Shown here one piece after another: positions 1-64,000 of a DNA stretch of 64,000 nucleotides. The notes under the pieces are model-generated. The model made no database searches. It saw only the letters and a program-made list of their open reading frames with translations, and was not told where the DNA came from. This stretch comes from Opitutia bacterium. GTDB taxonomy: Bacteria; Verrucomicrobiota; Verrucomicrobiia; Opitutales; Opitutaceae. The DNA lies in assembly GCA_016187945.1 (NCBI GenBank), contig JACPIT010000004.1, positions 1 to 64,000 of the forward strand, in the 5' to 3' direction. The position numbers were made by a program, and so were the translations under genes. Within the stretch, counting starts at the first letter, position 1, and every line of letters starts with the position of its first letter.

Positions 1-95
1 CCTTCGCGTGGATCGATGGCTTCTACAATACCCGCCGCCGCCACTCTTCTATCGGCTATCTCTCGCCGTTTGACTTCGAAAACCAAACCAACTGA
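1..95 (+). CDS. IS3-family transposase, C-terminal fragment (5' end outside window)
   Basis: An open frame enters from the left edge and stops at TGA 93-95. The visible 30 residues include FYNTRRRHSSIGYLSP followed by FDFEN. This is the characteristic tail of the integrase-core (DDE) transposases of the IS3 family (OrfB), where YNxxRxHSxLGYxSP closes the rve domain. The rest of the element lies outside the window, so it is unknown whether the copy is intact. No right-hand inverted repeat was identified with confidence in the 100 bases after the stop. It neighbours a tyrosine recombinase and an IS5 relic. Confidence 0.8.
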   Translation, partial: FAWIDGFYNTRRRHSSIGYLSPFDFENQTN

Positions 96-197
96 AAAAT
101 CCTCCCTGCGCCCCAAGTCTACAAATCGAAGGTAATCCCAGGCACGCGCGCACGCGCCAGCCAATCGGCTAAAACCGACACGCGAGTGACGCTTCGC

Positions 198-1292
198 TCA
201 GCTGCGCGACTCGGGTGGACGCGCTACGTGCGGCGCGATCAACCGCGCCACCGCCGCGCGCGCCGACTCTTCGTTCACCGCCGTCAGATGCGTATAGATC
301 AGCGTCGTCTCGAGCGAGGCGTGCCCCAGATACGCCGAGATCAACCGGATCGACACGCCCTCCTCGAGCAAGTGCGTCGCGTAAGAATGCCGCAGCGTGT
401 GCACGACCGTGCCCTCGGGCAACCGCGCCTCCGCCCGCGCCAGCCGCAGACAATGTTGCACCGAGCCCACGCCCATCGGCTCGACCGCCGCGCCGAGTTG
501 CGCGAGTCGCTCCGGCTGCTCCCGCCACCCGCGACCGACGCCAGGACGGAGCGCGGAAGCGCGGAGATGGTCAAACCGAAGGTTTGGCCCCGGAGCAAAG
601 CGGAGAGGTGACTGAGCCGGGTGCCCGCTAGCGGGCGGCGAAGGAACAAAGAGCCAGCGCGGATGCCGATGCGTCTTCCACCACGCGCGCAACTCTGCGC
701 GCATCGCCTCCGGCAACGGCACGCACCGCTCCTTGTTGCCCTTCGCCTCCCGGATATGCACGCGCCCCGGCTCCCGCAGATCGCGCACCTCCAAGTTGAC
801 CGCCTCGCCGATCCGCAACCCGCACGCGTAGATCAACCGGAACAACGTGCGAAACCGCGGCACGTGCACGGTCGCGAACAATCGCGCCACCTCCTCGCGC
901 GTCAGCACCACCGGCAGCTTCTGCGCCGACGGCGAGCGCACCAGATCGAACAGCTTCCAGTCCCGCCCGAGATGCAGCCCGTAGAACGCCCGCATCGCCG
1001 ACACCGCCGTCCGCATCGACGACGGCGAATAATGATGCTCGTCCTTCAACCGCAGCAAGTGCGCCCGCACCTGGCTCTCGTCCAGCGTCGCCGGATCGCC
1101 CCCGTGCCGCGTGGCCAACTTGCGGACGAAACGAAGATACTCGTCGCGCGTGGCGTCGGCCAGCGAACGCAACCGCATCGTCTCGGCAAAACGCACCAGC
1201 GACTCGCAGTCGGGCGCGTGCATCTTCTTGTCGGCTCCGCGCCGCGTCGACGCGTGCACGGAATCTTTTCCTGTCGTTTTGGATTTAGGCAT
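198..1292 (-). CDS. Tyrosine recombinase/integrase with an in-frame insert
   Basis: Site-specific recombinase of the phage integrase family, about 364 aa from the ATG at 1292. An N-terminal SAM-like core-binding domain (about 40-130) precedes the catalytic domain. Catalytic motifs are visible: box I arginine in ACGLRIGEAV (about 158), HTLRHSYATHLLEEG (about 298) carrying HxxR, LGHASLETT, and the nucleophile Tyr in IYTHL (about 333). The spacing from box I to HxxR is about 140 residues, roughly 45 more than in XerD-like enzymes. The excess is a Pro/Arg-rich low-complexity stretch after WLFVPSPP (about 217-265). The insert DNA includes a palindromic GCCCGCTAGCGGGC, so a repeat may have inserted in frame. 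Such recombinases often travel with IS91-like elements, but no such transposase is seen here. Activity is uncertain. Confidence 0.8.
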   Translation of the reverse strand: MPKSKTTGKDSVHASTRRGADKKMHAPDCESLVRFAETMRLRSLADATRDEYLRFVRKLATRHGGDPATLDESQVRAHLLRLKDEHHYSPSSMRTAVSAMRAFYGLHLGRDWKLFDLVRSPSAQKLPVVLTREEVARLFATVHVPRFRTLFRLIYACGLRIGEAVNLEVRDLREPGRVHIREAKGNKERCVPLPEAMRAELRAWWKTHRHPRWLFVPSPPASGHPAQSPLRFAPGPNLRFDHLRASALRPGVGRGWREQPERLAQLGAAVEPMGVGSVQHCLRLARAEARLPEGTVVHTLRHSYATHLLEEGVSIRLISAYLGHASLETTLIYTHLTAVNEESARAAVARLIAPHVARPPESRS

Positions 1293-1424
1293 ACCCCGCG
1301 AGCCTGCCTCACCACACCGCCCGACACACCAGCCTTGCCCGCCGCCTCGCTGCCCCTCACCGTCCCACTCGTGCAGCGACTCCCCAACACCACCCCCGCT
1401 CACCCTCGCCGCGCAGCGGCTTGG

Positions 1425-1614
1425 TTCATCAAGGCGCTGGAAAAAGCCCAAGCCGCGGTGCGCGCGTTCGTCGAACACCCCTTCCACATCGTGAAGAATC
1501 TCTTCCGGCACCGCAAAGCGCGCTATCGCGGCCTGGCGAAAAACGGCCACCACCTTCCCCCCCCCCTTCGCTCTGGCCAACGTGCTGATCGGCGCCCGCC
1601 AGATCGCCCCCTGA
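1425..1614 (+). pseudogene. IS5-family transposase C-terminal relic, frameshifted
   Basis: Translation gives a stretch containing KAQAAVRAFVEHPFHIV, KNLFRHRKARYRGLAKN and then HHL. This matches the C-terminal end of IS5-type DDE transposases (VEHPFxxxKxxF...RYRGLAKN). At the run of ten cytosines (about 1557-1566) the frame shifts; FALANVLIGARQIAP followed by TGA continues in another frame. The N-terminal two thirds are absent. It is a dead remnant whose only neighbours are the recombinase and the accB leader. The shift could also be a homopolymer sequencing error, but the missing N-terminus still makes it non-functional. Confidence 0.75.
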
Positions 1615-1834
1615 AGCGCCCGACGCCCCCCCGACGCGACAAGGTGAGGCGACCCGCGCGGCACGCAACGTCCCGGCCGACCGCGATTTTCCGACCGGCC
1701 CCCTTCCTCACCGGCACTTCCCGGCCTGGAAACCGCTCGCCGCGCTTTATTCCGCGCCTCCCCAGGGGCATTCCACGCGGCAAATCTCTGTTGTGAGCCG
1801 GTCACCGGGCATGTCCGCGATCGCAACAACTGCT

Positions 1835-1988
1835 CGGGCTACCCATTCAGTTCGATCAATTTACTATTATTTACATTTCAACACTTCCGTAGAAACAAAG
1901 TCATTGTCAGCTCCAACAAACTACTTTTGAACGCCCGTCCGCTATCGGCAACTAACCAAGGCCGACCTAACTCAACCAAGGCACACGC
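1835..1988 (+). promoter_or_regulatory. AT-rich leader upstream of accB, probable promoter region
   Basis: This stretch is sharply more AT-rich than its surroundings (for example TTTACTATTATTTACATTTC near 1860-1879). It lies directly before the accBC start and after the IS5 relic, so it is the likely promoter and 5' leader. No convincing -35/-10 pair with proper spacing was found by eye, so no exact site is claimed. The bases between 1615 and 1834 look like GC-rich debris without a supported gene. Confidence 0.35.
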
Positions 1989-2465
1989 TTGGACCTAAAA
2001 CAGATTAAGCTCATCATCGACCTCATGAAGCGCTCGGACCTCACCGAGTTCGAGGTCGAGGAACAGGGATTTAAGATCAAGATTAAGCGCAACTCCGGCG
2101 AGCCCGCCATCGTCGGCGTCGCCCCGGGTTACTCGAGTCACCCGTTCCCGATCGCCGCTCCGGCTGAGGCCCCCAAGCCCGCCGCCACGCCTGCGCCGGC
2201 TTCCGCGGGTGGCGAAGAGGCAGGCTTTGCCTACGTGAAGTCGCCGATGGTGGGCACCTTCTATCGCTCGCCTTCGCCGGATAGCCCTCCGTTTGTGGAC
2301 GTCACCAGCAAGGTCGAGGAAAAGTCCGTGGTCTGCATCATCGAAGCGATGAAGATCATGAACGAGATCCAGGCCGAGGTGAAGGGCACGATCGTCGAGA
2401 TGCTGGTCGAAAACGGCCAGCCCGTCGAATACGGTCAGCGTCTCTTCAAAGTGAAGGTCAGCTAA
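1989..2465 (+). CDS. accB: Biotin carboxyl carrier protein of acetyl-CoA carboxylase
   Basis: 158 aa. BCCP carries biotin between biotin carboxylase and carboxyltransferase in the first committed step of fatty acid synthesis. The N-terminal part ([18 protein letters not shown]) is the conserved AccB head. A Pro/Ala-rich linker (about 45-75) follows, then the biotinyl domain with the acceptor lysine K122 in EAMKIMNEI (canonical EAMKM). Translation starts at TTG 1989; no ATG or GTG gives the conserved N-terminus. A weak AAGG precedes it. accC follows after 62 bp, with a terminator-like hairpin between the two, suggesting an accBC operon with attenuated distal expression. Confidence 0.95.
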
Positions 2466-2485
2466 GCGCGCCTTCATCGAACTCC

Positions 2486-2519
2486 AGCCGGGCAGAGTCC
2501 TGTCCGGCTTCTATTTTTT
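2486..2519 (+). terminator. Hairpin plus U-tract between accB and accC
   Basis: A 10-bp stem (AGCCGGGCAG pairing with CTGTCCGGCT, one G-U pair, loop AGTC) is followed by TCTATTTTTT. It ends 8 bases before the accC start codon. The form is that of an intrinsic terminator. Because accC needs transcription from accB in the usual arrangement, it may act as a partial terminator or attenuator. An effect on mRNA stability is also possible. Confidence 0.6.
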
Positions 2520-2527
2520 CGCCCCCA

Positions 2528-3889
<1,362 letters not shown>

Positions 3890-3918
3890 GTTCGCCAACT
3901 CGCCCGATTCCCGCTTCA

Positions 3919-3945
3919 AACCGCGTCCACCCGACGCGGTTTTTT
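3919..3945 (+). terminator. Intrinsic terminator of accBC
   Basis: A perfect 9-bp stem (AACCGCGTC / GACGCGGTT) with loop CACCC is followed directly by a run of T. It lies 30 bp after the accC stop. The T-run ends one base before the ATG of the next gene at 3947, leaving that gene no room for a leader of its own. Confidence 0.85.
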
Positions 3946-3946
3946 C

Positions 3947-5056
3947 ATGCCTCGCTCCGTCGCCTTCTGGCTCACGCTCCTGCTCTTCGCCGCACTCGTG
4001 GCGTCCAAATTCAACCGCACCACCGGTTTCACATCGCTCCTCCACTTCGGCGAACCGTGGGCAACCCGCCGCGTCCCCGCCGCGCAGCCGCTCCCGATCG
4101 CCGTCTCGCCCGCCTCCACGGGCTACGACGGCCAATTCTACGCGCAGCTAGCCCTCTTCCCCTCACTCCGCGAGCCGGCCCTAGCCTCCGCCCTCGACGC
4201 CCCCGCGTATCGCGCCAGACGCATTCTAGCGCCCGCCGTGGCCCACGCCGTCGGCCTCGGCCGCCCTTGGGCGATCCTTAACGCCTTCGCCCTCCTCAAC
4301 GTCGCCTGCTGGTTCGCCTTCGCGTGGCTGCTCTGGCGCGAAATCGCCGACTCCACCGCCACCGGCACCGCCCGCTGGCTCGCCTGCGTGCTCTCGTTGG
4401 GCGTGCTCGACAGCGTTCGCCAATCCCTCGTCGATCTCCCTGCCCTGCTCCTCCTGCTCTGCGCCGTTCGCCAATTCCGCGCCGCCCAGTCCGCTACCTC
4501 CACGCTCGCGCTCGCCTTGGGCAATCTCGCCAAGGAAACCAACTTCCTCGCCTCCGTCGCCCTGCTCGGCTGGCCACGCCCCGACCGCCGCCGCCGTCTC
4601 GCCCTCGCCGCCTGCGCCCTCCCCCTCGCCCTCTGGGCCATCTACGTGGCTCAACGTTTCCCCTCCGCCACCGCCGCGACCGGGTTCGGCAACTTCACTT
4701 GGCCGCTCCTCGGGGCAATCAGCCAGCTCGGCGCTTCCGCCCGCGAACTGCTCGCCGGCAACTTCGACTCGCGCCACGCCTTCGCGATCTTCGCGATCCT
4801 GGGCCTCGCGGTCCAAACGACCGTCCTCTGGCGCCATCGCACGCCCGCTTCCCCTTGGTGGCGCATTGGCGCCGCTTACAGCCTCCTTCTGCTCTTCCTC
4901 GGACCGTGGGTGTGGTCCGGCTATTGGGCCGCCTGCCGCGCCGTGCTGCCGCTGACGATCGCCTTCAACCTCCTTCTTCCCACCGGCCGCGCCTTCTGGC
5001 CGCTGCTGATTCTCGGCAACCTCACCGCCTTGCACGGTGTCTGGCGGTTCTTCTGA
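3947..5056 (+). CDS. Multi-pass integral membrane protein with GYDGQFY motif
   Basis: 369 aa, hydrophobic throughout, with about 8-10 predicted membrane spans by eye. The segment STGYDGQFYAQLALFPSL, then DAPAYRARRIL about 24 residues on, resembles a group of membrane proteins (some annotated as cell-surface glycopolymer formation proteins) with a glycosyltransferase-C-like layout: a short N-terminal span, an acidic extracytoplasmic loop, then many spans. A role in surface glycan assembly is possible but not shown. The ATG directly abuts the T-run of the accC terminator. The alternatives are a later start or expression by read-through. The next gene starts 8 bp after its stop, so the two are likely co-transcribed. 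Confidence 0.7.
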   Translation: MPRSVAFWLTLLLFAALVASKFNRTTGFTSLLHFGEPWATRRVPAAQPLPIAVSPASTGYDGQFYAQLALFPSLREPALASALDAPAYRARRILAPAVAHAVGLGRPWAILNAFALLNVACWFAFAWLLWREIADSTATGTARWLACVLSLGVLDSVRQSLVDLPALLLLLCAVRQFRAAQSATSTLALALGNLAKETNFLASVALLGWPRPDRRRRLALAACALPLALWAIYVAQRFPSATAATGFGNFTWPLLGAISQLGASARELLAGNFDSRHAFAIFAILGLAVQTTVLWRHRTPASPWWRIGAAYSLLLLFLGPWVWSGYWAACRAVLPLTIAFNLLLPTGRAFWPLLILGNLTALHGVWRFF

Positions 5057-5064
5057 CCAGAAAC

Positions 5065-5694
5065 ATGCGCCCTCTTCATCTTCTTGCCGCCATCGCGCTC
5101 ATCGCCACCCGCGCGCTGGCCACCGACACCGCTTCCACGCTCGCGCTCGACCGCCTCGCGACGCTTCTCACCGGCACGTTTTCGTCCGCCGACCAAGCCG
5201 TCGCCGACAAAAACTACCGCCACGCCGTCCTCCACGCCGTGCACATCTGGCCGGAGCGCGCCGATGGCCCGTGGCTCTACGTCGAGCAAGCCCTCCCCGA
5301 GGCGCTCGACCAACCCTACCGCCAGCGCGTCTATCAGCTCGCGACCGCGCCCACCGGTTCCCTCGAGGCGCGCGTCTTCACTCTCGACAACCCGATCAAG
5401 GCGACCGGCGCTTGGCAAAAGCCCGAGCCGCTCGCCGACGTTTCGCTCGAGCACATCGCCTTCAACGAAGGCTGCACGATCTTCTTCCGCGCCATGCCGG
5501 ACGGCTCGTTCGTCGGCAGCACCCGCGGCAACGGCTGCGCCAGCGATCTCCGCGGCGCCACCCATGCCACGACCGACGCCACGCTCACCTCCGAGCAAAT
5601 CGTCTGGTGGGAACGCGGCTACAACGCCTCCGGCCGCCAAGTCTGGGGCAACCCGACCGGCGGCTACCTCTTCAAACGCCAAGCCGCGCCCTAA
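5065..5694 (+). CDS. CpeT/CpcT-like secreted protein
   Basis: 209 aa, starting at ATG 5065, 8 bp after the previous stop. The N-terminus (MRPLHLLAAIALIATRALA) is a signal peptide. The body matches the CpcT/CpeT chromophore-lyase fold family: LATLLTGTFSSADQA, then WLYVEQALPEALDQPYRQRV with the family's lY-EQA and PYRQR signatures, then the NEGCTIFFRAMPDGSFVG region and WWERGYNASGRQVWG. Cyanobacterial members attach bilins to phycobiliproteins. Here there is no phycobiliprotein context and the protein is exported, so the substrate is unknown. Family members of unknown role also occur in non-photosynthetic bacteria. Confidence 0.75.
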   Translation: MRPLHLLAAIALIATRALATDTASTLALDRLATLLTGTFSSADQAVADKNYRHAVLHAVHIWPERADGPWLYVEQALPEALDQPYRQRVYQLATAPTGSLEARVFTLDNPIKATGAWQKPEPLADVSLEHIAFNEGCTIFFRAMPDGSFVGSTRGNGCASDLRGATHATTDATLTSEQIVWWERGYNASGRQVWGNPTGGYLFKRQAAP

Positions 5695-5696
5695 TG

Positions 5697-5790
5697 CTAG
5701 GGCGCGGACTCCGCTCCGCGCCGAATCGGCTCGTCGAGACGACTCGCCCTACGTCGTGTGCCGCGACGGCGAAGGGACTCGCCGCCCTAC
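5697..5790 (+). repeat. Dispersed palindromic element (GCGGACTCCGCTCCGC type)
   Basis: It contains GGCGCGGACTCCGCTCCGCG and, 60 bases on, GCGAAGGGACTCGCCGCCCTAC. The same two words occur in reverse order and orientation at 35831-35892, bounded there by GTAG and CTAC. It fills the gap between the CpeT-like gene and the convergent purN-prmA ORF. Confidence 0.75.
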
Positions 5791-5795
5791 CGGCC

Positions 5796-7250
5796 TCACG
5801 GCCGCATCAGCAGCACGTCGCTCCACTCGCCCATCACGCGCGAGTCGACGCGCCAGCCCGGTGCCGCCGCCGCGAACGCCGCGCGCACGTCGGCCAACTC
5901 GCGACCGAGAATACCGCTGAGCACCAGCCAACCGCCCGGCGCGACCGCGCCGAGCAATTCCTTGGTGAAGCGCACAAGCACGTCAGACTGGATGTTCGCC
6001 ATCACGAGACCTGCCGGCGCGTGTTTCCAGCCGGTCGTCAGATCGCCGACGAAAAACTCCACGCGCCCAGCCATCTGATTCAGCGCGGCGTTCTCTTCGC
6101 TCACGCGGATCGCTTCCGGATCGTTGTCGAAGCCGCTGACCTCACGGAAACCGAGCAAAGCCGCCGACAGCGCCAAAATTCCGGAGCCACAGCCCGCGTC
6201 GATCACGCGCGCACTCGTGCCCATCTCCGCGGCGAACGCCACGAGTCGCTCCGCGACGAGGCGCGTCGTCTCGTGATTGCCGGTGCCGAACGCCATGCCC
6301 GGATCGAGCCAGAGCACTTTTTCGCCCGCGGGCGCGCGGAAGGTCTCGCGCTCCCACACCGGCACCCAGTGCAGCGGGCCGTACGACGACGCCTTGAAGT
6401 GCGCCTTGTAGCTGTCTTTCCAATCGGCGTCGGGCAACTCGCGCAACTCCGGCTGCGTCACCAGCCACTCGGGATCGAGCACGGCGGCGAACGCCTGCCA
6501 CGTTTCCTGCGCCTGTTCGCGCGAGTCGAAATAGCCCGTCAGCCACGCGCGGCCGCTCGGTTTGTCTTCGAGCACCATCAGGCGTTGCTCCTCACGCTCC
6601 GCCAGCGATTCCTCGATCGCCGGCACCGCGCCGAGCGCCACTTCGATTTTGAATTCGTGCACCGCCGCCCTCGGCGCCGACCGTTCGCTCATTTGCGCGA
6701 TCACCGCCGGCAAAAGCTTGTGCTCAGCCGCGTGAACTTTCGTCGCGAGCGACTCGAGCGTCTCGCCCGGCACGATCGGCACGCGTGCCTGCGCGATGAT
6801 TTCGCCGCCGTCCACCTCGACTGTCACGTGGTGCACGGTGCAACCCGTTTCCGCCACACCCGCGCGCAGCGCCTGGCCGATGCCGTCGAGCCCGGGAAAC
6901 AGCGGCAGCAGGCTCGGATGCAGGTTGATGATCTTTCCCGCGAACGCGTTCAGAAATCCCGGTTTCAAGACGCGCATGAAGCCCGCGAGCACCACCAGAT
7001 CCGGCTCGCAGGCGCGCACCGCCGCGATGAACCGCTCCTCGCCCGCGCCTTCTAGTTTGGTTTTGAAGGGCGCGGGGTCCACGAAAGCCGCCGGGACGCC
7101 GAAACGGGGTCCCAGCGCCAGGATGCCGGCGTCCGCCTTGTCGGCGAAGACGTGCACCACACGTGCGCGGCCGAGCTGGCCAGCTTGCTGGGCTTGGAGG
7201 ATGGCCTCGGCGTTGGAGCCTCGACCCGAACCGAGTAGAACAACACGCAT
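5796..7250 (-). CDS. purN-prmA: Fusion: phosphoribosylglycinamide formyltransferase (PurN) plus ribosomal protein L11 methyltransferase (PrmA)
   Basis: 484 aa in one uninterrupted frame. Residues 1-186 are PurN, the third step of purine synthesis (GAR to FGAR with 10-formyl-THF): MRVVLLGSGRGSNAEAI, then KIINLHPSLLPLFPG with the catalytic Asn and His, then DGGEIIAQARV with the catalytic Asp. Residues from about 187 are PrmA, the SAM-dependent methylase of L11: DPGMAFGTGNHETT, VIDAGCGSGILALSA (SAM motif I), GFDNDPEAI, VMANIQSDVL. An internal ATG at 6692 (MSERSAPRAA) could start a free PrmA. The usual stop and restart are absent, so either a bifunctional protein or an internal start is possible. 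I know of no metabolic reason for the pairing. Confidence 0.85.
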   Translation of the reverse strand: MRVVLLGSGRGSNAEAILQAQQAGQLGRARVVHVFADKADAGILALGPRFGVPAAFVDPAPFKTKLEGAGEERFIAAVRACEPDLVVLAGFMRVLKPGFLNAFAGKIINLHPSLLPLFPGLDGIGQALRAGVAETGCTVHHVTVEVDGGEIIAQARVPIVPGETLESLATKVHAAEHKLLPAVIAQMSERSAPRAAVHEFKIEVALGAVPAIEESLAEREEQRLMVLEDKPSGRAWLTGYFDSREQAQETWQAFAAVLDPEWLVTQPELRELPDADWKDSYKAHFKASSYGPLHWVPVWERETFRAPAGEKVLWLDPGMAFGTGNHETTRLVAERLVAFAAEMGTSARVIDAGCGSGILALSAALLGFREVSGFDNDPEAIRVSEENAALNQMAGRVEFFVGDLTTGWKHAPAGLVMANIQSDVLVRFTKELLGAVAPGGWLVLSGILGRELADVRAAFAAAAPGWRVDSRVMGEWSDVLLMRP

Positions 7251-7337
7251 CGTCCCTCATGCCAGCGAACCACCACAATTTGACAAGGCCGATTGCCTGA
7301 GCTGCGCGTCACGCGACGGCGCGAATCGTTGTTTGCA

Positions 7338-7556
7338 TCATGCGGCTGCATCTTCGGTGGCCTCCATTTGCGTGCATTGCCGCCGCAGCTCCGCGCCGAC
7401 GCGCAGGATCACTTGGCAGACGTTCTCGCGCACCACGGGGTCGTCTTCGCCGACCGCACAACCCCGGCGCTCGCCTTCCAGCCACATCTCGTCGCGGATG
7501 ATCTTCGCGATGAGCGGCAGTTGCCGGAAGAGGACTTTGTCGCGGCCCGTGTTCAT
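7338..7556 (-). CDS. Small conserved protein, function unknown
   Basis: 72 aa from ATG 7556. The sequence starts MNTGRDKVLFRQLPLIAKII and continues RDEMWLEGERRGCAV, then VVRENVCQVILRVGAELR. The LPLIAKIIRDEMWLEGERRG core looks like a small conserved family seen in several proteobacteria and Verrucomicrobia, as far as I recall. It is amphipathic and probably helical, with no membrane segment or metal motif. It sits upstream of the purN-prmA ORF on the same strand, 87 bp away, and could be co-transcribed. Codon use is like that of the neighbours. Confidence 0.6.
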   Translation of the reverse strand: MNTGRDKVLFRQLPLIAKIIRDEMWLEGERRGCAVGEDDPVVRENVCQVILRVGAELRRQCTQMEATEDAAA

Positions 7557-7857
7557 ACCCGTATTTCAGCACTGCACGTGCCACGAATTCGCGGCTACGG
7601 CCAATGGCCTGGCGCGCCGCACCTTCGACAATGCGGCTAAATTTGCACCGCCCGCGGAGGGCAAATGCTGCCGCGCCCGGCGTCTGATCCCAAAACTCAT
7701 GCAGTTGCCCGCGAATTTCGCGAATCCGCGCGAATGAAACCCGTCGCTCTCCGGATCTACCGATGGGTGCGGTAGATCGACCGGAGGCGATCGGATTTCC
7801 TCTCTGAATGCGTGACGATTCGCGCAATTCGCGGGAGGTCTTCTGCCTGAGTTCGGT
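7557..7857. other. Gene-free gap with short inverted words
   Basis: About 300 bases without a supported gene. The phrase around 7709-7734 (CGCGAATTTCGCGAATCCGC) and its inverse near 7808-7832 (GACGATTCGCGCAATTCGCG) form an inverted pair. Related words recur near 45613-45645. Another inverted pair is ATCTACCGATGGGTGCGGTAGAT (7756-7778). No promoter is assigned. Confidence 0.4.
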
Positions 7858-8385
7858 TCAGATTTCGCCCGCGGCTTTGATTTTCGCAATCAGCGCCGTC
7901 GTGCTGAACCCCGGCAAAAACGGCATGAACTCGATCTGTGCGCCGCCCTCGAGCAACGCGCCGCGCTCCTCCGCGTCGAGCTTCTCGAGCGTATAATCGC
8001 CGGCCTTCACGTAGACATCCGGCCGCAGCGCGCGAATCTCGCCGGTCAGCCGCTTCTCGCGAAAAATCACGACCGCGTCGACGCACGCGAGCGCCGCGAG
8101 CGCGTAGGCGCGCTCGGTCTCCGTCTGCACCGGACGCAGCGGACCTTTCAACTGCTTCACGCTCGCGTCGGCGTTGAGCGCGATGAAGAGCGCGTCTCCG
8201 CGCGCGCGCGCTTGCTGGAGATAAAAAAGATGTCCCGTGTGCAGCAGGTCGAAGACGCCGTTGGTCAGCACGATCTTCTTTCCCGCGACGCGCAGCCGCT
8301 CGCGCAACGCCACGGCATCGGCAAGCGAGAGTAGTTTCGGATTCGGCAAGTTGTCGGCAGGCGAACTCACGCCGCGAGCACACAC
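7858..8385 (-). CDS. rfaE2: D-glycero-beta-D-manno-heptose 1-phosphate adenylyltransferase (HldE C-terminal half)
   Basis: 175 aa nucleotidyltransferase that transfers AMP to heptose 1-phosphate in the ADP-heptose (LPS core) pathway. Seen: KKIVLTNGVFDLLHTGHLFY with the HxGH site (H49-H52), the LNADASVKQLKGPLRPV segment, and RALRPDVYVKAGDYTLEKLD. It corresponds to the C-terminal domain of E. coli HldE. The kinase half is a separate gene at 56539. The N-terminal ~20 residues before KLLSLADAV are not conserved-looking, so a start inside (for example near residue 18) cannot be excluded. It is flanked by a GTAGCAGCC-type palindrome upstream. Confidence 0.93.
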   Translation of the reverse strand: MCARGVSSPADNLPNPKLLSLADAVALRERLRVAGKKIVLTNGVFDLLHTGHLFYLQQARARGDALFIALNADASVKQLKGPLRPVQTETERAYALAALACVDAVVIFREKRLTGEIRALRPDVYVKAGDYTLEKLDAEERGALLEGGAQIEFMPFLPGFSTTALIAKIKAAGEI

Positions 8386-8409
8386 AGCAGCAGCGCGGAA
8401 GTAAATGCC

Positions 8410-8485
8410 GTAGCAGCCGACGCGAGGAGGCTGTTCAGCTCGAACGCGCGTCCGTGTTTCCCAGCCTCCTCACGTCGGCTGCTAC
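8410..8485 (+). repeat. Palindromic element, GTAGCAGCC type
   Basis: Left arm GTAGCAGCCGACGCGAGGAG and right arm CTCCTCACGTCGGCTGCTAC are near-perfect inverse complements around a ~30-base loop. It is bounded by GTAG and CTAC. A second copy of the type is at 51649-51722. It lies in the gap between rfaE2 and the end of the flagellar cluster. Confidence 0.8.
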
Positions 8486-8558
8486 GAGGCAAGGTAGGTT
8501 GCCCGCTGGCGGGCCACGCGGCCGCCGTTCGCACGAGCGGCTCTGTCGGCCAACAGAC

Positions 8559-8783
8559 TCAACTTCCCGCCGGATACAGGCAGTCGATCTCGATCTTCTC
8601 GCCGCACGAGCACGTGACGACCAGGCGGACGATCTTGTCGCCTTCCTTCACGGCTTCGACGTGCGGACCGCTGGGCGCGGGGCGCACCAGGCCTTGCGGG
8701 CCATGCGCGTGCGCGGTGTTTTTCTGCTGCGAACGCAGCGGCGGCGCGTCGAGCGGCTTTTTTCCGAGCAGAAACGGTTTCAT
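8559..8783 (-). CDS. Small CxC protein at the end of the flagellar cluster (orf74)
   Basis: 74 aa. The ATG overlaps the motB stop codon (ATGA), so translation is probably coupled. The sequence has a basic Gln/Pro-rich N-terminal half (MKPFLLGKKPLDAPPLRSQQ) and a C-terminal half KIVRLVVTCSCGEKIEIDC. The CSCGEKIEIDC part carries three cysteines and could bind a metal or be redox active. No family was recognised. Its position as the last gene after motA-motB suggests a flagellar or stator-linked role, which is an inference. A DksA-like or zinc-ribbon fragment was considered, but the second CxxC is missing. Confidence 0.7.
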   Translation of the reverse strand: MKPFLLGKKPLDAPPLRSQQKNTAHAHGPQGLVRPAPSGPHVEAVKEGDKIVRLVVTCSCGEKIEIDCLYPAGS

Positions 8784-9601
8784 GGATGAGAGGCTGATTC
8801 CGCCGACGCGGTGGCGGTGGGACCGCGCACTTCGGCGAGTTTCTTTTCCCGCGCCTTGGCGGTGAGCGTGAGGCTGAGCGTGATGCGTTGGTTCGAGTCG
8901 GCCGTCGGCGGCTGGCCGTCGAGCGGCCGTGTGTCGGCGTAGCCGGTGACGCGCTCGATGAGCTTCGCGTCGACGGCGTAGTAAACCAGCAGGCGGCGCG
9001 CGGCGTTGGCGCGGTCGGACGAGAGTTCCCAGAGTCCGTAGTTTTCCTTCTTCATCTCGAGGCCGGCTTTCGTGTGGCCGTCGATCGTGACGCGGAACTG
9101 GTGGCGATCGATCGTCCACGCGATGCTCTGCATCACGAATTTTCCCCATTCGGTCGGCTCGGCCGACTCGCCCTCGAAGAGCGGGCGCTTCGCACGATCG
9201 AAGAGCGTGAGGCGCAGGCCGTCGGAGGTCACCTGCACGTCGACGGGCTTTTGTTCGAGGTTTTCGTCCAGGTGGAGCAAACGGTAGAAATCCGCCGCGA
9301 CGGAATTCAGAAAAGTGAGTTTGATCTGCTTGTCCTTGTCCGCGGCCTGTTCCTTGCCGGCGCTCTCGTCCTCTTTTTTCGAGTCGGTGCTGTTCTGCTG
9401 ATTGTCCTTGTTGAAGGGCATGATGCCCGAGTGGTCCTCCATCGGAGAACTGAACGGGTTCTGAAAATACCGCGAGGTGGCGATGAGGATTTTTTTATCC
9501 TGCGCCGAAATCCAGAGCACCATGAACAGCGCCATCATCGCGGTGACGAAATCCGCGTAGGCCACTTTCCATGCTCCACCGCCATGTCCACCGCCGGCCA
9601 T
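8780..9601 (-). CDS. motB: Flagellar stator protein MotB
   Basis: 273 aa, peptidoglycan-anchored stator subunit. A short Gly-rich cytoplasmic tail precedes one membrane span with YADFVTAMMALFMVLWI. The proton-channel aspartate is D17, equivalent to E. coli D32. A charged, Lys/Gln-rich plug/linker with NSTDSKKEDESAGKE follows, then an OmpA-like domain (about 140-250) with RVTIDGHTKAG and SSDRANAARRLL. Asp in the channel points to a proton- rather than clearly sodium-type stator, although this does not prove the ion. It follows motA, with an AT-rich repeat spacer of about 110 bp between them. Confidence 0.93.
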   Translation of the reverse strand: MAGGGHGGGAWKVAYADFVTAMMALFMVLWISAQDKKILIATSRYFQNPFSSPMEDHSGIMPFNKDNQQNSTDSKKEDESAGKEQAADKDKQIKLTFLNSVAADFYRLLHLDENLEQKPVDVQVTSDGLRLTLFDRAKRPLFEGESAEPTEWGKFVMQSIAWTIDRHQFRVTIDGHTKAGLEMKKENYGLWELSSDRANAARRLLVYYAVDAKLIERVTGYADTRPLDGQPPTADSNQRITLSLTLTAKAREKKLAEVRGPTATASAESASHP

Positions 9602-9606
9602 ATTTT

Positions 9607-9684
9607 GGTTTAAGTTTGAGGTTTAGGTTTAGGTGGAGGGGCGGGGCGCCGGGGTCGTCGGGGGGAAAACTTCAACTTAAATTT
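9607..9684. repeat. AT-rich inverted-repeat spacer between motA and motB
   Basis: GGTTTAAGTTTGAGGTTTAG (9607-9626) is followed by another TTTAGG, and AACTTCAACTTAAATTT (9668-9684) forms the rough inverse arm. Similar words occur in the fliQ-fliP spacer (17757-17867) and upstream of flgE (22158-22182). The base composition is unlike the GC-rich genes on either side. Confidence 0.6.
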
Positions 9685-9712
9685 CCCTCTTCAACTGGCC
9701 CGCGTGGCGGGC

Positions 9713-10576
9713 CTATTTGCCGGTGCCGAGGTTCTTCACCGCGGCTTCCAGTTCGTCGGCGCCGGGTTGGACGGAGCTGTCGAGCGAGCGGCGCGCGATC
9801 TCGACGGCGGTGAGCGGCGCGAGGCCTTTCGCGAAGCCGGCGACGGCTTGCATGATGCATTTCAGCGCGAGCTGGTCGGCGGCGTCGTTGAACTTGATGC
9901 GATTCGCCAGCGGATTCACGAAGCCGTAGGCCACGAAGATGCCGAGCAGCGTGCCGGTGAGGGCGGCGGCGACACGTTCGCCGACCACTTCGGGGCCGTC
10001 GGCGATGGCGGCCATCGTGTTGATGATGCCGAGCACCGCTGCGACGATGCCGATGCCGGGCAGCGAGTCGCCGACGAGGCCGAGGATGTGCACCGGATGC
10101 TCGGCCTCCTCTTTTTTCGCCGTGAGTTCAGCGGACATGAGGCTTTCGAGCTGGTCGGGCTTGATCTTGCCGTCGATGACGGGCTTGAGGCCGTTGCAGA
10201 GAAACTGGAGGCGCTCGTGGTGATTCGCGAGCGACGGGTATTTTTGGAAAATCGTGCTCTTGCTCGGATCCATCACGTGCTCTTCGAGTGCGATGAGGCC
10301 GTTGCGTCGGCCCGTCATGAACAGCTCGTAGAGCAGCTTCAGCAGGTCGAAATACTCCGGTTTGCCCGGCGCCTTGCCTTTGATCGTCCCCTGGACCTTG
10401 TGGATGATCTCCTTCAGCACGTGGCCCGGGCTCGCGATGATGAGCACGCCCGTCGCCACACCGAGAATGACGACGAACTCCGAGATGTGCAGCAGCACCA
10501 TCGGCTGCCCGCCCGCGAGCATAAAGCCGCCGAGGGTGGATGCGAAGACGATGGCGGCTCCGATGAGGACGAGCAT
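9713..10576 (-). CDS. motA: Flagellar stator protein MotA
   Basis: 287 aa. Four membrane spans are visible: two near the N-terminus (MLVLIGAAIVFASTLGGFML and VVILGVATGVLIIAS) and two near residues 170-220. The large cytoplasmic loop lies between them. The GDSLPGIGIVAAVLGIIN segment carries the conserved proline that lines the channel. It forms the stator with MotB, encoded next, and acts on FliG to turn the rotor. It sits downstream of fliA, 150 bp away, so it may be read both with the upstream flagellar genes and from a promoter in that gap. Confidence 0.95.
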   Translation of the reverse strand: MLVLIGAAIVFASTLGGFMLAGGQPMVLLHISEFVVILGVATGVLIIASPGHVLKEIIHKVQGTIKGKAPGKPEYFDLLKLLYELFMTGRRNGLIALEEHVMDPSKSTIFQKYPSLANHHERLQFLCNGLKPVIDGKIKPDQLESLMSAELTAKKEEAEHPVHILGLVGDSLPGIGIVAAVLGIINTMAAIADGPEVVGERVAAALTGTLLGIFVAYGFVNPLANRIKFNDAADQLALKCIMQAVAGFAKGLAPLTAVEIARRSLDSSVQPGADELEAAVKNLGTGK

Positions 10577-10726
10577 GGTGGGTAAAAGGCTGAAGAACTG
10601 GACGCCTGAAGGGCTGAACCGGACGAACCGACGTGGGCGCGGACCGCGTATCCCGTGAGAGGGCTTCGGCTGGCCTCGCAGCTTGGGTTCAGCTTTTCAG
10701 TTCTTCAGTTTTTCAGCCTTTCTTCT
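10577..10726. other. fliA-motA spacer with inverted repeats
   Basis: GGCTGAAGAACTGGA (about 10588) and TTCAGTTCTTCAGTTTTTCAG (about 10697-10717) are inverse complements in part and could form a long hairpin in the mRNA between fliA and motA. A TTCTTCAG word repeats several times. It could be a processing or partial termination site; no sigma-28 promoter was identified with confidence. Confidence 0.4.
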
Positions 10727-11533
10727 TCAGCGGTTCCGGGCGCGGCCGAGGAAGGCGCGCAGGCCGAGGATGGTCTGCGAGTGAATTTGGCAAATGCGCG
10801 ACTCCGTCAGGCCGAAAACCGCTGCGATTTCAGCCAGGCGCATGTTTTCAAAGTAATACATGGCAAGTATCTTCCTGGGAATATCGGGCAATTCGGTCAT
10901 CCGTTGAGTGAGAAGTTGCAGCAGCTCCTGCTTCTCGAGCGTGTCACGTCCGGTCGTGTCATGCTCGTCGGCGAGCAATTCGTGCAGCGAAGCCCCCTCC
11001 GACTCCTCGCCTTCGGCGTGCTGGTCGAGCGCGATGAACGTCACCGGGCGCGCTTCGTCGAGCCACTTGGCGTATTCGGCGTGGCTGACGCCGAGCGATT
11101 CGCAAATCTCGTTCTCGGTGGCGGTGCGGCCGAGCTTTTGCTCGAGCTCGTTGATCGCCTCCTTGAGTTTGCGGGCGCGGGCGCGCGTGCGGCGCGGGCA
11201 CCAGTCCATGCGGCGCAGCTCGTCGAGCACCGCGCCGCGAATGCGCATGGCGGCGTAGCCGGCAAACGTGTTGCCCTGTTCCGGGTCGTATTTGCGCACG
11301 GCGGCGATCAGCCCCGTCACGCCCACGCTGTAGAGATCGTCCGCGTCGATGTGCGGCGGCAGCGTGAGCTTGATGCGGTCCACGACATTGCGGACCAAGG
11401 GGAGGAAGCGCTCGATAAGATCCTTCTCATCGACAGCGCCCGATGTCCCCGCGTAGGCGCGCCAGGCGGCCGTGGCAGGGGCGGTGGTGGCAGGAGCATC
11501 CGTGCCGCGGGCGAGAGCAGCGGCGTGTTTCAT
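10727..11533 (-). CDS. fliA: RNA polymerase sigma-28 factor for flagellar genes
   Basis: 268 aa. Region 2 is visible with LVRNVVDRIKLTLPPHIDADDLYSVG and RIRGAVLDELRRMDW, the hallmark of FliA/WhiG sigma factors. Region 3 (TENEICESLGVSHAEYAKWL) and region 4 (LPDIPRKILAMYYFENM, then the helix-turn-helix ESRICQIHSQTILGLR) follow. It directs late flagellar gene transcription. The ATG overlaps the stop of the small membrane gene upstream by 4 bp. The gene for the usual anti-sigma FlgM is not in the window. Confidence 0.93.
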   Translation of the reverse strand: MKHAAALARGTDAPATTAPATAAWRAYAGTSGAVDEKDLIERFLPLVRNVVDRIKLTLPPHIDADDLYSVGVTGLIAAVRKYDPEQGNTFAGYAAMRIRGAVLDELRRMDWCPRRTRARARKLKEAINELEQKLGRTATENEICESLGVSHAEYAKWLDEARPVTFIALDQHAEGEESEGASLHELLADEHDTTGRDTLEKQELLQLLTQRMTELPDIPRKILAMYYFENMRLAEIAAVFGLTESRICQIHSQTILGLRAFLGRARNR

Positions 11534-11781
11534 GACTTCAGCGAGGAGAGTTCCGGCTTGGCCTTGGCGACCTCGGCGGCGGCGGCCCGTTGCCGGGCGA
11601 CCATGGTTTCACGCAGGCCGCCGAGCAAAACGCTCCACAGCCAGCGAAAGAGCAGCGCGCCGCAGAGACATCCTACGGCACCATCGAAGAAAATCCGGTC
11701 GGGCCCGCGGCCCATGTAGAGCGCCGTGCCCGCGGCGAGCGCGAACCCCAGCAGACCTCCGAGAAGAAAGACGTAGCGCAT
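11530..11781 (-). CDS. Small membrane protein between flhF and fliA (orf83)
   Basis: 83 aa. Two hydrophobic segments are visible (VFLLGGLLGFALAAGTALYM and AVGCLCGALLFRWLWSVLLG), then a charged tail with RETMVARQRAAAAEVAKAK. It starts 5 bp after the flhF stop and ends overlapping the fliA ATG by 4 bp, so it is firmly in the operon. In many bacteria flhG (fleN, a MinD-like ATPase) occupies this place; this protein is unrelated to it. No family was recognised. A role in FlhF localisation at the pole is conceivable but speculative. Confidence 0.75.
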   Translation of the reverse strand: MRYVFLLGGLLGFALAAGTALYMGRGPDRIFFDGAVGCLCGALLFRWLWSVLLGGLRETMVARQRAAAAEVAKAKPELSSLKS

Positions 11782-11786
11782 GGCGG

Positions 11787-12941
11787 TCAGGCGGCGGTGT
11801 TGAACGCAGCGGGCGCGGGCGCCGTCGCGTCATGGTCGTCGTCGTCCGCTGTGGCGGCGGTGCGCGGCGCGCTCGCTTCGGCGGCCGGCATCGTGCGGCG
11901 CGCGACGGCGTCGGCGGCGTCGGTTTCCATGTCGCTCGTGAGCGACGGTCCGGTGGCGAGGAACAGCGGCTCGAGGTCGCCGTCGAGCAGGTAATCCCAC
12001 AGGCGGCCCCACTGGGAAACCTCGTCGAGGTGCGTGAAGACGACGTGCGTCGCGCCGAACTCGCGGCCGGCGGCGTAGGCGGCGCGCAGCGTGGCGTGGT
12101 CGTAGGCGGCGTTCAGCACGAGCACACGCTCGGTGATTTTCTCGGCATCGAGGAAGCGCGCGACCGCGGCGTTTTCGGTCGGGTTGCGCAGCGAGAGGCC
12201 GGGCAGGTCGAAATAGACAAACGCGTTCTCGGTCGCCGGCTCGGTCGACGCCGGGAAATGCGCCAGCGGCACGCCGAGGGCTTCACAGAACACCGGGAGC
12301 TGGCCGGGAGAATTCGGGCGATCGAACTCCGCCGTGACGACATGGCCGATGCGGGCGCGGCGAAAAACTTCCGCGGAAAGCCATTTGCAGAGCGCGGTCG
12401 TGCGGCCGACGCCAGCGGTGCCGAGGAACGCGGCGCGACTGAGCGGCGCGCGCGTCGTGCGCTGCGCGGCGAGATCGCGGAGGTGATTGCCGACCTCGAC
12501 GAGCGCGCGGTGCAGCGGCAGTTCCTCGAGATGGCGCCACTCGGGCGAGCGCTCGAGGCGCGCGAGCAGCGGCTCGGAGAAGCCGGAGCGGCGGAGCAGC
12601 TCGGGCAAAGTCATTTTCGGCGCGCGGATCATCGAGCGCGGCGCGCGCACGCGCCCGGCGGAAACGGCTTCGCTCGCCGCGCCGAGCTCGCTCAGGACCG
12701 GTTTCGGTTCCTCGATCGGCGCGGCTGGGGCGACGGGCGGCTCGGGGGCGACAAGCTGCGCGATCACTTCGAGTTTCGGCGAGGAAAAGAGCCCGAGCAT
12801 GCCGCCGCTCTCGACGTTGCGCACGGAGAGCACGCGGGCGTTCTCGCCGAGCTGCTCGCGGATGACGCGGGCGGCGGCGTCGGCGTTTTTCACCACGAAG
12901 CGGAAGCAGGAACCGGCGGAGTTTTGCTGAGCGGAAGACAT
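11787..12941 (-). CDS. flhF: Flagellar biosynthesis protein FlhF with degenerate GTPase motifs
   Basis: 384 aa SRP-type GTPase homologue that sets number and position of polar flagella. The N-terminal B region (FRFVVKNADAAARVIREQLG), an N domain (about 110-165) and a G domain are present. The P-loop reads GTAGVGRTT (174-182), with Arg180 where GTP binding needs Lys. The G3 region reads DLPGLS (245-250) instead of DTAGR, and the G4 motif reads THLDE (303-307) instead of TKLDE. The length and the flanking flhA and fliA genes support FlhF. Nucleotide binding and hydrolysis are predicted to be impaired. A low-complexity Asp/Ala tail follows residue 355. Confidence 0.9.
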   Translation of the reverse strand: MSSAQQNSAGSCFRFVVKNADAAARVIREQLGENARVLSVRNVESGGMLGLFSSPKLEVIAQLVAPEPPVAPAAPIEEPKPVLSELGAASEAVSAGRVRAPRSMIRAPKMTLPELLRRSGFSEPLLARLERSPEWRHLEELPLHRALVEVGNHLRDLAAQRTTRAPLSRAAFLGTAGVGRTTALCKWLSAEVFRRARIGHVVTAEFDRPNSPGQLPVFCEALGVPLAHFPASTEPATENAFVYFDLPGLSLRNPTENAAVARFLDAEKITERVLVLNAAYDHATLRAAYAAGREFGATHVVFTHLDEVSQWGRLWDYLLDGDLEPLFLATGPSLTSDMETDAADAVARRTMPAAEASAPRTAATADDDDHDATAPAPAAFNTAA

Positions 12942-12948
12942 GGAAAAA

Positions 12949-15114
12949 TCAGGCGGCGGCCTTCAGGACGTCGTTGCGGAGCAGGTGCGCGGGCGCGGTG
13001 ACGATGCCGGCGTTGTCGATCTCGGTGGCGGACGGCAGCTCCTGGAACGCGAGCACCGTGAGGCGCGGGAACGACGGCTCGAGGAAGCGCTTGAGCGGGA
13101 GTCGCGTCTCGGTCGAAACGACGAGCACCGCGGGCAGGCCTCTGAGCGTGAGTTCGTTCGTGCGGCGGCTGAGTTCTTCGAGCAGGTGGCGGCCGGTGGC
13201 GGGATCGAGCGCGAGGCCGACGTCGGTCGGCGAACGGTGCACCTTCGTCGCGAGGATTTGTTCGAGGCGCGGATCGAGCGTGAGCGCTTTGAGCGAGCCG
13301 GGCTTCGCCTCGTATTCGGGCACGAAGTAGAGGCCGAGGCGGCGGCGGACGAGTTCGCTGAGGTCGTCGGGATTCTTCGAGAGCGGCGCGAAGTCCGCGA
13401 TGCCTTCGAGGATGAGCGGGAGATTGAGAATCGCGATGTTCTCGCGGAGGAGATTCTGGAGGACGCGCTGAATGACGCCGAGGTTGACGAGATCGGGGAG
13501 CAGCTCGGCGATGAGCGCCGTGTGCGTGGTCTTGAGGTGATCGACCAGCGCCTGCACGTCCTGGCGGCCGAGCAGGTGATGCGCGTGGGCCTTGAGCGTC
13601 TCGGAGAGATGCGTGATGAGCACCGAGGACGGATCGACGACGGTGAAGCTGTTCAATTCGGCGGTCTTGCGCTCGCTGTCGTCGATCCACACGGCGTCGA
13701 GATTGAAGACCGGCTCGCGCGTCGGCATGCCGCGAAGGCGGACGGAGGTGCCGGTGACGTTCATCGCCATGAAGCGGCCCGGCATGAGCGAGCCCTTTGC
13801 GATCGTTTTTCCGCGGAGGAGGAAGCGATAGTCGTTGGCCTCGAGTTCAAGATTATCGCGGACGGAGATCGGCGGGACGACGATGCCCTTCTCGCGCGCG
13901 AGCGCCTTTCGCACGCCGGTGACGCGCGCGAGCAGATCGCCGCCGACCTTCGTGTCGGCGAGCGAGAGCAGGCCGTAGCCGATCTCGATCGCAAAGACGT
14001 CGACGTCGATGAGCTTGCGCACGTCCTCGGTTTTTGCCGGACCGGCGGGCGAGGCATCGGTCGCGGAGGCGCTTTCGCCGGGCTTGCCGCCGGCGGAGGC
14101 TTTGCCGCCTTTCGTGGCGACGGCCGGAGCGGTCGCGGGGCGGTCTTCTTCAAAGCCCTTCATCGTCTTCGCCATGAAACCCGCGAGCGCCGCCAGGCTC
14201 GCGAACGGCAGCGTCGGCATGCCGGGCATCAGCGCGAACACGCCCATGCAACCGGCCGCGATCGCGAGCGCGCGCGGATACTTGAAGAGCTGTCCGGTGA
14301 CTTGCGTGCCGAGATTGGTGTTGTCCGAGGCGCGCGTGACGAGGAGGCCGGCGCCGATGGAGATGATCAGCGCGGGAATCTGCGAGACGAGGCCGTCACC
14401 GATGGAGAGCAGCGTGAACTTCTGCAGCGACTCGCCGAGCGACATGCCCATCTGGAACACGCCGATGGCGAAACCGCCGAGGACGTTGACGAGCGTGATG
14501 AGGATGCCGGCGACGGCGTCGCCGCGCACGAACTTCGAGGCGCCGTCCATCGCGCCGTAGAAATCGGCTTCCTTCTGGACCTTCACGCGGCGCGCGGTCG
14601 CCTGCGCCTCGTCGATGATACCGGCGTTCAACTCGGCATCGATGGCCATCTGTTTGCCGGGGAGCGCATCGAGCGTGAAACGCGCGCTCACCTCGGCGAT
14701 GCGGCCGGCGCCCTTCGTGATGACCACGAAATTAATGACGACGAGAATGATGAACACCACCGCGCCGACGACGTAGTTGCCCTGGATGACGAAGTGGCCG
14801 AAGCCATCGATGATCTCGCCCGCGTAGCCGTGGCCTAGGATCTGGCGCGTCGAGCTGATGTTCAGCGCGAGACGGAAGAGCGTCAGCACGAGGAGCATCG
14901 TCGGGAAGCCCGAGAACTCCGGCGGATCCTTCACGTAGACGATGGCGAGCAACACCAGCAGCGACAGGCCGATGTTCAGCGCCAGCAGCATGTCGATCAG
15001 GAACGGCGCGACCGGCAACACCAGCAGCAGCACCGTGCCGAACAATGCGAACGTGAACAGCAGGTCCGCGCGCGCGAGCAGCCGAGTGATGTGGGCGTTG
15101 GAGGAGACGGGCAT
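12949..15114 (-). CDS. flhA: Flagellar export gate protein FlhA
   Basis: 721 aa, the usual length for this major component of the type III export gate. The N-terminal half has about eight membrane spans (DLLFTFALFGTVLLLVLPV, LLALNIGLSLLVLLAIVY). The cytoplasmic FHIPEP loop signature region is visible in KGAGRIAEVSARFTLDALPG and KQMAIDAELNAG. The C-terminal cytoplasmic domain begins around residue 350 after a Ala/Pro/Gly-rich linker. It docks export substrates and chaperones and couples to the proton motive force. It sits 7 bp after flhB-side sequences and 7 bp before flhF, in one transcription unit. Confidence 0.96.
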   Translation of the reverse strand: MPVSSNAHITRLLARADLLFTFALFGTVLLLVLPVAPFLIDMLLALNIGLSLLVLLAIVYVKDPPEFSGFPTMLLVLTLFRLALNISSTRQILGHGYAGEIIDGFGHFVIQGNYVVGAVVFIILVVINFVVITKGAGRIAEVSARFTLDALPGKQMAIDAELNAGIIDEAQATARRVKVQKEADFYGAMDGASKFVRGDAVAGILITLVNVLGGFAIGVFQMGMSLGESLQKFTLLSIGDGLVSQIPALIISIGAGLLVTRASDNTNLGTQVTGQLFKYPRALAIAAGCMGVFALMPGMPTLPFASLAALAGFMAKTMKGFEEDRPATAPAVATKGGKASAGGKPGESASATDASPAGPAKTEDVRKLIDVDVFAIEIGYGLLSLADTKVGGDLLARVTGVRKALAREKGIVVPPISVRDNLELEANDYRFLLRGKTIAKGSLMPGRFMAMNVTGTSVRLRGMPTREPVFNLDAVWIDDSERKTAELNSFTVVDPSSVLITHLSETLKAHAHHLLGRQDVQALVDHLKTTHTALIAELLPDLVNLGVIQRVLQNLLRENIAILNLPLILEGIADFAPLSKNPDDLSELVRRRLGLYFVPEYEAKPGSLKALTLDPRLEQILATKVHRSPTDVGLALDPATGRHLLEELSRRTNELTLRGLPAVLVVSTETRLPLKRFLEPSFPRLTVLAFQELPSATEIDNAGIVTAPAHLLRNDVLKAAA

Positions 15115-15117
15115 GGC

Positions 15118-16233
15118 TTACGCGGCGTTCGCAGCGGCGGCCGTCATGCGGCGCGTCTTGAGCTGGTGGAAGTAGTAGCGGTGCGTGCGGTAAACGACCG
15201 CGAGGATCTCGGCGACGGCTTGATAGAGTTCCGGCGGGATCGACTCGCCGACCTTGCCCATCGCGTAGAGCAGGCGCGCGACCGGCTTGTTCTCGACTGT
15301 CGGCACGCCGTGCTCGGCCGCGAGCGCCTTGATACGCTGCGCAAAACGATTTTCGCCCTTCGCGAGCACGACGGGCGCCTTGTCGATGCCGCGTTCGTAT
15401 TTCAGCGCGACGGCGAAGTGGGTCGGGTTCGTCACGACGACGTCGGCGGTCGCGACGGCCTGGAGCATCTGCTTCTGGAGGAGGCGGCGGGCCATGCGGC
15501 GCATCGCGCCCTTCACGTGCTGGTCGCCTTCGGAGTTCTTGTGCTCATCCTTCACCTCCTGCCGCGTCATCATCTGATCGCGGTGCATCTTGAATTTTTC
15601 CCAGCCGTAGCTGAGCGCCGCGATGAGCCCGAGCGAGAGCAGGAGGCGGCCGAAAAACGCCGTCGAAGCCTCGCGCAAAAACGTGCCGAGATAGGCCGCC
15701 TCGACCGGCGCGGTGAACAGCGGATCCTGGAGCAGGTTCTTCGCGCCGAGATAGAGTGCGTAGCCGATCGCGATGCACTTGAGCAGATCGAGACCGCTGC
15801 GCACCCAGGTGGCTTTTGAAAAGAGCCGCATGAAACCCTCGACGGGGTTGAGCTGCTCGAGCTTGGGCATGAGCGCCTTCGGCGAAATGCGGAAACCGCT
15901 CTGCAAACCGCCCGCGAGCATCGCCGCGCCCGCGCACGCGAGCAGCACCGGCATCACGGCCTTCGCGCACGTGAGCAGCACGTTGCCGAGCAGGAGCGGA
16001 AACGTGTCCGTGTTCACCTGCATCAGACGAAAATTTGTGAACATCATCACCGAGTATTCCGCGACGTCGTTGGCGCTCTGCCGCAGCGTGAACGCCAGCG
16101 CGCCCAGCGCCGCCGTCAGCGTGAACACGACCGTGAGTTCCTGGCTCTTCGCGAACTGCCCCTTCTCCGCCGCCTCGCTCAGGCGCTTCTCGGTAGGCTG
16201 CTCGGTTTTTTGGTCGTTGTCGTTGTCTGCCAT
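15118..16233 (-). CDS. flhB: Flagellar export gate protein FlhB
   Basis: 371 aa. The basic N-terminal tail (QKTEQPTEKRLSEAAEKGQFAKSQ, which is the family signature) precedes four membrane spans. The autocleavage motif N269-P270-T271-H272 in VVTNPTHFAVALKYERG is intact. FlhB cleaves itself there and switches the export specificity from hook to filament when FliK signals. The FlhB C-terminal segment PPELYQAVAEILAVVYR is also typical. flhA starts 3 bp after its stop. Confidence 0.96.
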   Translation of the reverse strand: MADNDNDQKTEQPTEKRLSEAAEKGQFAKSQELTVVFTLTAALGALAFTLRQSANDVAEYSVMMFTNFRLMQVNTDTFPLLLGNVLLTCAKAVMPVLLACAGAAMLAGGLQSGFRISPKALMPKLEQLNPVEGFMRLFSKATWVRSGLDLLKCIAIGYALYLGAKNLLQDPLFTAPVEAAYLGTFLREASTAFFGRLLLSLGLIAALSYGWEKFKMHRDQMMTRQEVKDEHKNSEGDQHVKGAMRRMARRLLQKQMLQAVATADVVVTNPTHFAVALKYERGIDKAPVVLAKGENRFAQRIKALAAEHGVPTVENKPVARLLYAMGKVGESIPPELYQAVAEILAVVYRTHRYYFHQLKTRRMTAAAANAA

Positions 16234-16400
16234 CGTGGCGGTGTGTCCGCCGTCGTTTCAGCAACGCCGATGCCAAGGCCCTGCCGTCGCCCACTATGCC
16301 CGCGCGCTCAACGAGTTAAATTTATTCTGCCGGACTCGCACGTGCGCCGAGCGCTCTTCGTCTCCGCGGCGAAAAACTTGAGGCAAATTTTGCCTGAACC

Positions 16401-16568
16401 GTGGCGCGGTGCTTCAGCCCGCGCTGAAAAATCCCCAACGCGGGCTGAAGCACCGCGCTACCTCGAACCCTCGCCCGCGTGCACTGTAGCAACAAGGAGC
16501 GGCTTTACGCCGCGATTGCTGCGATGCGCATGCCGCCGTTCGTATCGCGGCGTAAAGCCGCTCCTACA
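16401..16568 (+). repeat. Composite palindromic element B-A, copy 1
   Basis: Unit B (16401-16461) has arms GCGCGGTGCTTCAGCCCGCG and CGGGCTGAAGCACCGCGCTA. A 23-base linker (CTCGAACCCTCGCCCGCGTG and a few more) separates it from unit A (16485-16568), with arms GGAGCGGCTTTACGCCGCGA and TCGCGGCGTAAAGCCGCTCC, ending CTACA. It fills the 363-base gap between fliR and flhB; the rest of that gap (16234-16400) shows no gene. The foot of unit A carries a short insertion. Confidence 0.85.
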
Positions 16569-16596
16569 AAATCCTCCGCCGCCGCCCGCCGGGCGT

Positions 16597-17349
16597 TCAC
16601 CTCGCCGGCAGAATCTGCAGCATCTGCATCGGCAAATCCGAAAACTCGACGTAGAGATACCGGCCGATCAACGCGCCGGCGCTCGCCAGCAGGCCGAGGC
16701 CCATCAACGCACGCAGCGAAAAGCTGAGCACGAACACCTGCATCTTCGGCACCGCGCGCCCGAGCACCGAAAACGCCAGCGTGATCAAAAAATTCAGCGC
16801 GATGAACGGCGCCGCAATGCGCAAGCCGAGTTCGATCACGTGGCCGGTGTCGCGGATCAGTTCGTCCCCCGCCCCGCTGGACACCATCGGATGTCCCGCC
16901 GCGGCGAGCAGAAAACTTTTCGCGAACGCGCCGAGCACGAGCAGGTGCGCGCCGAAGAGAAAAAACAGCACCGTCGCGAGCACCGAGAGAAACCCGGCCA
17001 CCACTTCGGAACTGACTTCCGGCGTGCCGAAACCCGGTGCGCCCGCGAGACCGATTTCCGAGGAGATCATGCGCCCGGCCATTTCGATCGCCGCGAACGC
17101 CATGCGCCCGACAAAGCCCATCGCCAAGCCAAGCAGCACCTCGCCCGCGGCCGCCATGCCGAGGCTCCAGACATCCAGCGGCAGTTGCGCGGCGGGGACG
17201 AGGCCGGCGATCAACGTCGCGATGCACATCGCCATCGCCGCGCGCACGACCACCGGCGGCGGATGCCCGCCGATCGACGGCAGCAAAATGATCACGCCCA
17301 GCCCGCGCAGGAACACCATCATCCAGGTGAGCAGGTAGGCGACGCTCAC
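16597..17349 (-). CDS. fliR: Flagellar export gate protein FliR
   Basis: 250 aa, six hydrophobic segments ([33 protein letters not shown], then others), the length and layout of FliR. It forms the export channel core with FliP and FliQ. Gene order fliP-fliQ-fliR-flhB-flhA is the standard order and supports the call. Motif [19 protein letters not shown] is typical. The start at 17349 gives a proper first span. It is separated from flhB by a repeat-filled 363-base gap, unusually long for this operon. Confidence 0.93.
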
Positions 17350-17374
17350 GGCACGGCGGCGGGGGCGCCGCCGG

Positions 17375-17479
17375 GTTGAGAGTTGAGGGTTGAGGGCTGA
17401 GGGTTCAAGGCACGGAAAGAGTCAGCGATCAAAAGCGGTCGGTCTCTCAACTCTCATCACTCATCTCTCAACTCTCAAC
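17375..17479. repeat. Inverted repeat of GAGAGTTGAG words between fliQ and fliR
   Basis: GTTGAGAGTTGAGGGTTGAG (from 17375) and CTCTCAACTCTCATCACTCA plus TCTCTCAACTCTCAAC (17444-17479) face each other. The same words occur at 29203-29232 and 44548-44580. A purine-rich strand switches to a pyrimidine-rich strand in the middle. It occupies nearly the whole fliQ-fliR spacer. Confidence 0.65.
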
Positions 17480-17487
17480 TTCTTCGC

Positions 17488-17757
17488 TCAGTGCGCCAGC
17501 GCCGGCATCTTCGCGAATACCGTGAGCGTGAACTCGGTCATGCTGCGCAACAGCCACGGCGCAAGCAGCACCGCGAGGCCGGCGAGCGCCACGAGCTTCG
17601 GCGCGAACGTCAGCGTGTTTTCCTGCATCGATGTGATCGACTGGAACAGGCTCGCGATCAGACCCACGACGAGCAGCAGCCCAAGAAACGGCGCCACGAT
17701 GTAGAGCGCGAACAGCACGGTGGACTTGAAGAGATCGATGGCGAGTTCGGGATTCAT
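17488..17757 (-). CDS. fliQ: Flagellar export gate protein FliQ
   Basis: 89 aa with two long membrane spans (STVLFALYIVAPFLGLLLVVGLIASL and APKLVALAGLAVLLAPWLL) joined by a short polar loop with QSITSMQENTLTF, the FliQ signature. It is the small subunit of the FliPQR channel. The length is exactly as in the family. It lies between fliP and fliR, with spacers of 120 and 138 bp that are both filled with AT-richer inverted repeats. Confidence 0.95.
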   Translation of the reverse strand: MNPELAIDLFKSTVLFALYIVAPFLGLLLVVGLIASLFQSITSMQENTLTFAPKLVALAGLAVLLAPWLLRSMTEFTLTVFAKMPALAH

Positions 17758-17867
17758 GAAGAAAGGTTGAGGTTGAAGGTTTAGGTTGAGGTGGTCGGGA
17801 ACTGCGGTGGCCCTTGGGTCGGCGCGAATGTTTTCGGTTTCCTAAACTTCAACTTTTCAACCTTAAC
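17757..17867. repeat. Inverted repeat of GGTTTAGG words between fliP and fliQ
   Basis: AGGTTGAGGTTGAAGGTTTA (from 17764) and CCTAAACTTCAACTTTTCAA (from 17841) are rough inverse arms about 60 bases apart. They resemble the motA-motB spacer and the word before flgE. Confidence 0.6.
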
Positions 17868-17877
17868 GAGCTTCGCG

Positions 17878-18732
17878 CTACGTCGCGAAGCTCTGCACGA
17901 GCGACTTCACGACGAGGTGCCAGCCGTCGACGAGGACGAACAGCAGCAGCTTGAACGGCAGCGAGACGACGTTCGGCGGCATCATCATCATGCCCAGACC
18001 CATCAGCGTCGACGACACGAGGAAATCGATGATCAGGAACGGCAGGAACAGCAGGAAACCCATCTGAAACGCGGTCTGCAGTTCGCTGATGACGAACGCC
18101 GGGATCACCACGCGCAACGGCAGATCCTTCACCGCCGTCGGGCCGTAGCCGCCGAGTTCGAGGAAATACTCCAGATCGCGCGTGCGCGTCTGCTTCAGCA
18201 TGAAATCCCGCAGCGGCGCCGCGCCGCGATCGAGCGCTTCGTTCGAGGAAATTTTGCCGTCGAGATACGGCCGGAGCGCTTCGCTGTTCACGCGATCGAA
18301 CACCGGGCCCATGATGAAAAACGTCAGGAAGAGCGACAGGCCGACGATGATCTGATTCGACGGCGCGCTGGGCACACCGAGCGCCTGCCGCACGAAACCG
18401 AGCACGATCACGATGCGCGTGAAACTCGTCATCAGCAGCACCAGCGACGGCGCGACGGAGAGCAGCGTCATCATCAGGACGATCTGCACGGCCACGCTCA
18501 TCTGCGCGGGTTTTTCGGCGCCCTCGAGGTTGATCGAAAGGCGGAGCGGATCGTTCGCGGGCGCCGCGGTCGTGGGGCTCGCCGCGCTCGGAGCCGGCCC
18601 CGGTTGCAGGAGGCCGGTGGGGGGCGTCAGCGTCGCCGGCTGGCTCGCGGCCGGGTTTGGGGCCGGCGTCTGCGCGGCGAGCGGCAACACGCCGAGCGCG
18701 AGGCAGAGAAAAATTTGAGCGATCCGGCGCAT
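17878..18732 (-). CDS. fliP: Flagellar export gate protein FliP
   Basis: 284 aa from ATG 18732, which is 19 bp after the fliO stop; a longer frame upstream is not needed. The N-terminus (MRRIAQIFLCLALGVLPLAA) is a signal-like segment, followed by a Pro/Ala linker. The core is canonical: MTLLSVAPSLVLLMTSFTRI, VIVLGFVRQALGVPS, then PSNQIIVGLSLFLTFFIMGP, then FVISELQTAFQMGFLLFLPF, and IDFLVSSTLMGLGMMMM. It assembles the FliPQR export pore. Confidence 0.96.
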   Translation of the reverse strand: MRRIAQIFLCLALGVLPLAAQTPAPNPAASQPATLTPPTGLLQPGPAPSAASPTTAAPANDPLRLSINLEGAEKPAQMSVAVQIVLMMTLLSVAPSLVLLMTSFTRIVIVLGFVRQALGVPSAPSNQIIVGLSLFLTFFIMGPVFDRVNSEALRPYLDGKISSNEALDRGAAPLRDFMLKQTRTRDLEYFLELGGYGPTAVKDLPLRVVIPAFVISELQTAFQMGFLLFLPFLIIDFLVSSTLMGLGMMMMPPNVVSLPFKLLLFVLVDGWHLVVKSLVQSFAT

Positions 18733-18751
18733 CGTCGTTCGTGCGGCAGCG

Positions 18752-19201
18752 TCAGTCGTGCGCTGCCCGCTCGCCTTCCTCGAGCGGCGAGAGCAGTTGG
18801 ATGCTGCCGGGGCAGACGCCGAGCAGGAATTTCTTCCCGTCGTAGTCGGCGACCACGAGGTATTGGCGATTCCCGAGCGAGCGGCTCTCGGCGACATTGA
18901 GTTTGCGCGCGTCGCGACCGGCGATGCCGCCCGGCGTGCGGCGTTGGCGCCAAAGCATGAAACCGCCGGCGGCCGCCGCCGCGGTGGCGAGGACGATCAG
19001 CAGGTAACTCGAATCGCCACCGCTCTTCGTCGCCGTGGCGGCCGGCGCGGCGCCGGCGCCGGCGGCGTTGCGCGGGTGAATGATATCGGAGTCCCTGGTT
19101 TTTTCCTGGGCAAAGCCGACCAGCGAGGCGAACGCGAGCGCGACCGCGGCCATGCCGGCCGCTTTGATCGCTGAGCGAGAAAGGAACGAGTTCATCGGCA
19201 T
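18752..19201 (-). CDS. fliO: Flagellar biosynthesis protein FliO
   Basis: 149 aa, poorly conserved in general. A signal-like N-terminus (AAGMAAVALAFASLVGFAQ) is followed by a spacer, a membrane span (SYLLIVLATAAAAAGGFMLW) and a C-terminal domain with LNVAESRSLGNRQYLVVADY and LLGVCPGSIQLL, the pattern of the FliO domain. The position between fliN and fliP is diagnostic. FliO helps assemble FliP. The start may be the second Met (MNSFLSRS at 19195), two codons in. Confidence 0.88.
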   Translation of the reverse strand: MPMNSFLSRSAIKAAGMAAVALAFASLVGFAQEKTRDSDIIHPRNAAGAGAAPAATATKSGGDSSYLLIVLATAAAAAGGFMLWRQRRTPGGIAGRDARKLNVAESRSLGNRQYLVVADYDGKKFLLGVCPGSIQLLSPLEEGERAAHD

Positions 19202-19222
19202 CCGTGCGCGTGAAATCGGGCG

Positions 19223-19486
19223 TTAACTCTTCGGACTGCCGACGAGTTCGGTGATCTTGATGCCGAAGTTGTCCTCGACGACGACGACTTCGCCGTAGGC
19301 GACGAGCTTGTCGTTCACGTAGAGGCCGACCGGATCGCTCGCGTGCTGCATGAGCTGCACGACGGAGCCGGGGGAGAGTTCGAGGACGTCGCGCATCGGC
19401 AGCAGGCAGGAGCCGAGTTGCACGGTCACCTTCACCTTCACGTCCAAAACGATATCAAGAGCTTTTTCGTCCATCAGATTTGCCAT
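19223..19486 (-). CDS. fliN: Flagellar motor switch protein FliN
   Basis: 87 aa, essentially only the SpoA/C-ring domain: VLDVKVKVTVQLGSCLLPMR, then LELSPGSVVQLMQHASDPV, then YGEVVVVEDNFGIKITELV. It lacks the N-terminal extension of E. coli FliN (137 aa), which is common in other phyla. It forms the lower C-ring with FliM and is also a docking site for FliH. The start overlaps the end of fliM by 32 bp, suggesting translational coupling. Confidence 0.95.
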   Translation of the reverse strand: MANLMDEKALDIVLDVKVKVTVQLGSCLLPMRDVLELSPGSVVQLMQHASDPVGLYVNDKLVAYGEVVVVEDNFGIKITELVGSPKS

Positions 19487-20519
19487 TTGAAAGTTCCTCC
19501 ACGTTGACCGGGATTTTCTTCGTGAGCTGCACGGCGACGCGGTCGGTATCGAGGCCGACGGTGCCGATGAACTTCGGGGTGCCGTTCAAAAGGACGCGCG
19601 TCTGCTGCACGAGTTCGGCGGGCATCTCGATCACGTCACCGACGCGCAGGCTGCTCACTTCGCGGAGCGACAGCTCGAACGCGTCCCACTCGGCGCGCAC
19701 GGGCATCGAGATGTGATCGTAGGCTTTTTGCCAGGACGCGCGCTTCTCGACCGTGGTGACGGCAGAGTCTTTCTGGCGGCGCGCCTGCATTTTTTTCACG
19801 AGCGGCTCGATCGTGTAGTAAGGCACCCCGAGCTGCATCTGCTCGGAGCAATCGCCGAAATTCACCTCGAGCGTCAGCGCGAGCACGATGGCATCCTTCG
19901 GCGAAGTCTGGAGAAAACGGCCGTTGTTCTCGTGACCGACGATGAGCGGCCGCAGATCCTGCTCGCTCTTCCACTGCCCGCACCACTCCTCGAGCACGAT
20001 CACGATCACGTCTTCGAGCAGTGCGACCTCGATCTCGGTCAGGTAGCGCTCGGCCTTCACGGAGTGGCCGCGTCCGCCGAGGAGGCGGTCGGCGATCGTG
20101 AGCGCGAGGCGCGGGTTGATGTCGAGCACGCCGACGCCGACGAGCGGCTCGGCTTTGAACAGGCAGATGTGCGTCGGGCTCGGCAGCGATTCGGTGAACT
20201 TCGAGTAAGTGACCGTCGTGAGCTGGGCCATCTTCAGGCCGAACTCCATGCGGAGAAACAGCGAGAGGCGCGCGCTCAGGTAGCGGATGAAATCCTCCTG
20301 CAGCAGACGGAGCCGGCGCAGTTCGATCTCGGAGAGAAAAACGGGATTGCGGAAGTCGTAGGCCTCGACCTTCGACACCGCCTTGGCGTCGCCACGTTTG
20401 CCGTCGGCGCGGATGAGCAGCGATTTCGGCGCGGCTTCGACCGTGGCCTGCGCGAGCAGTTTATCGATCTCGGATTGATCGAGAAACTCGCTGGCGGTCT
20501 TTTGCGGATCGTCGGCCAT
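19455..20519 (-). CDS. fliM: Flagellar motor switch protein FliM
   Basis: 354 aa. The N-terminal FLDQSEIDKLLAQA is the conserved helix that binds phosphorylated CheY. The CheC-like middle domain begins near residue 60 (YDFRNPVFLSEIELRRLRLL), followed by the C-terminal SpoA domain (VGDVIEMPAELVQQTRVLLN). The FliM-specific motif LVGVGVLDINPRLALTIADR has the usual GG follow-up (LLGGRGHS). It sets rotation direction in the C-ring. A palindrome-filled gap of about 100 bp precedes it. Confidence 0.95.
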   Translation of the reverse strand: MADDPQKTASEFLDQSEIDKLLAQATVEAAPKSLLIRADGKRGDAKAVSKVEAYDFRNPVFLSEIELRRLRLLQEDFIRYLSARLSLFLRMEFGLKMAQLTTVTYSKFTESLPSPTHICLFKAEPLVGVGVLDINPRLALTIADRLLGGRGHSVKAERYLTEIEVALLEDVIVIVLEEWCGQWKSEQDLRPLIVGHENNGRFLQTSPKDAIVLALTLEVNFGDCSEQMQLGVPYYTIEPLVKKMQARRQKDSAVTTVEKRASWQKAYDHISMPVRAEWDAFELSLREVSSLRVGDVIEMPAELVQQTRVLLNGTPKFIGTVGLDTDRVAVQLTKKIPVNVEELSNGKSDGRKSS

Positions 20520-20533
20520 TGTCAGAGGCTGCT

Positions 20534-20590
20534 GTAGCGGCGGTCTGCGACCGCCGGGAAATTCGGACGGCGGTCATGGACCGCCGCTAC
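20534..20590 (+). repeat. Palindromic element, GTAGCGGCGGTC type
   Basis: GTAGCGGCGGTCTGCGACCG at the left and CGGTCATGGACCGCCGCTAC at the right are inverse arms, each itself a small hairpin. It is bounded by GTAG and CTAC and lies between fliL and fliM. Confidence 0.8.
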
Positions 20591-20616
20591 ATCGGGAGAG
20601 GTTGCCGACCGCGGAC

Positions 20617-21258
20617 TCATTGAATGACGAAGTCCGAGAAATAGACCTGCTCGACCATGCGTTTGCCGAGGGCCTGGTTGTAGGCGGCGACCAGCTTCTC
20701 GCGGAGGACATTCTTGGAGCCGGGCTCCTCGAGGTCGGCGAGTGTGAGCGAGGAGAGGACGTTGAGCGTGATGTCGGTGAGCTTCGCCTTCTGGCCCTCG
20801 AAGGTGCCGCGGACGTTTTTCCCGCCGACGCCGGTGACGATGAAACTGGTCTTGAGGTAGCGCGTGCCCATCGTGCCGGCGAGATTCACGACGACGTTCG
20901 AGAATTCGTAATTCGGTCCGCCGACCGCTTCCTTGCCCTCCTTGCCGCCGTGACCGCCCTTCTCGTCTTTTTCCGCGGCCGCTTCTTCTTCGTGCTCGTC
21001 CGCCGCCGCGGGCGCAGTGTCGGCCTTCGCGTGCGCGTCGGCCGGCGGGAGCGCGAGTTTCGCCTGCAGGCGCGGCAGGAGCACGAACTCCGCCACGCCG
21101 AACGTCGCCGCGGGCGCGAGGATCACCGCGGCGATCGTGGGCAGCCACGCGGTGAAACCGCCGCCGGATTTCTTTTTGTCGGCGGGCGTTTCCGCGGCCG
21201 CCGAAGCGGACGCGGGCGCGGTGTCCTTGGATTCCTTGGCGTCTTTTTTCTCGGCCAT
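20617..21258 (-). CDS. fliL: Flagellar basal body-associated protein FliL
   Basis: 213 aa. A charged Lys/Asp/Ala-rich cytoplasmic N-terminus (1-32), one membrane span (FTAWLPTIAAVILAPAATF), an Ala/Glu/His linker with EEEAAAEKDEKGGHGGKEGK, and the periplasmic FliL domain with GTRYLKTSFIVTGVG, LTDITLNVLSSLTLADL and LGKRMVEQVYFSDFVIQ. FliL associates with the stator around the MotB plug. The long linker resembles a low-complexity spacer. Confidence 0.92.
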   Translation of the reverse strand: MAEKKDAKESKDTAPASASAAAETPADKKKSGGGFTAWLPTIAAVILAPAATFGVAEFVLLPRLQAKLALPPADAHAKADTAPAAADEHEEEAAAEKDEKGGHGGKEGKEAVGGPNYEFSNVVVNLAGTMGTRYLKTSFIVTGVGGKNVRGTFEGQKAKLTDITLNVLSSLTLADLEEPGSKNVLREKLVAAYNQALGKRMVEQVYFSDFVIQ

Positions 21259-21280
21259 GGCGGCGGGGCGCTAGCGTCGG

Positions 21281-22144
21281 TTAGCTGCGCTTCAGGTTGA
21301 CGATGTCTTCGAGCACGGTGTCGGAGACGGTGATGAGGCGGGAGCCGGCCTGGAAGGAGCGTTGCGTCGTGATCAGGTCGGAGAACTGGCCGGTCAGGTC
21401 GACGTTCGAGGATTCGAGCGTGCCCGACTGGACGTTGCCGAGGCCGTCGGAGCCCGGGTCGTTGCTGCCGGCGAGGATGCCGCCGCCAACCGGGCCCGCG
21501 GCGGCGAGCGACGAGTAGAGATTGTTGCCTTCGCGCGTGAGCGCGGAGGTGTCGTTGAAATTCTGGAGCTGGAATTTGTTCGTCGTGGCCGAGGTGCCGT
21601 CGGAGAAAAACTCGACCAGGTTGCCCTGGCGGTCGATCGAGATGGACTGCAGCTCGGTGCCGGCGGGATTGTTCTGCCCGACGCGGATGTCGCCCAGCGC
21701 CGTCGGCGGCACGGCGCCGGTGAGACCGCGGACGCGGAGACCTCCCTGCGTGACGATGTAGCCGTTATCGTCGACGCGGAACGAGCCGTCGCGCGTCGCG
21801 TAGGTGTTGCCGCTGGTCGCGTCCTGGACGATGAAGAAGCCGCGGCCGGAGATGCCGAGATCGGTCGTCACGCCGGTGCTGGCGAGCGCGCCCTGCGTGA
21901 AGTTGGTCGAGATGCTCGCGAGCTGGACGCCGGTGCCGATCTGCAAACCAGGCTGGCTCGACGCCGTGCCGTTCGACGGCGCGGAGCCGCGCAGCGTGTT
22001 CGAGAAGCTCTCGGCGAAGGTCGCCTGCGAGGACTTGTAGCCCGTCGTGTTGATGTTCGCGATGTTGTTACCGATGACTTCGAGGCCCTTGCTGAAAGTG
22101 CGCAGGGCGCTGACGCCGGAGGTGAGAGTGCCGATGAGTGCCAT
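21281..22144 (-). CDS. flgE: Flagellar hook protein FlgE
   Basis: 287 aa. The rod/hook family N-terminus is clear (TLTSGVSALRTFSKGLEVIG, then NNIANINTTGYKSSQATFAE), as is the C-terminal helix (SSNVDLTGQFSDLITTQRSF). The GISGRGFFIVQDATSGNTYA segment is also typical. Position right after flgD supports hook protein rather than rod FlgG. It is short for FlgE (E. coli 402), so the variable D2 domain is reduced. A distinction from FlgF/FlgG rests on context. Confidence 0.87.
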   Translation of the reverse strand: MALIGTLTSGVSALRTFSKGLEVIGNNIANINTTGYKSSQATFAESFSNTLRGSAPSNGTASSQPGLQIGTGVQLASISTNFTQGALASTGVTTDLGISGRGFFIVQDATSGNTYATRDGSFRVDDNGYIVTQGGLRVRGLTGAVPPTALGDIRVGQNNPAGTELQSISIDRQGNLVEFFSDGTSATTNKFQLQNFNDTSALTREGNNLYSSLAAAGPVGGGILAGSNDPGSDGLGNVQSGTLESSNVDLTGQFSDLITTQRSFQAGSRLITVSDTVLEDIVNLKRS

Positions 22145-22174
22145 GGTGGTCTGGGAGTAGGTTTGAAGTTTAAG

Positions 22175-22648
22175 TTAGGCCGCGTTGCCGTCCGTCGCGG
22201 TGCTGCTCTGCGTTGGGGTCGGCTCGATCCGTCGAACCGAAGAAAGGGAATAGGATTTGCCGTCGATCGTGAGCGACACGCCGTTGGTCGCGTCGTTGTC
22301 GAGCGCGGTGACGACACCCGTGACGGCATTGCCGTCGGCGTCTTCGACCGTGACCGTGCGCCCGAGATAGGCGTTGCCCATGAGCAACTGCTGGTCGGCG
22401 CGCAACGCGGTGATCTGCGTCGCCATCGTCTTGTTCTGATCGAGCGCGGAGAACTGCGCCATCTGCGCGATGAACGCCGTGTCTTCCATCGGCTTCATCG
22501 GATCCTGGTTCTGAAACTGCGTCGCGAGCAGCTTCATGAAATCGTCGGAGCCGAGCGTCTTCGTGGCCTTGCGCGCGGTGCCGCCCGTCGAGTTGTAGAG
22601 GTCGGAGTAACCGGCCGTGGTGTTGGAAGTGGCGCTGGTGACGGACAT
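22175..22648 (-). CDS. flgD: Flagellar hook assembly scaffold FlgD
   Basis: 157 aa from ATG 22648. The N-terminal motif LGSDDFMKLLATQFQNQDPM and KPMEDTAFIAQMAQFSALDQ is the FlgD signature. The C-terminal part (LLMGNAYLGRTVTVEDADG...) is a reduced FlgD Ig/tudor region; E. coli FlgD has 231 aa. FlgD caps the growing hook. It starts 5 bp after the fliK stop and ends 30 bp before flgE. Confidence 0.93.
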   Translation of the reverse strand: MSVTSATSNTTAGYSDLYNSTGGTARKATKTLGSDDFMKLLATQFQNQDPMKPMEDTAFIAQMAQFSALDQNKTMATQITALRADQQLLMGNAYLGRTVTVEDADGNAVTGVVTALDNDATNGVSLTIDGKSYSLSSVRRIEPTPTQSSTATDGNAA

Positions 22649-22653
22649 GGTTT

Positions 22654-24543
22654 TCAGGCGACGGCGGACAGGTGGACGGACGTGGGCAAGGCGATCGGCG
22701 CGACATTGGACGCCGCGCCGCCGTCGCGCGGCTGGAACGGCGTCGAGCGCGCCACGCTGCCGAAAACCTCGGCCGCCGCGCGCGATTGCTGGTGCTGCTG
22801 TTGTTGCTGCTGCTGCGCCGCGGACTGGCCGGGCGATTGCTGGTGCTGCTGCTGCGCGAAAGAATTCGTGCCGCTCTGCGCCGGCGACGCGGGCGCGACC
22901 ACCGGCTCCAAGTAGCGCAGCGCACTCTCGGGCTGAGCCGTGACGGCGCGCCACTCGTTTTGGATCGCCGCACGCAACTCCGCGGAATCCGTGCGGAACT
23001 CGGTCGTGACCACGCCATCGCGCAGCGCGACACGCACGGCGAGGTCTTCGGCGCCGAACTTGAACTTAAGCTGCACGCTCGGCACCGGCTGGAGCTTCGA
23101 CGCGGCTTGCGCGTCGACCACGCTCGTCACGGCCTCCACGGCGCGATGCGCGACCGAGGCGGCGACGAGCGGCGGCATCGGCTCGGACTCCGGCGCGCCG
23201 GCGGCGGCGACCTGCGGGGCCGCGGAGACCATCGACACGAGCGCGGGCACCACCGGGTGCGCGGCCGAAAGCGTGTCGTGCGGGGTGAAGAGCATGGTCG
23301 GGCGCGTTTCAGCAACGCCGATGCCAGCTTCTTCGCGAGCCGGTTTAAGCTGCTGCTCTTCCGTGCTTAGAAAGTTTTTTCCAGCGACCGATTCCGGCGC
23401 GAAATTCGCGGGATTTTTTTTCGCCGCGGCGGCGGCAGATTTTTCCGGGCGCGCCGGCACCGCGGCCGCGCTGGCGGCGGCGACGTTCGCGCGCGCCGTC
23501 ACGCGCGCGGGCGCTTCCGGCAACGCGAGCGTCACGACCGCGCCGTCGGGCAACTCGACCGAAGCAGAAACTTCCAGCGCGACAGACGCGTCGGCCTCCG
23601 CTTCCGGCGATGCGGGGACCGCCGCCGGCTGCGACGACGCTTTCTCCACCGCGCGGCTCCGCGTCGGCGGAGCAATCGCAACGCTCGCCAGCTCGGGCGT
23701 GGCCGCGTTTGGCGTCGTGGCCGCGATCGACGAGAGCGCCGCGCCGCGCGCGGACGAAGCGGAGGCATCGCTCGGCGTGGCCGCCGTCTGCGGCTCGGCG
23801 GCGGAAATCTGAGAGCGCTCAACGCGCGACGGAACCGGCGAAAGAGTTTCGTCGAGCGCGACTGCAGGACGGCCCGGCGAGGCGATCGCGATCTGCGCCC
23901 GCGACGGCAACTCGGCCATTCCAGCCGCCACGGCAGGCTCGGCGTCCGCACTCGATGCCCGCTCGATTCCGGCCATCGGCACGGGCTGCTCGGGCGTGAC
24001 CGCAGCCGCGACCGGCAAGAGGAGCGCCACGAGGGCTTCGAGCGTGGAGCGATCAGGCAGCGTCGGTGCGGCGATCTCAGGCGCGGCGTCGCCGGCGTCG
24101 TCGGCAACGGGCGTCGTGCTCGCGGCAACCGGGGTGGGTTTCGCCGCCGCGACAAACGCGAATCCGCGCACGTCCGTCGTCGACGTCGTCGCTGCCGCGT
24201 CCGCGACGAGCGGCGTCGGCGCGACCGCGCGCGGCACCGGCGCCGTCGGCGCGAACGGCGAAGCGGGCACGTTCGCCGGGGTCGTCGGGACGACGCTCAC
24301 GGCGCCGGCCGGAGCGCCAGGCGCGGGGCACGGCATCGCGGGCGCAGCGCTGCCGTCGAGCAGCGTGGTGAATGCCGAAGCGTCAGCGCCGAGGGACGTC
24401 GCGTCGGGCGCGGCGCCGTTCGCCGGCGCGGCGAGAGCGAAGAGCGCTGCGAGGCCGTCGGCGCGCGCGGCGTTTCCAGCGAGCGCGTTCGCGGCGCCGG
24501 AGAGGGTTTCGGAGGCAGGCGTGGTGGGAAGGGAAGTCGTCAT
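22654..24543 (-). CDS. fliK: Flagellar hook-length control protein FliK
   Basis: 629 aa, extremely Ala/Pro/Thr-rich for the first ~450 residues, as expected for the extended ruler. The C-terminal domain (about 500-560) has VQLKFKFGAEDLAVRVALRD followed by TTEFRTDSAELRAAIQNEW, the pattern of FliK C-terminal domains that talk to FlhB. After it comes a Gln-rich tail (several QQQHQQ blocks and a run of seven Gln), then a non-conserved end. Its place between motE-like and flgD genes supports the call. Conservation of the ruler is low, so identification rests on the C-terminal domain and context. Confidence 0.85.
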   Translation of the reverse strand: MTTSLPTTPASETLSGAANALAGNAARADGLAALFALAAPANGAAPDATSLGADASAFTTLLDGSAAPAMPCPAPGAPAGAVSVVPTTPANVPASPFAPTAPVPRAVAPTPLVADAAATTSTTDVRGFAFVAAAKPTPVAASTTPVADDAGDAAPEIAAPTLPDRSTLEALVALLLPVAAAVTPEQPVPMAGIERASSADAEPAVAAGMAELPSRAQIAIASPGRPAVALDETLSPVPSRVERSQISAAEPQTAATPSDASASSARGAALSSIAATTPNAATPELASVAIAPPTRSRAVEKASSQPAAVPASPEAEADASVALEVSASVELPDGAVVTLALPEAPARVTARANVAAASAAAVPARPEKSAAAAAKKNPANFAPESVAGKNFLSTEEQQLKPAREEAGIGVAETRPTMLFTPHDTLSAAHPVVPALVSMVSAAPQVAAAGAPESEPMPPLVAASVAHRAVEAVTSVVDAQAASKLQPVPSVQLKFKFGAEDLAVRVALRDGVVTTEFRTDSAELRAAIQNEWRAVTAQPESALRYLEPVVAPASPAQSGTNSFAQQQHQQSPGQSAAQQQQQQQHQQSRAAAEVFGSVARSTPFQPRDGGAASNVAPIALPTSVHLSAVA

Positions 24544-24604
24544 GCAGGGCTTCCTTCCGTGGAAATCACGCGCGCCGTCCGTGGCGCGCGAAGGGGTGAA
24601 CAGG

Positions 24605-25216
24605 TCAGCTCGCGGCCGGCTTGTTCGATTTCATCAGGCGAAGTTTTTCGGAAAGCGCGGCGACGCGGCGAGCGAGCGTGCCGTCGACGGCGGCGGTTCG
24701 GCTCATCTCCTCGAAGATGGGCGACACGGTGTCGGGCTTCATCAGCGAGAGGATTTTCACGGCCGTGTTGTCGTCGAGTTCCTTGATGATCGCGACGGCG
24801 GCGCGCGGCGAGAGGTTCGAGTAGGTCGTGGCGAGCGTCTTGAGGTTCTTCGCTTCGTCGGTGCCGATCTCGATCACGCGCGAGGAAATCTCCTTCCGCA
24901 TGCGCTCGAGTTCGGTGCGCACCTTGTCGAGTTCCTGCTGCTCGGCGTTGAGGCGCGCGGTGCGGAGATCGAGTTGCTCGGACTGCTTGCGCAGGCGTTC
25001 CTTCTCGCCCTTCAGCTCGGAGGCGAGGTTGTCGATTTCGATGGTCCAGAAATCCCAGCCTTGTGCCTTCTCCTTCTTCGCGACGGTGGCGCGCACCGCG
25101 AGCGCGTGCGCGACGAGCAGATCGCCGGCGCGCCAGAACCAGCCGAGGCCGGCGGCGAGGCCGAAGACGAGGCCGAGCACGGCAACGAACGCGGGATTTT
25201 GAGCGAGCTTGGTCAT
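24605..25216 (-). CDS. MotE-like flagellar protein (MgtE-N/FliG-like fold)
   Basis: 203 aa. One N-terminal membrane span (VAVLGLVFGLAAGLGWFW), then a long coiled coil (about 55-125, rich in E/K/R/Q/L), then a compact helical domain LATTYSNLSPRAAVAIIKEL and NTAVKILSLMKPDTVSPIFE of the MgtE N-terminal type. In other bacteria proteins of this build (MotE, flagellar FlaA-region protein YlxF) are encoded next to fliJ-fliK; MotE in alphaproteobacteria is a periplasmic MotC chaperone. Here the exact role is not known. It starts 4 bp inside the end of fliJ. Confidence 0.8.
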   Translation of the reverse strand: MTKLAQNPAFVAVLGLVFGLAAGLGWFWRAGDLLVAHALAVRATVAKKEKAQGWDFWTIEIDNLASELKGEKERLRKQSEQLDLRTARLNAEQQELDKVRTELERMRKEISSRVIEIGTDEAKNLKTLATTYSNLSPRAAVAIIKELDDNTAVKILSLMKPDTVSPIFEEMSRTAAVDGTLARRVAALSEKLRLMKSNKPAAS

Positions 25217-25665
25217 GTGAGAAGGACGCGGCGCGAGGCGCGATAGCCGGCGAATTCATCCATCGCGGCCTGATCCTCGACGAGCGACGCGGCGCGGTGC
25301 AGCGCGCGGGCTTTTTCCTCGAGCTGGTTGACGATCTTGAGCTGCCGGCTCGCCTCGAGGTATTCGGCGCGGCGCTTTTGCATGACGTCGCGCGCCTCGA
25401 TGACGCTGCGTTCGACCTTCAACTCCTCGTCGCACTCTGCGCGATACGAACGGAAGAGCGCGGCCGCCTCGGCGGCGAGGAACGTGCCGCCACGACCGTC
25501 GAACAGCATCTGCGCCAGCCCGGCCACTCGCGCGCGTGTCGCGGCGAGCAGCTCCTCCGCTTGGACGTAGGCATGGACCGAGGCGGCGAACGCCTCGCGA
25601 GCGCGCAGCTCTTTGTGCGCGCGGATGACGGCCACGGGCCGGAGAGGGAAACGGAAACGTTTCAT
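25213..25665 (-). CDS. fliJ: Flagellar export chaperone FliJ
   Basis: 150 aa, almost entirely helical coiled coil, starting MKRFRFPLRPVAVIRAHKEL, the typical FliJ N-terminus (FxFxLxxVLxxR...E). It sits between fliI and the MotE-like gene and overlaps both by 4 bp (ATGA). FliJ is the stalk of the FliI ATPase ring and escorts chaperones. Sequence conservation of FliJ is low, so context carries weight. Confidence 0.87.
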   Translation of the reverse strand: MKRFRFPLRPVAVIRAHKELRAREAFAASVHAYVQAEELLAATRARVAGLAQMLFDGRGGTFLAAEAAALFRSYRAECDEELKVERSVIEARDVMQKRRAEYLEASRQLKIVNQLEEKARALHRAASLVEDQAAMDEFAGYRASRRVLLT

Positions 25666-26984
25666 GGCACGAGGATTTTCCTGAGCAGTTTGAAGGACTC
25701 CGCGCGGGGCGTGTGCTCATGCACGCGTTGGCGGAGGAAATTGCGGAGCGGCTCGTGGAGCGCGATGGACTGGTCGAGCGCGGCGTTCGCGCCTTTCTGG
25801 TAGGCGCCGATGGAGATGAGGTCTTCGTTTTTCCGGTAGAGCGCGAGGTGCTCGCGGGCTTTCGCCGCGAGGTCGACCTCGTCGGGCGTGCAGACGTCGC
25901 GCGTCAGACGGCTGACGGACTCGAGCACGTCGACGGCCGGGTAGTGATTGAAATGCGCGAGCGAGCGCGAGAGCACCAAGTGCCCGTCGAGGATGCCGCG
26001 CACGGCGTCGGCCACGGGCTCGTTCATGTCGTCGCCCTCGACGAGCACGGTGTAAAGCGCGGTGATCGCGCCGGACTCGCCGGCGCCGGAGCGCTCGAGC
26101 AGACGCGGGAGCAGCGCAAAAACCGATGGCGTGTAGCCGCGCGTCGCGGGCGGTTCGCCGATGGCGAGGCCGATCTCGCGTTGCGCCATCGCGAAACGCG
26201 TCACCGAGTCCATCATCAGCATGACGTTCTTGCCCTGGTCGCGATACGCCTCGGCGATCGATGTCGCCGTGAACGCAGCGCGCAGGCGCAGCGGCGCGGG
26301 CGTGTCGGAGGTGGCCACGACGACCACGGAGCGTTTCAGGCCCTCGGGGCCAAGATCCTTTTCGATAAACTCGCGGACTTCGCGACCGCGCTCACCCACC
26401 AGCGCGATGACGACCACGTCGGCCGAGCAGCCGCGCGCGATCATGCCGAGTAAAGTGGACTTACCGACGCCGGAGCCGGCGAAAATGCCGAGACGCTGGC
26501 CGCGTCCGATGGGCGTGAAAGTGTCGAGCACGCGCACGCCGGTCGTGAGCGGTTCGCGGATACGCTGGCGGCGCAGCGGATGCGGCGGCGTGGTGGCGCG
26601 ATCCGTGCGATCGACCGGCAGCAACCCGAGTTCGTCGAACGGACGACCGAGCGCATCGAGCACGCGACCGAGCAGTTCCGGGCCGGGGCGCGGCAGTGGC
26701 GGACGATCCGCCGCGGCGACTTCGCAACCGACGTGCAAGCCCGACGTGTCGCCGAGCGGCATGAGCAGCACGCGATGTTCGCGGAAGCCCACGACTTCGG
26801 CGCGCACCTCGAACTCCGTGCGCGGCGAGCGCACGAGGCAGAGTTCGCCGAGGCCGACGTTCGGGCCTTCGGACTCGATGATGAGACCAGCGACACCGGT
26901 GACCGCGCCGACGCGCTGCACCGCGGGCAGGTGTTTCACCTGCGTGCGGAGCACATCGACGAGCGGTGCGACGGTGGCGTTCAT
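25662..26984 (-). CDS. fliI: Flagellum-specific ATPase FliI
   Basis: 440 aa, F1-beta-like export ATPase. Walker A GIFAGSGVGKSTLLGM (about 162-177), the family motif VGERGREVREFIEKDLG, Walker B region NVMLMMDSVTRFAMAQREIG, and GEPPATRGYTPSVFALLPRL are all intact. It energises and times unfolding of export substrates at the gate. The ATG overlaps the stop of orf120 by 4 bases and its own stop overlaps fliJ. Confidence 0.97.
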   Translation of the reverse strand: MNATVAPLVDVLRTQVKHLPAVQRVGAVTGVAGLIIESEGPNVGLGELCLVRSPRTEFEVRAEVVGFREHRVLLMPLGDTSGLHVGCEVAAADRPPLPRPGPELLGRVLDALGRPFDELGLLPVDRTDRATTPPHPLRRQRIREPLTTGVRVLDTFTPIGRGQRLGIFAGSGVGKSTLLGMIARGCSADVVVIALVGERGREVREFIEKDLGPEGLKRSVVVVATSDTPAPLRLRAAFTATSIAEAYRDQGKNVMLMMDSVTRFAMAQREIGLAIGEPPATRGYTPSVFALLPRLLERSGAGESGAITALYTVLVEGDDMNEPVADAVRGILDGHLVLSRSLAHFNHYPAVDVLESVSRLTRDVCTPDEVDLAAKAREHLALYRKNEDLISIGAYQKGANAALDQSIALHEPLRNFLRQRVHEHTPRAESFKLLRKILVP

Positions 26985-27343
26985 GCGCAGTCATCCTCCA
27001 GCGTCATGTCACCGATAAGGTGACAAACCTCCGCGCCATAGCCGCGCGACTCACTCGGAGACTCCTCGTCGTTGTCACCTAATAGGTGACAAACCGGAGC
27101 GGCCGGGCGCGCGGTTTCGCGGGCGGCGGCGGCGGTGACGGCGGTGGTCGCGAGAGAAGGAAATCCGTTCGGGTAACCTAATAGGTTACCGTTCGCAGGG
27201 GCGCGGCTCGCGTTTTCACTCGGGAGCGCGCGCGAGGTGTAACCTATTAGGTTACACTCGCCGGCTTGTTCCCGAGTGAGGCGTGCGGAGGTGTAACCTA
27301 TTAGGTTACACTTCGCGGGGGCGGACTGTTCGCGGGGGGTCAT
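26981..27343 (-). CDS. Palindrome-built repeat protein between fliH and fliI (orf120)
   Basis: 120 aa. Its ATG overlaps the fliH stop (ATGA) and its stop overlaps the fliI ATG (ATGA), so it is embedded in the operon by translational coupling. The protein has five copies of a short repeat: KCNLIGYTS (11-19), ECNLIGYTS (29-37), GNLLGYPN (52-59), VCHLLGDND (84-92), VCHLIGDMT (106-114), separated by polar/Ala-rich linkers of 10-24 residues. Each repeat is encoded by an odd-length DNA palindrome (27007-27025, 27072-27092, 27172-27190, 27237-27257, 27291-27311). Codons CTA and ATA, otherwise rare here, are used in them. No known family was recognised; an 840-base overlapping frame in fliH is an artefact. 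The role could be in the protein, in RNA hairpins, or in DNA binding. Confidence 0.75.
   Translation of the reverse strand: MTPREQSAPAKCNLIGYTSARLTREQAGECNLIGYTSRALPSENASRAPANGNLLGYPNGFPSLATTAVTAAAARETARPAAPVCHLLGDNDEESPSESRGYGAEVCHLIGDMTLEDDCA
27007..27311. repeat. Array of five odd-length palindromes inside orf120
   Basis: The units on the + strand are TGTCACCGATAAGGTGACA (7-bp arms, 5-base centre), TTGTCACCTAATAGGTGACA plus one A (10-bp arms, 1-base centre), GGTAACCTAATAGGTTACC (9-bp arms, centre A), and two of GTGTAACCTATTAGGTTACA plus C (10-bp arms, centre T). Centres lie 66, 99, 66 and 54 bases apart. The outer arms vary while the core CCTAWTAGG is constant in four, and arms co-vary (GTCAC with GTGAC, GTAAC with GTTAC), which shows selection for self-complementarity. 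Confidence 0.9.
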
Positions 27344-27918
27344 GCGCCGGTGAGAGAGTGCGTGAGGGCGGCGAGCTTCGTTTCCTGGCGGGCGTCGGTG
27401 AGGCCGAAGCGCGAGCGGACGAGGCAATCGCCGGGTTTCAGCGTGGCGTCGGTGCGAACGACGAGGCGGGGGTAACGCGCCATCCACTCGGGATTGAGCG
27501 CGGTCAGGAGAGCGGCGTCCCGGACGCTGAGCGAGAGTTCGAGACCCTCGCGCTCGGGAAAAAGTTGTTCCAGGGCTTCGCGACAGAGGCGCTCGATCGT
27601 TTCGACGGGGGGCTCGAAGCCGGCGAGGAGGCGGTGCGCGATGTCGACCGCGAGGCCAGGGAGCGAATCGCGGAGTTGGGCGACGAGGGTGGGCTCGAGG
27701 ACGGAGAGTTTTTTCAGCACGCCGTCGCTGAGCTGCTCCATGTCGACGCGGAATTCGACCATCTGCTGGTCGGCGGCGGCGCGGGCGGAATCGACGCCGC
27801 GGCGGTAGGCTTCCTCGCACTTCGCCGCGACTTCCGTCTCGGTGTAGACGCGGCCCTGGCCGGGCAGCACGGCGGCGGCGAGCGGACGGTCGAAGGCGAT
27901 GAGCTTGGAGTAACCCAC
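27340..27918 (-). CDS. fliH: Flagellar assembly protein FliH
   Basis: 192 aa. The order fliG-fliH-fliI and the layout fit FliH: a short N-terminus, a helical middle with AKCEEAYRRGVDSARAAADQ (the AxxxGxxxA-like helix), then a globular C-terminus with LSLSVRDAALLTALNPEW and LKPGDCLVRSRFGLTDARQE, the latter a FliH/YscL-type GDCxVES-like motif. FliH regulates FliI and docks it to FliN. Conservation is moderate. The stop overlaps the ATG of orf120. Confidence 0.88.
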   Translation of the reverse strand: MGYSKLIAFDRPLAAAVLPGQGRVYTETEVAAKCEEAYRRGVDSARAAADQQMVEFRVDMEQLSDGVLKKLSVLEPTLVAQLRDSLPGLAVDIAHRLLAGFEPPVETIERLCREALEQLFPEREGLELSLSVRDAALLTALNPEWMARYPRLVVRTDATLKPGDCLVRSRFGLTDARQETKLAALTHSLTGA

Positions 27919-27920
27919 GG

Positions 27921-28151
27921 TCAGAATTTTCGATTTTGGATTCTCGATTTTTGATTGGCCGAAGGGCGGACGCGGCGGGCGGCGGACGGAACGATACTGC
28001 GGGCGGCAGGCGCGGTGGTCGCGACGCAGATGAACTCGAAGCGGCGCATGATGGCGTGGAGCGGCGCGGGGGCGGCGGTGAGGCGAGCGGCCTCCGCGCC
28101 GGGCGCGGCGGCGGACGGGATCGGCAGTTCGATGGAGGCGAGGGTCGGCAT
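27921..28151 (-). CDS. Possible small ORF in the fliG-fliH spacer
   Basis: 76-aa open frame starting 7 bp after the fliG stop (MPTLASIELPIPSAAAPGAE and on). The middle has HAIMRRFEFICVATTAPAAR. The last ~12 codons are read from a dispersed repeat made of GATTTTCGATTTTGG words. No homology was recognised. The tight spacing to fliG argues for a real cistron; the odd composition and repeat-derived end argue against. If it is not a gene, the 240-base gap is a spacer with a repeat only. Confidence 0.3.
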   Translation of the reverse strand: MPTLASIELPIPSAAAPGAEAARLTAAPAPLHAIMRRFEFICVATTAPAARSIVPSAARRVRPSANQKSRIQNRKF

Positions 28152-28158
28152 CGCGGGT

Positions 28159-29178
28159 TTACGCCACGAGGGCTTGCGATTCGGAATCGAGGGAAATCTG
28201 GCCTTCTTCTTCGAGGCGGCGGACGGCCTGAATGATGACGTCTTGCGCGGCTTCGACGTCCTTGAGGCGGACCGGCCCGAGGAGTTCGATCTCCTCCTTG
28301 AGCGATTCGGCGGCGCGCTTCGAGAGGCCGGCGTAGATTTTTTCGCGCAGCGCTTCGCTGGCGGATTTCATCGAGATGGCGAGGTTGCCGGAATCGACCT
28401 CACGCAACACGCGCTGGAGGTCGGCGGCGGCGAGGCGGTTGAGATCCTCGAAGCTGAAGAGCTTTTTGCGGATCGCCGCGCCGAGCGTGGCGTTGCGCTC
28501 TTCGATGCGCGCGAGCAGGTTCTTCGACATGTCCTTGTCGAGGGAGTTGAGCAGGCCGGCGACGGCGCGGACGCCGCCGCTGCGGTGGAAGGCCGGGCGG
28601 ACCTTCGAGTCGAAGTGTTTGCCGAGCGAGCGGACGATCTTGCTGACGAGGTCGAGCGAGGTGGACTCGATCGTGCCGAGGCGCTCGACGACTTCCTCGC
28701 GGAGATCGGGGCTGAGCAGCGCGAACACTTCGGCGGACTTCGCCGGTTCGAGATACGAGAGGACGAAGGAAATCGTCTGCGGCTGCTCGTGCTTGATGAG
28801 GTTGAAAATCTGGCGGCCTTCCATCTCGGCGATGTCGCTGATGACTTCGACGGAACTGCCGGCGACGGGGCCGACGCGGCCGATGATCGACTGGGCCTTG
28901 TAGTCGCCTTTGGCGATCTCGAGCGTGCGCTGCGCGAAGGGCAAACCGCCGAGTGCGGAGCCGACGCTCGACGCGACGACGGAGCTGAACTCCTCCATCG
29001 CCTGCTTCTGCGTCGCTTCCGGGATCATCGGGAACGTCGACATCTCGCGACAGAGCAGTTCGATTTCGGCGTCGTCGAATTGCTTCAACACTTCGGCGGC
29101 GGCCTCGGGACCGATGCAGATCAGAAACACGGCGAGTTTCTGCTGGCGGGTGAGCTTGGTGAAATCGATGTCGGCCAT
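28159..29178 (-). CDS. fliG: Flagellar motor switch protein FliG
   Basis: 339 aa from ATG 29178 (MADIDFTKLTRQQKLAVFLI); a longer frame upstream runs into repeats. The three FliG domains are visible: N (LAVFLICIGPEAAAEVLKQF), middle with the EHPQ-like motif KHEQPQTISFVLSYLEPAKS, and C-terminal torque domain with LFSFEDLNRLAAADLQRVLR and the charged torque helix. Key charged residues (for example RxxxR...D) lie in AISMKSASEALREKIYAGLS. FliG couples the stator to the MS ring. It is one of the more conserved genes of the cluster. Confidence 0.96.
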   Translation of the reverse strand: MADIDFTKLTRQQKLAVFLICIGPEAAAEVLKQFDDAEIELLCREMSTFPMIPEATQKQAMEEFSSVVASSVGSALGGLPFAQRTLEIAKGDYKAQSIIGRVGPVAGSSVEVISDIAEMEGRQIFNLIKHEQPQTISFVLSYLEPAKSAEVFALLSPDLREEVVERLGTIESTSLDLVSKIVRSLGKHFDSKVRPAFHRSGGVRAVAGLLNSLDKDMSKNLLARIEERNATLGAAIRKKLFSFEDLNRLAAADLQRVLREVDSGNLAISMKSASEALREKIYAGLSKRAAESLKEEIELLGPVRLKDVEAAQDVIIQAVRRLEEEGQISLDSESQALVA

Positions 29179-29197
29179 GGGCGGAGGAGCGAAGGGC

Positions 29198-29458
29198 TCA
29201 GAGCTGCGAGTTGAGAGCTGAGAGTTGAGCATCCGGAACCTGGAGCGCGCGGAGTCCGGGGGACGTCGAGCGCAGGACGATACCGGACTTGGCGCGGACG
29301 ACGCGGACGCGCGCGCGCACTTGCAGGCGCGCGCGATTCGAGACAGCGACAAGCGTCGGCCCTGCAGTCGCGGCCGCATCGGCGCCCGAGGCGCGGGCGC
29401 GCGATTTCGCCGGTCGGAGACCGGCGCTACTTTGACGCGACTGGGCGTTCTTGTTCAT
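29198..29458 (-). CDS. Possible small ORF in the fliF-fliG spacer
   Basis: 86-aa frame starting at ATG 29458, 2 bp after the fliF stop. The centre TLVAVSNRARLQVRARVRVV and RAKSGIVLRSTSPGLRA looks protein-like. The start region SSAGLRPAKSR is read from a palindrome at 29408-29430 and the end LSALNSQL from a GAGAGTTGAG repeat. No homology was recognised. The position directly after fliF suggests a cistron; both ends made of repeats suggest a spacer. Undecided. Confidence 0.3.
   Translation of the reverse strand: MNKNAQSRQSSAGLRPAKSRARASGADAAATAGPTLVAVSNRARLQVRARVRVVRAKSGIVLRSTSPGLRALQVPDAQLSALNSQL
29408..29430 (+). repeat. Half palindromic element, CGCCGGTCGGAGACCGGCG type
   Basis: A 19-base hairpin unit CGCCGGTCGGAGACCGGCG ends with CTAC. 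The same unit and its mirror pair occur at 46505-46598 upstream of a small gene. Confidence 0.75.
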
Positions 29459-29460
29459 CG

Positions 29461-31056
29461 TCAGTTCTTCGCGGATGGCGTGGCGACCCAGTCGCGGAGC
29501 GCGGTGCCGATGTTGGCGGGTTTCTGGCGGATGAGCTGGTTGAGCATCTCCGGGGTGATCGTGCTGCCGTTCTGGAGCTGGCGGGCGGCGATCTCGGGCG
29601 GCATGGCGAAGACTTCGACGGGGACGGTCTCGGGCTTCTGCTTCGAGAGGAGGCGGAGGAAAACGAGGAGCGCGATGCCGGCGCCGGCGACGGCGGCCCA
29701 ACGCGAGGCGACTTCGATCCAGCCCTGGACGCGCGTCTCGCTCTGGATGGCTTCGACGGTCTGCGAGATCGGCTCGGCGACGAAGGGGAGTTCCTGGAGC
29801 GCGACGATGGCGTCGAGTTCCTGGCCGGGGGCGGCTTTGAGGCCGAGGGCGTTGACGACGACCTGGCGCAGCGCGTTCAGCTCTTCAGGGGTGCGCTTTT
29901 GCTGTGTGGGCGGCGTGCCGACCGGTGAGCCGGCGGCGGGCGGCACGAGGCGCGGCGCGATCATCACGGAGGCGGTCACGTTTTTGATCGTGCCGGGATT
30001 GCGCGTGATGTTGGTCGTGGTGCGGTTGATCTCGTAAGCGGTGGTGCGGTTCTTGCGCGATTGCTCGGTGGAGTTGACGGGCTTGGCGGTCTCGGCGGCG
30101 ACGGTCTTCTCGGGGACGTTGGCGCTGACGCCGGTGGCGCCGCCATTCGTGCGCGTTTCGGAGGAGTTGGAGTTGTCCTCGGTGATCGTCTGCGAGCGGA
30201 CGACCTGACCGTCGGGGTCGAATTTTTCCTGCGTCTGCGTGGTCGCTTCGGTGTCGATGTCGGCGGAGACGCGGACGACGGCGCTGCCGGGGCCGATGAC
30301 GGCGGCGAGCATCGTCTCGACTTTGCGCGAGAGGTAATCCTCGACTTGCTGCTTGTAGCGCATCTGCGAGGAGGCGTTGCCGAGGGTCGGGTCTTGCTTG
30401 AGCTCTTCGGAGAGAACGCGGCCGCGGTTGTCGACGACGGCGACTTGGTCGGGCGTGAGGCCTTGGACGGCGTTGGCGACGAGGTGGCGGACGGCGTTGA
30501 CCTGATCGGTCTCAAGGCGGCCGCCGCCCATGTCGACGAACACGGAGGCGGTCGAGCGCACGCCTTGCTCGGTGAGGAGGAGGCGGTTTTCCGGCTGCAC
30601 GATCATGACGCGCGCGGCGCGGACGCCCTGGAGCTGCGTGATGGTGCGGGCGAGCTCGCCCTGGATGGCGCGGAGGTAATTCGTGCGCTGGACGAAGTCG
30701 GAGAGGCCGAACTGGCCTTTGTCGAAAATCTCAAAACCGACGCCGTCGCCGCTCGGCAGGCCTTTCGCGGCGAGATCCATGCGGAGCTTGTAGACCTGAT
30801 CGGACGGCACCTGCACGGCGGTGCCGCCGGCGCTGACTTGGTAGGGGATGTTGCGCGTCTGGAGTTCGCCGATGATCGCGGTGGCGTCTTTCTCGGCGAG
30901 GCGCGCGTAGAGGAGCTGGTAATCGGGCCGGCGCGACCACATCACGAGCGCGATCATGCCGGCGACGACGGCGACGGTCGCGACGAGGAGCGAGACGCGC
31001 TGGTTGAGGCCAAGCTGTTGCCAGAGGGCGAGCAGGGAGGCGGCGAAGTTTTTCAT
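29461..31056 (-). CDS. fliF: Flagellar MS-ring protein FliF
   Basis: 531 aa with two membrane spans (VSLLVATVAVVAGMIALVMW near 20-40, and WAAVAGAGIALLVFLRLLS near 440-460). The ring-building motif segments are visible: LYARLAEKDATAIIGELQTR, FGLSDFVQRTNYLRAIQGEL, LARTITQLQGVRAARVMIVQ. A Gly/Asn/Ser-rich periplasmic loop contains NSSETRTNGGATG. The C-terminal FliG-binding tail has RQLQNGSTITPEMLNQLIRQ. It founds the basal body. The last stretch ends at TGA 29461. Confidence 0.95.
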   Translation of the reverse strand: MKNFAASLLALWQQLGLNQRVSLLVATVAVVAGMIALVMWSRRPDYQLLYARLAEKDATAIIGELQTRNIPYQVSAGGTAVQVPSDQVYKLRMDLAAKGLPSGDGVGFEIFDKGQFGLSDFVQRTNYLRAIQGELARTITQLQGVRAARVMIVQPENRLLLTEQGVRSTASVFVDMGGGRLETDQVNAVRHLVANAVQGLTPDQVAVVDNRGRVLSEELKQDPTLGNASSQMRYKQQVEDYLSRKVETMLAAVIGPGSAVVRVSADIDTEATTQTQEKFDPDGQVVRSQTITEDNSNSSETRTNGGATGVSANVPEKTVAAETAKPVNSTEQSRKNRTTAYEINRTTTNITRNPGTIKNVTASVMIAPRLVPPAAGSPVGTPPTQQKRTPEELNALRQVVVNALGLKAAPGQELDAIVALQELPFVAEPISQTVEAIQSETRVQGWIEVASRWAAVAGAGIALLVFLRLLSKQKPETVPVEVFAMPPEIAARQLQNGSTITPEMLNQLIRQKPANIGTALRDWVATPSAKN

Positions 31057-31140
31057 GCGGCGTTAGGCGCGAGAGCGGGACGGAGCGCGGAAGGAAAAAG
31101 AGTAAGATGAAGAGGAAAGAGAAAGATCCGGGCGCGGGGC
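31057..31140. other. fliE-fliF spacer
   Basis: 84 bases, purine-rich on the + strand (AGGAAAAAGAGTAAGATGAA). No gene or hairpin was identified. Confidence 0.4.
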
Positions 31141-31497
31141 TCACACCTGCATGCGCATCAGTTCCTGGTAGGATTCGACGAGCTTGTTGCGCACCTCGAC
31201 CATGAGGGAGAACGCGACGCCGGCTTCCTGCATGGCGATGACGGATTGGTGGAGCTGGTCGGTCTCGCCGAGGAGGACTTTTTGGGTGAGTTCGTTGGCC
31301 TGGGTCTGCTTCGCCTCGACGGTGCCGACGAGGCCGTTGAGCATGTCGTTGAAACCGTTGGCGGCCGGCGCGGCGGTGCGCATGCCGTCGGGCAGTGCGG
31401 CGAGGGCGGCGCTGGCGGCCTGCTTCTCGCGCAGCGCGTCGGCGCGCGCCATGGCTTGAGGGACGAGGGAGGAGTAGACGGAGCCGACGGGCGACAT
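31141..31497 (-). CDS. fliE: Flagellar hook-basal body protein FliE
   Basis: 118 aa. The C-terminal half is typical: FNDMLNGLVGTVEAKQTQAN, VLLGETDQLHQSVIAMQEAG, VAFSLMVEVRNKLVESYQEL ending MRMQV, the FliE signature. FliE joins the MS ring to the rod and is exported first. The order flgB-flgC-fliE-fliF is the standard. It starts 7 bp after the flgC stop. Confidence 0.95.
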   Translation of the reverse strand: MSPVGSVYSSLVPQAMARADALREKQAASAALAALPDGMRTAAPAANGFNDMLNGLVGTVEAKQTQANELTQKVLLGETDQLHQSVIAMQEAGVAFSLMVEVRNKLVESYQELMRMQV

Positions 31498-31504
31498 GGG
31501 GAAA

Positions 31505-31918
31505 TTACTTGCCGATCTCGAGGGTCTTCATCGCGAGGTTGCGCGAGTTTTTGGCGACGGAGAGGTTGGCCTCGTAGGCGCGGGAGGCGGTGATGAGGTC
31601 GACCATTTCGTAGGCGAGGTTGACGTTCGGCATCGTGACGAGGCCGTCGGCGCCGGCATCGGGGTGCTGCGGGTTGTAGACCTGCTGGCCGGGCGTCTTG
31701 TCGTTGGCGATGCCGCCGACGCGCACGGTGGTGAGCGAGGCCCCGCCGGTGCGTTTCACGAGTTCGGTCTCAAAAGAAACGATCTGGCGCCGGTAGGGGC
31801 CGCCCTCGGCGGTGCGGGTCGTCTGCGCGTTGGCGATGTTTTGCGCGACGATATCGAGGCGCATCTTCTGCGCCGCGAGCGCGCCGGAGGTGACGTCGAT
31901 GCCGGGGATGAGATTCAT
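31505..31918 (-). CDS. flgC: Flagellar basal-body rod protein FlgC
   Basis: 137 aa. N-terminal rod motif (IDVTSGALAAQKMRLDIVAQ then NIANAQTTRTAEGGPYRRQI) and the C-terminal NVNLAYEMVDLITASRAYEA with NLSVAKNSRNLAMKTLEIGK, both diagnostic of FlgC. It forms the proximal rod with FlgB, FlgF and FliE. The start is 11 bp after the flgB stop. Confidence 0.96.
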   Translation of the reverse strand: MNLIPGIDVTSGALAAQKMRLDIVAQNIANAQTTRTAEGGPYRRQIVSFETELVKRTGGASLTTVRVGGIANDKTPGQQVYNPQHPDAGADGLVTMPNVNLAYEMVDLITASRAYEANLSVAKNSRNLAMKTLEIGK

Positions 31919-31929
31919 GCGTCAGCGGG

Positions 31930-32313
31930 TCAGACGGAGCGGCCGGTGATGGCGAGCTTCAGTTGCTTGATGTTCTTGGAGAGCACCTCGGTGAGAAATT
32001 CGTATTCCGCGGCGTTTTTGTTCATCGCGAGCAGTTCGTGCTCGATCTCGACCGTGTTGCCGTCGGGGCGGACGGTGCGCGCGTGGGTGTCTTCGACGAG
32101 CTTGGGCTTCAACTCCGTGGCGCGATCGGCGTCGCCGGTGCGGACGCTGGCTTTGAGTTGCTCGGCGAAGTCCGTGGCGACGTCGAGGCGGCGGTAGCCG
32201 GGCGTCTCGGCGTTGGCGATGTTCGCGGCGATGGCTTCCTGGCGCAGGGCGGCCGCATCGAGGAGTTTCCGGGCCACTTGGTAATTACCGGACTGGAAGA
32301 TGGGGTCGACCAT
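31930..32313 (-). CDS. flgB: Flagellar basal-body rod protein FlgB
   Basis: 127 aa from ATG 32313 (MVDPIFQSGNYQVARKLLDA); an in-frame start 8 codons earlier would add non-conserved residues. The rod signature ALRQEAIAANIANAETPGYR and the C-terminal ELLAMNKNAAEYEFLTEVLS with KNIKQLKLAITGRSV are typical. It is the first gene of the minus-strand flagellar run, next to the divergent che genes. Confidence 0.95.
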   Translation of the reverse strand: MVDPIFQSGNYQVARKLLDAAALRQEAIAANIANAETPGYRRLDVATDFAEQLKASVRTGDADRATELKPKLVEDTHARTVRPDGNTVEIEHELLAMNKNAAEYEFLTEVLSKNIKQLKLAITGRSV

Positions 32314-32536
32314 GCCCCGTGCGTAAACACGGCGCATGCCAGCGCGCGCCGCGCCCGCCCAAGCTCCGAGCTTTCAGCGAAATAAAGAAAATCTCCGCGC
32401 GCACTCCCCTCGCCCGCTCCGGCGCGTCGCGGCGACCGGCAGATTTTTCCCGCCGCCGCCGTTCGCCGAAAAACAATTTTCATCGGCCGCCGCTTCAGCG
32501 TCGCCGGATTGCGCCGATGATTGAGGGCAATTCCTC
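32314..32536. promoter_or_regulatory. Divergent promoter region between flgB and cheR
   Basis: 223 bases between two divergently read operons, so promoters for both must lie here or the flgB start is read from inside it. An AT-richer patch (GCGAAATAAAGAAAATCTCC near 32378-32397) is visible. A GCCGATGA word at about 32513 resembles a sigma-28 -10 element (GCCGATAA), but no TAAA was found at the right distance. No operator was identified. Confidence 0.4.
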
Positions 32537-33367
32537 ATGAGGGACAGTGAGTTCGAGTTCATCCGCACCTTAGTTTACGAACACAGTCGCATCCAGCTCG
32601 GTCCCGATAAACGGGAGCTGGTGGCGGCTCGTCTCGGCAAACGACTGCGTGCGACCAAGACCGAGTCCATCGGTCACTACTGCGAGCTGCTCAAAAACGG
32701 CAACGCGGACGACGAACTCGCGCACCTCATCGACGCGATCTCGACGAACCATACGTTCTTCTTCCGCGAGAACGCGCATTTCGATTTCCTCCGCCAGCAA
32801 ATCGTCCCCGAGATGCTCGCGCGGCACCGCACCGAGCGCTGGCCGCAATTCTACGTCTGGAGCGCCGCGAGCTCCTCCGGCGAGGAGCCCTACTCCATCG
32901 CCATGACGCTCTCCGAAGCCCTGCCCCGCAGCAGCGGCTGGAACTGGCGCATCGAGGCCACCGACATCTCGCACCGCATCCTCGAAAAAGCGCGCAACGG
33001 CATCTACCGCGACGACGTCGTCGCCAAACTCCCGCCCGCCGCGATCAAGGCCTACTTCCAGCGCGGCGTCGGCCCGCAGGAAGGCAACTACCGCGTCCGC
33101 GCCGAGCTGCGGGCGATGGTTTCCTATCACCACCTCAACCTCCTCGAAGGCGAGCCGCCTTTCCGCGAGCCGTTCCAGGTGATCTTTTGCCGGAACGTCA
33201 TGATCTATTTCGACCGTCCCACGCAGGAAGAACTCGTCAACAAACTCACTCGCCGCCTCGTGCCCGGCGGTTATTTGCTCGTCGGCCACAGCGAAAGCCT
33301 CACGGGCATCCACCACTCGCTCCAGCTCGTGAAGCCCGCGATCTACCGTCGCCCGCTCCATCCCTGA
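32537..33367 (+). CDS. cheR: Chemotaxis protein methyltransferase CheR
   Basis: 276 aa. An N-terminal all-helical CheR_N domain (about 1-75) is followed by the SAM-binding domain: FLRQQIVPEMLARHRTERWP, FYVWSAASSSGEEPYSIAMT, FQVIFCRNVMIYFDRPTQEE and PGGYLLVGHSESLTGIHHSL. These are the standard CheR motifs. It methylates glutamates of chemoreceptors using SAM. cheB follows after 1 bp. No chemoreceptor, CheA, CheW or CheY gene is in the window. Confidence 0.96.
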   Translation: MRDSEFEFIRTLVYEHSRIQLGPDKRELVAARLGKRLRATKTESIGHYCELLKNGNADDELAHLIDAISTNHTFFFRENAHFDFLRQQIVPEMLARHRTERWPQFYVWSAASSSGEEPYSIAMTLSEALPRSSGWNWRIEATDISHRILEKARNGIYRDDVVAKLPPAAIKAYFQRGVGPQEGNYRVRAELRAMVSYHHLNLLEGEPPFREPFQVIFCRNVMIYFDRPTQEELVNKLTRRLVPGGYLLVGHSESLTGIHHSLQLVKPAIYRRPLHP

Positions 33368-33368
33368 C

Positions 33369-34538
33369 ATGTCGACGCCGAAAAAAATCCGCGTGCTCAT
33401 CGTCGACGACTCCGCGGTCGTCCGCAAACTCGCCAGCGAAGCCCTCGCCGCCGACCCCGAGATCGAAGTCGTCGGCACCGCCATCGATCCTTACATGGCG
33501 CGCGACAAACTCAAGGAACTCTCGCCCGACGTCCTCACGCTCGACCTCGAGATGCCGCGCATGGACGGCCTCACGTTCCTGCGCCTGCTGATGGAACGTC
33601 GCCCGATGCCGGTCGTCGTGATGAGTTCCCTCACGCAGCGCGGCTCCGAATACGCCCTCGAAGCCCTCCGCCTCGGCGCGATCGATTTCCTCGGCAAGCC
33701 GAGCGGCTCCTACTCCTTCGGCAACCTCGGCCCGCAACTCGCCGCCAAGGTCAAGACCGCCGCGCTCGCGCGCGTCCGCCCGCTCGCGCCGTCGACCGAC
33801 GCCCCGATCGCGCACGCCGCCACCACGCCCACCGCGCCCGCGCCGACGCAGGCCATCCGCTACGTCCCCGGCCTCCGCCCCGCCGTCGCGAAGACCCGCA
33901 TCGACCCGGCGCGCCTGCGCCAGCTCGATCCGCGCGCGATCATTCTCCTCGGCGCCTCCACCGGCGGCACCGAAGCGCTCCGCGACGTGCTCACGAATCT
34001 TCCCGGCGATCTCCCCGGCATCGCGATCGTGCAGCACATCCCCGCGACTTTCTCCAAAGCCTTCGCCGATCGCCTCAACGGACTCTGCCAACTCGAAGTC
34101 CGCGAAGCCGTCGACGGCGAACGCCTCACGCCCGGCCTCGCGCTGATCGCACCGGGCAATTTCCACATGATGCTCCAGTGGAGCGGCGACGGTTACCGCG
34201 TGCGCGTCGTCGACGGACCGCCCGTCTGGCACCAACGCCCCGCCGTCGACCTGTTGTTCAAATCCGCCGCCGATTGCGGCGCCGGCCCGCACGCCATCGC
34301 CGGCCTTCTCACCGGCATGGGCAAGGACGGCGCGGAGGGGTTGAAAAAACTCCGCGACAAAGGCGCCACCACCTTCGCCCAAGACGAGGCCTCCTGCGTC
34401 GTCTACGGCATGCCCAAAGCCGCGTGGGAATGCGGCGCCGCGCAAATCCAAGTTTCCCTCGACCGCATCGCCCCGTATATCGTCGGCCGCTCCGAAGCCA
34501 CCGTCCATCACGCTCCCGTTTCCGCGTTCAGCGGCTGA
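33369..34538 (+). CDS. cheB: Chemotaxis response regulator protein-glutamate methylesterase CheB
   Basis: 389 aa. The receiver domain has IRVLIVDDSAVVRKLA with the acidic pair and the phospho-acceptor Asp in DVLTLDLEMPRMDGLTFLRL (about 58). After a Pro/Ala/Thr linker (about 135-165) comes the methylesterase domain with catalytic Ser in LLGASTGGTEALRDVL, His in IVQHIPATFSKAFADRL and Asp in LTGMGKDGAEGLKKLRD. It demethylates and deamidates receptors when phosphorylated. The stop lies 3 bp before the next gene. Confidence 0.96.
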   Translation: MSTPKKIRVLIVDDSAVVRKLASEALAADPEIEVVGTAIDPYMARDKLKELSPDVLTLDLEMPRMDGLTFLRLLMERRPMPVVVMSSLTQRGSEYALEALRLGAIDFLGKPSGSYSFGNLGPQLAAKVKTAALARVRPLAPSTDAPIAHAATTPTAPAPTQAIRYVPGLRPAVAKTRIDPARLRQLDPRAIILLGASTGGTEALRDVLTNLPGDLPGIAIVQHIPATFSKAFADRLNGLCQLEVREAVDGERLTPGLALIAPGNFHMMLQWSGDGYRVRVVDGPPVWHQRPAVDLLFKSAADCGAGPHAIAGLLTGMGKDGAEGLKKLRDKGATTFAQDEASCVVYGMPKAAWECGAAQIQVSLDRIAPYIVGRSEATVHHAPVSAFSG

Positions 34539-34541
34539 CCC

Positions 34542-35810
34542 ATGATCGCCCCCGTCAACCAGTCCCCGTCCATCCTGATCGTCGACGACGAACCGATCGT
34601 CCTCGGCGCGTTGAAGGAGACGCTCGAACGCGAGAAATACCAGGTCGTCTCCTGCTCCAGCCCGATCAAGGCCCTCGCCATCCTCGAAGAGCGCGACTTC
34701 GCGGTCATCATCTCCGACCAGAAGATGCCCGAGATGCTCGGCCTCGATTTCCTCGTCGAGAGCCGCCGCCTGCGCCCCAACGCCTCGCGCGTGCTCATCA
34801 CGGCCGTCCTCTCGCTGCCGACGATCGTCGACGCGATCAACAAGGGCGAAATCTTCCGCTTCGTCGCCAAGCCCTGGCTCCGCGAGGAACTGCTCGCCAC
34901 CGTCCGCAACGCCATCCAGCGCCACGACCTCGTCACCCACAACGAAGTGCTCATGGCGCAGACGCAGCAGCTCAACGCGCAGCTCATGCTCGCCAACAGC
35001 CAGCTCGAGAAGCAAGTCGCCGCCCTCGAGCAGAAGCGCCAGAGCCTCGACGCCGCGAACAAAGAGCTCGGCTCGCGCTACGAAAACTCCCTCGAACTCT
35101 GCCGCCGCATCCTCACCGCCTACGACCCCACGCTCGGCGGCCAGGCGAAGGCTCTCGTCGAATTCGCCAGCAAGATGGCCGATAACGGCCCGTTCTCCGA
35201 CGCCGAGAAGCACGCGCTCAAGTCCGCCGCTTGGCTCTGCGACCTCGGCCTGATCGGCGTCTCGCGCGAGCTGCTGCGGCTCTTCCGCACCAATCCGTCG
35301 CAGCTCTCCGAGCGCGAACGCGCCACGCTGCACAACCACCCGATCTACAGCCAGACGCTCGCCGCGCTCGTCGACCCGCGCCCCGAAGTCGGCGAAGTCA
35401 TCCGCGCCCACCACGAGAATTTCGACGGCACCGGTTTCCCGGACGGCATCGCCGCCAAACTCATTCCTTGGCCCGCCCGCTGCCTCGCTGTCGCCGTCGG
35501 CTTCGTCGAATCCTCCGCGCCGAAACAATCCACGATCGACGCCATTCTCGCGCGCTCCGGCACGAAATACGATCCCGAGGCCGTCCGTCTTTTCCTGAAG
35601 GTCACGCAGCTCGTCCACCTGCCGCGCCAAGTCCGCGAAATCCTTCTCGACGAACTCGAACCCGGCATGGTGCTCGCGACGGGCATCTACAGCCCGCACG
35701 GCCTGTTGTTGATCGGCGAAGGCCAAGCCCTCGGCCCCGCCACGATCGCAAAAATCCGCGACCACAACAACATCGCCCCGATCTCGCAGCGCCTGCTGGT
35801 GTATAGCTGA
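34542..35810 (+). CDS. Response regulator with HD-GYP-like output domain (degenerate)
   Basis: 422 aa. The receiver (about 10-125) has SILIVDDEPIVLGALKETLE and SDQKMPEMLGLDFLVESRRL, with Asp about 58. A coiled-coil linker follows (about 135-185). The output domain resembles RpfG/HD-GYP: KSAAWLCDLGLIGV (about 227-240) stands where AxLHDIGKIGV is expected, with Cys in place of His, then NHPIYSQTLAALVD and AHHENFDGTGFPDG (about 289-302), where GYP is GFP. Loss of the HD histidine suggests it may not hydrolyse c-di-GMP. It is the third gene of the cheR-cheB operon. Confidence 0.85.
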   Translation: MIAPVNQSPSILIVDDEPIVLGALKETLEREKYQVVSCSSPIKALAILEERDFAVIISDQKMPEMLGLDFLVESRRLRPNASRVLITAVLSLPTIVDAINKGEIFRFVAKPWLREELLATVRNAIQRHDLVTHNEVLMAQTQQLNAQLMLANSQLEKQVAALEQKRQSLDAANKELGSRYENSLELCRRILTAYDPTLGGQAKALVEFASKMADNGPFSDAEKHALKSAAWLCDLGLIGVSRELLRLFRTNPSQLSERERATLHNHPIYSQTLAALVDPRPEVGEVIRAHHENFDGTGFPDGIAAKLIPWPARCLAVAVGFVESSAPKQSTIDAILARSGTKYDPEAVRLFLKVTQLVHLPRQVREILLDELEPGMVLATGIYSPHGLLLIGEGQALGPATIAKIRDHNNIAPISQRLLVYS

Positions 35811-36269
35811 GGCGCAGCTCCCGAATCGACGTAGGGCGGCGAGTCCCTTCGCCGCCGAGAACGCACGGCGCGGAACGGAGTCCGCGCCCTACCCCAACAC
35901 GCAACCGCGCGTCCGCGAGCAACCGCGCCGCCAAGTAGGCTGCGCGCTCGTCGCGCAACTCCCCTGCCGCCCCCGCCCGCCGACGGAAACGTAGCCGCGT
36001 TGGAGCGAAGCGACAACGTGGCCGCACGAGCCACGCCTGGGGGCGGAATCTCGCTTCGCCCGGAGCGTCGACAGCTCAAGCGCGGCCACCGTCTCGCCAC
36101 TTCCTTCGCGCCCTTCGCGCCCTCCGCGTTTCAACCCGTTCCTTTCCGAGCATCCAAGTCGCCCCGAAACGCGCGCTTGAACGCCACCTCCGTTTCCCCA
36201 GCCTCCCTGCCACGGGCCAAACCACAGTGAGGTTTTTCACTGAGTCTGAATAACACTGTTAGCCGACCT
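35811..36269. other. Repeat-rich gap with no supported gene
   Basis: About 460 bases. It holds the palindrome at 35831-35892, a GTAGCCGCGTTGGAGCGAAG word (35993-36012) whose relative recurs at 57580 (GTAGCCGCGCTGGAGCGCAG), and CTTCGCGCCCTTCGCGCCCT (36107-36126) followed by CCGCGTTTCAACCCG, half of the GCGTTTCAAC-type repeat. Nothing protein-coding was seen. Confidence 0.5.
35831..35892 (+). repeat. Palindromic element, GTAGGGCGGCGAG type
   Basis: GTAGGGCGGCGAGTCCCTTC and GGAACGGAGTCCGCGCCCTA end to end, bounded by GTAG and CTAC. It is an inverted relative of 5697-5790. Confidence 0.8.
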
Positions 36270-36797
36270 ATGCTCGCCTCAGTTGACTTATCGTGGCTTT
36301 GGTCGCCGAAGGATTACTTCTACGCGATCGTCAGCGCCGTCATCGGCGCTTTGTTGGGTATTCTGTGGGCAAAGCTCGAATTCGCCGCCCAGCAAAAGAA
36401 AGAAGCAGAGAAAGTGCGCTTAGGGATCATCGACACACTGAAGTTCAACAAGGAGCGCGCCGAGCAGGCGAACGAACAGTTGAAGAACGGCGGAATGCCG
36501 AATTACCCGCTCGATGGCGCCCGCCTCTCCAGTCTTATTCTACCCGCGCATGGCCTGTTATCGGACGAACTGTTGCTACGCGTAGATTGGCATCGGTATC
36601 AGCTCGACCACATCACGTCGAAGCTTGCCGTCGTGAATGGCTTTTTTCTCTCTGCTTCGGTCAGCACACCCGATGCAAAGCGGGCATATGACGAATGGAT
36701 TGCCATGCTTCGTCAGTCTCTAATTGAGCATTATCAGAAGGTGATCAACGGGACGGATGCCCTCGTCGCCGATGTGGAAAAGAAGGGTAAACGCTGA
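36270..36797 (+). CDS. Lower-GC orphan membrane-anchored protein
   Basis: 175 aa. One N-terminal membrane span (FYAIVSAVIGALLGILWAKL, about 17-36) is followed by a charged helical cytoplasmic part (AAQQKKEAEKVRLGIIDTLK) and a globular C-terminus (LLLRVDWHRYQLDHITSKLA). No family was recognised. Base composition is visibly less GC-rich, and codons such as TTA and CTA are more frequent than in the neighbours, so recent acquisition is likely. Flanked by repeat-rich gaps, it has no operon partner. A phage or defence origin is possible but unsupported. Confidence 0.65.
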   Translation: MLASVDLSWLWSPKDYFYAIVSAVIGALLGILWAKLEFAAQQKKEAEKVRLGIIDTLKFNKERAEQANEQLKNGGMPNYPLDGARLSSLILPAHGLLSDELLLRVDWHRYQLDHITSKLAVVNGFFLSASVSTPDAKRAYDEWIAMLRQSLIEHYQKVINGTDALVADVEKKGKR

Positions 36798-37047
36798 GCC
36801 AGCGTTCTGCTGCGCCGTGGTGCGCGGCAGAATCACGTCTGAATACGCCTTCGAGGGTTCAGTGCAGTCCCCTGCTTCTTCTCTTCCGCTTCCTCTGTGG
36901 TTCAATTCCGTGCTTCAGCCGCGAACTCGCCGACCGCACGCGCCGACCGCCGGAACTATTAGCCTCGCCCACGCTAGCCGATAAGCGCCCCCGGAACACG
37001 CCCGCGTCTTTGACTTCGCCCCGCGCCGACCGCACGCTGCGCGCCGC
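36798..37047. other. Spacer before the ABC exporter
   Basis: 250 bases without a supported gene. No clear palindromic element or promoter was identified. Confidence 0.4.
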
Positions 37048-37791
37048 ATGTCGCCCGCCGCTTCCACCGCCGACTCGCCCTCGAACGCCGAACAAGTCTT
37101 CCGCGTCCGCGGCCTCACGAAGGTCTACGGCGAAGGCGACGCGCAAGTCCGCGCGCTCTCCGGCGTCGATCTCGACCTGCACGCCGGCGAACTCGTCGTC
37201 CTCCTCGGCCCGTCCGGCTCCGGCAAGACCACGCTCCTCAACCAGCTCGGCGGCCTCGACATCCCCACCGCCGGCGAGCTGCGCTACCGCGACATCGACC
37301 TCACGCACGCCACCGAGGAACGCCTGACGCTCTACCGCCGCGAGTCGGTCGGCTTCATTTTTCAGTTCTACAACCTCATCCCGAGCCTCACCGCGCGCGA
37401 GAACGTCGCGCTCATCACCGAGATCGCCTCGCACCCGCTCGCGCCCGAGGAAGCGCTGCACCTCGTCGGCCTCGGCGCGCGCATGGACCATTTCCCCGCG
37501 CAGCTCTCCGGCGGCGAACAGCAACGCGTCGCCATCGCCCGCGCCATCGCCAAGCGCCCGCAGGTTCTCCTCTGCGACGAGCCCACCGGCGCGCTCGACG
37601 TGAAGACCGGCATCGTCGTCCTCGAAGCCATCGAGCGCGTGAACCGCGAACTCGGCACGCTCACCGTCATCATCACCCACAACGCCGTCATGGCCGACAT
37701 GGCCGACCGCGTGATCCATTTCATGGACGGCAAAGTCCTCGACCAGCGCTGCAACAGCACGCGCGTCGCGCCGTCCACGCTGCGCTGGTGA
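37048..37791 (+). CDS. ABC transporter ATP-binding protein (LolD/MacB type)
   Basis: 247 aa. The ATPase core is complete: Walker [19 protein letters not shown] (about 52-69), Q-loop [21 protein letters not shown] signature [14 protein letters not shown], Walker [17 protein letters not shown] and the switch His in ITHNAVMA. The Q-F-Y-N-L-I-P-S-L segment marks the MacB/LolD/FtsE group. It probably powers the permease at 38167, forming an exporter with the adaptor at 40807. The first ~20 residues before [13 protein letters not shown] may be a non-native extension. Confidence 0.9.
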
Positions 37792-38166
37792 TGCGCGCGG
37801 CGCGCCGCGCGAAGCTCCAAGCTCCAACATCCAAGCTCCCAAGAATCACCCACCACCAATCGCCGCTCGCTCCATCCGGATGAACCACAAAGGCACAGAG
37901 ACACAAAGAAACCCTCCGAGGCCCGACCTTCGTGCGTCCGTGTCTCCGTGGTTAATTTCCTGGATTTCCGCCGGTGGTCGCCGCCGTATCAACGACACAG
38001 GGCCGTCATCGCCCGCCCTACCGCGGCTCGTCTCTTGGAAATTCTCTGGAGCTTGGAGATTGGAGCTTGGTGCTTCCGCGAAGCGGCTCTCTGGAGCTTC
38101 GAGGTTGGCGCTTGGAGCTTTTGATCATGGCCACCCGCCGCCCCGCAGCTCCCACGCCGTGACGCC
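37792..38166. repeat. Gap with GAAGCTCCAAGCTCC and AACCACAAAGGCAC words
   Basis: 375 bases. AGCTCCAAGCTCCAACATCC (37812-37831) and GGAGCTTGGAGATTGGAGCT (38047-38066) plus GGCGCTTGGAGCTTTT are inverted relatives. Inside it, AACCACAAAGGCACAGAGAC (37882-37901) faces CCGTGTCTCCGTGGTTAATT (37938-37957). No gene is supported here. Confidence 0.55.
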
Positions 38167-40533
38167 ATGATCAACCATCTCGACCGCAAACTCCTCCGCG
38201 ACCTGCGCCGCCTCAAGGGCCAGGCCGCCGCGGTGACGGTCGTCATGGCTTGCGGCCTCGCGATGCTCATCATGGCGCGCAGCCTCATCGCGTCGCTCGA
38301 CGGCACGCGCGCCGAGTATTACCAGACGCACCGCTTCGCCGAGGTCTTCGCGTCGCTCAAGCGCGCCCCCAACTACCTCGCGTCGCGCATCGCCGCGCTC
38401 CCCGGGGTCGCCAGCGTGCAGACCGACATCGCCGTGCCCGTCACGCTCGACCTGCCGACGCTCGACGAGCCCGCGAGCGGACTCGTCCGTTCGTTGCCCG
38501 ACTACACCGACGCGGAACTGAACCGCCTCTTCCTCCGTCGCGGCCGCTGGCTCTCGCCCGGCGCGCGCGGCGAAGTGCTCGTCGGCGAGGCGTTCGCCGA
38601 CGCGAATCACCTCCAGCCCGGCGACACGCTCGCGATGCTCCTCAACGGCCGCCGTCAGGAATTCCGCATCGCGGGCATCGTGCTCTCGCCGGAATACATC
38701 TTCGAGTCGCGCCCCGGCGCCGCGTTGCCCGACAACCGCACCTACGGCATTTTCTGGATGCCCTACAAGGAAGTCGCGACCGCGTGGGATCTCTACGGCG
38801 CGTTCAACCACGTCTCGCTCACGCTTGAGCCCGGCGCCGACACCGCACCCGTCATCGCCGCGCTCGACGCACTGCTGAAACCCTACGGCGGCCGCGGCGC
38901 CTACGGCCGCAAAGACCACCCGTCGCACATCCGCGTGACCGACGAGATTCGCGTGCTCGGCATCCTCTCGATCGGCTTCCCCGCGGTGTTTCTCAGCGTC
39001 GCCGCGTTCATGACGAACTCCGTCCTCACGCGCCTGCTCGCGCTCCAACGCGAGCAGATCGCCATCTTAAAAGCCTTCGGCTTCACCAACCGCCAGATCG
39101 TCGTCCATTACCTCAAGTTCGCCGCCGTCATCGTCGTCGGCGGCACCGTGCTCGGCACGCTCGGCGGCATCGCGCTCGGCCACAAACTCGTGCGGATGTA
39201 TACGCTGTTCTTCCGGTTTCCCACGCTCGACTTCCACCTCGATCGCACCGCCGTCGCGATCGCGCTCGGCGTCGGTTTGTTCGCGGTGATCGCGGGCGTG
39301 TTCAGCGCCGTGCGCCGAGCCGCGAAACTCCCGCCCGCCGAGGCGATGCGCCCCGAGCCGCCCGCCAACTACCGACCCTCGCTCCTCGAGCGCACCGGCG
39401 CCGGCAAGTGGTTCAGCACGTCGTCGCGCATCGCCGTGCGCAACATCGAGCGGCGACCGATCCAGGCGTTCTTCACCGTCGCCGGCCTCGCGCTCGCCAC
39501 CGCGCTGCTCATATTGCCCAACACCTTCAAGGCCGGCATCGCCGACGTGCTCGATTTCCAGTGGGACGTCGTGCAACGCCAGGACATCAACCTCGGCCTC
39601 GCCGAACCGTCGAGCGTGCGCACGCTGCACGAGTTCGAACGCCTGCCCGGCGTCGTCGACGCGGAGCCCACGCGCGGCGCGTCGGTGCGCATCGCCTTCC
39701 ACGGACGCAGCCGCCAGATCGCGCTGCGCAGCCTCGAGATCGGCGGCCGGCACAACCGCGCCGTCGACAAACAGGGCCGCGAAATCACCCCGCCCGCCGA
39801 CGGCCTCATCGTCTCCGCCAAACTCGCCCAAGTCCTCGGCGCGCGCCCCGGCGACGAACTCGTCGTCGAGTCGCTCGAAGGCAAACGCCCGACGCGCGCC
39901 GTCCCGCTCGTCGCGCTCGCCGAGGATTTCACCGGCATCGCCGCCTACATGGAGCGGCGCGCGCTCAACCGCTTCCTCGGCGAAGGCGACGTCATCACCG
40001 GCGCCACGCTCACGCTCGACACCGCGCGCCGCGCCGAATTTCTCCACGCGCTCAAAGGCATCCCGCGCGTCAGCGCCGTCGCGATCAAGGAGTCGATGCG
40101 CCAGGCGTTCCGCGAAACCACCGCGCAGAGCATGGGCCTCATCCAGACGATCTATCTCACGTTCGCCGTGATCGTCGCCTTCGGCGTCATCTACAACAAC
40201 GCCCGCATCTCCCTCGCCGAGCGCGCGCGCGAACTCGCCACGCTCCGCGTCATCGGCCTCACCCAACGCGAAGTCGGCGCCATCATCGTCATCGAACTCG
40301 CGCTGCTCGCCGCCGTTGCGCTCCCGCTCGGCCTGCTCCTTGGCACCGTTCTCGCCACGGGCATCATCCAATCCGTGAACACCGAAACCGTCCGCCTCCC
40401 GCTCGTGTTCACGAGCTACACCTACACATTCGCGATCGTCGTCGTCATCCTCGCCTCCTCGCTCTCCGCTTTCGTCGTCCTCCGCAAACTCAAGCACCTC
40501 GACCTCATCGGCGCGCTGAAAGCCCCCGAATGA
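38167..40533 (+). CDS. FtsX-like permease of an ABC exporter
   Basis: 788 aa. The layout is a duplicated MacB/FtsX permease: an N-terminal span (VTVVMACGLAMLIMARSLIA), a large periplasmic domain, a three-span FtsX block near 280-390 (GIGFPAVFLSVAAFMTNSVL, YLKFAAVIVVGGTVLGTLGG), a second long periplasmic domain, and a last FtsX block near 660-775 (MGLIQTIYLTFAVIVAFGVI, NARISLAERARELATLRVIG). The motifs REQIAILKAFGFTNRQI and RARELATLRVIGLT are typical of LolC/MacB-type permeases. With the ATPase and the HlyD protein it forms a tripartite exporter whose outer-membrane part is not in the window. The substrate is unknown. Confidence 0.9.
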   Translation: MINHLDRKLLRDLRRLKGQAAAVTVVMACGLAMLIMARSLIASLDGTRAEYYQTHRFAEVFASLKRAPNYLASRIAALPGVASVQTDIAVPVTLDLPTLDEPASGLVRSLPDYTDAELNRLFLRRGRWLSPGARGEVLVGEAFADANHLQPGDTLAMLLNGRRQEFRIAGIVLSPEYIFESRPGAALPDNRTYGIFWMPYKEVATAWDLYGAFNHVSLTLEPGADTAPVIAALDALLKPYGGRGAYGRKDHPSHIRVTDEIRVLGILSIGFPAVFLSVAAFMTNSVLTRLLALQREQIAILKAFGFTNRQIVVHYLKFAAVIVVGGTVLGTLGGIALGHKLVRMYTLFFRFPTLDFHLDRTAVAIALGVGLFAVIAGVFSAVRRAAKLPPAEAMRPEPPANYRPSLLERTGAGKWFSTSSRIAVRNIERRPIQAFFTVAGLALATALLILPNTFKAGIADVLDFQWDVVQRQDINLGLAEPSSVRTLHEFERLPGVVDAEPTRGASVRIAFHGRSRQIALRSLEIGGRHNRAVDKQGREITPPADGLIVSAKLAQVLGARPGDELVVESLEGKRPTRAVPLVALAEDFTGIAAYMERRALNRFLGEGDVITGATLTLDTARRAEFLHALKGIPRVSAVAIKESMRQAFRETTAQSMGLIQTIYLTFAVIVAFGVIYNNARISLAERARELATLRVIGLTQREVGAIIVIELALLAAVALPLGLLLGTVLATGIIQSVNTETVRLPLVFTSYTYTFAIVVVILASSLSAFVVLRKLKHLDLIGALKAPE

Positions 40534-40806
40534 CCGATGCCCAACCCATCCTCACACGAAGGCAGCAAAGATCGCGAAGAAACGCCGCCACCCGCCGTCT
40601 TCGCTCCCTTCGCTGCCTTCGTGTAGATCATCTCCGTCATGAACCCGCCCAATCTTTCTCTTAGATCTTAATCTTTCTCTTTCTCCCGCCTCCGCCTCGC
40701 AAGCGGACAGCTCCGGGCCGGAGAAAGATTAAGAGAAAGAGAAAAATTTCACGCCCCGCCCGCCATCTTCGCTTCCTTCGCGACCTTCGTGTAAATCATC
40801 TCCGCC
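40534..40806. repeat. Spacer with duplicated leader and inverted repeat before the adaptor gene
   Basis: A 54-base segment ending in an ATG and AACCCGCCC occurs twice (40597-40650 and 40765-40818, six mismatches by eye). The second copy contains the real start of the adaptor gene. The first copy's ATG (40639) opens a 10-codon frame that stops at once. Between them, TTAATCTTTCTC (40668-40679) and GAGAAAGATTAA (40721-40732) form a 12-bp inverted repeat. A further inverted pair, CACACGAAGGCAGCAAAG / CTTCGCTGCCTTCGTG, lies at the left. Confidence 0.7.
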
Positions 40807-42027
40807 ATGAACCCGCCCTCCTCCCCCACTCCGGCCAAACGCCCCGCGCGCCGCTGGCTGCCGTTCGCCCTCGGCGCCGTCGTGCTCGCGCTGATCGCAC
40901 TCGGCCTGCGCCCGAGACCCGCGCCGGTCGAAACCGCGCGCGCCGGCTACGGCCCACTCCGCGCCACCGTCAGCGAGGAAGGCAAGACGCGCATCCGCCA
41001 GCGCTACGTCGTCGCCGCGCCCGTCACCGGACAACTCCGCCGCATCGCCTTCAAGCCCGGCGCCGACATCGTCGCGAACGAAACCCTCGTCGCCACGATC
41101 GACCCGCTGCCCGCCTCGCCGCTCGACGCCCGCAACCATGCGCTCGCCGCCGCCCGCCGCGACGCCGCGCGCGCCATGCTCGAAAAAAGCCGCACGGCCC
41201 ACGAACTCGCCCGCAACGAACTCCGCCGCCTCGAGCAGATGTTCGCCGCCAAAACCGTTTCGCCGCAGGATCTCGAAAGCGCGCAGATGCGCGAGACCGC
41301 CGCCGCGCGCGAAGTCGCGCAAGCCGACGGCGCCGTCGCGCAAGCCGAAGCCGAACTCACGGCCACCGCCGAGCCTACCACCGGAGGGCCCGCGTCCCCG
41401 CGGGCCTCCTCCGCGCGACCGATCGAAGTGCGCTCCCCCGTCAGCGGCCGCGTGCTGCACGTTTTCCAGGAGAGCGAACGCGCCGTCACCACCGGCACGC
41501 CGCTCGTCGAGATCGGCGATCCGGCCGACCTCGAAGTCGTCGTCGAAATGCTTTCGCGCGACGGCGCCGCGATCCCGCCCGGCGCCCCCGCGCTGCTCGA
41601 GCAATGGGGCGGCGCCACGCCGCTCGAAGGCCGCGTGCGCCTCGTCGAACCCGCCGCCTTCACGAAAATCTCCGCCCTCGGCGTCGAGGAGCAGCGCGTC
41701 AACGTCGTCGTCGACATCATGACGCCCCTCGAACAGCGCCGCTCGCTCGGCGACAACTTCCGCGTCGAAGCGCGCGTGATCGTCTGGGAGGAGCCGCGCG
41801 CGCTGAAGGTGCCGTCGTCGGGCCTTTTCCGCCGCGGCCAGGAGTGGGCCGCGTTCGTCGTGCGCGACGGCCGCGCGCAACTCGTCCCGGTGAAAACCGG
41901 CCGCAGCTCCGGTCCAGAGACGCAGATCCTCGACGGCCTGCGCGAAGGCGACGAAATCATCCTCTACCCCGGCGACCGCGTGCAAGCCGGCCAGCGCGTG
42001 CAACCGATGCAGGTCACGACGAAATAG
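40807..42027 (+). CDS. HlyD/RND-type periplasmic adaptor protein
   Basis: 406 aa. An N-terminal anchor span (PFALGAVVLALIALGLRPRP), a beta-barrel/lipoyl region beginning GPLRATVSEEGKTRIRQRYV and VTGQLRRIAFKPGADIVANE, an alpha-helical hairpin (about 110-175, with SRTAHELARNELRRLEQMFA), then the second lipoyl half VRSPVSGRVLHVFQESERAV and the membrane-proximal domain (QLVPVKTGRSSGPETQILDG). This is the MacA/HlyD-type adaptor. Its helical hairpin is of moderate length, compatible with a TolC-like partner. It completes the exporter set, about 270 bp after the permease. Confidence 0.9.
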   Translation: MNPPSSPTPAKRPARRWLPFALGAVVLALIALGLRPRPAPVETARAGYGPLRATVSEEGKTRIRQRYVVAAPVTGQLRRIAFKPGADIVANETLVATIDPLPASPLDARNHALAAARRDAARAMLEKSRTAHELARNELRRLEQMFAAKTVSPQDLESAQMRETAAAREVAQADGAVAQAEAELTATAEPTTGGPASPRASSARPIEVRSPVSGRVLHVFQESERAVTTGTPLVEIGDPADLEVVVEMLSRDGAAIPPGAPALLEQWGGATPLEGRVRLVEPAAFTKISALGVEEQRVNVVVDIMTPLEQRRSLGDNFRVEARVIVWEEPRALKVPSSGLFRRGQEWAAFVVRDGRAQLVPVKTGRSSGPETQILDGLREGDEIILYPGDRVQAGQRVQPMQVTTK

Positions 42028-42748
42028 TCGGACGGGAGGGCTCGGCTCCAGCGCCGAGCCGCCGGCCTCCGCACGCGTTTCTCCGGCGGCGGCGCGGCAG
42101 AAGTCGCGCGCTCCAGAGCAGGCACCGCAATCATCCCAAAAACGCCGTTGAAACGCGGAGGACGCGGAGAGCACAGAGGAGAAATTCCGATCGTTCCGCT
42201 CCGCGACCCTTCACCCGGCAGGTGAGTCCTTCGCGGGCCGGATTTTCCGCATTCTACTCCGCGTCCGCCGCGCTCTCCGCGTTTCAACGGCGGAATTTAG
42301 CATCATTCGCGCCGGCCGCGCGGCGCTTCGACTCAGCCGCGCGGACCCGCTCCATCCACGCCCTCCTCAGCGTCGTTCCGGCCGAAACCGTCCTTCCCGC
42401 GCGCAGATAGAATCCGCGCGCAGATCAAACCCGCCTACCGATCGAACCTGCGAGACGATCGACCCCGCGAGGCGGCCGAAATCGCGACCGCCGTCCACTG
42501 CCACGAATATGGCGTATTACGCCATATTGCCCGAACTTCCCCAGCGCAATGCGGCCAACTCCGATCATGGCGTAATACGCCATATCGACTCTGACGCCGC
42601 ATGCGAGCACGGGCGGGCGCCACGCAGCGAGGGTCCGGCGTCCACGTCTCGCTCGGTCGGCGCGCAATAATTCGTCAACCGCGCCGCGCTCCGGCTTCGC
42701 CGCAACAATTGGCTGGCGCGCCTTCGCTCCGCGGCCTTTATCGGCGGC
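42028..42748. other. 720-base gene-poor gap with palindromes
   Basis: The left part holds GAAACGCGGAGGACGCGGAG (42150-42169) facing GCGCTCTCCGCGTTTCAACG (42269-42288), an inverted pair. The right part holds two odd-length palindromes (42506-42528 and 42567-42583). No convincing gene: an 80-aa minus-strand frame spans the palindromes, but it is Arg-rich and probably spurious. Confidence 0.5.
42506..42583. repeat. Two odd-length palindromes with core GGCGTAWTACGCC
   Basis: AATATGGCGTATTACGCCAT plus ATT (42506-42528) is a perfect palindrome of 11-bp arms around one T. ATGGCGTAATACGCCAT (42567-42583) has 8-bp arms around one A. Centres are 58 bases apart. The design (arms around TA-W-TA) matches the orf120 palindromes, although the arms differ. 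Confidence 0.85.
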
Positions 42749-43165
42749 ATGAATCTCGTCGACGCCCGCGCTCTCGTCTCAGCCGCCCTCGGCCGCATGA
42801 ACGTCACCTACGGCGAAACGGTTTTCAACGAGTGGGTGCTCGTCTCGCTCCGCGCCGACCGCAACGCGATCCTCGCCTACGAGGGTCCCCGCCCCGAGAA
42901 ATACAAGCAGCACTTCACGCTCGACCTCGCCTCGATGTTGAAGGAACTCGCCGGCCAGAAACTCGGCGTGGGCGACTTCGCCTTCGCGGCCGACGCCACC
43001 GGCACGCACTACGACGCCTGCGTCCGCCTCGGCGAGAGCAGCTACCTTTTCTGCAATCACACCACGCGCACGATGACGCAAATCCGCCAGAGCCCGCACT
43101 GGCTGAACGCGCAAAAGCACTGGGCCGAACTCAGCCAGAAATTCGCCGCCGACCCGCTCGAGTGA
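42749..43165 (+). CDS. Small conserved-looking protein of unknown function
   Basis: 138 aa starting at ATG 42749 (MNLVDARALVSAALGRMNVT). It alternates short strands and helices (FNEWVLVSLRADRNAILAYE, HYDACVRLGESSYLFCNHTT) and ends with LNAQKHWAELSQKFAADP. No signal peptide, membrane span or known motif was recognised. It may be an alpha/beta chaperone-like or profilin-like domain, but that is guesswork. Codon use fits the genome. The stop is 8 bases before composite repeat copy 2. Confidence 0.6.
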   Translation: MNLVDARALVSAALGRMNVTYGETVFNEWVLVSLRADRNAILAYEGPRPEKYKQHFTLDLASMLKELAGQKLGVGDFAFAADATGTHYDACVRLGESSYLFCNHTTRTMTQIRQSPHWLNAQKHWAELSQKFAADPLE

Positions 43166-43172
43166 TCCGGAA

Positions 43173-43333
43173 GTAGCGCGGTGCTTCAGCCCGCGCCGCA
43201 CATCTCCCCGCGCGGGCCAAAGCACCGCGCTCCCCCCCGCACCCGCGCTGCGTGACTTGTAGGAGCGGCTTTACGCCGCGATTGGTCCGAAGCGCCTGCC
43301 GCGCTCGTATCGCGGCATAAAGCCGCTCCTACA
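43173..43333 (+). repeat. Composite palindromic element B-A, copy 2
   Basis: Unit B spans 43173-43232 (GTAGCGCGGTGCTTCAGCCC and its inverse arm GGGCCAAAGCACCGCGCT). Unit A spans 43258-43333 (TGTAGGAGCGGCTTTACGCC and GGCATAAAGCCGCTCCTACA). It lies between a small gene and proC. The rest of that gap (43334-43546) is a C-rich stretch in which CCGC and CGCT words dominate; no gene is supported. Confidence 0.85.
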
Positions 43334-43546
43334 GTTCCGGCACTGCGCGTTCCGCCGCGCCCAACGTCCGAACCCGCATCCGCACCCACCACTCCGTTTC
43401 CCGCTCCGCCCGCCGTCCGCGCCCGCGACCGCCGCTCCGTTTCCCTCCGCGCTCAGCTCTCGCGCCTCGCCCGCCGCTCCGTCTCCTGCCCGCGCGTGAC
43501 TCACCCCGCGCTTGCCCGCGCGCCGCGCTCGCGCCATCAACCGCCC

Positions 43547-44353
43547 GTGGCTCACTCACTCGCATTCCTCGGTTCCGGTCGTCTCGGCTCCGCCATCATT
43601 CGCGGTCTGCTCGCGCAAAAAATCTACGCGCCCGCGGCGATCGCCTGCACCAGCAAGTCCGGCGCGACCGCCGCCAAACTCGCCGCCGACACCGGCATCG
43701 TGTCCGAACCCGACCTCGCGCGCCTCCTCGGTCCCGCCGACATCGTCGTCGTCGCCTTCAAGCCGCAATCACTCGCGTCCGCCGATCCGCGCCTCGCCGA
43801 ACTCACCGCCGGCAAGCTCGTGATCTCGCTCCTTGCCGGCAAGCGCCTCGCGCGCCTCGCGCAAGTCTTCCCGCGCGCGCGCAACGTCGTCCGCACGATG
43901 CCCAACACGCCCGCCGCCATCGGCGCCGGCATCACCGCCTACTGTTCCGCCGCGCCGCTCGCCGAAGCGGACCGCAGCGCCGTCGAGCGCATGCTCGGCG
44001 CGCTCGGTGAATTTCTCGCGCTCGAGGAGAAACACTTCGACGCCGTCACTGCCGTCGGCGGCAGCGGACCGGGTTTCGTGTTCGAATTCATCGGCGCGCT
44101 CCGCGACGGCGGCGTCGCCGCGGGTCTGCCAGCCGACATCGCGCAACGCCTCGCGGTGCAGACCGCGCTCGGCTCGATGAAACTCCTCGCCCACACCGGC
44201 GCGACGCCCGAGGCGCTCCGCGATCAAGTCGTCTCGCCCAACGGCACGACCTACGCCGGCCTGCAGGTGCTCGCGCACGCGAAGTTCCGCGACCTGATCC
44301 GCGACACGATCCTCGCCGCGTCGAAGCGCGCCGACGAACTGTCGCGCGATTGA
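43547..44353 (+). CDS. proC: Pyrroline-5-carboxylate reductase
   Basis: About 268 aa from the GTG at 43547; the frame is open to a GTG at 43496 but the extra 17 residues are Arg/Ala/Pro-rich and not conserved. The last step of proline synthesis (P5C to proline with NADPH). Rossmann signature HSLAFLGSGRLGSAIIRGLL, then DIVVVAFKPQSLA, VVRTMPNTPAAIGAGITAYC, the catalytic-region LEEKHFDAVTAVGGSGPGFV, and the C-terminal SPNGTTYAGLQVLAHAKFRD. The length is as usual. The TGA stop is inside half a palindromic element. Confidence 0.92.
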   Translation: MAHSLAFLGSGRLGSAIIRGLLAQKIYAPAAIACTSKSGATAAKLAADTGIVSEPDLARLLGPADIVVVAFKPQSLASADPRLAELTAGKLVISLLAGKRLARLAQVFPRARNVVRTMPNTPAAIGAGITAYCSAAPLAEADRSAVERMLGALGEFLALEEKHFDAVTAVGGSGPGFVFEFIGALRDGGVAAGLPADIAQRLAVQTALGSMKLLAHTGATPEALRDQVVSPNGTTYAGLQVLAHAKFRDLIRDTILAASKRADELSRD

Positions 44354-44469
44354 AGCACCGCGCTACTCCAAGCCCGCGCTCGCGTGAGCTGTAGGAGCGG
44401 CTTTACGCCGCGATTGGCGCGCAGCGCACGCCACATCCGAACCAATCGCGGCATAAAGCCGCTCCTACA
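44351..44469 (+). repeat. Composite palindromic element B-A, copy 3 (B is a half)
   Basis: Only the right arm of unit B remains: TGAAGCACCGCGCTACTCC starts at the proC stop codon (44351). A 23-base linker then leads to unit A (44390-44469), TGTAGGAGCGGCTTTACGCC ... GGCATAAAGCCGCTCCTACA. Confidence 0.8.
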
Positions 44470-44581
44470 TTTCCGTCACCGCGCGTTCCGCCGCGCCCAA
44501 TGTCAGCGTCCGCGCCGCCGCGCAGATTTTCCGTCTGGCCTCGCCGTCTCTCAACTCTCATCTCTCAACCCTCAACTTCCC

Positions 44582-45583
44582 ATGCCTCCTCCCCTCTCAG
44601 GTCGCATCCTCGTCACCGGCGGCGCCGGCTTCATCGGCAGTGCGCTCGTCTGGGCGCTCAACCAGCGCGGGCTCTCCGACATCGTCGTGACCGACGTGCT
44701 CGGCTCCGACGAGAAATGGAAGAACCTCGTGCCGCTGAAATTCGCCGACTACGTCGAGGCGGCCGATTTTCGCGCCCGCCTGGCCGCGAACGAGAAGGCG
44801 TTCGGGCGTTTCACGGCGGTGTTCCACCTCGGCGCCAACTCCGCGACGACCGAGAAGAACGCCTCGCACCTCATCAACAACAATTTCAACTACACGAAGG
44901 AACTCGCCGCCTGGTCGCTCGCACACGAAGCGCGTTTCATCTACGCCTCCTCCGCCGCGACCTACGGCGACGGCGAGCGCGGCATGGACGACACTTCCGA
45001 CGATCTCGCCGCATTGCGCCCGCTGAACATGTATGGCTACTCGAAACACCTCTTCGATCTCCATGCGCAGCGCCAGGGCTGGCTGAAGCGCATCGTCGGC
45101 GTGAAGTATTTCAACGTCTACGGTCCGAACGAGGACCACAAAGGCGACATGCGCTCGCTCGTGAACAAGGCCTTCGGCCAGATCACCGCGACCGGCAAGC
45201 TGAAGCTCTTCAAGAGCCACCGCCCCGATTTCAAGGACGGCGAACAGAAGCGCGATTTCCTCTACGTGAAGGACGCCGTCGAGATGACGCTCCACTTCGC
45301 CGAGAAAAACCCGACCGCCGCCGGCCTGTTCAATCTCGGCTCCGGCGAGGCCAACACCTGGCTCGCGCTCGCCGACGCGATTTTCTCCGCGATGGGCCGC
45401 GCGCCGCAAATCGAGTTCATCGACATGCCCGTCGAACTCCGCGGCAAATACCAATACTTCACCCAGGCCGACACCGCGAAGCTCCGCGCCTCCGGCTACG
45501 ACCACGCCATGACGCCGCTCCGCGACGCCGTGCGCGACTACGTGCAGAATTACCTCACGCCCGGCAAAAAGCTGGGCGAGTGA
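44582..45583 (+). CDS. hldD: ADP-L-glycero-D-manno-heptose 6-epimerase
   Basis: 333 aa from ATG 44582; the frame extends upstream through repeats. It makes ADP-L-beta-heptose, the last step of the activated-heptose pathway for LPS core. SDR signatures: GRILVTGGAGFIGSALVWAL (Rossmann), the catalytic triad region YASSAATYGDGERGMDDTSD and YGYSKHLFDLHAQRQGWL (YxxxK). Also FKSHRPDFKDGEQKRDFLYV with the HldD-type insert. The partner genes are elsewhere in the window (rfaE2 at 7858, rfaE1 at 56539, gmhB at 57699). Confidence 0.93.
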   Translation: MPPPLSGRILVTGGAGFIGSALVWALNQRGLSDIVVTDVLGSDEKWKNLVPLKFADYVEAADFRARLAANEKAFGRFTAVFHLGANSATTEKNASHLINNNFNYTKELAAWSLAHEARFIYASSAATYGDGERGMDDTSDDLAALRPLNMYGYSKHLFDLHAQRQGWLKRIVGVKYFNVYGPNEDHKGDMRSLVNKAFGQITATGKLKLFKSHRPDFKDGEQKRDFLYVKDAVEMTLHFAEKNPTAAGLFNLGSGEANTWLALADAIFSAMGRAPQIEFIDMPVELRGKYQYFTQADTAKLRASGYDHAMTPLRDAVRDYVQNYLTPGKKLGE

Positions 45584-45658
45584 GTGCACCGAGGGCAGCC
45601 GCCCCCGATTTTCATTCGCGCAAATTCGCGAAATTCGCGGGCAACTGCCCGAGCCGTC

Positions 45659-46447
45659 TCAGCGCCCGGCCGCACTCGGCGCCGCCGATGACGACGCGCC
45701 GCTCTTGAATTCGATGGACCGCATCGGCCAGCCGTCGGGCAGCTTGAAACGCTCCCGGGTCACCTTCGTCGAGTCGCCTTCCATGCGCGAAATCAGCATC
45801 AGATACAGCGTCTTCTCGCCGACTTTCGTCTCGATGCGGTACGGTTGCAGCACCCCGTTCACCTCGCGGAAATCGCTGAAAAACGTGTCCACCGTCGCGC
45901 GTCGTTCACCGACCATGCGGAACACGCTGCGTTTCACCATCTCGGCATTCTCGGCATCGAGCCACACGAAGAACACGTCGCCGTCGGGGCCCATCACGAG
46001 CAGCTTGCGCGCGGCGCGACCGCCGATCGCTTCCTCGCCGGCGTAGTCGACCGAGTAGCCTTTCTGCGCGAAGTCGACGAGCGGTCCGTCGAAATCGGCG
46101 TTCGCGATGAAATCCTTCCGCTCTCCCGCCGTCATGCGCATCGGCCGGCCGCCCTCGACTTCCGTGTGGTAGATGACCGGCTCGTGCTGCCCGTCGCAAA
46201 CCTGCGTGACCTTCCGCTGCCGAAACGAGCTCTCGACGCGCAAGCGATTCGGTCGCTCAGCCCACATTTTCACGTCGATCACCTCGCCGCCGATCAGCGT
46301 GCGGCCCTCGGCGTAGAGCGAGTGCAGTTCGCGGTATTTGCCGCCGCCGCGCTGCGCGTGCTGCCGCGCGATCTCGTGGCCGACGTCATCGGCGCGCGCG
46401 AACGGCGCGAGGAACAGCAGAAACAGCGCGAGGCAACGGCAGAGCAT
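45659..46447 (-). CDS. Exported LolA-like/DUF2092 protein
   Basis: 262 aa from ATG 46447 with a signal peptide (CRCLALFLLFLAPFARA). The body is a beta-rich fold with repeated strand pairs: LHSLYAEGRTLIGGEVIDVK, ERPNRLRVESSFRQRKVTQV, FFVWLDAENAEMVKRSVFRM, YRIETKVGEKTLYLMLISRM. This resembles predicted periplasmic proteins of the DUF2092/LolA-like group that bind lipid or help outer-membrane sorting. No cysteine follows the signal, so it is periplasmic rather than a lipoprotein. No exact function is known. Confidence 0.72.
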   Translation of the reverse strand: MLCRCLALFLLFLAPFARADDVGHEIARQHAQRGGGKYRELHSLYAEGRTLIGGEVIDVKMWAERPNRLRVESSFRQRKVTQVCDGQHEPVIYHTEVEGGRPMRMTAGERKDFIANADFDGPLVDFAQKGYSVDYAGEEAIGGRAARKLLVMGPDGDVFFVWLDAENAEMVKRSVFRMVGERRATVDTFFSDFREVNGVLQPYRIETKVGEKTLYLMLISRMEGDSTKVTRERFKLPDGWPMRSIEFKSGASSSAAPSAAGR

Positions 46448-46504
46448 GCGCGCATCGTGCGGGTCCGCCGCGGGGCGTCCATCCCGATCCGCGCGGATTG
46501 GAGT

Positions 46505-46598
46505 CGCGCCGGTCTCCGACCGGCGAACCGCGAACTCGCGCCATCGGCGTCGAATCGCGAACGTCGCTTCATTTCGCCGGTCGGAGACCGGCGCTACT
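46505..46598 (+). repeat. Palindromic pair of CGCCGGTCTCCGACCGGCG units
   Basis: GCGCCGGTCTCCGACCGGCG (about 46506-46525) and CGCCGGTCGGAGACCGGCG plus CTAC (46576-46598) are two hairpin units facing each other. The right one matches 29408-29430. It fills the gap between the LolA-like gene and the 78-aa gene. Confidence 0.8.
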
Positions 46599-46679
46599 CG
46601 GGAGTTCAACGTCGGGCCGCGCAGCCCTTCCGCTCACGCAGCGCTTGCCGTCGCGCAGCGCGCCCGCACACTGCCGCGC

Positions 46680-46916
46680 ATGGAATTCGGCTGGTGGGAA
46701 AAAGACGACGACGGCATCAAATGGAACATCTGCGTGCGCTTTCACGGCGGCAACGTGGTGTTCAGCAAAAAAACCGGCCACCACACGTCCTGGATCGATT
46801 TCGACGGCAACGACGACCAATGGGACCGTCTGCTCAAGGAAGCCGAAAAACGCCTCCCGCGCCGCCTGATGAGCCAGAAGGAATTCGACAGGCTCAAGGC
46901 TGAGCGCCCGCAGTGA
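46680..46916 (+). CDS. Small acidic/aromatic protein, unknown function
   Basis: 78 aa from ATG 46680 (MEFGWWEKDDDGIKWNICVR). Highly hydrophilic with many Trp, Asp and Lys; FSKKTGHHTSWIDFDGND and LKEAEKRLPRRLMSQKEFDR follow. It looks like a small soluble single-domain protein. No family was identified. A terminal repeat (copy 4) starts 4 bp after the stop. The start is chosen because upstream codons are repeat-derived. Confidence 0.6.
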   Translation: MEFGWWEKDDDGIKWNICVRFHGGNVVFSKKTGHHTSWIDFDGNDDQWDRLLKEAEKRLPRRLMSQKEFDRLKAERPQ

Positions 46917-46920
46917 CGAA

Positions 46921-47080
46921 GTAGCGCGGTGCTTCAGTCCGCGCCGAAATCGCCCCAGCGCGAGCTGAAGCATCGCGCTACTCCAAGCGCTCGCCCGCGT
47001 GCCCTGTAGGAGCGGCTTTACGCCGCGATTGCCGCGATGCGCCTGCCGCGTCCGTATCGCGGCATAAAGCCGCTCCTACA
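46921..47080 (+). repeat. Composite palindromic element B-A, copy 4
   Basis: Unit B (46921-46981) and unit A (47005-47080) are joined by the linker CTCCAAGCGCTCGCCCGCGT. Unit A ends at CTACA inside the 3' end of the Nudix gene, so its last codons overlap the element. Confidence 0.85.
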
Positions 47081-47597
47081 AAAGCCCCCGCACCTGCGGC
47101 CATAGAAACCGGAACGAGTCCGCGAACTCCTCCGGCCGCTCTGCCAGCCAGCGATCGACCGCGGCGATCGTGAACCACGCGCCGCGCTGGATCTCGTCCG
47201 CGTTCAGCTCGAACGGCCCCTCCGCCTCCACCCGGTAAACCCACACGAACTCCTCGCCCGTCTCCGGCCGCGCCGCGATTTTGAACAACCGCTCCGGAAT
47301 CCGCCCGGGCACGTAGCCGAGTTCCTCCTCCAACTCGCGCACGACCGTCACCTCGTAGTCGTCGCCTGCGCCGACGTGCCCCGCGCACGACGAATTCCAC
47401 TTCCCCGGAAACGTGTCCTTCGTCAGCGAGCGCTGATGCAGGAAGACTTCGCCCGCGCGGTTCACGACAAACACGTGCACGGCGCGATGCCGCCAGCCGC
47501 GCGCATGCACCTTGCCGCGCGGCGCGCGGCCGATCACGTGGTCGTGCTCGTCGACGACGTCGAAGAGTTCGCTGAGGTCTTGTCCCACGCCTCGCAT
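47076..47597 (-). CDS. Nudix hydrolase (YfcD/Idi-like)
   Basis: 173 aa from ATG 47597. The N-terminal half (ELFDVVDEHDHVIGRAPRGK) and RHRAVHVFVVNRAGEVFLHQ match the IDI/YfcD-type Nudix group. The Nudix box is GHVGAGDDYEVTVVRELEEE with LGY: G-x5-[D]-x7-RELEEELG. The usual first Glu is Asp; the three catalytic acids in RELEEE are intact. WFTIAAVDRWLAERPEEFAD is the terminal helix. The substrate is not predictable; a pyrophosphohydrolase is likely. It is divergent from the TonB receptor gene. Confidence 0.85.
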   Translation of the reverse strand: MRGVGQDLSELFDVVDEHDHVIGRAPRGKVHARGWRHRAVHVFVVNRAGEVFLHQRSLTKDTFPGKWNSSCAGHVGAGDDYEVTVVRELEEELGYVPGRIPERLFKIAARPETGEEFVWVYRVEAEGPFELNADEIQRGAWFTIAAVDRWLAERPEEFADSFRFLWPQVRGLL

Positions 47598-47815
47598 TCT
47601 GGACGTCCCGTGCGCGCGGTCAACGCACCGCTGCCGCCCCGCGTCCGTCCATCGCGAAGCGCGGCACGCGCGCTCCGCGGGGTCGCGCGCTTTCCCCATG
47701 GTCGGCGCGAGAACGCCAATGGTTGCCGCGCCCGCGTTGCGGCTTCGACGCGCGGCGGCGTCCTCGCGACTGCGAGGGCCGGCATCCCGCCGCGCGCTCG
47801 CCCACACCACAAACA

Positions 47816-50779
47816 ATGATCTCTGAACGCATCCGCACCCCGCAGGCGGCGTTGCGCCGGCTTTATTGCGCCGGCCTTGCTGCCCTGCTTGCCACGCCGG
47901 GCCTCGCGCTCGCGCAACCGGCTTCCGCCGCATCCGACGCACCGAAAGACGACACGGTCAAACTCGACAAGTTCGTCGTCACCGGCTCGTTCATTCCGCA
48001 GGCGAGCTCCGAGCCGATCGGCCCCGTCGCGATCTTCACCGAGGCCGACATCCGCGCGACCGGCGCGTTCACGCCGATCCAGGCGTTGCGCAGTCTGCCG
48101 TCGTTCATCGGCAATCCCGGTCCGACCGAAAACGACTCCAACGGCGGCACTGGCGCCACCGGCGTGAGTCTCCGCGGTCTCGGCGCCGGCCAGACCCTCG
48201 TGCTCATCAACGGTCGCACCACGCTCCAGTTCTCCAACATCCAGCTCCTGCCGATCGAGGCCATCGAACGCGTCGAAGTGCTGCGCGACGGCGCCGGCGT
48301 CATCTACGGCTCGGCGGCGATCGGCGGCGCGGTGAACGTCATCCTCAAGAAAAACTTCAACGCCACCGTGCTCAACGTCAGCGCCGGCGGAGCCACCCGC
48401 TCGCCCGGCGGCCGCGAGACCTACCAGGCCGCCTTCATCACCGGCCTGGCCAACGACAAAACGAGCGTCGTCGTGAGCGGCAGCATGTTTCACAATCGCA
48501 CGATCTACGCGAACAACCGCCCGAACTCCGCCAACTCCGACAACCGCAGTCGCGGCGGCACCAACGGCGGCTCGCCCACGTTCCCGGGCGTCATCGCGAT
48601 CGGCGGCGGCGGCACGCCACGCATCCTTCGCCCCGATTTCCCGGCGACCGGCACGCCCACGGCGGCGGACTACATTCCGTTCGACACAAACGGATTCAGC
48701 TCGAACCAGCTCTTCAACTTCCGGCAATACTCCCCGTCCGCGCCCGGCCAGGACCGAAATTCCTTCATGGTGAACATCGAGCACGCCATCGCCGGCGATC
48801 GCTTGAAGCTCTTCGGCGGCATGCTCTATTCGCGTCTCAAAACGCTCAACGGCCTCGCGCCCGCGCCCTTCGCGCTCGACGAAGATCCCGCCGGCTCCGC
48901 CGTCGGCAGCGTCACCACCTTCGGCCCCTACAACCAGGGCATCCTCGATCCCGGCGGCGTCGATATTGACGACTTCTTCCGCTACCGCTCGGTCGAACTC
49001 GGCAACCGCACTCAGCAACAAACCTTCACCGACCACCGCTGGCAGGTCGGCCTTAGAGGCGAGATCAACGACAAGTGGTCCTGGGAAACTGCGATGACGA
49101 TCGAGCGCGAGGACTTTGAGGAGATCGACGCCGGCGTGCCCTCGCTCCCGCTGCTCGACGCCGAAATCCAAGCCGGACGCTTCAACCCCTTCGCCGTCGC
49201 CTTCTCCAAGGGCTCCGCGACCATCGGCGGCGTCACCTACAATTGGGACAACGCCAAGGCGCTGAAAGCCGCCGAGATCAAGGCGCGCATCGTGGCGCCC
49301 GTCCGCAATCGCTTCTACGACTTCCGGGTCACCGGCGCGCTCGGCCACCTCCCGGGCGGCGATGTCGGCATAGCCGCCGGCTACGAGACCTTCACGAACA
49401 AAAACTACTTCGACCCCGACGATCTCTACGCCTCCGGCAGCGTCCTCGGTCTGAATAGTTTCAGCGACAGCTTCAACCAACTCGAAAGCAAGTCGCTCTT
49501 CGGCGAAGTGAAGATCCCGATCGTCGGCGAGAGCAACCGCCAGCCGTGGGCGCACAGTCTCTCTCTCGGCGCCCTCGCACGCCGCGAAGACCAGACCATC
49601 AGCGACGGCACGCTCTCGCGCAACTACACGAAGACCAATCCGAGCGTGAACCTCCACTACTCGCCGACGAAGGATTTCCTCGTCCGCGCGAGCTGGAGCA
49701 AAGGCTTCCTCGCGCCCGCGACGGGCGCCGTCTTCGGCACGCCCGGCACGAGCAACCCCACCCTCGCCGATCCGCTCGGGTTCCCCTACACCGCGCAGAC
49801 GACGATCGTCATCCGCCCGAACGCCGACCTCAAACCCGCCACCTCGAAGGCCGCTTCGATCGGCGTCGTCGGCTCGCCCCGCGGCTTCCTGAAGGGCTTC
49901 ACCTTCTCGGTCGATTTCTACGACATCAAGGTTGCCGGCATCGTCGCCAACAACGCCAAGGCGATCCTCGCCGCCAACGCCGCCGGACAAGGCGCCGGCT
50001 TCGTCCCCGGCAACGCCGCGACCATCAATCCGAACGCGCCGTTCGCCAGCCAGATTCGCCGCGCGAGCAACGGTCGCCTGAGCAACAACGGCGTGTTCGT
50101 CATCGACGGCACGACGATCCGCGGCGCCGTGCTCTCGGACTCGCTCAACATCGGTTCGCGCGACGTCCAGGGCCTCGAATACACCGCCGCCTACACCCTC
50201 GGCACGCAGAGCTGGGGCCGCTTCAAGTTCATGGCCGCAGCGAACCAGTTCATTAAATTCGACCAGAAGGCCGCTCCGAATCTGCCGGCCGAAAGTTACC
50301 TCGGCAAATTCGTCAGCACCGTCGGCGACGCGCTCTCTCCCGGCAGCATCCCGCGCTGGAAAGGCAACCTCGGCGTGAACTGGATGTGGCGCAACGTCAC
50401 GACCAACGTGATCTTCAACTACATCGGCTCGTATCGGGACGACCCGCTGTTCGTGCTCACGCCGAAGATGCAGGCGTTCTACGACGCGGGCACGCCGAAG
50501 TCGGACCCCACATTCGCCGCCTTCCTCGCGGATACCTCACAGCCCAAGGTCGGCGGCATCCGCACGATCTCCGCGTTCCAGACGGTCGATCTCCAGGCGA
50601 CCTATAATTTCCAGAGCGACAATCTGTTTTTGAAAGACCTGGCCGTCACCGTCGGCGCGACCAACGTCTTCGACAAACTCGCTCCGTTCGCCGCCGGCGC
50701 GTTCAACGACAGCTACGACACGCGCACGCACAACAACATCGGCCGCTTCGTCTTCGTCCAACTGCGCAAGCAATTCTGA
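47816..50779 (+). CDS. TonB-dependent outer-membrane receptor
   Basis: 987 aa from ATG 47816. A signal peptide (LYCAGLAALLATPGLALA) is followed by DDTVKLDKFVVTGSFIPQAS, a TonB-box-like strand typical of Verrucomicrobia. The plug domain (about 50-165) has IQALRSLPSFIGNPGPTEND, LRGLGAGQTLVLINGRTTLQ and EAIERVEVLRDGAGVIYGSA, then IGGAVNVILKK. A 22-strand barrel follows with GSYRDDPLFVLTPK late in it, ending in phenylalanine (RFVFVQLRKQF). It imports a ligand, possibly a glycan, siderophore or vitamin; nothing here identifies it. It has no neighbouring SusD or ABC importer. Confidence 0.93.
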   Translation: MISERIRTPQAALRRLYCAGLAALLATPGLALAQPASAASDAPKDDTVKLDKFVVTGSFIPQASSEPIGPVAIFTEADIRATGAFTPIQALRSLPSFIGNPGPTENDSNGGTGATGVSLRGLGAGQTLVLINGRTTLQFSNIQLLPIEAIERVEVLRDGAGVIYGSAAIGGAVNVILKKNFNATVLNVSAGGATRSPGGRETYQAAFITGLANDKTSVVVSGSMFHNRTIYANNRPNSANSDNRSRGGTNGGSPTFPGVIAIGGGGTPRILRPDFPATGTPTAADYIPFDTNGFSSNQLFNFRQYSPSAPGQDRNSFMVNIEHAIAGDRLKLFGGMLYSRLKTLNGLAPAPFALDEDPAGSAVGSVTTFGPYNQGILDPGGVDIDDFFRYRSVELGNRTQQQTFTDHRWQVGLRGEINDKWSWETAMTIEREDFEEIDAGVPSLPLLDAEIQAGRFNPFAVAFSKGSATIGGVTYNWDNAKALKAAEIKARIVAPVRNRFYDFRVTGALGHLPGGDVGIAAGYETFTNKNYFDPDDLYASGSVLGLNSFSDSFNQLESKSLFGEVKIPIVGESNRQPWAHSLSLGALARREDQTISDGTLSRNYTKTNPSVNLHYSPTKDFLVRASWSKGFLAPATGAVFGTPGTSNPTLADPLGFPYTAQTTIVIRPNADLKPATSKAASIGVVGSPRGFLKGFTFSVDFYDIKVAGIVANNAKAILAANAAGQGAGFVPGNAATINPNAPFASQIRRASNGRLSNNGVFVIDGTTIRGAVLSDSLNIGSRDVQGLEYTAAYTLGTQSWGRFKFMAAANQFIKFDQKAAPNLPAESYLGKFVSTVGDALSPGSIPRWKGNLGVNWMWRNVTTNVIFNYIGSYRDDPLFVLTPKMQAFYDAGTPKSDPTFAAFLADTSQPKVGGIRTISAFQTVDLQATYNFQSDNLFLKDLAVTVGATNVFDKLAPFAAGAFNDSYDTRTHNNIGRFVFVQLRKQF

Positions 50780-51036
50780 ACCGAACGCGCAGGTCACCCT
50801 CGCACTCGAAGGCCGGACGCAAGTCCGGCCTTCCTGTTTTTGTAGGAGCGGCTTTACGCCGCGATTCGCTCGGGCGCGGCCTGCGCTGCGCAGCCATCGC
50901 GGCGTTGCGCGAGCCGCCTTCGAGCGAATCGCGGCGTAAAGCCGCTCCTACAACTCCCGCTGCGAGCGCCCGGAGTAGCGCGGTGCTTCAGCCCGCGCCG
51001 AAAACTCCCGCCGCGCTCGCAGCATCCCCGCTCTAC
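50780..51036 (+). repeat. Composite palindromic element, copy 5 in reverse order A-B, with a neighbour hairpin
   Basis: GGCCGGACGCAAGTCCGGCC (about 50811-50830) is a lone hairpin. Unit A (50840-50952) has a longer loop in which a second hairpin-like block is nested (GGGCGCGGCCTGCGCTGCGC and GTTGCGCGAGCCGCC). Unit B is at about 50974-51036, with the right arm degenerate. The order A then B is the inverse of copies 1-4. Confidence 0.8.
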
Positions 51037-51512
51037 TCCCCCGCCCGCCACCGCGTCACCGCCGCGATCGCCGGTCCGACCGCGGTGAGATGCGCGACGA
51101 AGATCGGCACCCAATTCGGCGGCGGGAACGGCTGATGCGGCATCCGCGTGAGCGGCAGCGCGACGAGTTGCATGAAAACGTAGAACACCGCTCCGAACGC
51201 CACGCCGCTCGCGAGCCAGTGCGCGCGCACGAGCGCCCAACCGCGATACAGCGCGAAGAACAACGCCGCCGCACCGAACGCGACGCCCGTGTGGATTGCC
51301 AGCCCGAGCGCTGCCGTCGCCACGCCGCCCTCGTAGGTCGCGCGCCCGAGCAAACTGAACGCGATGCCTTGCAGCATCCGGAACGGACTCCCGCCCTTCC
51401 GCAGCACAAGGACGATCACGTAACCGATGTCCGCCGCCGCACACACCAGACCGGCGGGCACGACGACTGCGGCGGCGCCGCCGAGGGAAAACGAGCGAGC
51501 TTCAGAAGCCAT
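51033..51512 (-). CDS. Small membrane protein with four spans
   Basis: 159 aa from ATG 51512. Four hydrophobic stretches: AAAVVVPAGLVCAAADIGYV, VATAALGLAIHTGVAFGAAA, LFFALYRGWALVRAHWLASG, FGAVFYVFMQLVALPLTR, then a C-terminal span-like VAHLTAVGPAIAAVTRW. It resembles conserved small membrane proteins often seen alone in genomes; no function is known. The TAG stop lies in the B-unit repeat at 51033-51035, so the last codons derive from the element. Confidence 0.6.
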   Translation of the reverse strand: MASEARSFSLGGAAAVVVPAGLVCAAADIGYVIVLVLRKGGSPFRMLQGIAFSLLGRATYEGGVATAALGLAIHTGVAFGAAALFFALYRGWALVRAHWLASGVAFGAVFYVFMQLVALPLTRMPHQPFPPPNWVPIFVAHLTAVGPAIAAVTRWRAGE

Positions 51513-51648
51513 GATTGGAGAATTGCCTCGCGCGCCGCACTCGGCGAGCCCGCCGCGGCGAACATGGCCAAACCCGCGACGTGCACGCCTCCTCGCCGTC
51601 CCTCGTTCGCCTGCACGCGTTCGCCTGCGTCTCGTTCGCGCGCCCCTC

Positions 51649-51722
51649 GTAGCAGCCGACGTCAGTCGGCTGTCGCTCCCGCCCGCGGCGCGCTCCCTCA
51701 GCCGCCTCACGGCGGCTGCTAC
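51649..51722 (+). repeat. Palindromic element, GTAGCAGCC type, second copy
   Basis: GTAGCAGCCGACGTCAGTCG and GCCGCCTCACGGCGGCTGCT bound by GTAG and CTAC. The inner arms differ from 8410-8485, but the outer GTAGCAGCC/GGCTGCTAC is the same. It lies in the spacer before the LytTR regulator. Confidence 0.8.
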
Positions 51723-51764
51723 GAATCGCTCGCTCGCGGCCCGCCGCGCCCCACGCGCCCGAGC

Positions 51765-52574
51765 TCACGCGCTCGCGAGATTCTTCACGCGATCCAGGTT
51801 TCGCCGGAACGCCGGGCCGATCAGCAGCGTCGTGCCGTCGTCGAGACGCGCGGCTTGCGTGCAGGACGACGTGGCGACGATCCGGTCGAGACACGCGATG
51901 TTGATGAGCGTCGATTTGTGGATGCGGACGAACTGGGTCGGATGCAGGAGCTGCTCCACGCGCTTCATCGGCATCCGGATCAGCAGCCGGCGATCGTGCA
52001 GGTGGAGGTTCACGTAATCGCCCTGGCTCTCGACCCAACGGAGATCGCGCTGCTTCACGAAATGCAGTTCGCCGTCCACCTTCACCGCGAGGCGCGCGTT
52101 TTCGTAGCTCGGCGCAGCCGGCTCCGTCGTCGCCGGCGCGGCGGCTTGGTGGCGAATCTGGTCGGCGAGCGCGCGCAGCGCGTTTTCCGCCGAGGTGAAA
52201 TTGCCATGGTGGATGCGGTGCTTCACGCGATCGATCGCGCGGTGAAAGCGCGCGTCGGTGAACGGCTTCACGAGATAGTCGACGGCGTGGTAATCGAACG
52301 CGCTGAGCGCGTGATTGTCGTGGGCGGTGACGAACACCACCTCGGGCCGCTCCGCCGCCGGCAGAGCGTTCAGCACGTCGAGCCCGGTCTTGCCCGGCAT
52401 CTGCACGTCGAGCAGCAGCAGGCGCGGCCGCAGCGCGCGGATTTGCTCGAGCGTCTGGTGGCCGTCCATCGCCTCGCCGACGAGTTCGAGTTCCTCATCG
52501 GCCAGCACGAGCTGGCGCAGGATGCGACGGGCCGGCTTCTCGTCGTCGGCGATGAGCGTCGGGATCTTGTTCAT
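51765..52574 (-). CDS. LytTR-family response regulator
   Basis: 269 aa. The receiver has PTLIADDEKPARRILRQLVL and the phospho-acceptor Asp in RLLLLDVQMPGKTGLDVLNA (about 56), then VFVTAHDNHALSAFDYHAVD and YLVKPF. The C-terminal LytTR DNA-binding domain (about 165-260) has VKQRDLRWVESQGDYVNLHL, HDRRLLIRMPMKRVEQLLHP and FVRIHKSTLINIACLDRI. The ATG overlaps the kinase stop. Together they form a two-component system; targets are unknown. Confidence 0.93.
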   Translation of the reverse strand: MNKIPTLIADDEKPARRILRQLVLADEELELVGEAMDGHQTLEQIRALRPRLLLLDVQMPGKTGLDVLNALPAAERPEVVFVTAHDNHALSAFDYHAVDYLVKPFTDARFHRAIDRVKHRIHHGNFTSAENALRALADQIRHQAAAPATTEPAAPSYENARLAVKVDGELHFVKQRDLRWVESQGDYVNLHLHDRRLLIRMPMKRVEQLLHPTQFVRIHKSTLINIACLDRIVATSSCTQAARLDDGTTLLIGPAFRRNLDRVKNLASA

Positions 52575-53722
52575 GCGGGAAAAACCTCGGCGGGCGCCGT
52601 CGCCGACGCCGGGCTCGCGCGGAACGGGAAGCGAATCGTCACGCGCGACACGCCGCCCTGGTTGAACGCACATTCGAAACGCAGCGCGGCGCCGAACGTC
52701 CGCTCCAGTCGCGCCCGCGTCGAGCCGAGTCCGACGCCGCGACCGCGCGCAGTGGACTCGGCGAACTCGGACGCGTCGTTCGTCACCTCGATCTCGAGCA
52801 GGCCGTCGAGGCGGCGGGCGATGAGCGTGAGCGTGCCGGGATTGCGCCGCTGCGCGATGCCGTGACGCACGGCGTTTTCGACGATCGGCTGGAGGATCAG
52901 CGTCGGCACGATCGCGTCGAGGCAGTCGTCGTCGACGACGAAGCGCGTGACGAGCCGCTCCTCGAGGCGGAGTTTCTCGATCGCGAGGTAGGCCTGCGCG
53001 TAGTCGAGTTCGCGCCAGAGCTCGATCTCGGGCTTGCCGGCGTGCTCCATGAGTTGGCGCAGGAGCGCGGAGAGCTGCGCGATTGCCTCGACCGCCTTGT
53101 CGTTCTCGTGCTCGCGGATGAGTGCGGCGATGGCGTTGTGGGCGTTGAAGAGGAAATGAGGCTGGATCTGCTGGCGCAACGCGGTGAGTTCCGCCTGCGC
53201 GAGCTGGACGCGGAGCATTTCCTCGCGCCGCTCGTCGTCGCGCCGCTGCGCCATCAGATCGCCGATGTAGCCGACGGCCACGAGCAACGGGTAGAGGTAA
53301 AGATCGATCAGGCTCCGCGCGTCGAGCTGCGTGAGCACGAACGACGGTGAGGCGTCTTCCGGGCGAAAATAGCCGAACGCGAAATAGAGCGTCCAGAGTC
53401 GCAGCAGGTTGCCGAACGTGAAAATCGCCAGCGCCGCCAGCAGGTGCAGCGCGAAACGCACGATGGGCTGCGGGTGGTTCGCCGCGAGGTAGCGCCGCAG
53501 CCAGAAGACCGCCGGCGTCAGCGCGGCCCAGAGCCATCCACGCGCCAACTGTGCAGTGATCGTGTAGCAATTGCCGCGGAACGTGACCGGCAGATTGCCG
53601 AACGCAGTGATGTAGGTCTGGATCACCAGCAGCACGCCGATGAGCGTCCACACGCCCAGCACCGTGCGCCAGCGGAGCGGCGTCACGGGAGGTGCGGGAA
53701 TCAGGCGCGGGGTGGCGCGCAT
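52571..53722 (-). CDS. LytS/YehU-type sensor histidine kinase
   Basis: 383 aa from ATG 53722; a longer frame adds low-quality residues. Four membrane spans are visible in the first ~150 residues (LGVWTLIGVLLVIQTYITAF, WLWAALTPAVFWLRRYLAA, FALHLLAALAIFTFGNLLRL, LYLYPLLVAVGYIGDLM). The His_kinase domain begins LRQQIQPHFLFNAHNAIAAL with the phospho-acceptor His in QPHFLFN, followed by a HATPase with VPTLILQPIVENAVRHGIAQ and GRGVGLGSTRARLERTFG. No sensory domain other than the spans is evident. Confidence 0.92.
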   Translation of the reverse strand: MRATPRLIPAPPVTPLRWRTVLGVWTLIGVLLVIQTYITAFGNLPVTFRGNCYTITAQLARGWLWAALTPAVFWLRRYLAANHPQPIVRFALHLLAALAIFTFGNLLRLWTLYFAFGYFRPEDASPSFVLTQLDARSLIDLYLYPLLVAVGYIGDLMAQRRDDERREEMLRVQLAQAELTALRQQIQPHFLFNAHNAIAALIREHENDKAVEAIAQLSALLRQLMEHAGKPEIELWRELDYAQAYLAIEKLRLEERLVTRFVVDDDCLDAIVPTLILQPIVENAVRHGIAQRRNPGTLTLIARRLDGLLEIEVTNDASEFAESTARGRGVGLGSTRARLERTFGAALRFECAFNQGGVSRVTIRFPFRASPASATAPAEVFPA

Positions 53723-54042
53723 CGGAGGCAAGTTGAGCAGATGAACGAGGGAGTCAACGCGACCGTCGACCCGCGCGAGCCGGCTCACGATGCCGCAGCG
53801 ACCACCATTGGGAAAACCGCGACGACCGTGCGGCAAACGCCGCCAGCGTGCCGAAAGGGGCGGAGCACCGAGCGCGCGCCGGCCGCCTCCTGTCGGGGCG
53901 CAGCAAGACTGCGCCCCGACAAGAACCGGCCCACCGGGGCTCGCGCCCAAACGAAAAACACGGCGCGCGGAGGCGGGCCCTGAAGTTTGGTTTGAGTTTC
54001 CCGGCGGTTCGTGTGTTTGGTGGGAGTTTCCTCCCTTTCTTC
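53723..54042. other. Spacer with one strong hairpin
   Basis: 320 bases. GTCGGGGCGCAG (53892-53903) and CTGCGCCCCGAC (53909-53920) form a perfect 12-bp hairpin with a 5-base loop. There is no U-tract after it. A T/G-rich leader (GTTTGGTTTGAGTTTCCCGG, about 53986-54005) precedes the next gene. Otherwise unassigned. Confidence 0.5.
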
Positions 54043-54537
54043 ATGGCCAAAATCGAAGTCAGCCAAGTCGCCGAGATCCTCAAGAAGCACAAGCTCGAGC
54101 CCGAGCTCCTCCGCGAGATCGTGGAGGCGATGAACGAGGCCACGCAGCCCTCCGCCGACGAGGACATCAAGCCGCCCCCGCCCAAGAAGCAGTTCGTCAT
54201 CGTCCTCTCCGACCCCGAGGGCAAATTGCCCGAGAAGGACCTGGTCGGCTGGGTCGTGCAGATTCCGGAGAACGCCAGCCCGTTCTCGACCAGCGACCGC
54301 GTCTTCAAGGGCGCCTACGACTTCAACGCCTCGAAGCGCGGCCGCATGCTGCCCGTGAAATCCGTCGGCGAGGCCCTCGAAAGCGTCAGCGCGAAGTATT
54401 TCAAGGACGCGGAACTCTGGGTGAAAACCAAGCTCCCCGTCGCCGTCGTGAAGACCGACAACGTGCTCCCGAAGGACGAGTTCAAGGTCGAGAAAGTCGA
54501 TCGCCGGAAGAAAGACATCGCCGCGGACGACGAGTGA
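54043..54537 (+). CDS. Hypothetical conserved-looking protein
   Basis: 164 aa from ATG 54043 (MAKIEVSQVAEILKKHKLEP). An N-terminal helical part, a Pro linker (PPPPKKQFVIV), then a beta-rich domain (LVGWVVQIPENASPFSTSDR, FKGAYDFNASKRGRMLPVKS, KYFKDAELWVKTKLPVAVVK). The charged tail ends KDIAADDE. No signal or membrane span. No family was recognised. It looks like a well-behaved soluble protein of normal codon usage. Confidence 0.6.
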   Translation: MAKIEVSQVAEILKKHKLEPELLREIVEAMNEATQPSADEDIKPPPPKKQFVIVLSDPEGKLPEKDLVGWVVQIPENASPFSTSDRVFKGAYDFNASKRGRMLPVKSVGEALESVSAKYFKDAELWVKTKLPVAVVKTDNVLPKDEFKVEKVDRRKKDIAADDE

Positions 54538-54675
54538 GCGCGCTGCGCGCCACATCGAGCGATGGGCGCGCAACTCGGTCGGAGCGGCTTTGCGATCCCG
54601 TCCGAGAAATCGCCCTCGGCGCCGAGACCGCTCCGCTGCGTCCAGCAAGACTCGCCTGACCGGCAGACGGCTCGA

Positions 54676-54759
54676 GGTGGAGCGCGTTGACCTCAACGCG
54701 CTCGGGCGCACGACCTGCGCTGGACGTTCTCGAACGCGTTGAGGTCAACGCGTTCCACC
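54676..54759 (+). repeat. Palindromic element, CGCGTTGACCTCAACGCG type
   Basis: GGTGGAGCGCGTTGACCTCA plus ACGCG faces CGCGTTGAGGTCAACGCGTT plus CCACC across about 35 bases. It fills the gap before the convergent DUF192 gene. Confidence 0.75.
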
Positions 54760-54811
54760 CGCACCGGTCGATTGCGCGTCGCTTGATCGGCGCCGCAATG
54801 CACCGCGCGCC

Positions 54812-55327
54812 TCACAACCCTGCCGCGCGCGGATCGAGCCCGCGCGCCTTCAACGCATCGCGCACGGCCTTCAGGTCGAGTTTCGCGCCGGGTTTCACGC
54901 CGTGCTCCTTGAACCAGCCTTGGTTGACCTCGAGCGCGAATTGCAGATCGCGCGCGTGCGAGGGCACGGAGCGCTCGTCGCGTGGATACATCGGGTAGAT
55001 TTCGCGCAGCACACCGTCGGTGCCGATGTAACCGATGTCGAGCGGCACGATCGTGTTCCTCATCCAAAACGCCATCGGCTGCGCGCGCGTGAAGACGAAC
55101 AGCATGCCCTCGTCGCGCCCGAGTGCCGAGCGGAACATCAGCCCGCGCTCCTGCTCCGCCGGCAGCGCCGCGATCTGCATTTTCACGGTCTGATCGCCGA
55201 TCTTGATGGGGAAAAAATCGTTCACGGTCTTCGGGGCCGCATCGGGCTCGGCCTTGCCGCCGCAGGCAGCGAGCACACCGAACGCGAGCGCACACGAGAA
55301 AAGGGAGAGGGCGAGGCGGGAAAACAT
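54812..55327 (-). CDS. DUF192 lipoprotein
   Basis: 171 aa. A lipoprotein signal ends at the Cys of LAACGGKAEPDA (SALAFGVLAAC). The DUF192 body is clear: IQIAALPAEQERGLMFRSAL-like segment, then LGRDEGMLFVFTRAQPMAFW, MRNTIVPLDIGYIGTDGVLR and HARDLQFALEVNQGWFKEHG. The family is conserved and exported, of unknown function. The gene points toward the convergent repeat; the M24 gene starts 21 bp away in the opposite direction, so the two promoters overlap. Confidence 0.85.
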   Translation of the reverse strand: MFSRLALSLFSCALAFGVLAACGGKAEPDAAPKTVNDFFPIKIGDQTVKMQIAALPAEQERGLMFRSALGRDEGMLFVFTRAQPMAFWMRNTIVPLDIGYIGTDGVLREIYPMYPRDERSVPSHARDLQFALEVNQGWFKEHGVKPGAKLDLKAVRDALKARGLDPRAAGL

Positions 55328-55348
55328 TTTTGCGTTTTGTTCCGATCC

Positions 55349-56524
55349 ATGGCTAGACAGCCGGTCTCAAAACTCAACCCTCGTTCCACCTTGGCCCAGC
55401 TCCCGCCTCCCCTGCTCTACACCGACACCCACGCGAGCGCCGACATGCTCTACTTCGGCCAGGTCGAGGTGCACGATCCGTTCGTGGCCTTCGGCGCGCG
55501 CGGCAAGAAATACACCGTGCAAGGCGCGCTCGAGTTCGGCCGCGTGAAGAAGACGAGCGCGTTCGACGTCGTGCTCTCGCGCGAGGACTGGCTCGACGCC
55601 GCGCGGAAAAAATACGGCGCGAGCGCCGGCATTCCCGAGATGATCCTCTGCCTCGCGCGGCACTTCGGGCAGCGCGCGTTCCGCGTCGCCGACGATTTTC
55701 CGGCCTCGCTCTACGTGAAGCTCACGCAAGCCGGCCTGCGCCTGCAATTCGCCGACGGCCTCCTGTTTCCCGAGCGCGAAATCAAGACCGACCGCGAAGC
55801 CGCCGCCATCCGCGCCGGCAACCGGCTGAGCGCCGTCGGCTTCGCCACGGCGGAAAAAGTCCTCCGCGCCGCCCGCATTAAAGGCCGCCATCTCCTCTAC
55901 CAAGGCCAGCCGCTCACGTCCGAGCGCCTGCGTTTCCTGATCGACGTCGCCATCAAGGAGCAAGGCGGCGAAGCGCGCGACACGATCGTCGTCGGCGGCG
56001 ACCATGCTTGCGATCCGCACGAGCGCGGCCACGGCCCGCTGCGTCCGCACGAGCTGATCATCGTCGACATTTTCCCGCGCCACGAAGCGAGCGGCTACTA
56101 CGGCGACATGACGCGCACCTACCTCAAGGGCCGCCCGCGCGAAGTGCAGCGCCGGATGGTCGCCACGGTTTACGACGCCATGCGCCAGGCCATCCGCCGC
56201 ATCCGCGCCGGTGTCGACGGCCGCGACGTGCACCAGAGCGTCGTGGATTATTTTCAGGGCGAAGGCTACGAGACCAAGCGCGGCGCGGACGGCGCCACGG
56301 GTTTCATCCACGGCACCGGCCACGGCCTCGGCCTCGCCGTGCACGATCCGGGCTGCCGCCTCGGCGCGGTGTCCTCGATTCTGAAAAAAGGCGCCGTCGT
56401 CACCGTCGAGCCGGGCCTTTACTATCCGGGCATCGGCGGCTGCCGCTGGGAAGACGTCGTCCAGGTCACCGCCACCGGCGCAAAAATGCTCTCGCGTCAT
56501 CCCTACAACTGGGAGATTCGCTAA
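55349..56524 (+). CDS. M24 peptidase (Xaa-Pro aminopeptidase family)
   Basis: 391 aa from ATG 55349. The N-terminal creatinase-like domain (about 1-165) precedes the pita-bread catalytic domain. Metal ligands are seen: Asp in ELIIVDIFPRHEASGYYGDM, Asp in YYGDMTRTYLKGRPREVQ, His in GTGHGLGLAVHDPGCRLG, Glu in VVTVEPGLYYPGIGG and Glu in RWEDVVQVT. All five are present, so an active dinuclear peptidase is expected. rfaE1 follows 14 bp after the stop, suggesting co-transcription. Confidence 0.9.
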   Translation: MARQPVSKLNPRSTLAQLPPPLLYTDTHASADMLYFGQVEVHDPFVAFGARGKKYTVQGALEFGRVKKTSAFDVVLSREDWLDAARKKYGASAGIPEMILCLARHFGQRAFRVADDFPASLYVKLTQAGLRLQFADGLLFPEREIKTDREAAAIRAGNRLSAVGFATAEKVLRAARIKGRHLLYQGQPLTSERLRFLIDVAIKEQGGEARDTIVVGGDHACDPHERGHGPLRPHELIIVDIFPRHEASGYYGDMTRTYLKGRPREVQRRMVATVYDAMRQAIRRIRAGVDGRDVHQSVVDYFQGEGYETKRGADGATGFIHGTGHGLGLAVHDPGCRLGAVSSILKKGAVVTVEPGLYYPGIGGCRWEDVVQVTATGAKMLSRHPYNWEIR

Positions 56525-56538
56525 CCTCTTTCGCCACG

Positions 56539-57507
56539 ATGAAGTCCCTGCTCAAAAAGATCTCGAAACTCCACGTCCTCGTCATCGGCGACGTCATGCT
56601 CGACCACTACGTTTGGGGCGACGCCTCGCGCATCTCGCCCGAGGCGCCGGTGCCCGTGGTCGACATCGATCGCGACACCTACAGCGCCGGCGGCGCGGCC
56701 AACGTCGCGCTCAACATCGCTTCGCTCGGCGCGAAGGCCACCCTCGCGGGCTTCTTCGGCCGCGACGACGCCGGCAAGCGCCTCGAAGGCATCCTCAAGT
56801 CGAAGAACATCGCCACGATTTCCACGCCCGGCAGCGGCTCGACGATCCTCAAGACGCGCGTCCTCGTCCGCCGCCAGCAACTCTGCCGCCTCGACCGCGA
56901 GTCCCCGCAGCATCACTACGCCGTCGACTCCGGAAAAATCGAAGCGACTTTCGAAAAAGCCATCCGCAAAGCCGACGCCGTCATCCTCTCCGACTACGCG
57001 AAAGGCCTCCTCACCGACGAGCTCGTCGCCAAGGTCTCCGCCATCGCCCGCGAGCACGGCAAACTCATCGCCATCGACCCGAAGCCGCGCCGCAAACTCC
57101 GCTTCCGCCAGCCCGACCTCATCACGCCGAACCGCAAGGAGGCGATCCAGCTCGCCGGCATCGAAGTCGAGCCGCACCAGCCGTTCCCCGCCGCCGAGGT
57201 CTGCGCGCGCATCTACGAGCAATACCAGCCGAAGCACCTCGTCATCACGCTCAGCGAGGACGGCATGCTCCTCTCGCACAACGGCAAAGCCGGCCGCGTC
57301 ATCCCGACCGCCGCGCGCGAAGTCTTCGACGTCTCCGGCGCGGGCGACACCTCCATCGCCGCGCTGACGCTCGGCCTCGCCGCCGGTTCCGTGCTCGAAG
57401 AAGCCGCGCAATTCGCCAACGCCGCCGCCGGAGTCGTCGTCGGCAAACTCGGCACCGCCACCGTCACGCCCGCCGAAGTCCTCCAGCAAGTCGCCGAGGA
57501 AAAGTAG
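56539..57507 (+). CDS. rfaE1: D-glycero-beta-D-manno-heptose-7-phosphate kinase (HldE N-terminal half)
   Basis: 322 aa PfkB-type sugar kinase. Signatures: HVLVIGDVMLDHYVWGDASR, then RISPEAPVPVVDIDRDTYSA, GGAANVALNIASLGAKATLA, SKAATI-like SDYAKGLLTDELVAKVSAIA, and the C-terminal PfkB box DVSGAGDTSIAALTLGLAAG with the catalytic Asp. It phosphorylates heptose 7-phosphate at C1 in the LPS core pathway. The adenylyltransferase half is separate (rfaE2, 7858). The TAG stop is part of a GTAG of a palindromic unit at 57504. Confidence 0.93.
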   Translation: MKSLLKKISKLHVLVIGDVMLDHYVWGDASRISPEAPVPVVDIDRDTYSAGGAANVALNIASLGAKATLAGFFGRDDAGKRLEGILKSKNIATISTPGSGSTILKTRVLVRRQQLCRLDRESPQHHYAVDSGKIEATFEKAIRKADAVILSDYAKGLLTDELVAKVSAIAREHGKLIAIDPKPRRKLRFRQPDLITPNRKEAIQLAGIEVEPHQPFPAAEVCARIYEQYQPKHLVITLSEDGMLLSHNGKAGRVIPTAAREVFDVSGAGDTSIAALTLGLAAGSVLEEAAQFANAAAGVVVGKLGTATVTPAEVLQQVAEEK

Positions 57508-57737
57508 AGCCGGTCTTCGACCGGCTGGAATTTTCGATTTTGGAATCTCGATTTTCGATTTTGCAGAATCGCTCAAGTGTAGCCGCGCTGGAGCGCAGCG
57601 ACAACGTGGCATCCCTGCTCCGTCCCCGGCCGCAGCGTAAAACACGCGGCGGATTCCCGCGCTATGGCACTCGCCTAACGCTCTAGCCTCGTCCCCCTTT
57701 GGAAATCGAAAATCGAAAATCGAAAATCGAAAATTCC
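57504..57737. repeat. Spacer with GTAG hairpin and inverted AAAATCG repeats
   Basis: GTAGAGCCGGTCTTCGACCG (57504-57523) is a hairpin starting at the rfaE1 stop. GGAATTTTCGATTTTGGAAT (57527-57546) plus CGATTTTCGATTTT faces GGAAATCGAAAATCGAAAAT (57700-57719) about 140 bases away. Related words occur at 27925-27955. GTAGCCGCGCTGGAGCGCAG (57580-57599) also lies in it. Confidence 0.75.
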
Positions 57738-58280
57738 GCGACGCCCGGAGGGCGCCGCGCGCTCTTCCTCGATCGCGACGGCACGATCATCCACGACCGC
57801 GACTACCTCTGCGACCCGTCCGGCGTCGAACTCGTCCCCGGCGCCGCTGCCGCTCTCCAGCGGGCGCGCGCGCGCGGTTACCTGCTCTTCCTCTTCACCA
57901 ACCAATCCGGCATCGGCCGCGGCTTCCACACGATCGAGCACACGCACCGCTGCAACGCCCGCATGGTCGAACTCCTCGGCCTCGGTCCGGAGCCGTTCGC
58001 CGAAATCTGCATCGCCCCCGAAGCGCCCGATCAGCCGTCGCTCTACCGCAAGCCCTCGCCGCGCTTCATCCTCGAATCGATCGCGCGCCACGGCCTCGAC
58101 CCCGCGCACTGCTGGATGATCGGCGACCGCGAGAGCGACATCGACGCCGGCCTCGCCGCCGGCATCCGCTCCGCCGCCGTCTGCACCGGCAAATACGACG
58201 CGGCCGCTTGGACGCCGCGCCTCCGCCCCGGCGTGCCGCTCTTCGCCGACCTCGCCGCCTTCGTGGCGTCGCTCGGCTGA
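57699..58280 (+). CDS. gmhB: D-glycero-D-manno-heptose-1,7-bisphosphate 7-phosphatase (GmhB)
   Basis: 193 aa HAD phosphatase of the heptose pathway. Motif I is RALFLDRDGTIIHDRDYL with the nucleophile Asp and acid Asp, motif II FLFTNQSGIGRGFHTIEHTH, a GmhB-type loop CIAPEAPDQPSLYRKPSPRF (the zinc-loop region is present in shortened form), motif III/IV MIGDRESDIDAGLAAGIRSA. The only available start, TTG 57699, sits inside an AAAATCG repeat, so the first ~14 residues are repeat-derived. A start near residue 15 would need a non-standard codon. It follows rfaE1 by about 190 bp. Confidence 0.87.
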   Translation: MEIENRKSKIENSATPGGRRALFLDRDGTIIHDRDYLCDPSGVELVPGAAAALQRARARGYLLFLFTNQSGIGRGFHTIEHTHRCNARMVELLGLGPEPFAEICIAPEAPDQPSLYRKPSPRFILESIARHGLDPAHCWMIGDRESDIDAGLAAGIRSAAVCTGKYDAAAWTPRLRPGVPLFADLAAFVASLG

Positions 58281-58326
58281 ATTTCGCCGCGAACGCGCCG
58301 TCAGCTCCGTCCGCCGAGAGAGAAAT

Positions 58327-58487
58327 TGTAGGAGCGGCTTTATGCCGCGATTCGAACGTGGCGCCACTCTCGCGAGCAGTCGCGGCGTAAAGCCGCTCCT
58401 ACAATTCCCGCGCGCGTGGACTCGAGGTAATGCGGTGCTTCAGCCCGCACTGGGGAATTTTCTGCGCGGGCTGAAGCACCGCGCTAC
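58327..58487 (+). repeat. Composite palindromic element, copy 6 in order A-B
   Basis: Unit A (58327-58403) and unit B (58427-58487) in the order inverse to copies 1-4. In unit A the left arm reads TTTATGCCGCG and the right arm CGCGGCGTAAAG, the reverse of other copies, so the whole composite is inverted. Confidence 0.85.
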
Positions 58488-58529
58488 TCACCGCTTGCGC
58501 ACGGCACGCCGCGGCGTTGAGTCCGTCGC

Positions 58530-59348
58530 ATGCCGGAACTCGCCGAAGTCGAATTCTACCGCCGTCGCTGGGCCGCCGGCCACGGCGCTAAAGTCCTGCG
58601 CGTGCTCGCGCACGAGCGCGCGAAAATTTTCCGCGGCGTCGCTGCCGCCAAACTCGTCCGCGCGCTCACGGGCGCCACGCTGCTCGATTCTGAAACCGCC
58701 GCGAAGCAGATGCTGTTTCGCTTCAGCGGACAAAACTGGCTCGGCGTCCACCTCGGCATGAGCGGCGAGCTGCGCGTCGAACCGCCCAGCTACGCGCCGA
58801 CGAAACACGACCACCTCGTGCTCGTGCAACGCGAGCGCCAGCTCGTCTTCAACGACCCGCGCATGTTTGGCGCCGTGCTGTTCCACCACGGTGCGAGCGA
58901 GCCCGAGTGGTGGACGCGCATCGCGCCGGCGATTCTCTCGCCAGCGTTCACCGTCGCCGCCGTGACCGACTTCCTCGCGCGTCGTCGCCGCGCACCGATC
59001 AAGGCCGTGCTGCTGATGCAGGAGCGGTTTCCCGGCGTCGGCAACTGGATGGCGGACGAAATTCTCTGGCGCGCGCGGCTGGCGCCGTCGCGGGCGGCCG
59101 GCTCGCTCGACGCAACGGAAACCCGCGCTCTGCACCGCGAGTGCCGCGCAGTCTGCCGCGGCGCGTTGCGCTACAACGCCGGCGTCGGCGGAAAGCTGCC
59201 CGCCGAGTTGAACGAGTTCATGCCCGACTCGTGGCTGTTCAATCACCGCTGGGAAAAAGGCGGACATTGCCCGCGCTGCGGAACGCCCCTGCGCCACGCG
59301 ACGATCGGTGGCCGCACGAGTTGCTGGTGCCCGCGGTGCCAGAGGTAG
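58530..59348 (+). CDS. mutM: Formamidopyrimidine-DNA glycosylase (Fpg/MutM)
   Basis: 272 aa. It removes oxidised purines such as 8-oxoguanine and cuts the abasic strand. N-terminal [14 protein letters not shown] supplies Pro2 (the nucleophile) and Glu3. The helix-two-turn-helix region ([20 protein letters not shown] and [20 protein letters not shown]) and the zinc finger at the C-terminus [20 protein letters not shown] and CPRC are intact. The length is as usual. The TAG stop is within a GTAG-GGCGCG palindrome-like word. Confidence 0.93.
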
Positions 59349-59487
59349 GGCGCGACCGCTGGGCGCGCCGGGGAACGTGATGCCACGTGCGCGGCGGGCC
59401 CGGCGGTCCCGCCCTACCCGTAGCAGCCGCCACGGAGAGGGAGAGTTCATCGTCGACGGACACACCCCCGCCGGTTTCGCTTCCGAT

Positions 59488-60237
59488 GTGGCTGCCAAAA
59501 AACAACGCCTCGACGAACTGCTCGTGACGCGCGGACTCTGCGCGTCGCGCTCGCAGGCGAAGGCGCTGATCATGTCCGGCCGCGTGCGTCGCGGCACGGA
59601 GCGGCTCGACAAGCCCGGCAAGGAGTTCCCCGCGGATTGCGAGATCGCGATCGACCAGCCGCCGCGTTTCGTCAGCCGCGGCGGCGAGAAGCTCGCGGCT
59701 TACCTCGGGAAATTCCCCGTCGATCTCCGCGACGCGCACGTGCTCGACGTCGGCGCGTCGACCGGCGGCTTCACCGATTGCGCGCTGCAGGCCGGCGCGG
59801 CGTCGGCGACCTGCGTCGATGTCGGCACGGGGCAGTTGCACGACAAGATTCGCCGCGATCCGCGCGTGACTTCGCTCGAAAAAACCAACGCGCGCCACCT
59901 CGCGCCCGGTGCCCTGCCGCGCGAGCGCTACGATGCGGTCGTGATGGACCTGTCGTTCATCTCGCTGAAGAGCGTGCTGCCCGCCGTGTGGCCGTTTCTG
60001 CGCGCGGGCGGCACGCTCGTCGCGCTCGTGAAGCCGCAGTTCGAGGCGGGCAAGGCCGAAGTCGATCGCGGCCAGGGCGTGATCCGCGACGACGCCGTGC
60101 GCGCGCGCGTGCTCGCGGACGTGCGCGAGTTCGCGTTACGGGAGCTGGCCGGCGCGAGTGTGCAGGGCGAGATGGAGTGCCCGATCCACGGCGCGGACGG
60201 GAATCGGGAGTTTTTGCTGGGACTGAGAAAAGGTTGA
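59488..60237 (+). CDS. tlyA: TlyA-family rRNA methyltransferase / hemolysin-like protein
   Basis: About 249 aa from GTG 59488; longer frames from ATG 59380 or further back are repeat-derived. An S4 RNA-binding domain ([20 protein letters not shown]) is followed by an FtsJ-like methyltransferase: [20 protein letters not shown] (SAM motif I), [40 protein letters not shown]. TlyA methylates 16S and 23S rRNA 2'-OH in actinobacteria; the start and exact target here are uncertain. It precedes nadK by 154 bp. Confidence 0.88.
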
Positions 60238-60315
60238 ATCGCTGCGGCAGCGCCAGCTTCCAGCCGGCCCAGGCTGATCAAGCGCGCGGTTATCACTGGC
60301 GAATGAGCTTTCATC

Positions 60316-60338
60316 TGGACCGGCTGAAGCCGGTCCTA
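60316..60338 (+). repeat. GGACCGGCTGAAGCCGGTCC hairpin with CTAC end
   Basis: An 8-bp stem with loop TGAA, ending CTAC. A related degenerate left partner may lie at about 60245-60275 (CAGCTTCCAGCCGGCCCAGG). Situated in the tlyA-nadK spacer. Confidence 0.65.
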
Positions 60339-60391
60339 CCCAGAGATTGCTGTTTCCAAGCGCCGGCCGCTCGCACTAGCTTCGGCGCCGC

Positions 60392-61231
60392 ATGACGCCT
60401 CTCCGCCGCATCGCCTTCGTCGTGAATCCGGATCGCCCCGGCGCCGCCGAGCTGGGCGCGGAGCTCGAAGCGATCGCCGGAAAAGCCGCGGTGAGGCGCA
60501 CCGAACTCAACCAAGGCCGGAAGCTCCCGCGCGGCTACTTCAAGGGCTGCGACGCCGTGTGCGTGATCGGCGGCGACGGCACACTGCTCGGCGTCGTGCG
60601 CGCGGCGATGCGTGAGGGCATCCCGATCATCGGCGTCAACCGCGGCAGCCTCGGTTTCCTCACGACTTACTCGGCCGAGGAGGCGCGCGCGCATTTTCCG
60701 GCGATCCTGAAAGGCGACTACCGCATCGCGCGCCGCACGCTCGTCGATTGCCGCGCCGGTCCCGGACACCACGACACCGCGCTGAACGACGTGCTGATCA
60801 AAAACGAGGTCAACTCGCGTCTCGTGCGGCTCGAGGTCTTTGCCGACGACGAGCTCGTCACCGATTACCTCTGCGACGGCATCATCTTCTCCACGCCGAC
60901 CGGCTCGACCGCCTACAACCTCGCCGCCGGCGGTCCGATCATGCACCCGGCCGCGCAGACGATCGCGATGACGCCGATCTGCCCGCACACACTAAGCAAT
61001 CGCACGATCATTTTCCGCGATCGCGTGAAGCTGCGGATCGTCAACCGCACCGAAGGCGCGCGCCTGCTCGTCGCGATGGACGGGCAGCGCAATTCTCTCG
61101 TGACCGGCGGCTCGATCGACATCTCGCTCGCCTCGCGCCGCATCTCGCTCGTGCAACCGCGCAGCTATTCGCACTTCTCGGTGATGCGCTCGAAGCTGAA
61201 GTGGAGCGGCGGGCTGGCGGACAAGAAGTGA
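60392..61231 (+). CDS. nadK: NAD kinase
   Basis: 279 aa. It phosphorylates NAD to NADP. The GGDGTLLGVVRAAMREGIPI motif (about 67-86) and IIGVNRGSLGFLTTYSAEEA follow, and the catalytic-site motif FSTPTGSTAYNLAAGGPIMH is intact. The NE/D motif is visible as ALNDVLIKNEVNSRLVR. The length fits. Upstream of a palindrome-rich gap (61232-61610). Confidence 0.94.
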   Translation: MTPLRRIAFVVNPDRPGAAELGAELEAIAGKAAVRRTELNQGRKLPRGYFKGCDAVCVIGGDGTLLGVVRAAMREGIPIIGVNRGSLGFLTTYSAEEARAHFPAILKGDYRIARRTLVDCRAGPGHHDTALNDVLIKNEVNSRLVRLEVFADDELVTDYLCDGIIFSTPTGSTAYNLAAGGPIMHPAAQTIAMTPICPHTLSNRTIIFRDRVKLRIVNRTEGARLLVAMDGQRNSLVTGGSIDISLASRRISLVQPRSYSHFSVMRSKLKWSGGLADKK

Positions 61232-61240
61232 GGCGGCGGA

Positions 61241-61297
61241 GTAGCGCAGGCGTTCGGCCTGCGTGAACGTTCGATGCAGAATCGAAGCCGGCGCTAC
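61241..61297 (+). repeat. Palindromic element, GTAGCGCAGGCG type
   Basis: GTAGCGCAGGCGTTCGGCCT and AATCGAAGCCGGCGCTAC, bounded by GTAG and CTAC with degenerate arms. It directly follows nadK. Confidence 0.6.
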
Positions 61298-61310
61298 TTC
61301 GGGCAAGGAG

Positions 61311-61329
61311 CGGCGATATTATATCGCCG
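61311..61329. repeat. Odd-length palindrome CGGCGATATTATATCGCCG
   Basis: Nine-bp arms around one T, perfect. It shares the odd-length, single-W-centre architecture of the orf120 and 42.5-kb palindromes, with different arms. Confidence 0.8.
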
Positions 61330-61423
61330 TTCCGCAGAGGAAGTGGAGCGGCGAGCGGGCGGAGAAAAAGCGCGCGGCAAACGGCGCAGCGTCCACCAGT
61401 GCAATTGAGCGCGCGCCTTGGTT

Positions 61424-61495
61424 GTAGGAGCGGCTTTACGCCGCGATCGCGCGCGCGATGCTACGTTCGTATCGCGGCATAAAGCCGCTCCTGCA
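61424..61495 (+). repeat. Unit A palindrome, lone copy 7
   Basis: TGTAGGAGCGGCTTTACGCC and GGCATAAAGCCGCTCCTGCA with a single mismatch in the foot (CTGCA for CTACA). No unit B is next to it. With 61241-61329 it accounts for most of the gap between nadK and the EF-hand gene. Confidence 0.85.
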
Positions 61496-61551
61496 GTCGC
61501 CAAGCGTTTGACGACGACTGCCACGAACCGATCGCGGTGGCGGTGGACACG

Positions 61552-61578
61552 AAAAAGCCCCGGCGTCTCGGCCGGGGC
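61552..61578 (-). terminator. Intrinsic terminator of the EF-hand gene
   Basis: On the minus strand GCCCCGGC, loop CGAGAC, GCCGGGGC, then TTTTT. It lies 33 bases beyond the stop of the EF-hand gene. Confidence 0.85.
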
Positions 61579-61610
61579 GGGAATTCGGAAAGCGGAGGCG
61601 ATCGCGCGAC

Positions 61611-62009
61611 TCAGTGCTGTTTCTCGGCGCTCTTCGCGGCTTCCGCCTTCTTCGCCTCCTTGGCGGCCTGCTTCTCGGCTTTCGCTTTTTCCTTCTCCGC
61701 TTTCGCCTTCTCTTTGTCGGCGTCCTCGACGGCTTTCTCGTCCTTGTCGACCTTCCCGTCGTGGTTCGCGTCGTATTTCGCGAGGCGCGCCTGCTTCGCG
61801 GCTTCCTTGTCGGCGTTCATCTTCACCGTCTCGGCGTCGTCCAGTTTGCCGTCCTTGTTGGCGTCGTATTTTTCGAGCGCGGCTTTGCTTGGGCCTTTTT
61901 CTTTCGTGTGCTCCTTCTCGGGCTTGGGGTCGTCGGCGAAGGAAACGGTGCAGACAAACGCCAGCGTGGCGCACGCGGCGGCGAGGTAGCGGGGCAATTT
62001 CGAGTTCAT
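61611..62009 (-). CDS. Exported EF-hand protein with charged tail
   Basis: 132 aa from ATG 62009 with a signal peptide (YLAAACATLAFVCTVSFA). Two EF-hand loops are seen: DANKDGKLDDAE (about 49-60) and DANHDGKVDKDE (about 79-90), each with the DxNxDGxxxxxE pattern for calcium. The C-terminal tail (about 94-132) is a Lys/Ala/Glu helix with repeated KAEKEKAKAEK words. It is exported, presumably to the periplasm, and may bind calcium. The partner and role are unknown. The longer overlapping frame of the opposite reading is a shadow of the peptidase gene. Confidence 0.85.
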   Translation of the reverse strand: MNSKLPRYLAAACATLAFVCTVSFADDPKPEKEHTKEKGPSKAALEKYDANKDGKLDDAETVKMNADKEAAKQARLAKYDANHDGKVDKDEKAVEDADKEKAKAEKEKAKAEKQAAKEAKKAEAAKSAEKQH

Positions 62010-62077
62010 AGGCGGGGGCAGGTTGCCGGCGACGCGCCACGCTCGCAAGCGGCGAGGCATCGGATTTTCAGGCGCTT

Positions 62078-64000
62078 TCAGGGCTTGACCACAAGCTGCG
62101 CCCGCTGGGCGGTGGTGAAATATTTCCGCGCGAACGTCTGCAGATCGCCGAGCGCCACGCCGTCGATGTGCGCGTCGTAGTTGCGCCAGTCGTTGACCGG
62201 CAGTCCGTAGACCGCGTTGAGCGCGGCTTGCATCGCGCGGGCGGAATTCGTCTGCATGCCCATGCGTTTGCCGGCCTTCAGGCGCGTCTGGCAGCGGCGC
62301 AGTTCCTCCGCGGTGACGCCGCCGCCCTGCACGCGCGCGATCTCGAGCGCGAACTCCTCGAGCACTTCGCCGTAGCGCGCCGGGCTGGTGCCGGCGTAGA
62401 AATAGAACATGCCGTCGCGCAGGCCGGTGACGCGGCTCGAGCGGACGAAATACGCGAGGCTCTTCTGCTCGCGCACGCGCTCGAAGAGATTCGACGACAT
62501 GCCGCTGAACAATTCCTCGGCGACCTCGGCGACGTAGTAATCCGGCGCGAGCAAGCCCGGCCCCGGGAACGCCTGGAACACGATCGCCTGCTGGCGCGGC
62601 TGCGGTTCGACAAATTCGCCGACGCCGGGGGCGAAAGCCGGGGTCGGATACTTCGCGGCGCCCTTCGGCAATTTCGCGAGGAACGCCTTCAGCTTCGGCG
62701 CGAGCCGCTTCGGATCGAAGTCGCCCGCGACGGCGAGCACGGCGTTCGAGGCGACGGCGAGTTTCGCGTGCAGCGTCTTCAGATCGGCGGGCGTAACGGC
62801 GGTCAGGCCGGCTTCGTTGCCGCCGGCTTCGACGGCGAACGGATGCGCGCCGAAGAATTTCTCGCGGAGTTTCTTCCGGCCGACGGTGACCGGATCGTCC
62901 ATCGCCTCGCGGAGGCTGGCGAGCGCGCCCTCGCGCTCGATCTCGAGGCGGTCCGATTTGAACGCCGGCGCGAGCACGGCGTCGGCGATCAACTCGAGCG
63001 CGCGCGCGGCGTCGCCGGGGAGCACCTCGGCGTAGAGGCCGAAGCTGTTGTTGCCGGAGAAATCGTTGAACGTGCCGCCGACTTCCTCGATGGCCTGCGC
63101 GACTTGTTCGGCGGTGCGTTTCTTCGTGTCCTTCGCGAGCAGCGTGGACATGAGCGCGCAGACGCCGCGGCGGTCGGCGGGCTCGAAGAGCGGGCCGCCG
63201 GCGAAGGCGAGGCGCAGGTGGAGATTCGGGAGGCAGCGGTTCGGCTGGAGGAGGAGGCGCGCGCCGTTGGGGAGTTTGATTTCCTCGAAGTCGAGCGAGG
63301 CGGAGGCGCTCGCGGCGGCGGTTTCCGTTTTCGCGGCGGCGGCTTTCGGGTTGGAGGAAACGACCGTGAGTTTCTCCGGGACGAGGTATTTTTTCGCCGC
63401 GCGCTGGAGATCGGCGGGCTTGAGCGCGGCGAGGCGCTCGAAGTAGCGGCGCGTGTAGTTGACGTCGCCGACGACGACTTCGGCGGAGCCGAGGCGCGAG
63501 GCCTGGCCGGACATCGTCTTGCGCATGTTCACCTCGGAGGTGACGGCTTGGCGGACGGCTTTGGCGAGCGCGCGCGGGCTGACGCCTTTCGTGACGAGGC
63601 GGGCGATCTCGCGGAGCACGGCGGTCTCGGCGGCGGCGCGCTTGTCGGAATCGGCGAGGAAGGAGACGTAGAACAGGCCGCTCGTGCCGGGGCTCCACGT
63701 CATCGCGTCGATGGTGTGCACGAGGCGGCTTTTTTCGCGGATGCTTTGCCAGAGGAGCGAGCTGTCGCCGTGGCCGAGGACCATCGCGAGCATGTCGAGC
63801 GCGGGCATGTCCTCGTGCGCGAGGCCGGGGATTTGCCAGCCGAGGCCGGCGCGGGAGACTTGGACGTCTTCGAAGAGGTGCTGGTCGCGGCGGGAGAGTT
63901 GCGGCGTCTCGTCGGGCACGAGCACGGGCGCGAGGCGGCGGCGCGCGACGGCGCCGAAATGCTGCCCGATCGCGGCACGGGTCGCGGCGGGCTCGAAGTC
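62078..64000 (-). CDS. M16-family zinc peptidase, two-domain, 5' end outside window
   Basis: 641 residues are visible; the frame is open at the window edge. The first half ends with the C-terminal part of an M16 domain (LGHGDSSLLWQSIREKSRLV, LADSDKRAAAETAVLREIAR). The second half restarts with IKLPNGARLLLQPNRCLPNL and GPLFEPADRRGVCALMSTLL, where the zinc motif HxxEH is absent, as in the inactive second domain of two-domain pitrilysin/PqqL types. RSSRVTGLRDGMFYFYAGTS is the usual binding element. The active HxxEH, if present, must lie upstream of the window. Its function is probably degradation of peptides or processing. Confidence 0.88.
   Translation of the reverse strand, partial: DFEPAATRAAIGQHFGAVARRRLAPVLVPDETPQLSRRDQHLFEDVQVSRAGLGWQIPGLAHEDMPALDMLAMVLGHGDSSLLWQSIREKSRLVHTIDAMTWSPGTSGLFYVSFLADSDKRAAAETAVLREIARLVTKGVSPRALAKAVRQAVTSEVNMRKTMSGQASRLGSAEVVVGDVNYTRRYFERLAALKPADLQRAAKKYLVPEKLTVVSSNPKAAAAKTETAAASASASLDFEEIKLPNGARLLLQPNRCLPNLHLRLAFAGGPLFEPADRRGVCALMSTLLAKDTKKRTAEQVAQAIEEVGGTFNDFSGNNSFGLYAEVLPGDAARALELIADAVLAPAFKSDRLEIEREGALASLREAMDDPVTVGRKKLREKFFGAHPFAVEAGGNEAGLTAVTPADLKTLHAKLAVASNAVLAVAGDFDPKRLAPKLKAFLAKLPKGAAKYPTPAFAPGVGEFVEPQPRQQAIVFQAFPGPGLLAPDYYVAEVAEELFSGMSSNLFERVREQKSLAYFVRSSRVTGLRDGMFYFYAGTSPARYGEVLEEFALEIARVQGGGVTAEELRRCQTRLKAGKRMGMQTNSARAMQAALNAVYGLPVNDWRNYDAHIDGVALGDLQTFARKYFTTAQRAQLVVKP

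Follow-up and report, generated by a model that had tools for sequence, protein, structure and literature searches.

Populations of REPINs decay in the absence of their partner. The descriptions of REPIN-RAYT systems cited here have the partner gene beside or between the repeats and several pairs of repeat type and partner within one genome (PMC3116915; PMC3733652), and REPIN populations are described in a further study as persisting for a long time (PMC8049555). One of these accounts also deals with RPEs and intragenic REPs, palindromic repeats inserted in frame in unrelated proteins, and with CGTC repeats, including RPE-4 and RPE-6, which according to it seem to be without a dedicated transposase (PMC3733652).

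The present study concerns a 64,000-nt stretch of an Opitutia genome (contig JACPIT010000004.1; hereafter the window, meaning the whole stretch analysed), in which a small frame between fliH and fliI carries several palindromes. The comparisons reported below make it likely that this frame was invaded by palindromic dimers which are spread genome-wide and which have a cognate XRE-fold protein as their binder and keeper.

Results

On the minus strand of the window, orf120 (26981-27343; 120 aa), a small open frame colonised by palindromic elements, lies between fliH (27340-27918; PF02108) and fliI (25662-26984; PF00006, PF18269, PF02874). As the sequence-only reading had described, the frame begins with an ATG that overlaps the stop codon of fliH and ends with a stop codon that overlaps the ATG of fliI, in both cases as ATGA. 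The orf120 protein matched nothing in Pfam or PHROG. An Rfam search of the whole window gave 0 matches, and a known RNA family was rejected. The five palindromes previously noticed in the frame were all recovered, GTNACCTAWTAGGTNAC being exact in four and carrying two mismatches in one, with match starts at 27008, 27074, 27173, 27239 and 27293. At up to three mismatches the window held six matches against 0.05 expected, a number reached in 0 of 100 shuffles; the sixth match, at 3422 with two mismatches, is unrelated. The palindromes, which have no strand, are number 5 (decayed, TGTCACCGATAAGGTGACA; 27007-27025), number 4 (TTGTCACCTAATAGGTGACAA; 27072-27092), number 3 (GGTAACCTAATAGGTTACC; 27172-27190), number 2 (GTGTAACCTATTAGGTTACAC; 27237-27257) and number 1 (again GTGTAACCTATTAGGTTACAC; 27291-27311). 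Their repeated peptides were as first reported. The linkers had been called unrelated, which holds for their sequence overall but not for the motif ACTCGG, common to three of the four: between palindromes 5 and 4 (27053-27058, plus strand; spacing 66), 3 and 2 (27218-27223, plus strand; spacing 66) and, reversed, 2 and 1 (27272-27277, minus strand; spacing 54).

Only one reading phase of TGTAACCTAWTAGGTTAC is open, the other two containing TAA or TAG, so that the peptide C-N-L-[IL]-G-Y is forced on either strand; the GTCACC form of the palindrome reads C-H-L-[IL]-G-D. A common peptide therefore requires no selection at the protein level. The earlier suggestion of a metal-binding Cys/His repeat lost its footing here, since the only open phase dictates the peptide and the cysteine is often lost (GNLLGY, SNPIGY).

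The junction was compared in 11 of the 13 genomes of the genus (the window genome included), namely those in which FliH was found. The gap between fliH and fliI measures 3 nt in G096 and 6 nt in G177, whilst in G133, G163 and G202 it is occupied by a small coupled frame without palindromes (67-97 nt). One decayed palindrome is present in G200 (79 nt), two are present in G201 (124 nt) and in G040 and G074 (226 nt), and the window genome has five in 358 nt. The junction of G116 (143 nt) holds a different type, TTTACGTAWTACGTAAA, which resembles the palindrome flanking the second XRE-fold gene of that genome. Among the nine genomes with a gap above 6 nt, eight keep the small frame open and in register with both overlaps, G116 being the exception, and insertion thus seems to be filtered for coupling. 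The insertion series is real and inherited. Most likely this junction tolerates the element as a passenger: any insertion leaving the coupled frame open would survive, and the peptide CNLIGY would then be forced.

The window genome carries 34 exact copies of the palindrome at 18 places, against 0 for a reversed-pattern control, and the palindrome was found in 55 of 200 genomes of the family, with 0 to 54 copies each. Copies occur singly or as dimers, whether between genes or, in frame, within proteins. Two odd-centred palindromes of 17-21 bp, commonly 45, 54 or 66 bp apart, make up the dimer that is the basic unit. Among 35 distinct pairs spaced within 43-68 bp, collected both in the window genome and in regions retrieved for congeners and for other genera, spacings of 54 (15 pairs), 66 (nine) and 45 (four) prevailed, and 28 spacings were multiples of three. 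The motif CTCKG was present in 27 of the 35 distinct linkers (shuffled mean 7.4, maximum 17 in 2000) and in 25 its distance to a palindrome was 4-7 or 14-17 nt (shuffled mean 1.8, maximum 9).

Co-variation of the arms, previously noted within orf120, extended beyond the window: over 112 sites the third-base pairs were A-T in 81, C-G in 25 and mismatched in six. Complementarity continues past the 17-mer far above chance, by up to 14 more pairs in other genera, with arms specific to each copy. Perfect palindromes of 37-45 bp, the outer arms of which are copy-specific yet self-complementary, were seen at L061 (1487-1531), L115 (404-442 and 848-884) and L216 (1432-1472 and 1868-1908); long arms of this kind could reflect hairpin-templated repair, terminators or longer binding sites. 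In the aligned copies, by eye and uncounted, no GTAG or CGTC tag was seen at the foot of the palindrome.

Two arrangements in one relative, G064, may be recorded. At L334 (G064:C1:2648150-2648750) five tandem units of about 90 bp contain a single GTAACCAT-type palindrome each, an arrangement resembling the tandem REPIN clusters described in Pseudomonas, and at L113 and L114 a pair of similar stretches, separated by about 345 bp and with one palindrome apiece, lies in GC-rich repetitive sequence. A virus-borne element was rejected, with 54 stretches, of one site each, among 2.9 million IMG/VR contigs.

Outside the window, palindromes lay within long frames resembling known proteins (judged by eye) in 10 of 17 fetched regions. 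Six insert-bearing genes were aligned with those of congeners, the names of their products being read by eye and not taken from a family search: a rhamnosidase, an epimerase, a RumA-like methyltransferase, a glycosyl hydrolase, a SAM methyltransferase and a NadR-like ATPase. Across congeners the sites are shared, the palindromes kept or decayed and the linkers scrambled. Insert-free alleles were found for the RumA-like gene (G096, G163, G189, G133) and the NadR-like gene (G163, G133, G177, G189). The proposal that mobile palindromic units insert in frame is supported by the dispersed copies, the in-frame inserts in enzymes, the insert-free alleles and the junction gap series of 3-358 nt.

Of 13 dimers read in the relative G027, 11 share a 48-bp spacing, and the mean identity of their linkers, aligned with one of the 11 rows left in reversed orientation, was 0.77 against 0.33 for the flanks. 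In that genome the partner gene stands between two palindrome pairs, of which at least one has a matching linker. This relative offers the best evidence for the dimer as the spreading unit, and its sequences point to recent spread. At the old sites of the window genome the linkers are dissimilar between copies apart from the motif, which indicates no recent spread there.

The partner gene was represented four times in the window genome. A palindrome cluster (GTAACCTAWTAGGTTAC) encloses the first member (C9:39604-39957; 118 aa), and the second (C9:904275-904598) is flanked by TGTAGTCTAWTAGACTACA. A third (L382, G000:C8:455200-456800; gene near C8:455790) has ATGGCGTATTACGCCAT on both sides, and at a fourth (L218, G000:C1:107400-109400) no flanking palindrome was found. 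Relatives were detected in 103 of the 200 family genomes, and at E <= 1e-8 in 14 of 288 sampled genomes of the phylum, all 14 from Opitutaceae; named loci encoding the protein come from Opitutus, Lacunisphaera, Didemnitutus, Synoicihabitans and other Opitutae/Verrucomicrobia records. Up to eight paralogues occur per genome (G093), and three of the four in the window genome have three different flank types.

At 57 of 82 non-identical loci the gene is bracketed by palindromes of the same type, an arrangement seen in 2 of 70 Y1_Tnp regions and in 0 of 520 shuffles; the two Y1_Tnp positives, L082 and L093, should represent a single Y1 gene that has palindromes of its own and was retrieved twice. 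Altogether, 74 of the 82 loci have a palindrome on at least one side, 17 on one side only and eight on none. The flanking types comprise GTAACCYAWTRGGTTAC, GTCACCTAWTAGGTGAC, GTNACCATWATGGTNAC, GTCACGTAWTACGTGAC, TTTCACGTAWTACGTGAAA and TGTAGTCTAWTAGACTACA, and others such as ATGGCGTATTACGCCAT and TTTTGCGTAATACGCAAAA. Among 62 loci, the stop codon of the gene lies inside the downstream palindrome at eight, and the palindrome centre lies exactly 13 nt past the stop at 13. At L093 (G000:C9:597600-600900) a RAYT-like Y1_Tnp gene (1127-1888) is flanked by its own REP-like palindromes, GGGCGATAWTATCGCCC, with GGAG before them; the whole resembles an ordinary REPtron within the window genome.

Gene neighbours were compared at 18 loci, a biased sample found by the profile of one family branch, and were homologous downstream at 14 and upstream at 12 (by eye, dus and a PatB-like aminotransferase). 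Inheritance at these 18 loci therefore looks largely vertical, which speaks against the XRE-fold gene hopping as a cassette.

An AlphaFold2 model, built from a 23-row alignment with relatives from the named records (mean pLDDT 81.6), has a helix at residues 6-33 followed by a four-helix domain. VIA-align matched residues 44-113 to XRE, POU, controller and repressor domains with Z of 6-8 (best 8.0), values that the tool warns can be unspecific under 8. A Foldseek search listed several XRE-type chains in its first rows but no match at E <= 0.001, and such misses do not equal an absence of relatives; matches to HTH_3 and YdaS fell below the cut-off. The model predicts for the protein of about 118 aa a lambda-repressor-like/XRE helix-turn-helix fold with an N-terminal helix. 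No Pfam, NCBIfam, PHROG or PADLOC family was matched at cut-off or with a convincing E-value, and no catalytic domain was recognisable, which is absence of evidence. An anti-phage system was set aside, two of the XRE-fold proteins having no PADLOC match. No paper describing the pairing of gene and repeat was found in the open-licence PMC literature, and the XRE-fold partner family seems to be previously undescribed.

Palindrome types were then compared with gene types. The flank of the second gene, TGTAGTCTAWTAGACTACA, recurs at 20 places in the window genome at up to two mismatches (10 exact, three of the 20 being the flanks; control 0). CCATWATGG was present in all four genomes expected to carry it, with 41, 9, 54 and 15 copies (flanks included), and in 0 of 13 others; the four are not independent, as all come from one genus, and one of them has a single match to the reversed control. 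NACGTAWTACGTN had 41 copies in G027, 36 in G003 and two (its own flanks only) in G191, all expected; outside the expected genomes it was found in G040 (11), G198 (seven), G093 (three), G090 (three) and G111 (one). Among these extra genomes G093 has a gene that matches and G090 one that partly does, and the two further genes of G040 do not. Of three predictions put to a blind test, those for G027:C135 (residue N, base A) and G093:C26 (residue Q, base A) held and the one for G040 failed, its TTACGTAWTACGTAA repeats flanking neither of its other two genes.

A helix residue and a palindrome base fitted each other at 48 of 53 loci in a first set: the residue after QR[LVI] was D or H at 17 of 19 base-C loci (one exception being unreadable by the pattern) and at 3 of 34 base-A loci. 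Among the genomes with the CCATWATGG type, G064 (residue G) has GTAACC in the listed copies, and G111 and G128 (residue H) mostly GTCACC. In a second set, from which L396 was left out as a repeat of the first-set locus L207, five of eight new loci fitted, and L387, L391 and L394 break the rule of D/H with C. On the tree the base changes five times and the residue class nine times, with two independent pairs on well supported branches, below significance; the co-variation is suggestive only, because independent changes are too few after correction for descent.

By hand count, the XRE-fold gene is present in 49 of the 55 palindrome-bearing genomes versus 54 of the 145 others, those 54 perhaps carrying other types; six of the 55, including G018 with five copies, lack a detected gene. 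Within the 10 genomes of the genus covered by both the palindrome and the gene search, those with the gene hold 34, 42, 51, 15, 8 and 0 (G163) copies and those without it 0, 1, 0 and 0. The idea of the sequence-only reading that a dimeric DNA-binding protein acts on the palindromes gains indirect support from this cognate family, through type matching and flanking.

Discussion

In the mechanism proposed here, several copies of a short interspersed palindromic element would have invaded a small, translationally coupled frame between fliH and fliI. Every palindrome type would be paired with one XRE/lambda-repressor-fold protein of about 118 aa, the gene of which mostly sits between two copies, and a dimer of this protein most likely binds the palindromes and preserves their population intact, palindromes being few or decayed where the gene is absent. 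Direct binding, and a part of the protein in spread or maintenance, are inferred from sequence comparison. A further-reaching version is advanced tentatively, as somewhat less probable than its negation: the palindromes would form a mobile class with the XRE-fold protein as its sole dedicated gene, existing as orthogonal, co-diverging and coexisting pairs and writing peptides into proteins, and the protein itself, alone or via a host nuclease, would drive spread or repair. The pairing of this protein family with matched repeats of its own lends itself to simple binding assays; dozens of natural protein-palindrome pairs are available for reading a recognition code, and the palindrome inserts are natural cases of short insertions tolerated by enzymes.

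Chromosome-organising proteins have dedicated sites, those of Noc, MatP and SlmA being examples. The palindromes could likewise be sites that the host maintains by selection for a chromosome-organising protein or a global regulator, with nothing selfish about them and with the genic inserts as a by-product. Conserved positions across congeners amid scrambled linkers, preferred spacings with a motif at fixed distances, the homologous neighbours kept by the gene (14 downstream and 12 upstream, of 18) and the scarcity or decay of palindromes where the gene is absent would all suit such sites, but the near-identical dimers that the relative G027 carries in unrelated flanks, extra in-frame residues in housekeeping enzymes and a patchy presence in 55 of 200 genomes would not, and up to eight paralogues (G093) with three flank types in the window genome would be odd for one housekeeping function. 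This explanation is rated as rather unlikely, though it is the strongest of the alternatives.

A doubtful alternative is that a Y1 transposase (RAYT) encoded elsewhere in these genomes moves the palindromes as ordinary REP/REPIN elements, with the XRE-fold gene a bystander or repressor. Y1_Tnp genes are indeed present in these genomes, and a published survey describes O. terrae, from the same phylum, as rich in GTAG REPs, some of them inside genes (PMC3733652). The palindromes studied here occur, however, in 0 of 70 fetched Y1_Tnp regions (some overlapping) versus 49 of 58 XRE-gene regions, and a RAYT as the partner was rejected on these counts; no GTAG tag was seen, and one Y1 gene of the window genome carries different palindromes of its own.

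It is very unlikely that the palindromes are RNA hairpins or DNA operators selected at fliH-fliI for control of translation or transcription there. The ATGA coupling at both ends, the co-varying arms and the frame kept open and in phase in eight of nine genus genomes with a gap above 6 nt would accord with such control, yet the element is present at 17 other places in the genome, congeners have a gap of 3-6 nt or no palindrome, and Rfam has no match within the window. The dedicated translation or decay device for this junction that had been considered at the outset is unsupported because of those 17 other places.

The view of orf120 as a functional protein of Cys/His repeats under selection at the peptide level deserves almost no credence despite the recurrence of CNLIGY/CHLIGD in it, given that TAA/TAG in the other two phases force the peptide, unrelated enzymes carry the identical peptide, the cysteine is not conserved, orf120 has no family match and the dispersed palindrome copies already contradict the idea.

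The favoured interpretation, an invaded frame with a cognate XRE-fold protein, can be set beside three known systems. With lambda cI and restriction controllers it shares the fold of residues 44-113 and palindromic sites adjoining the gene; here, in contrast, dozens of sites are spread genome-wide, some within genes, in addition to those on both sides of the gene, and the XRE-fold protein matches no established family at cut-off. With RPEs it shares in-frame palindromic repeats in diverse proteins, here with insert-free orthologues, but the present palindromes have a partner gene, and to our knowledge no partner gene is known for RPEs.

The likeness to REPIN-RAYT extends to palindrome doublets at preferred spacings, a dispersed population (with near-identical dimers in G027), a partner gene beside or between the same repeats, and several repeat types per genome, each with a partner. 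The system works like REPIN-RAYT but lacks the defining Y1 transposase: the partner has an XRE-type DNA-binding fold, as modelled, with no Y1/HUH domain found, the palindromes are perfect, odd-centred and without a GTAG tag, and in-frame copies inside genes are common.
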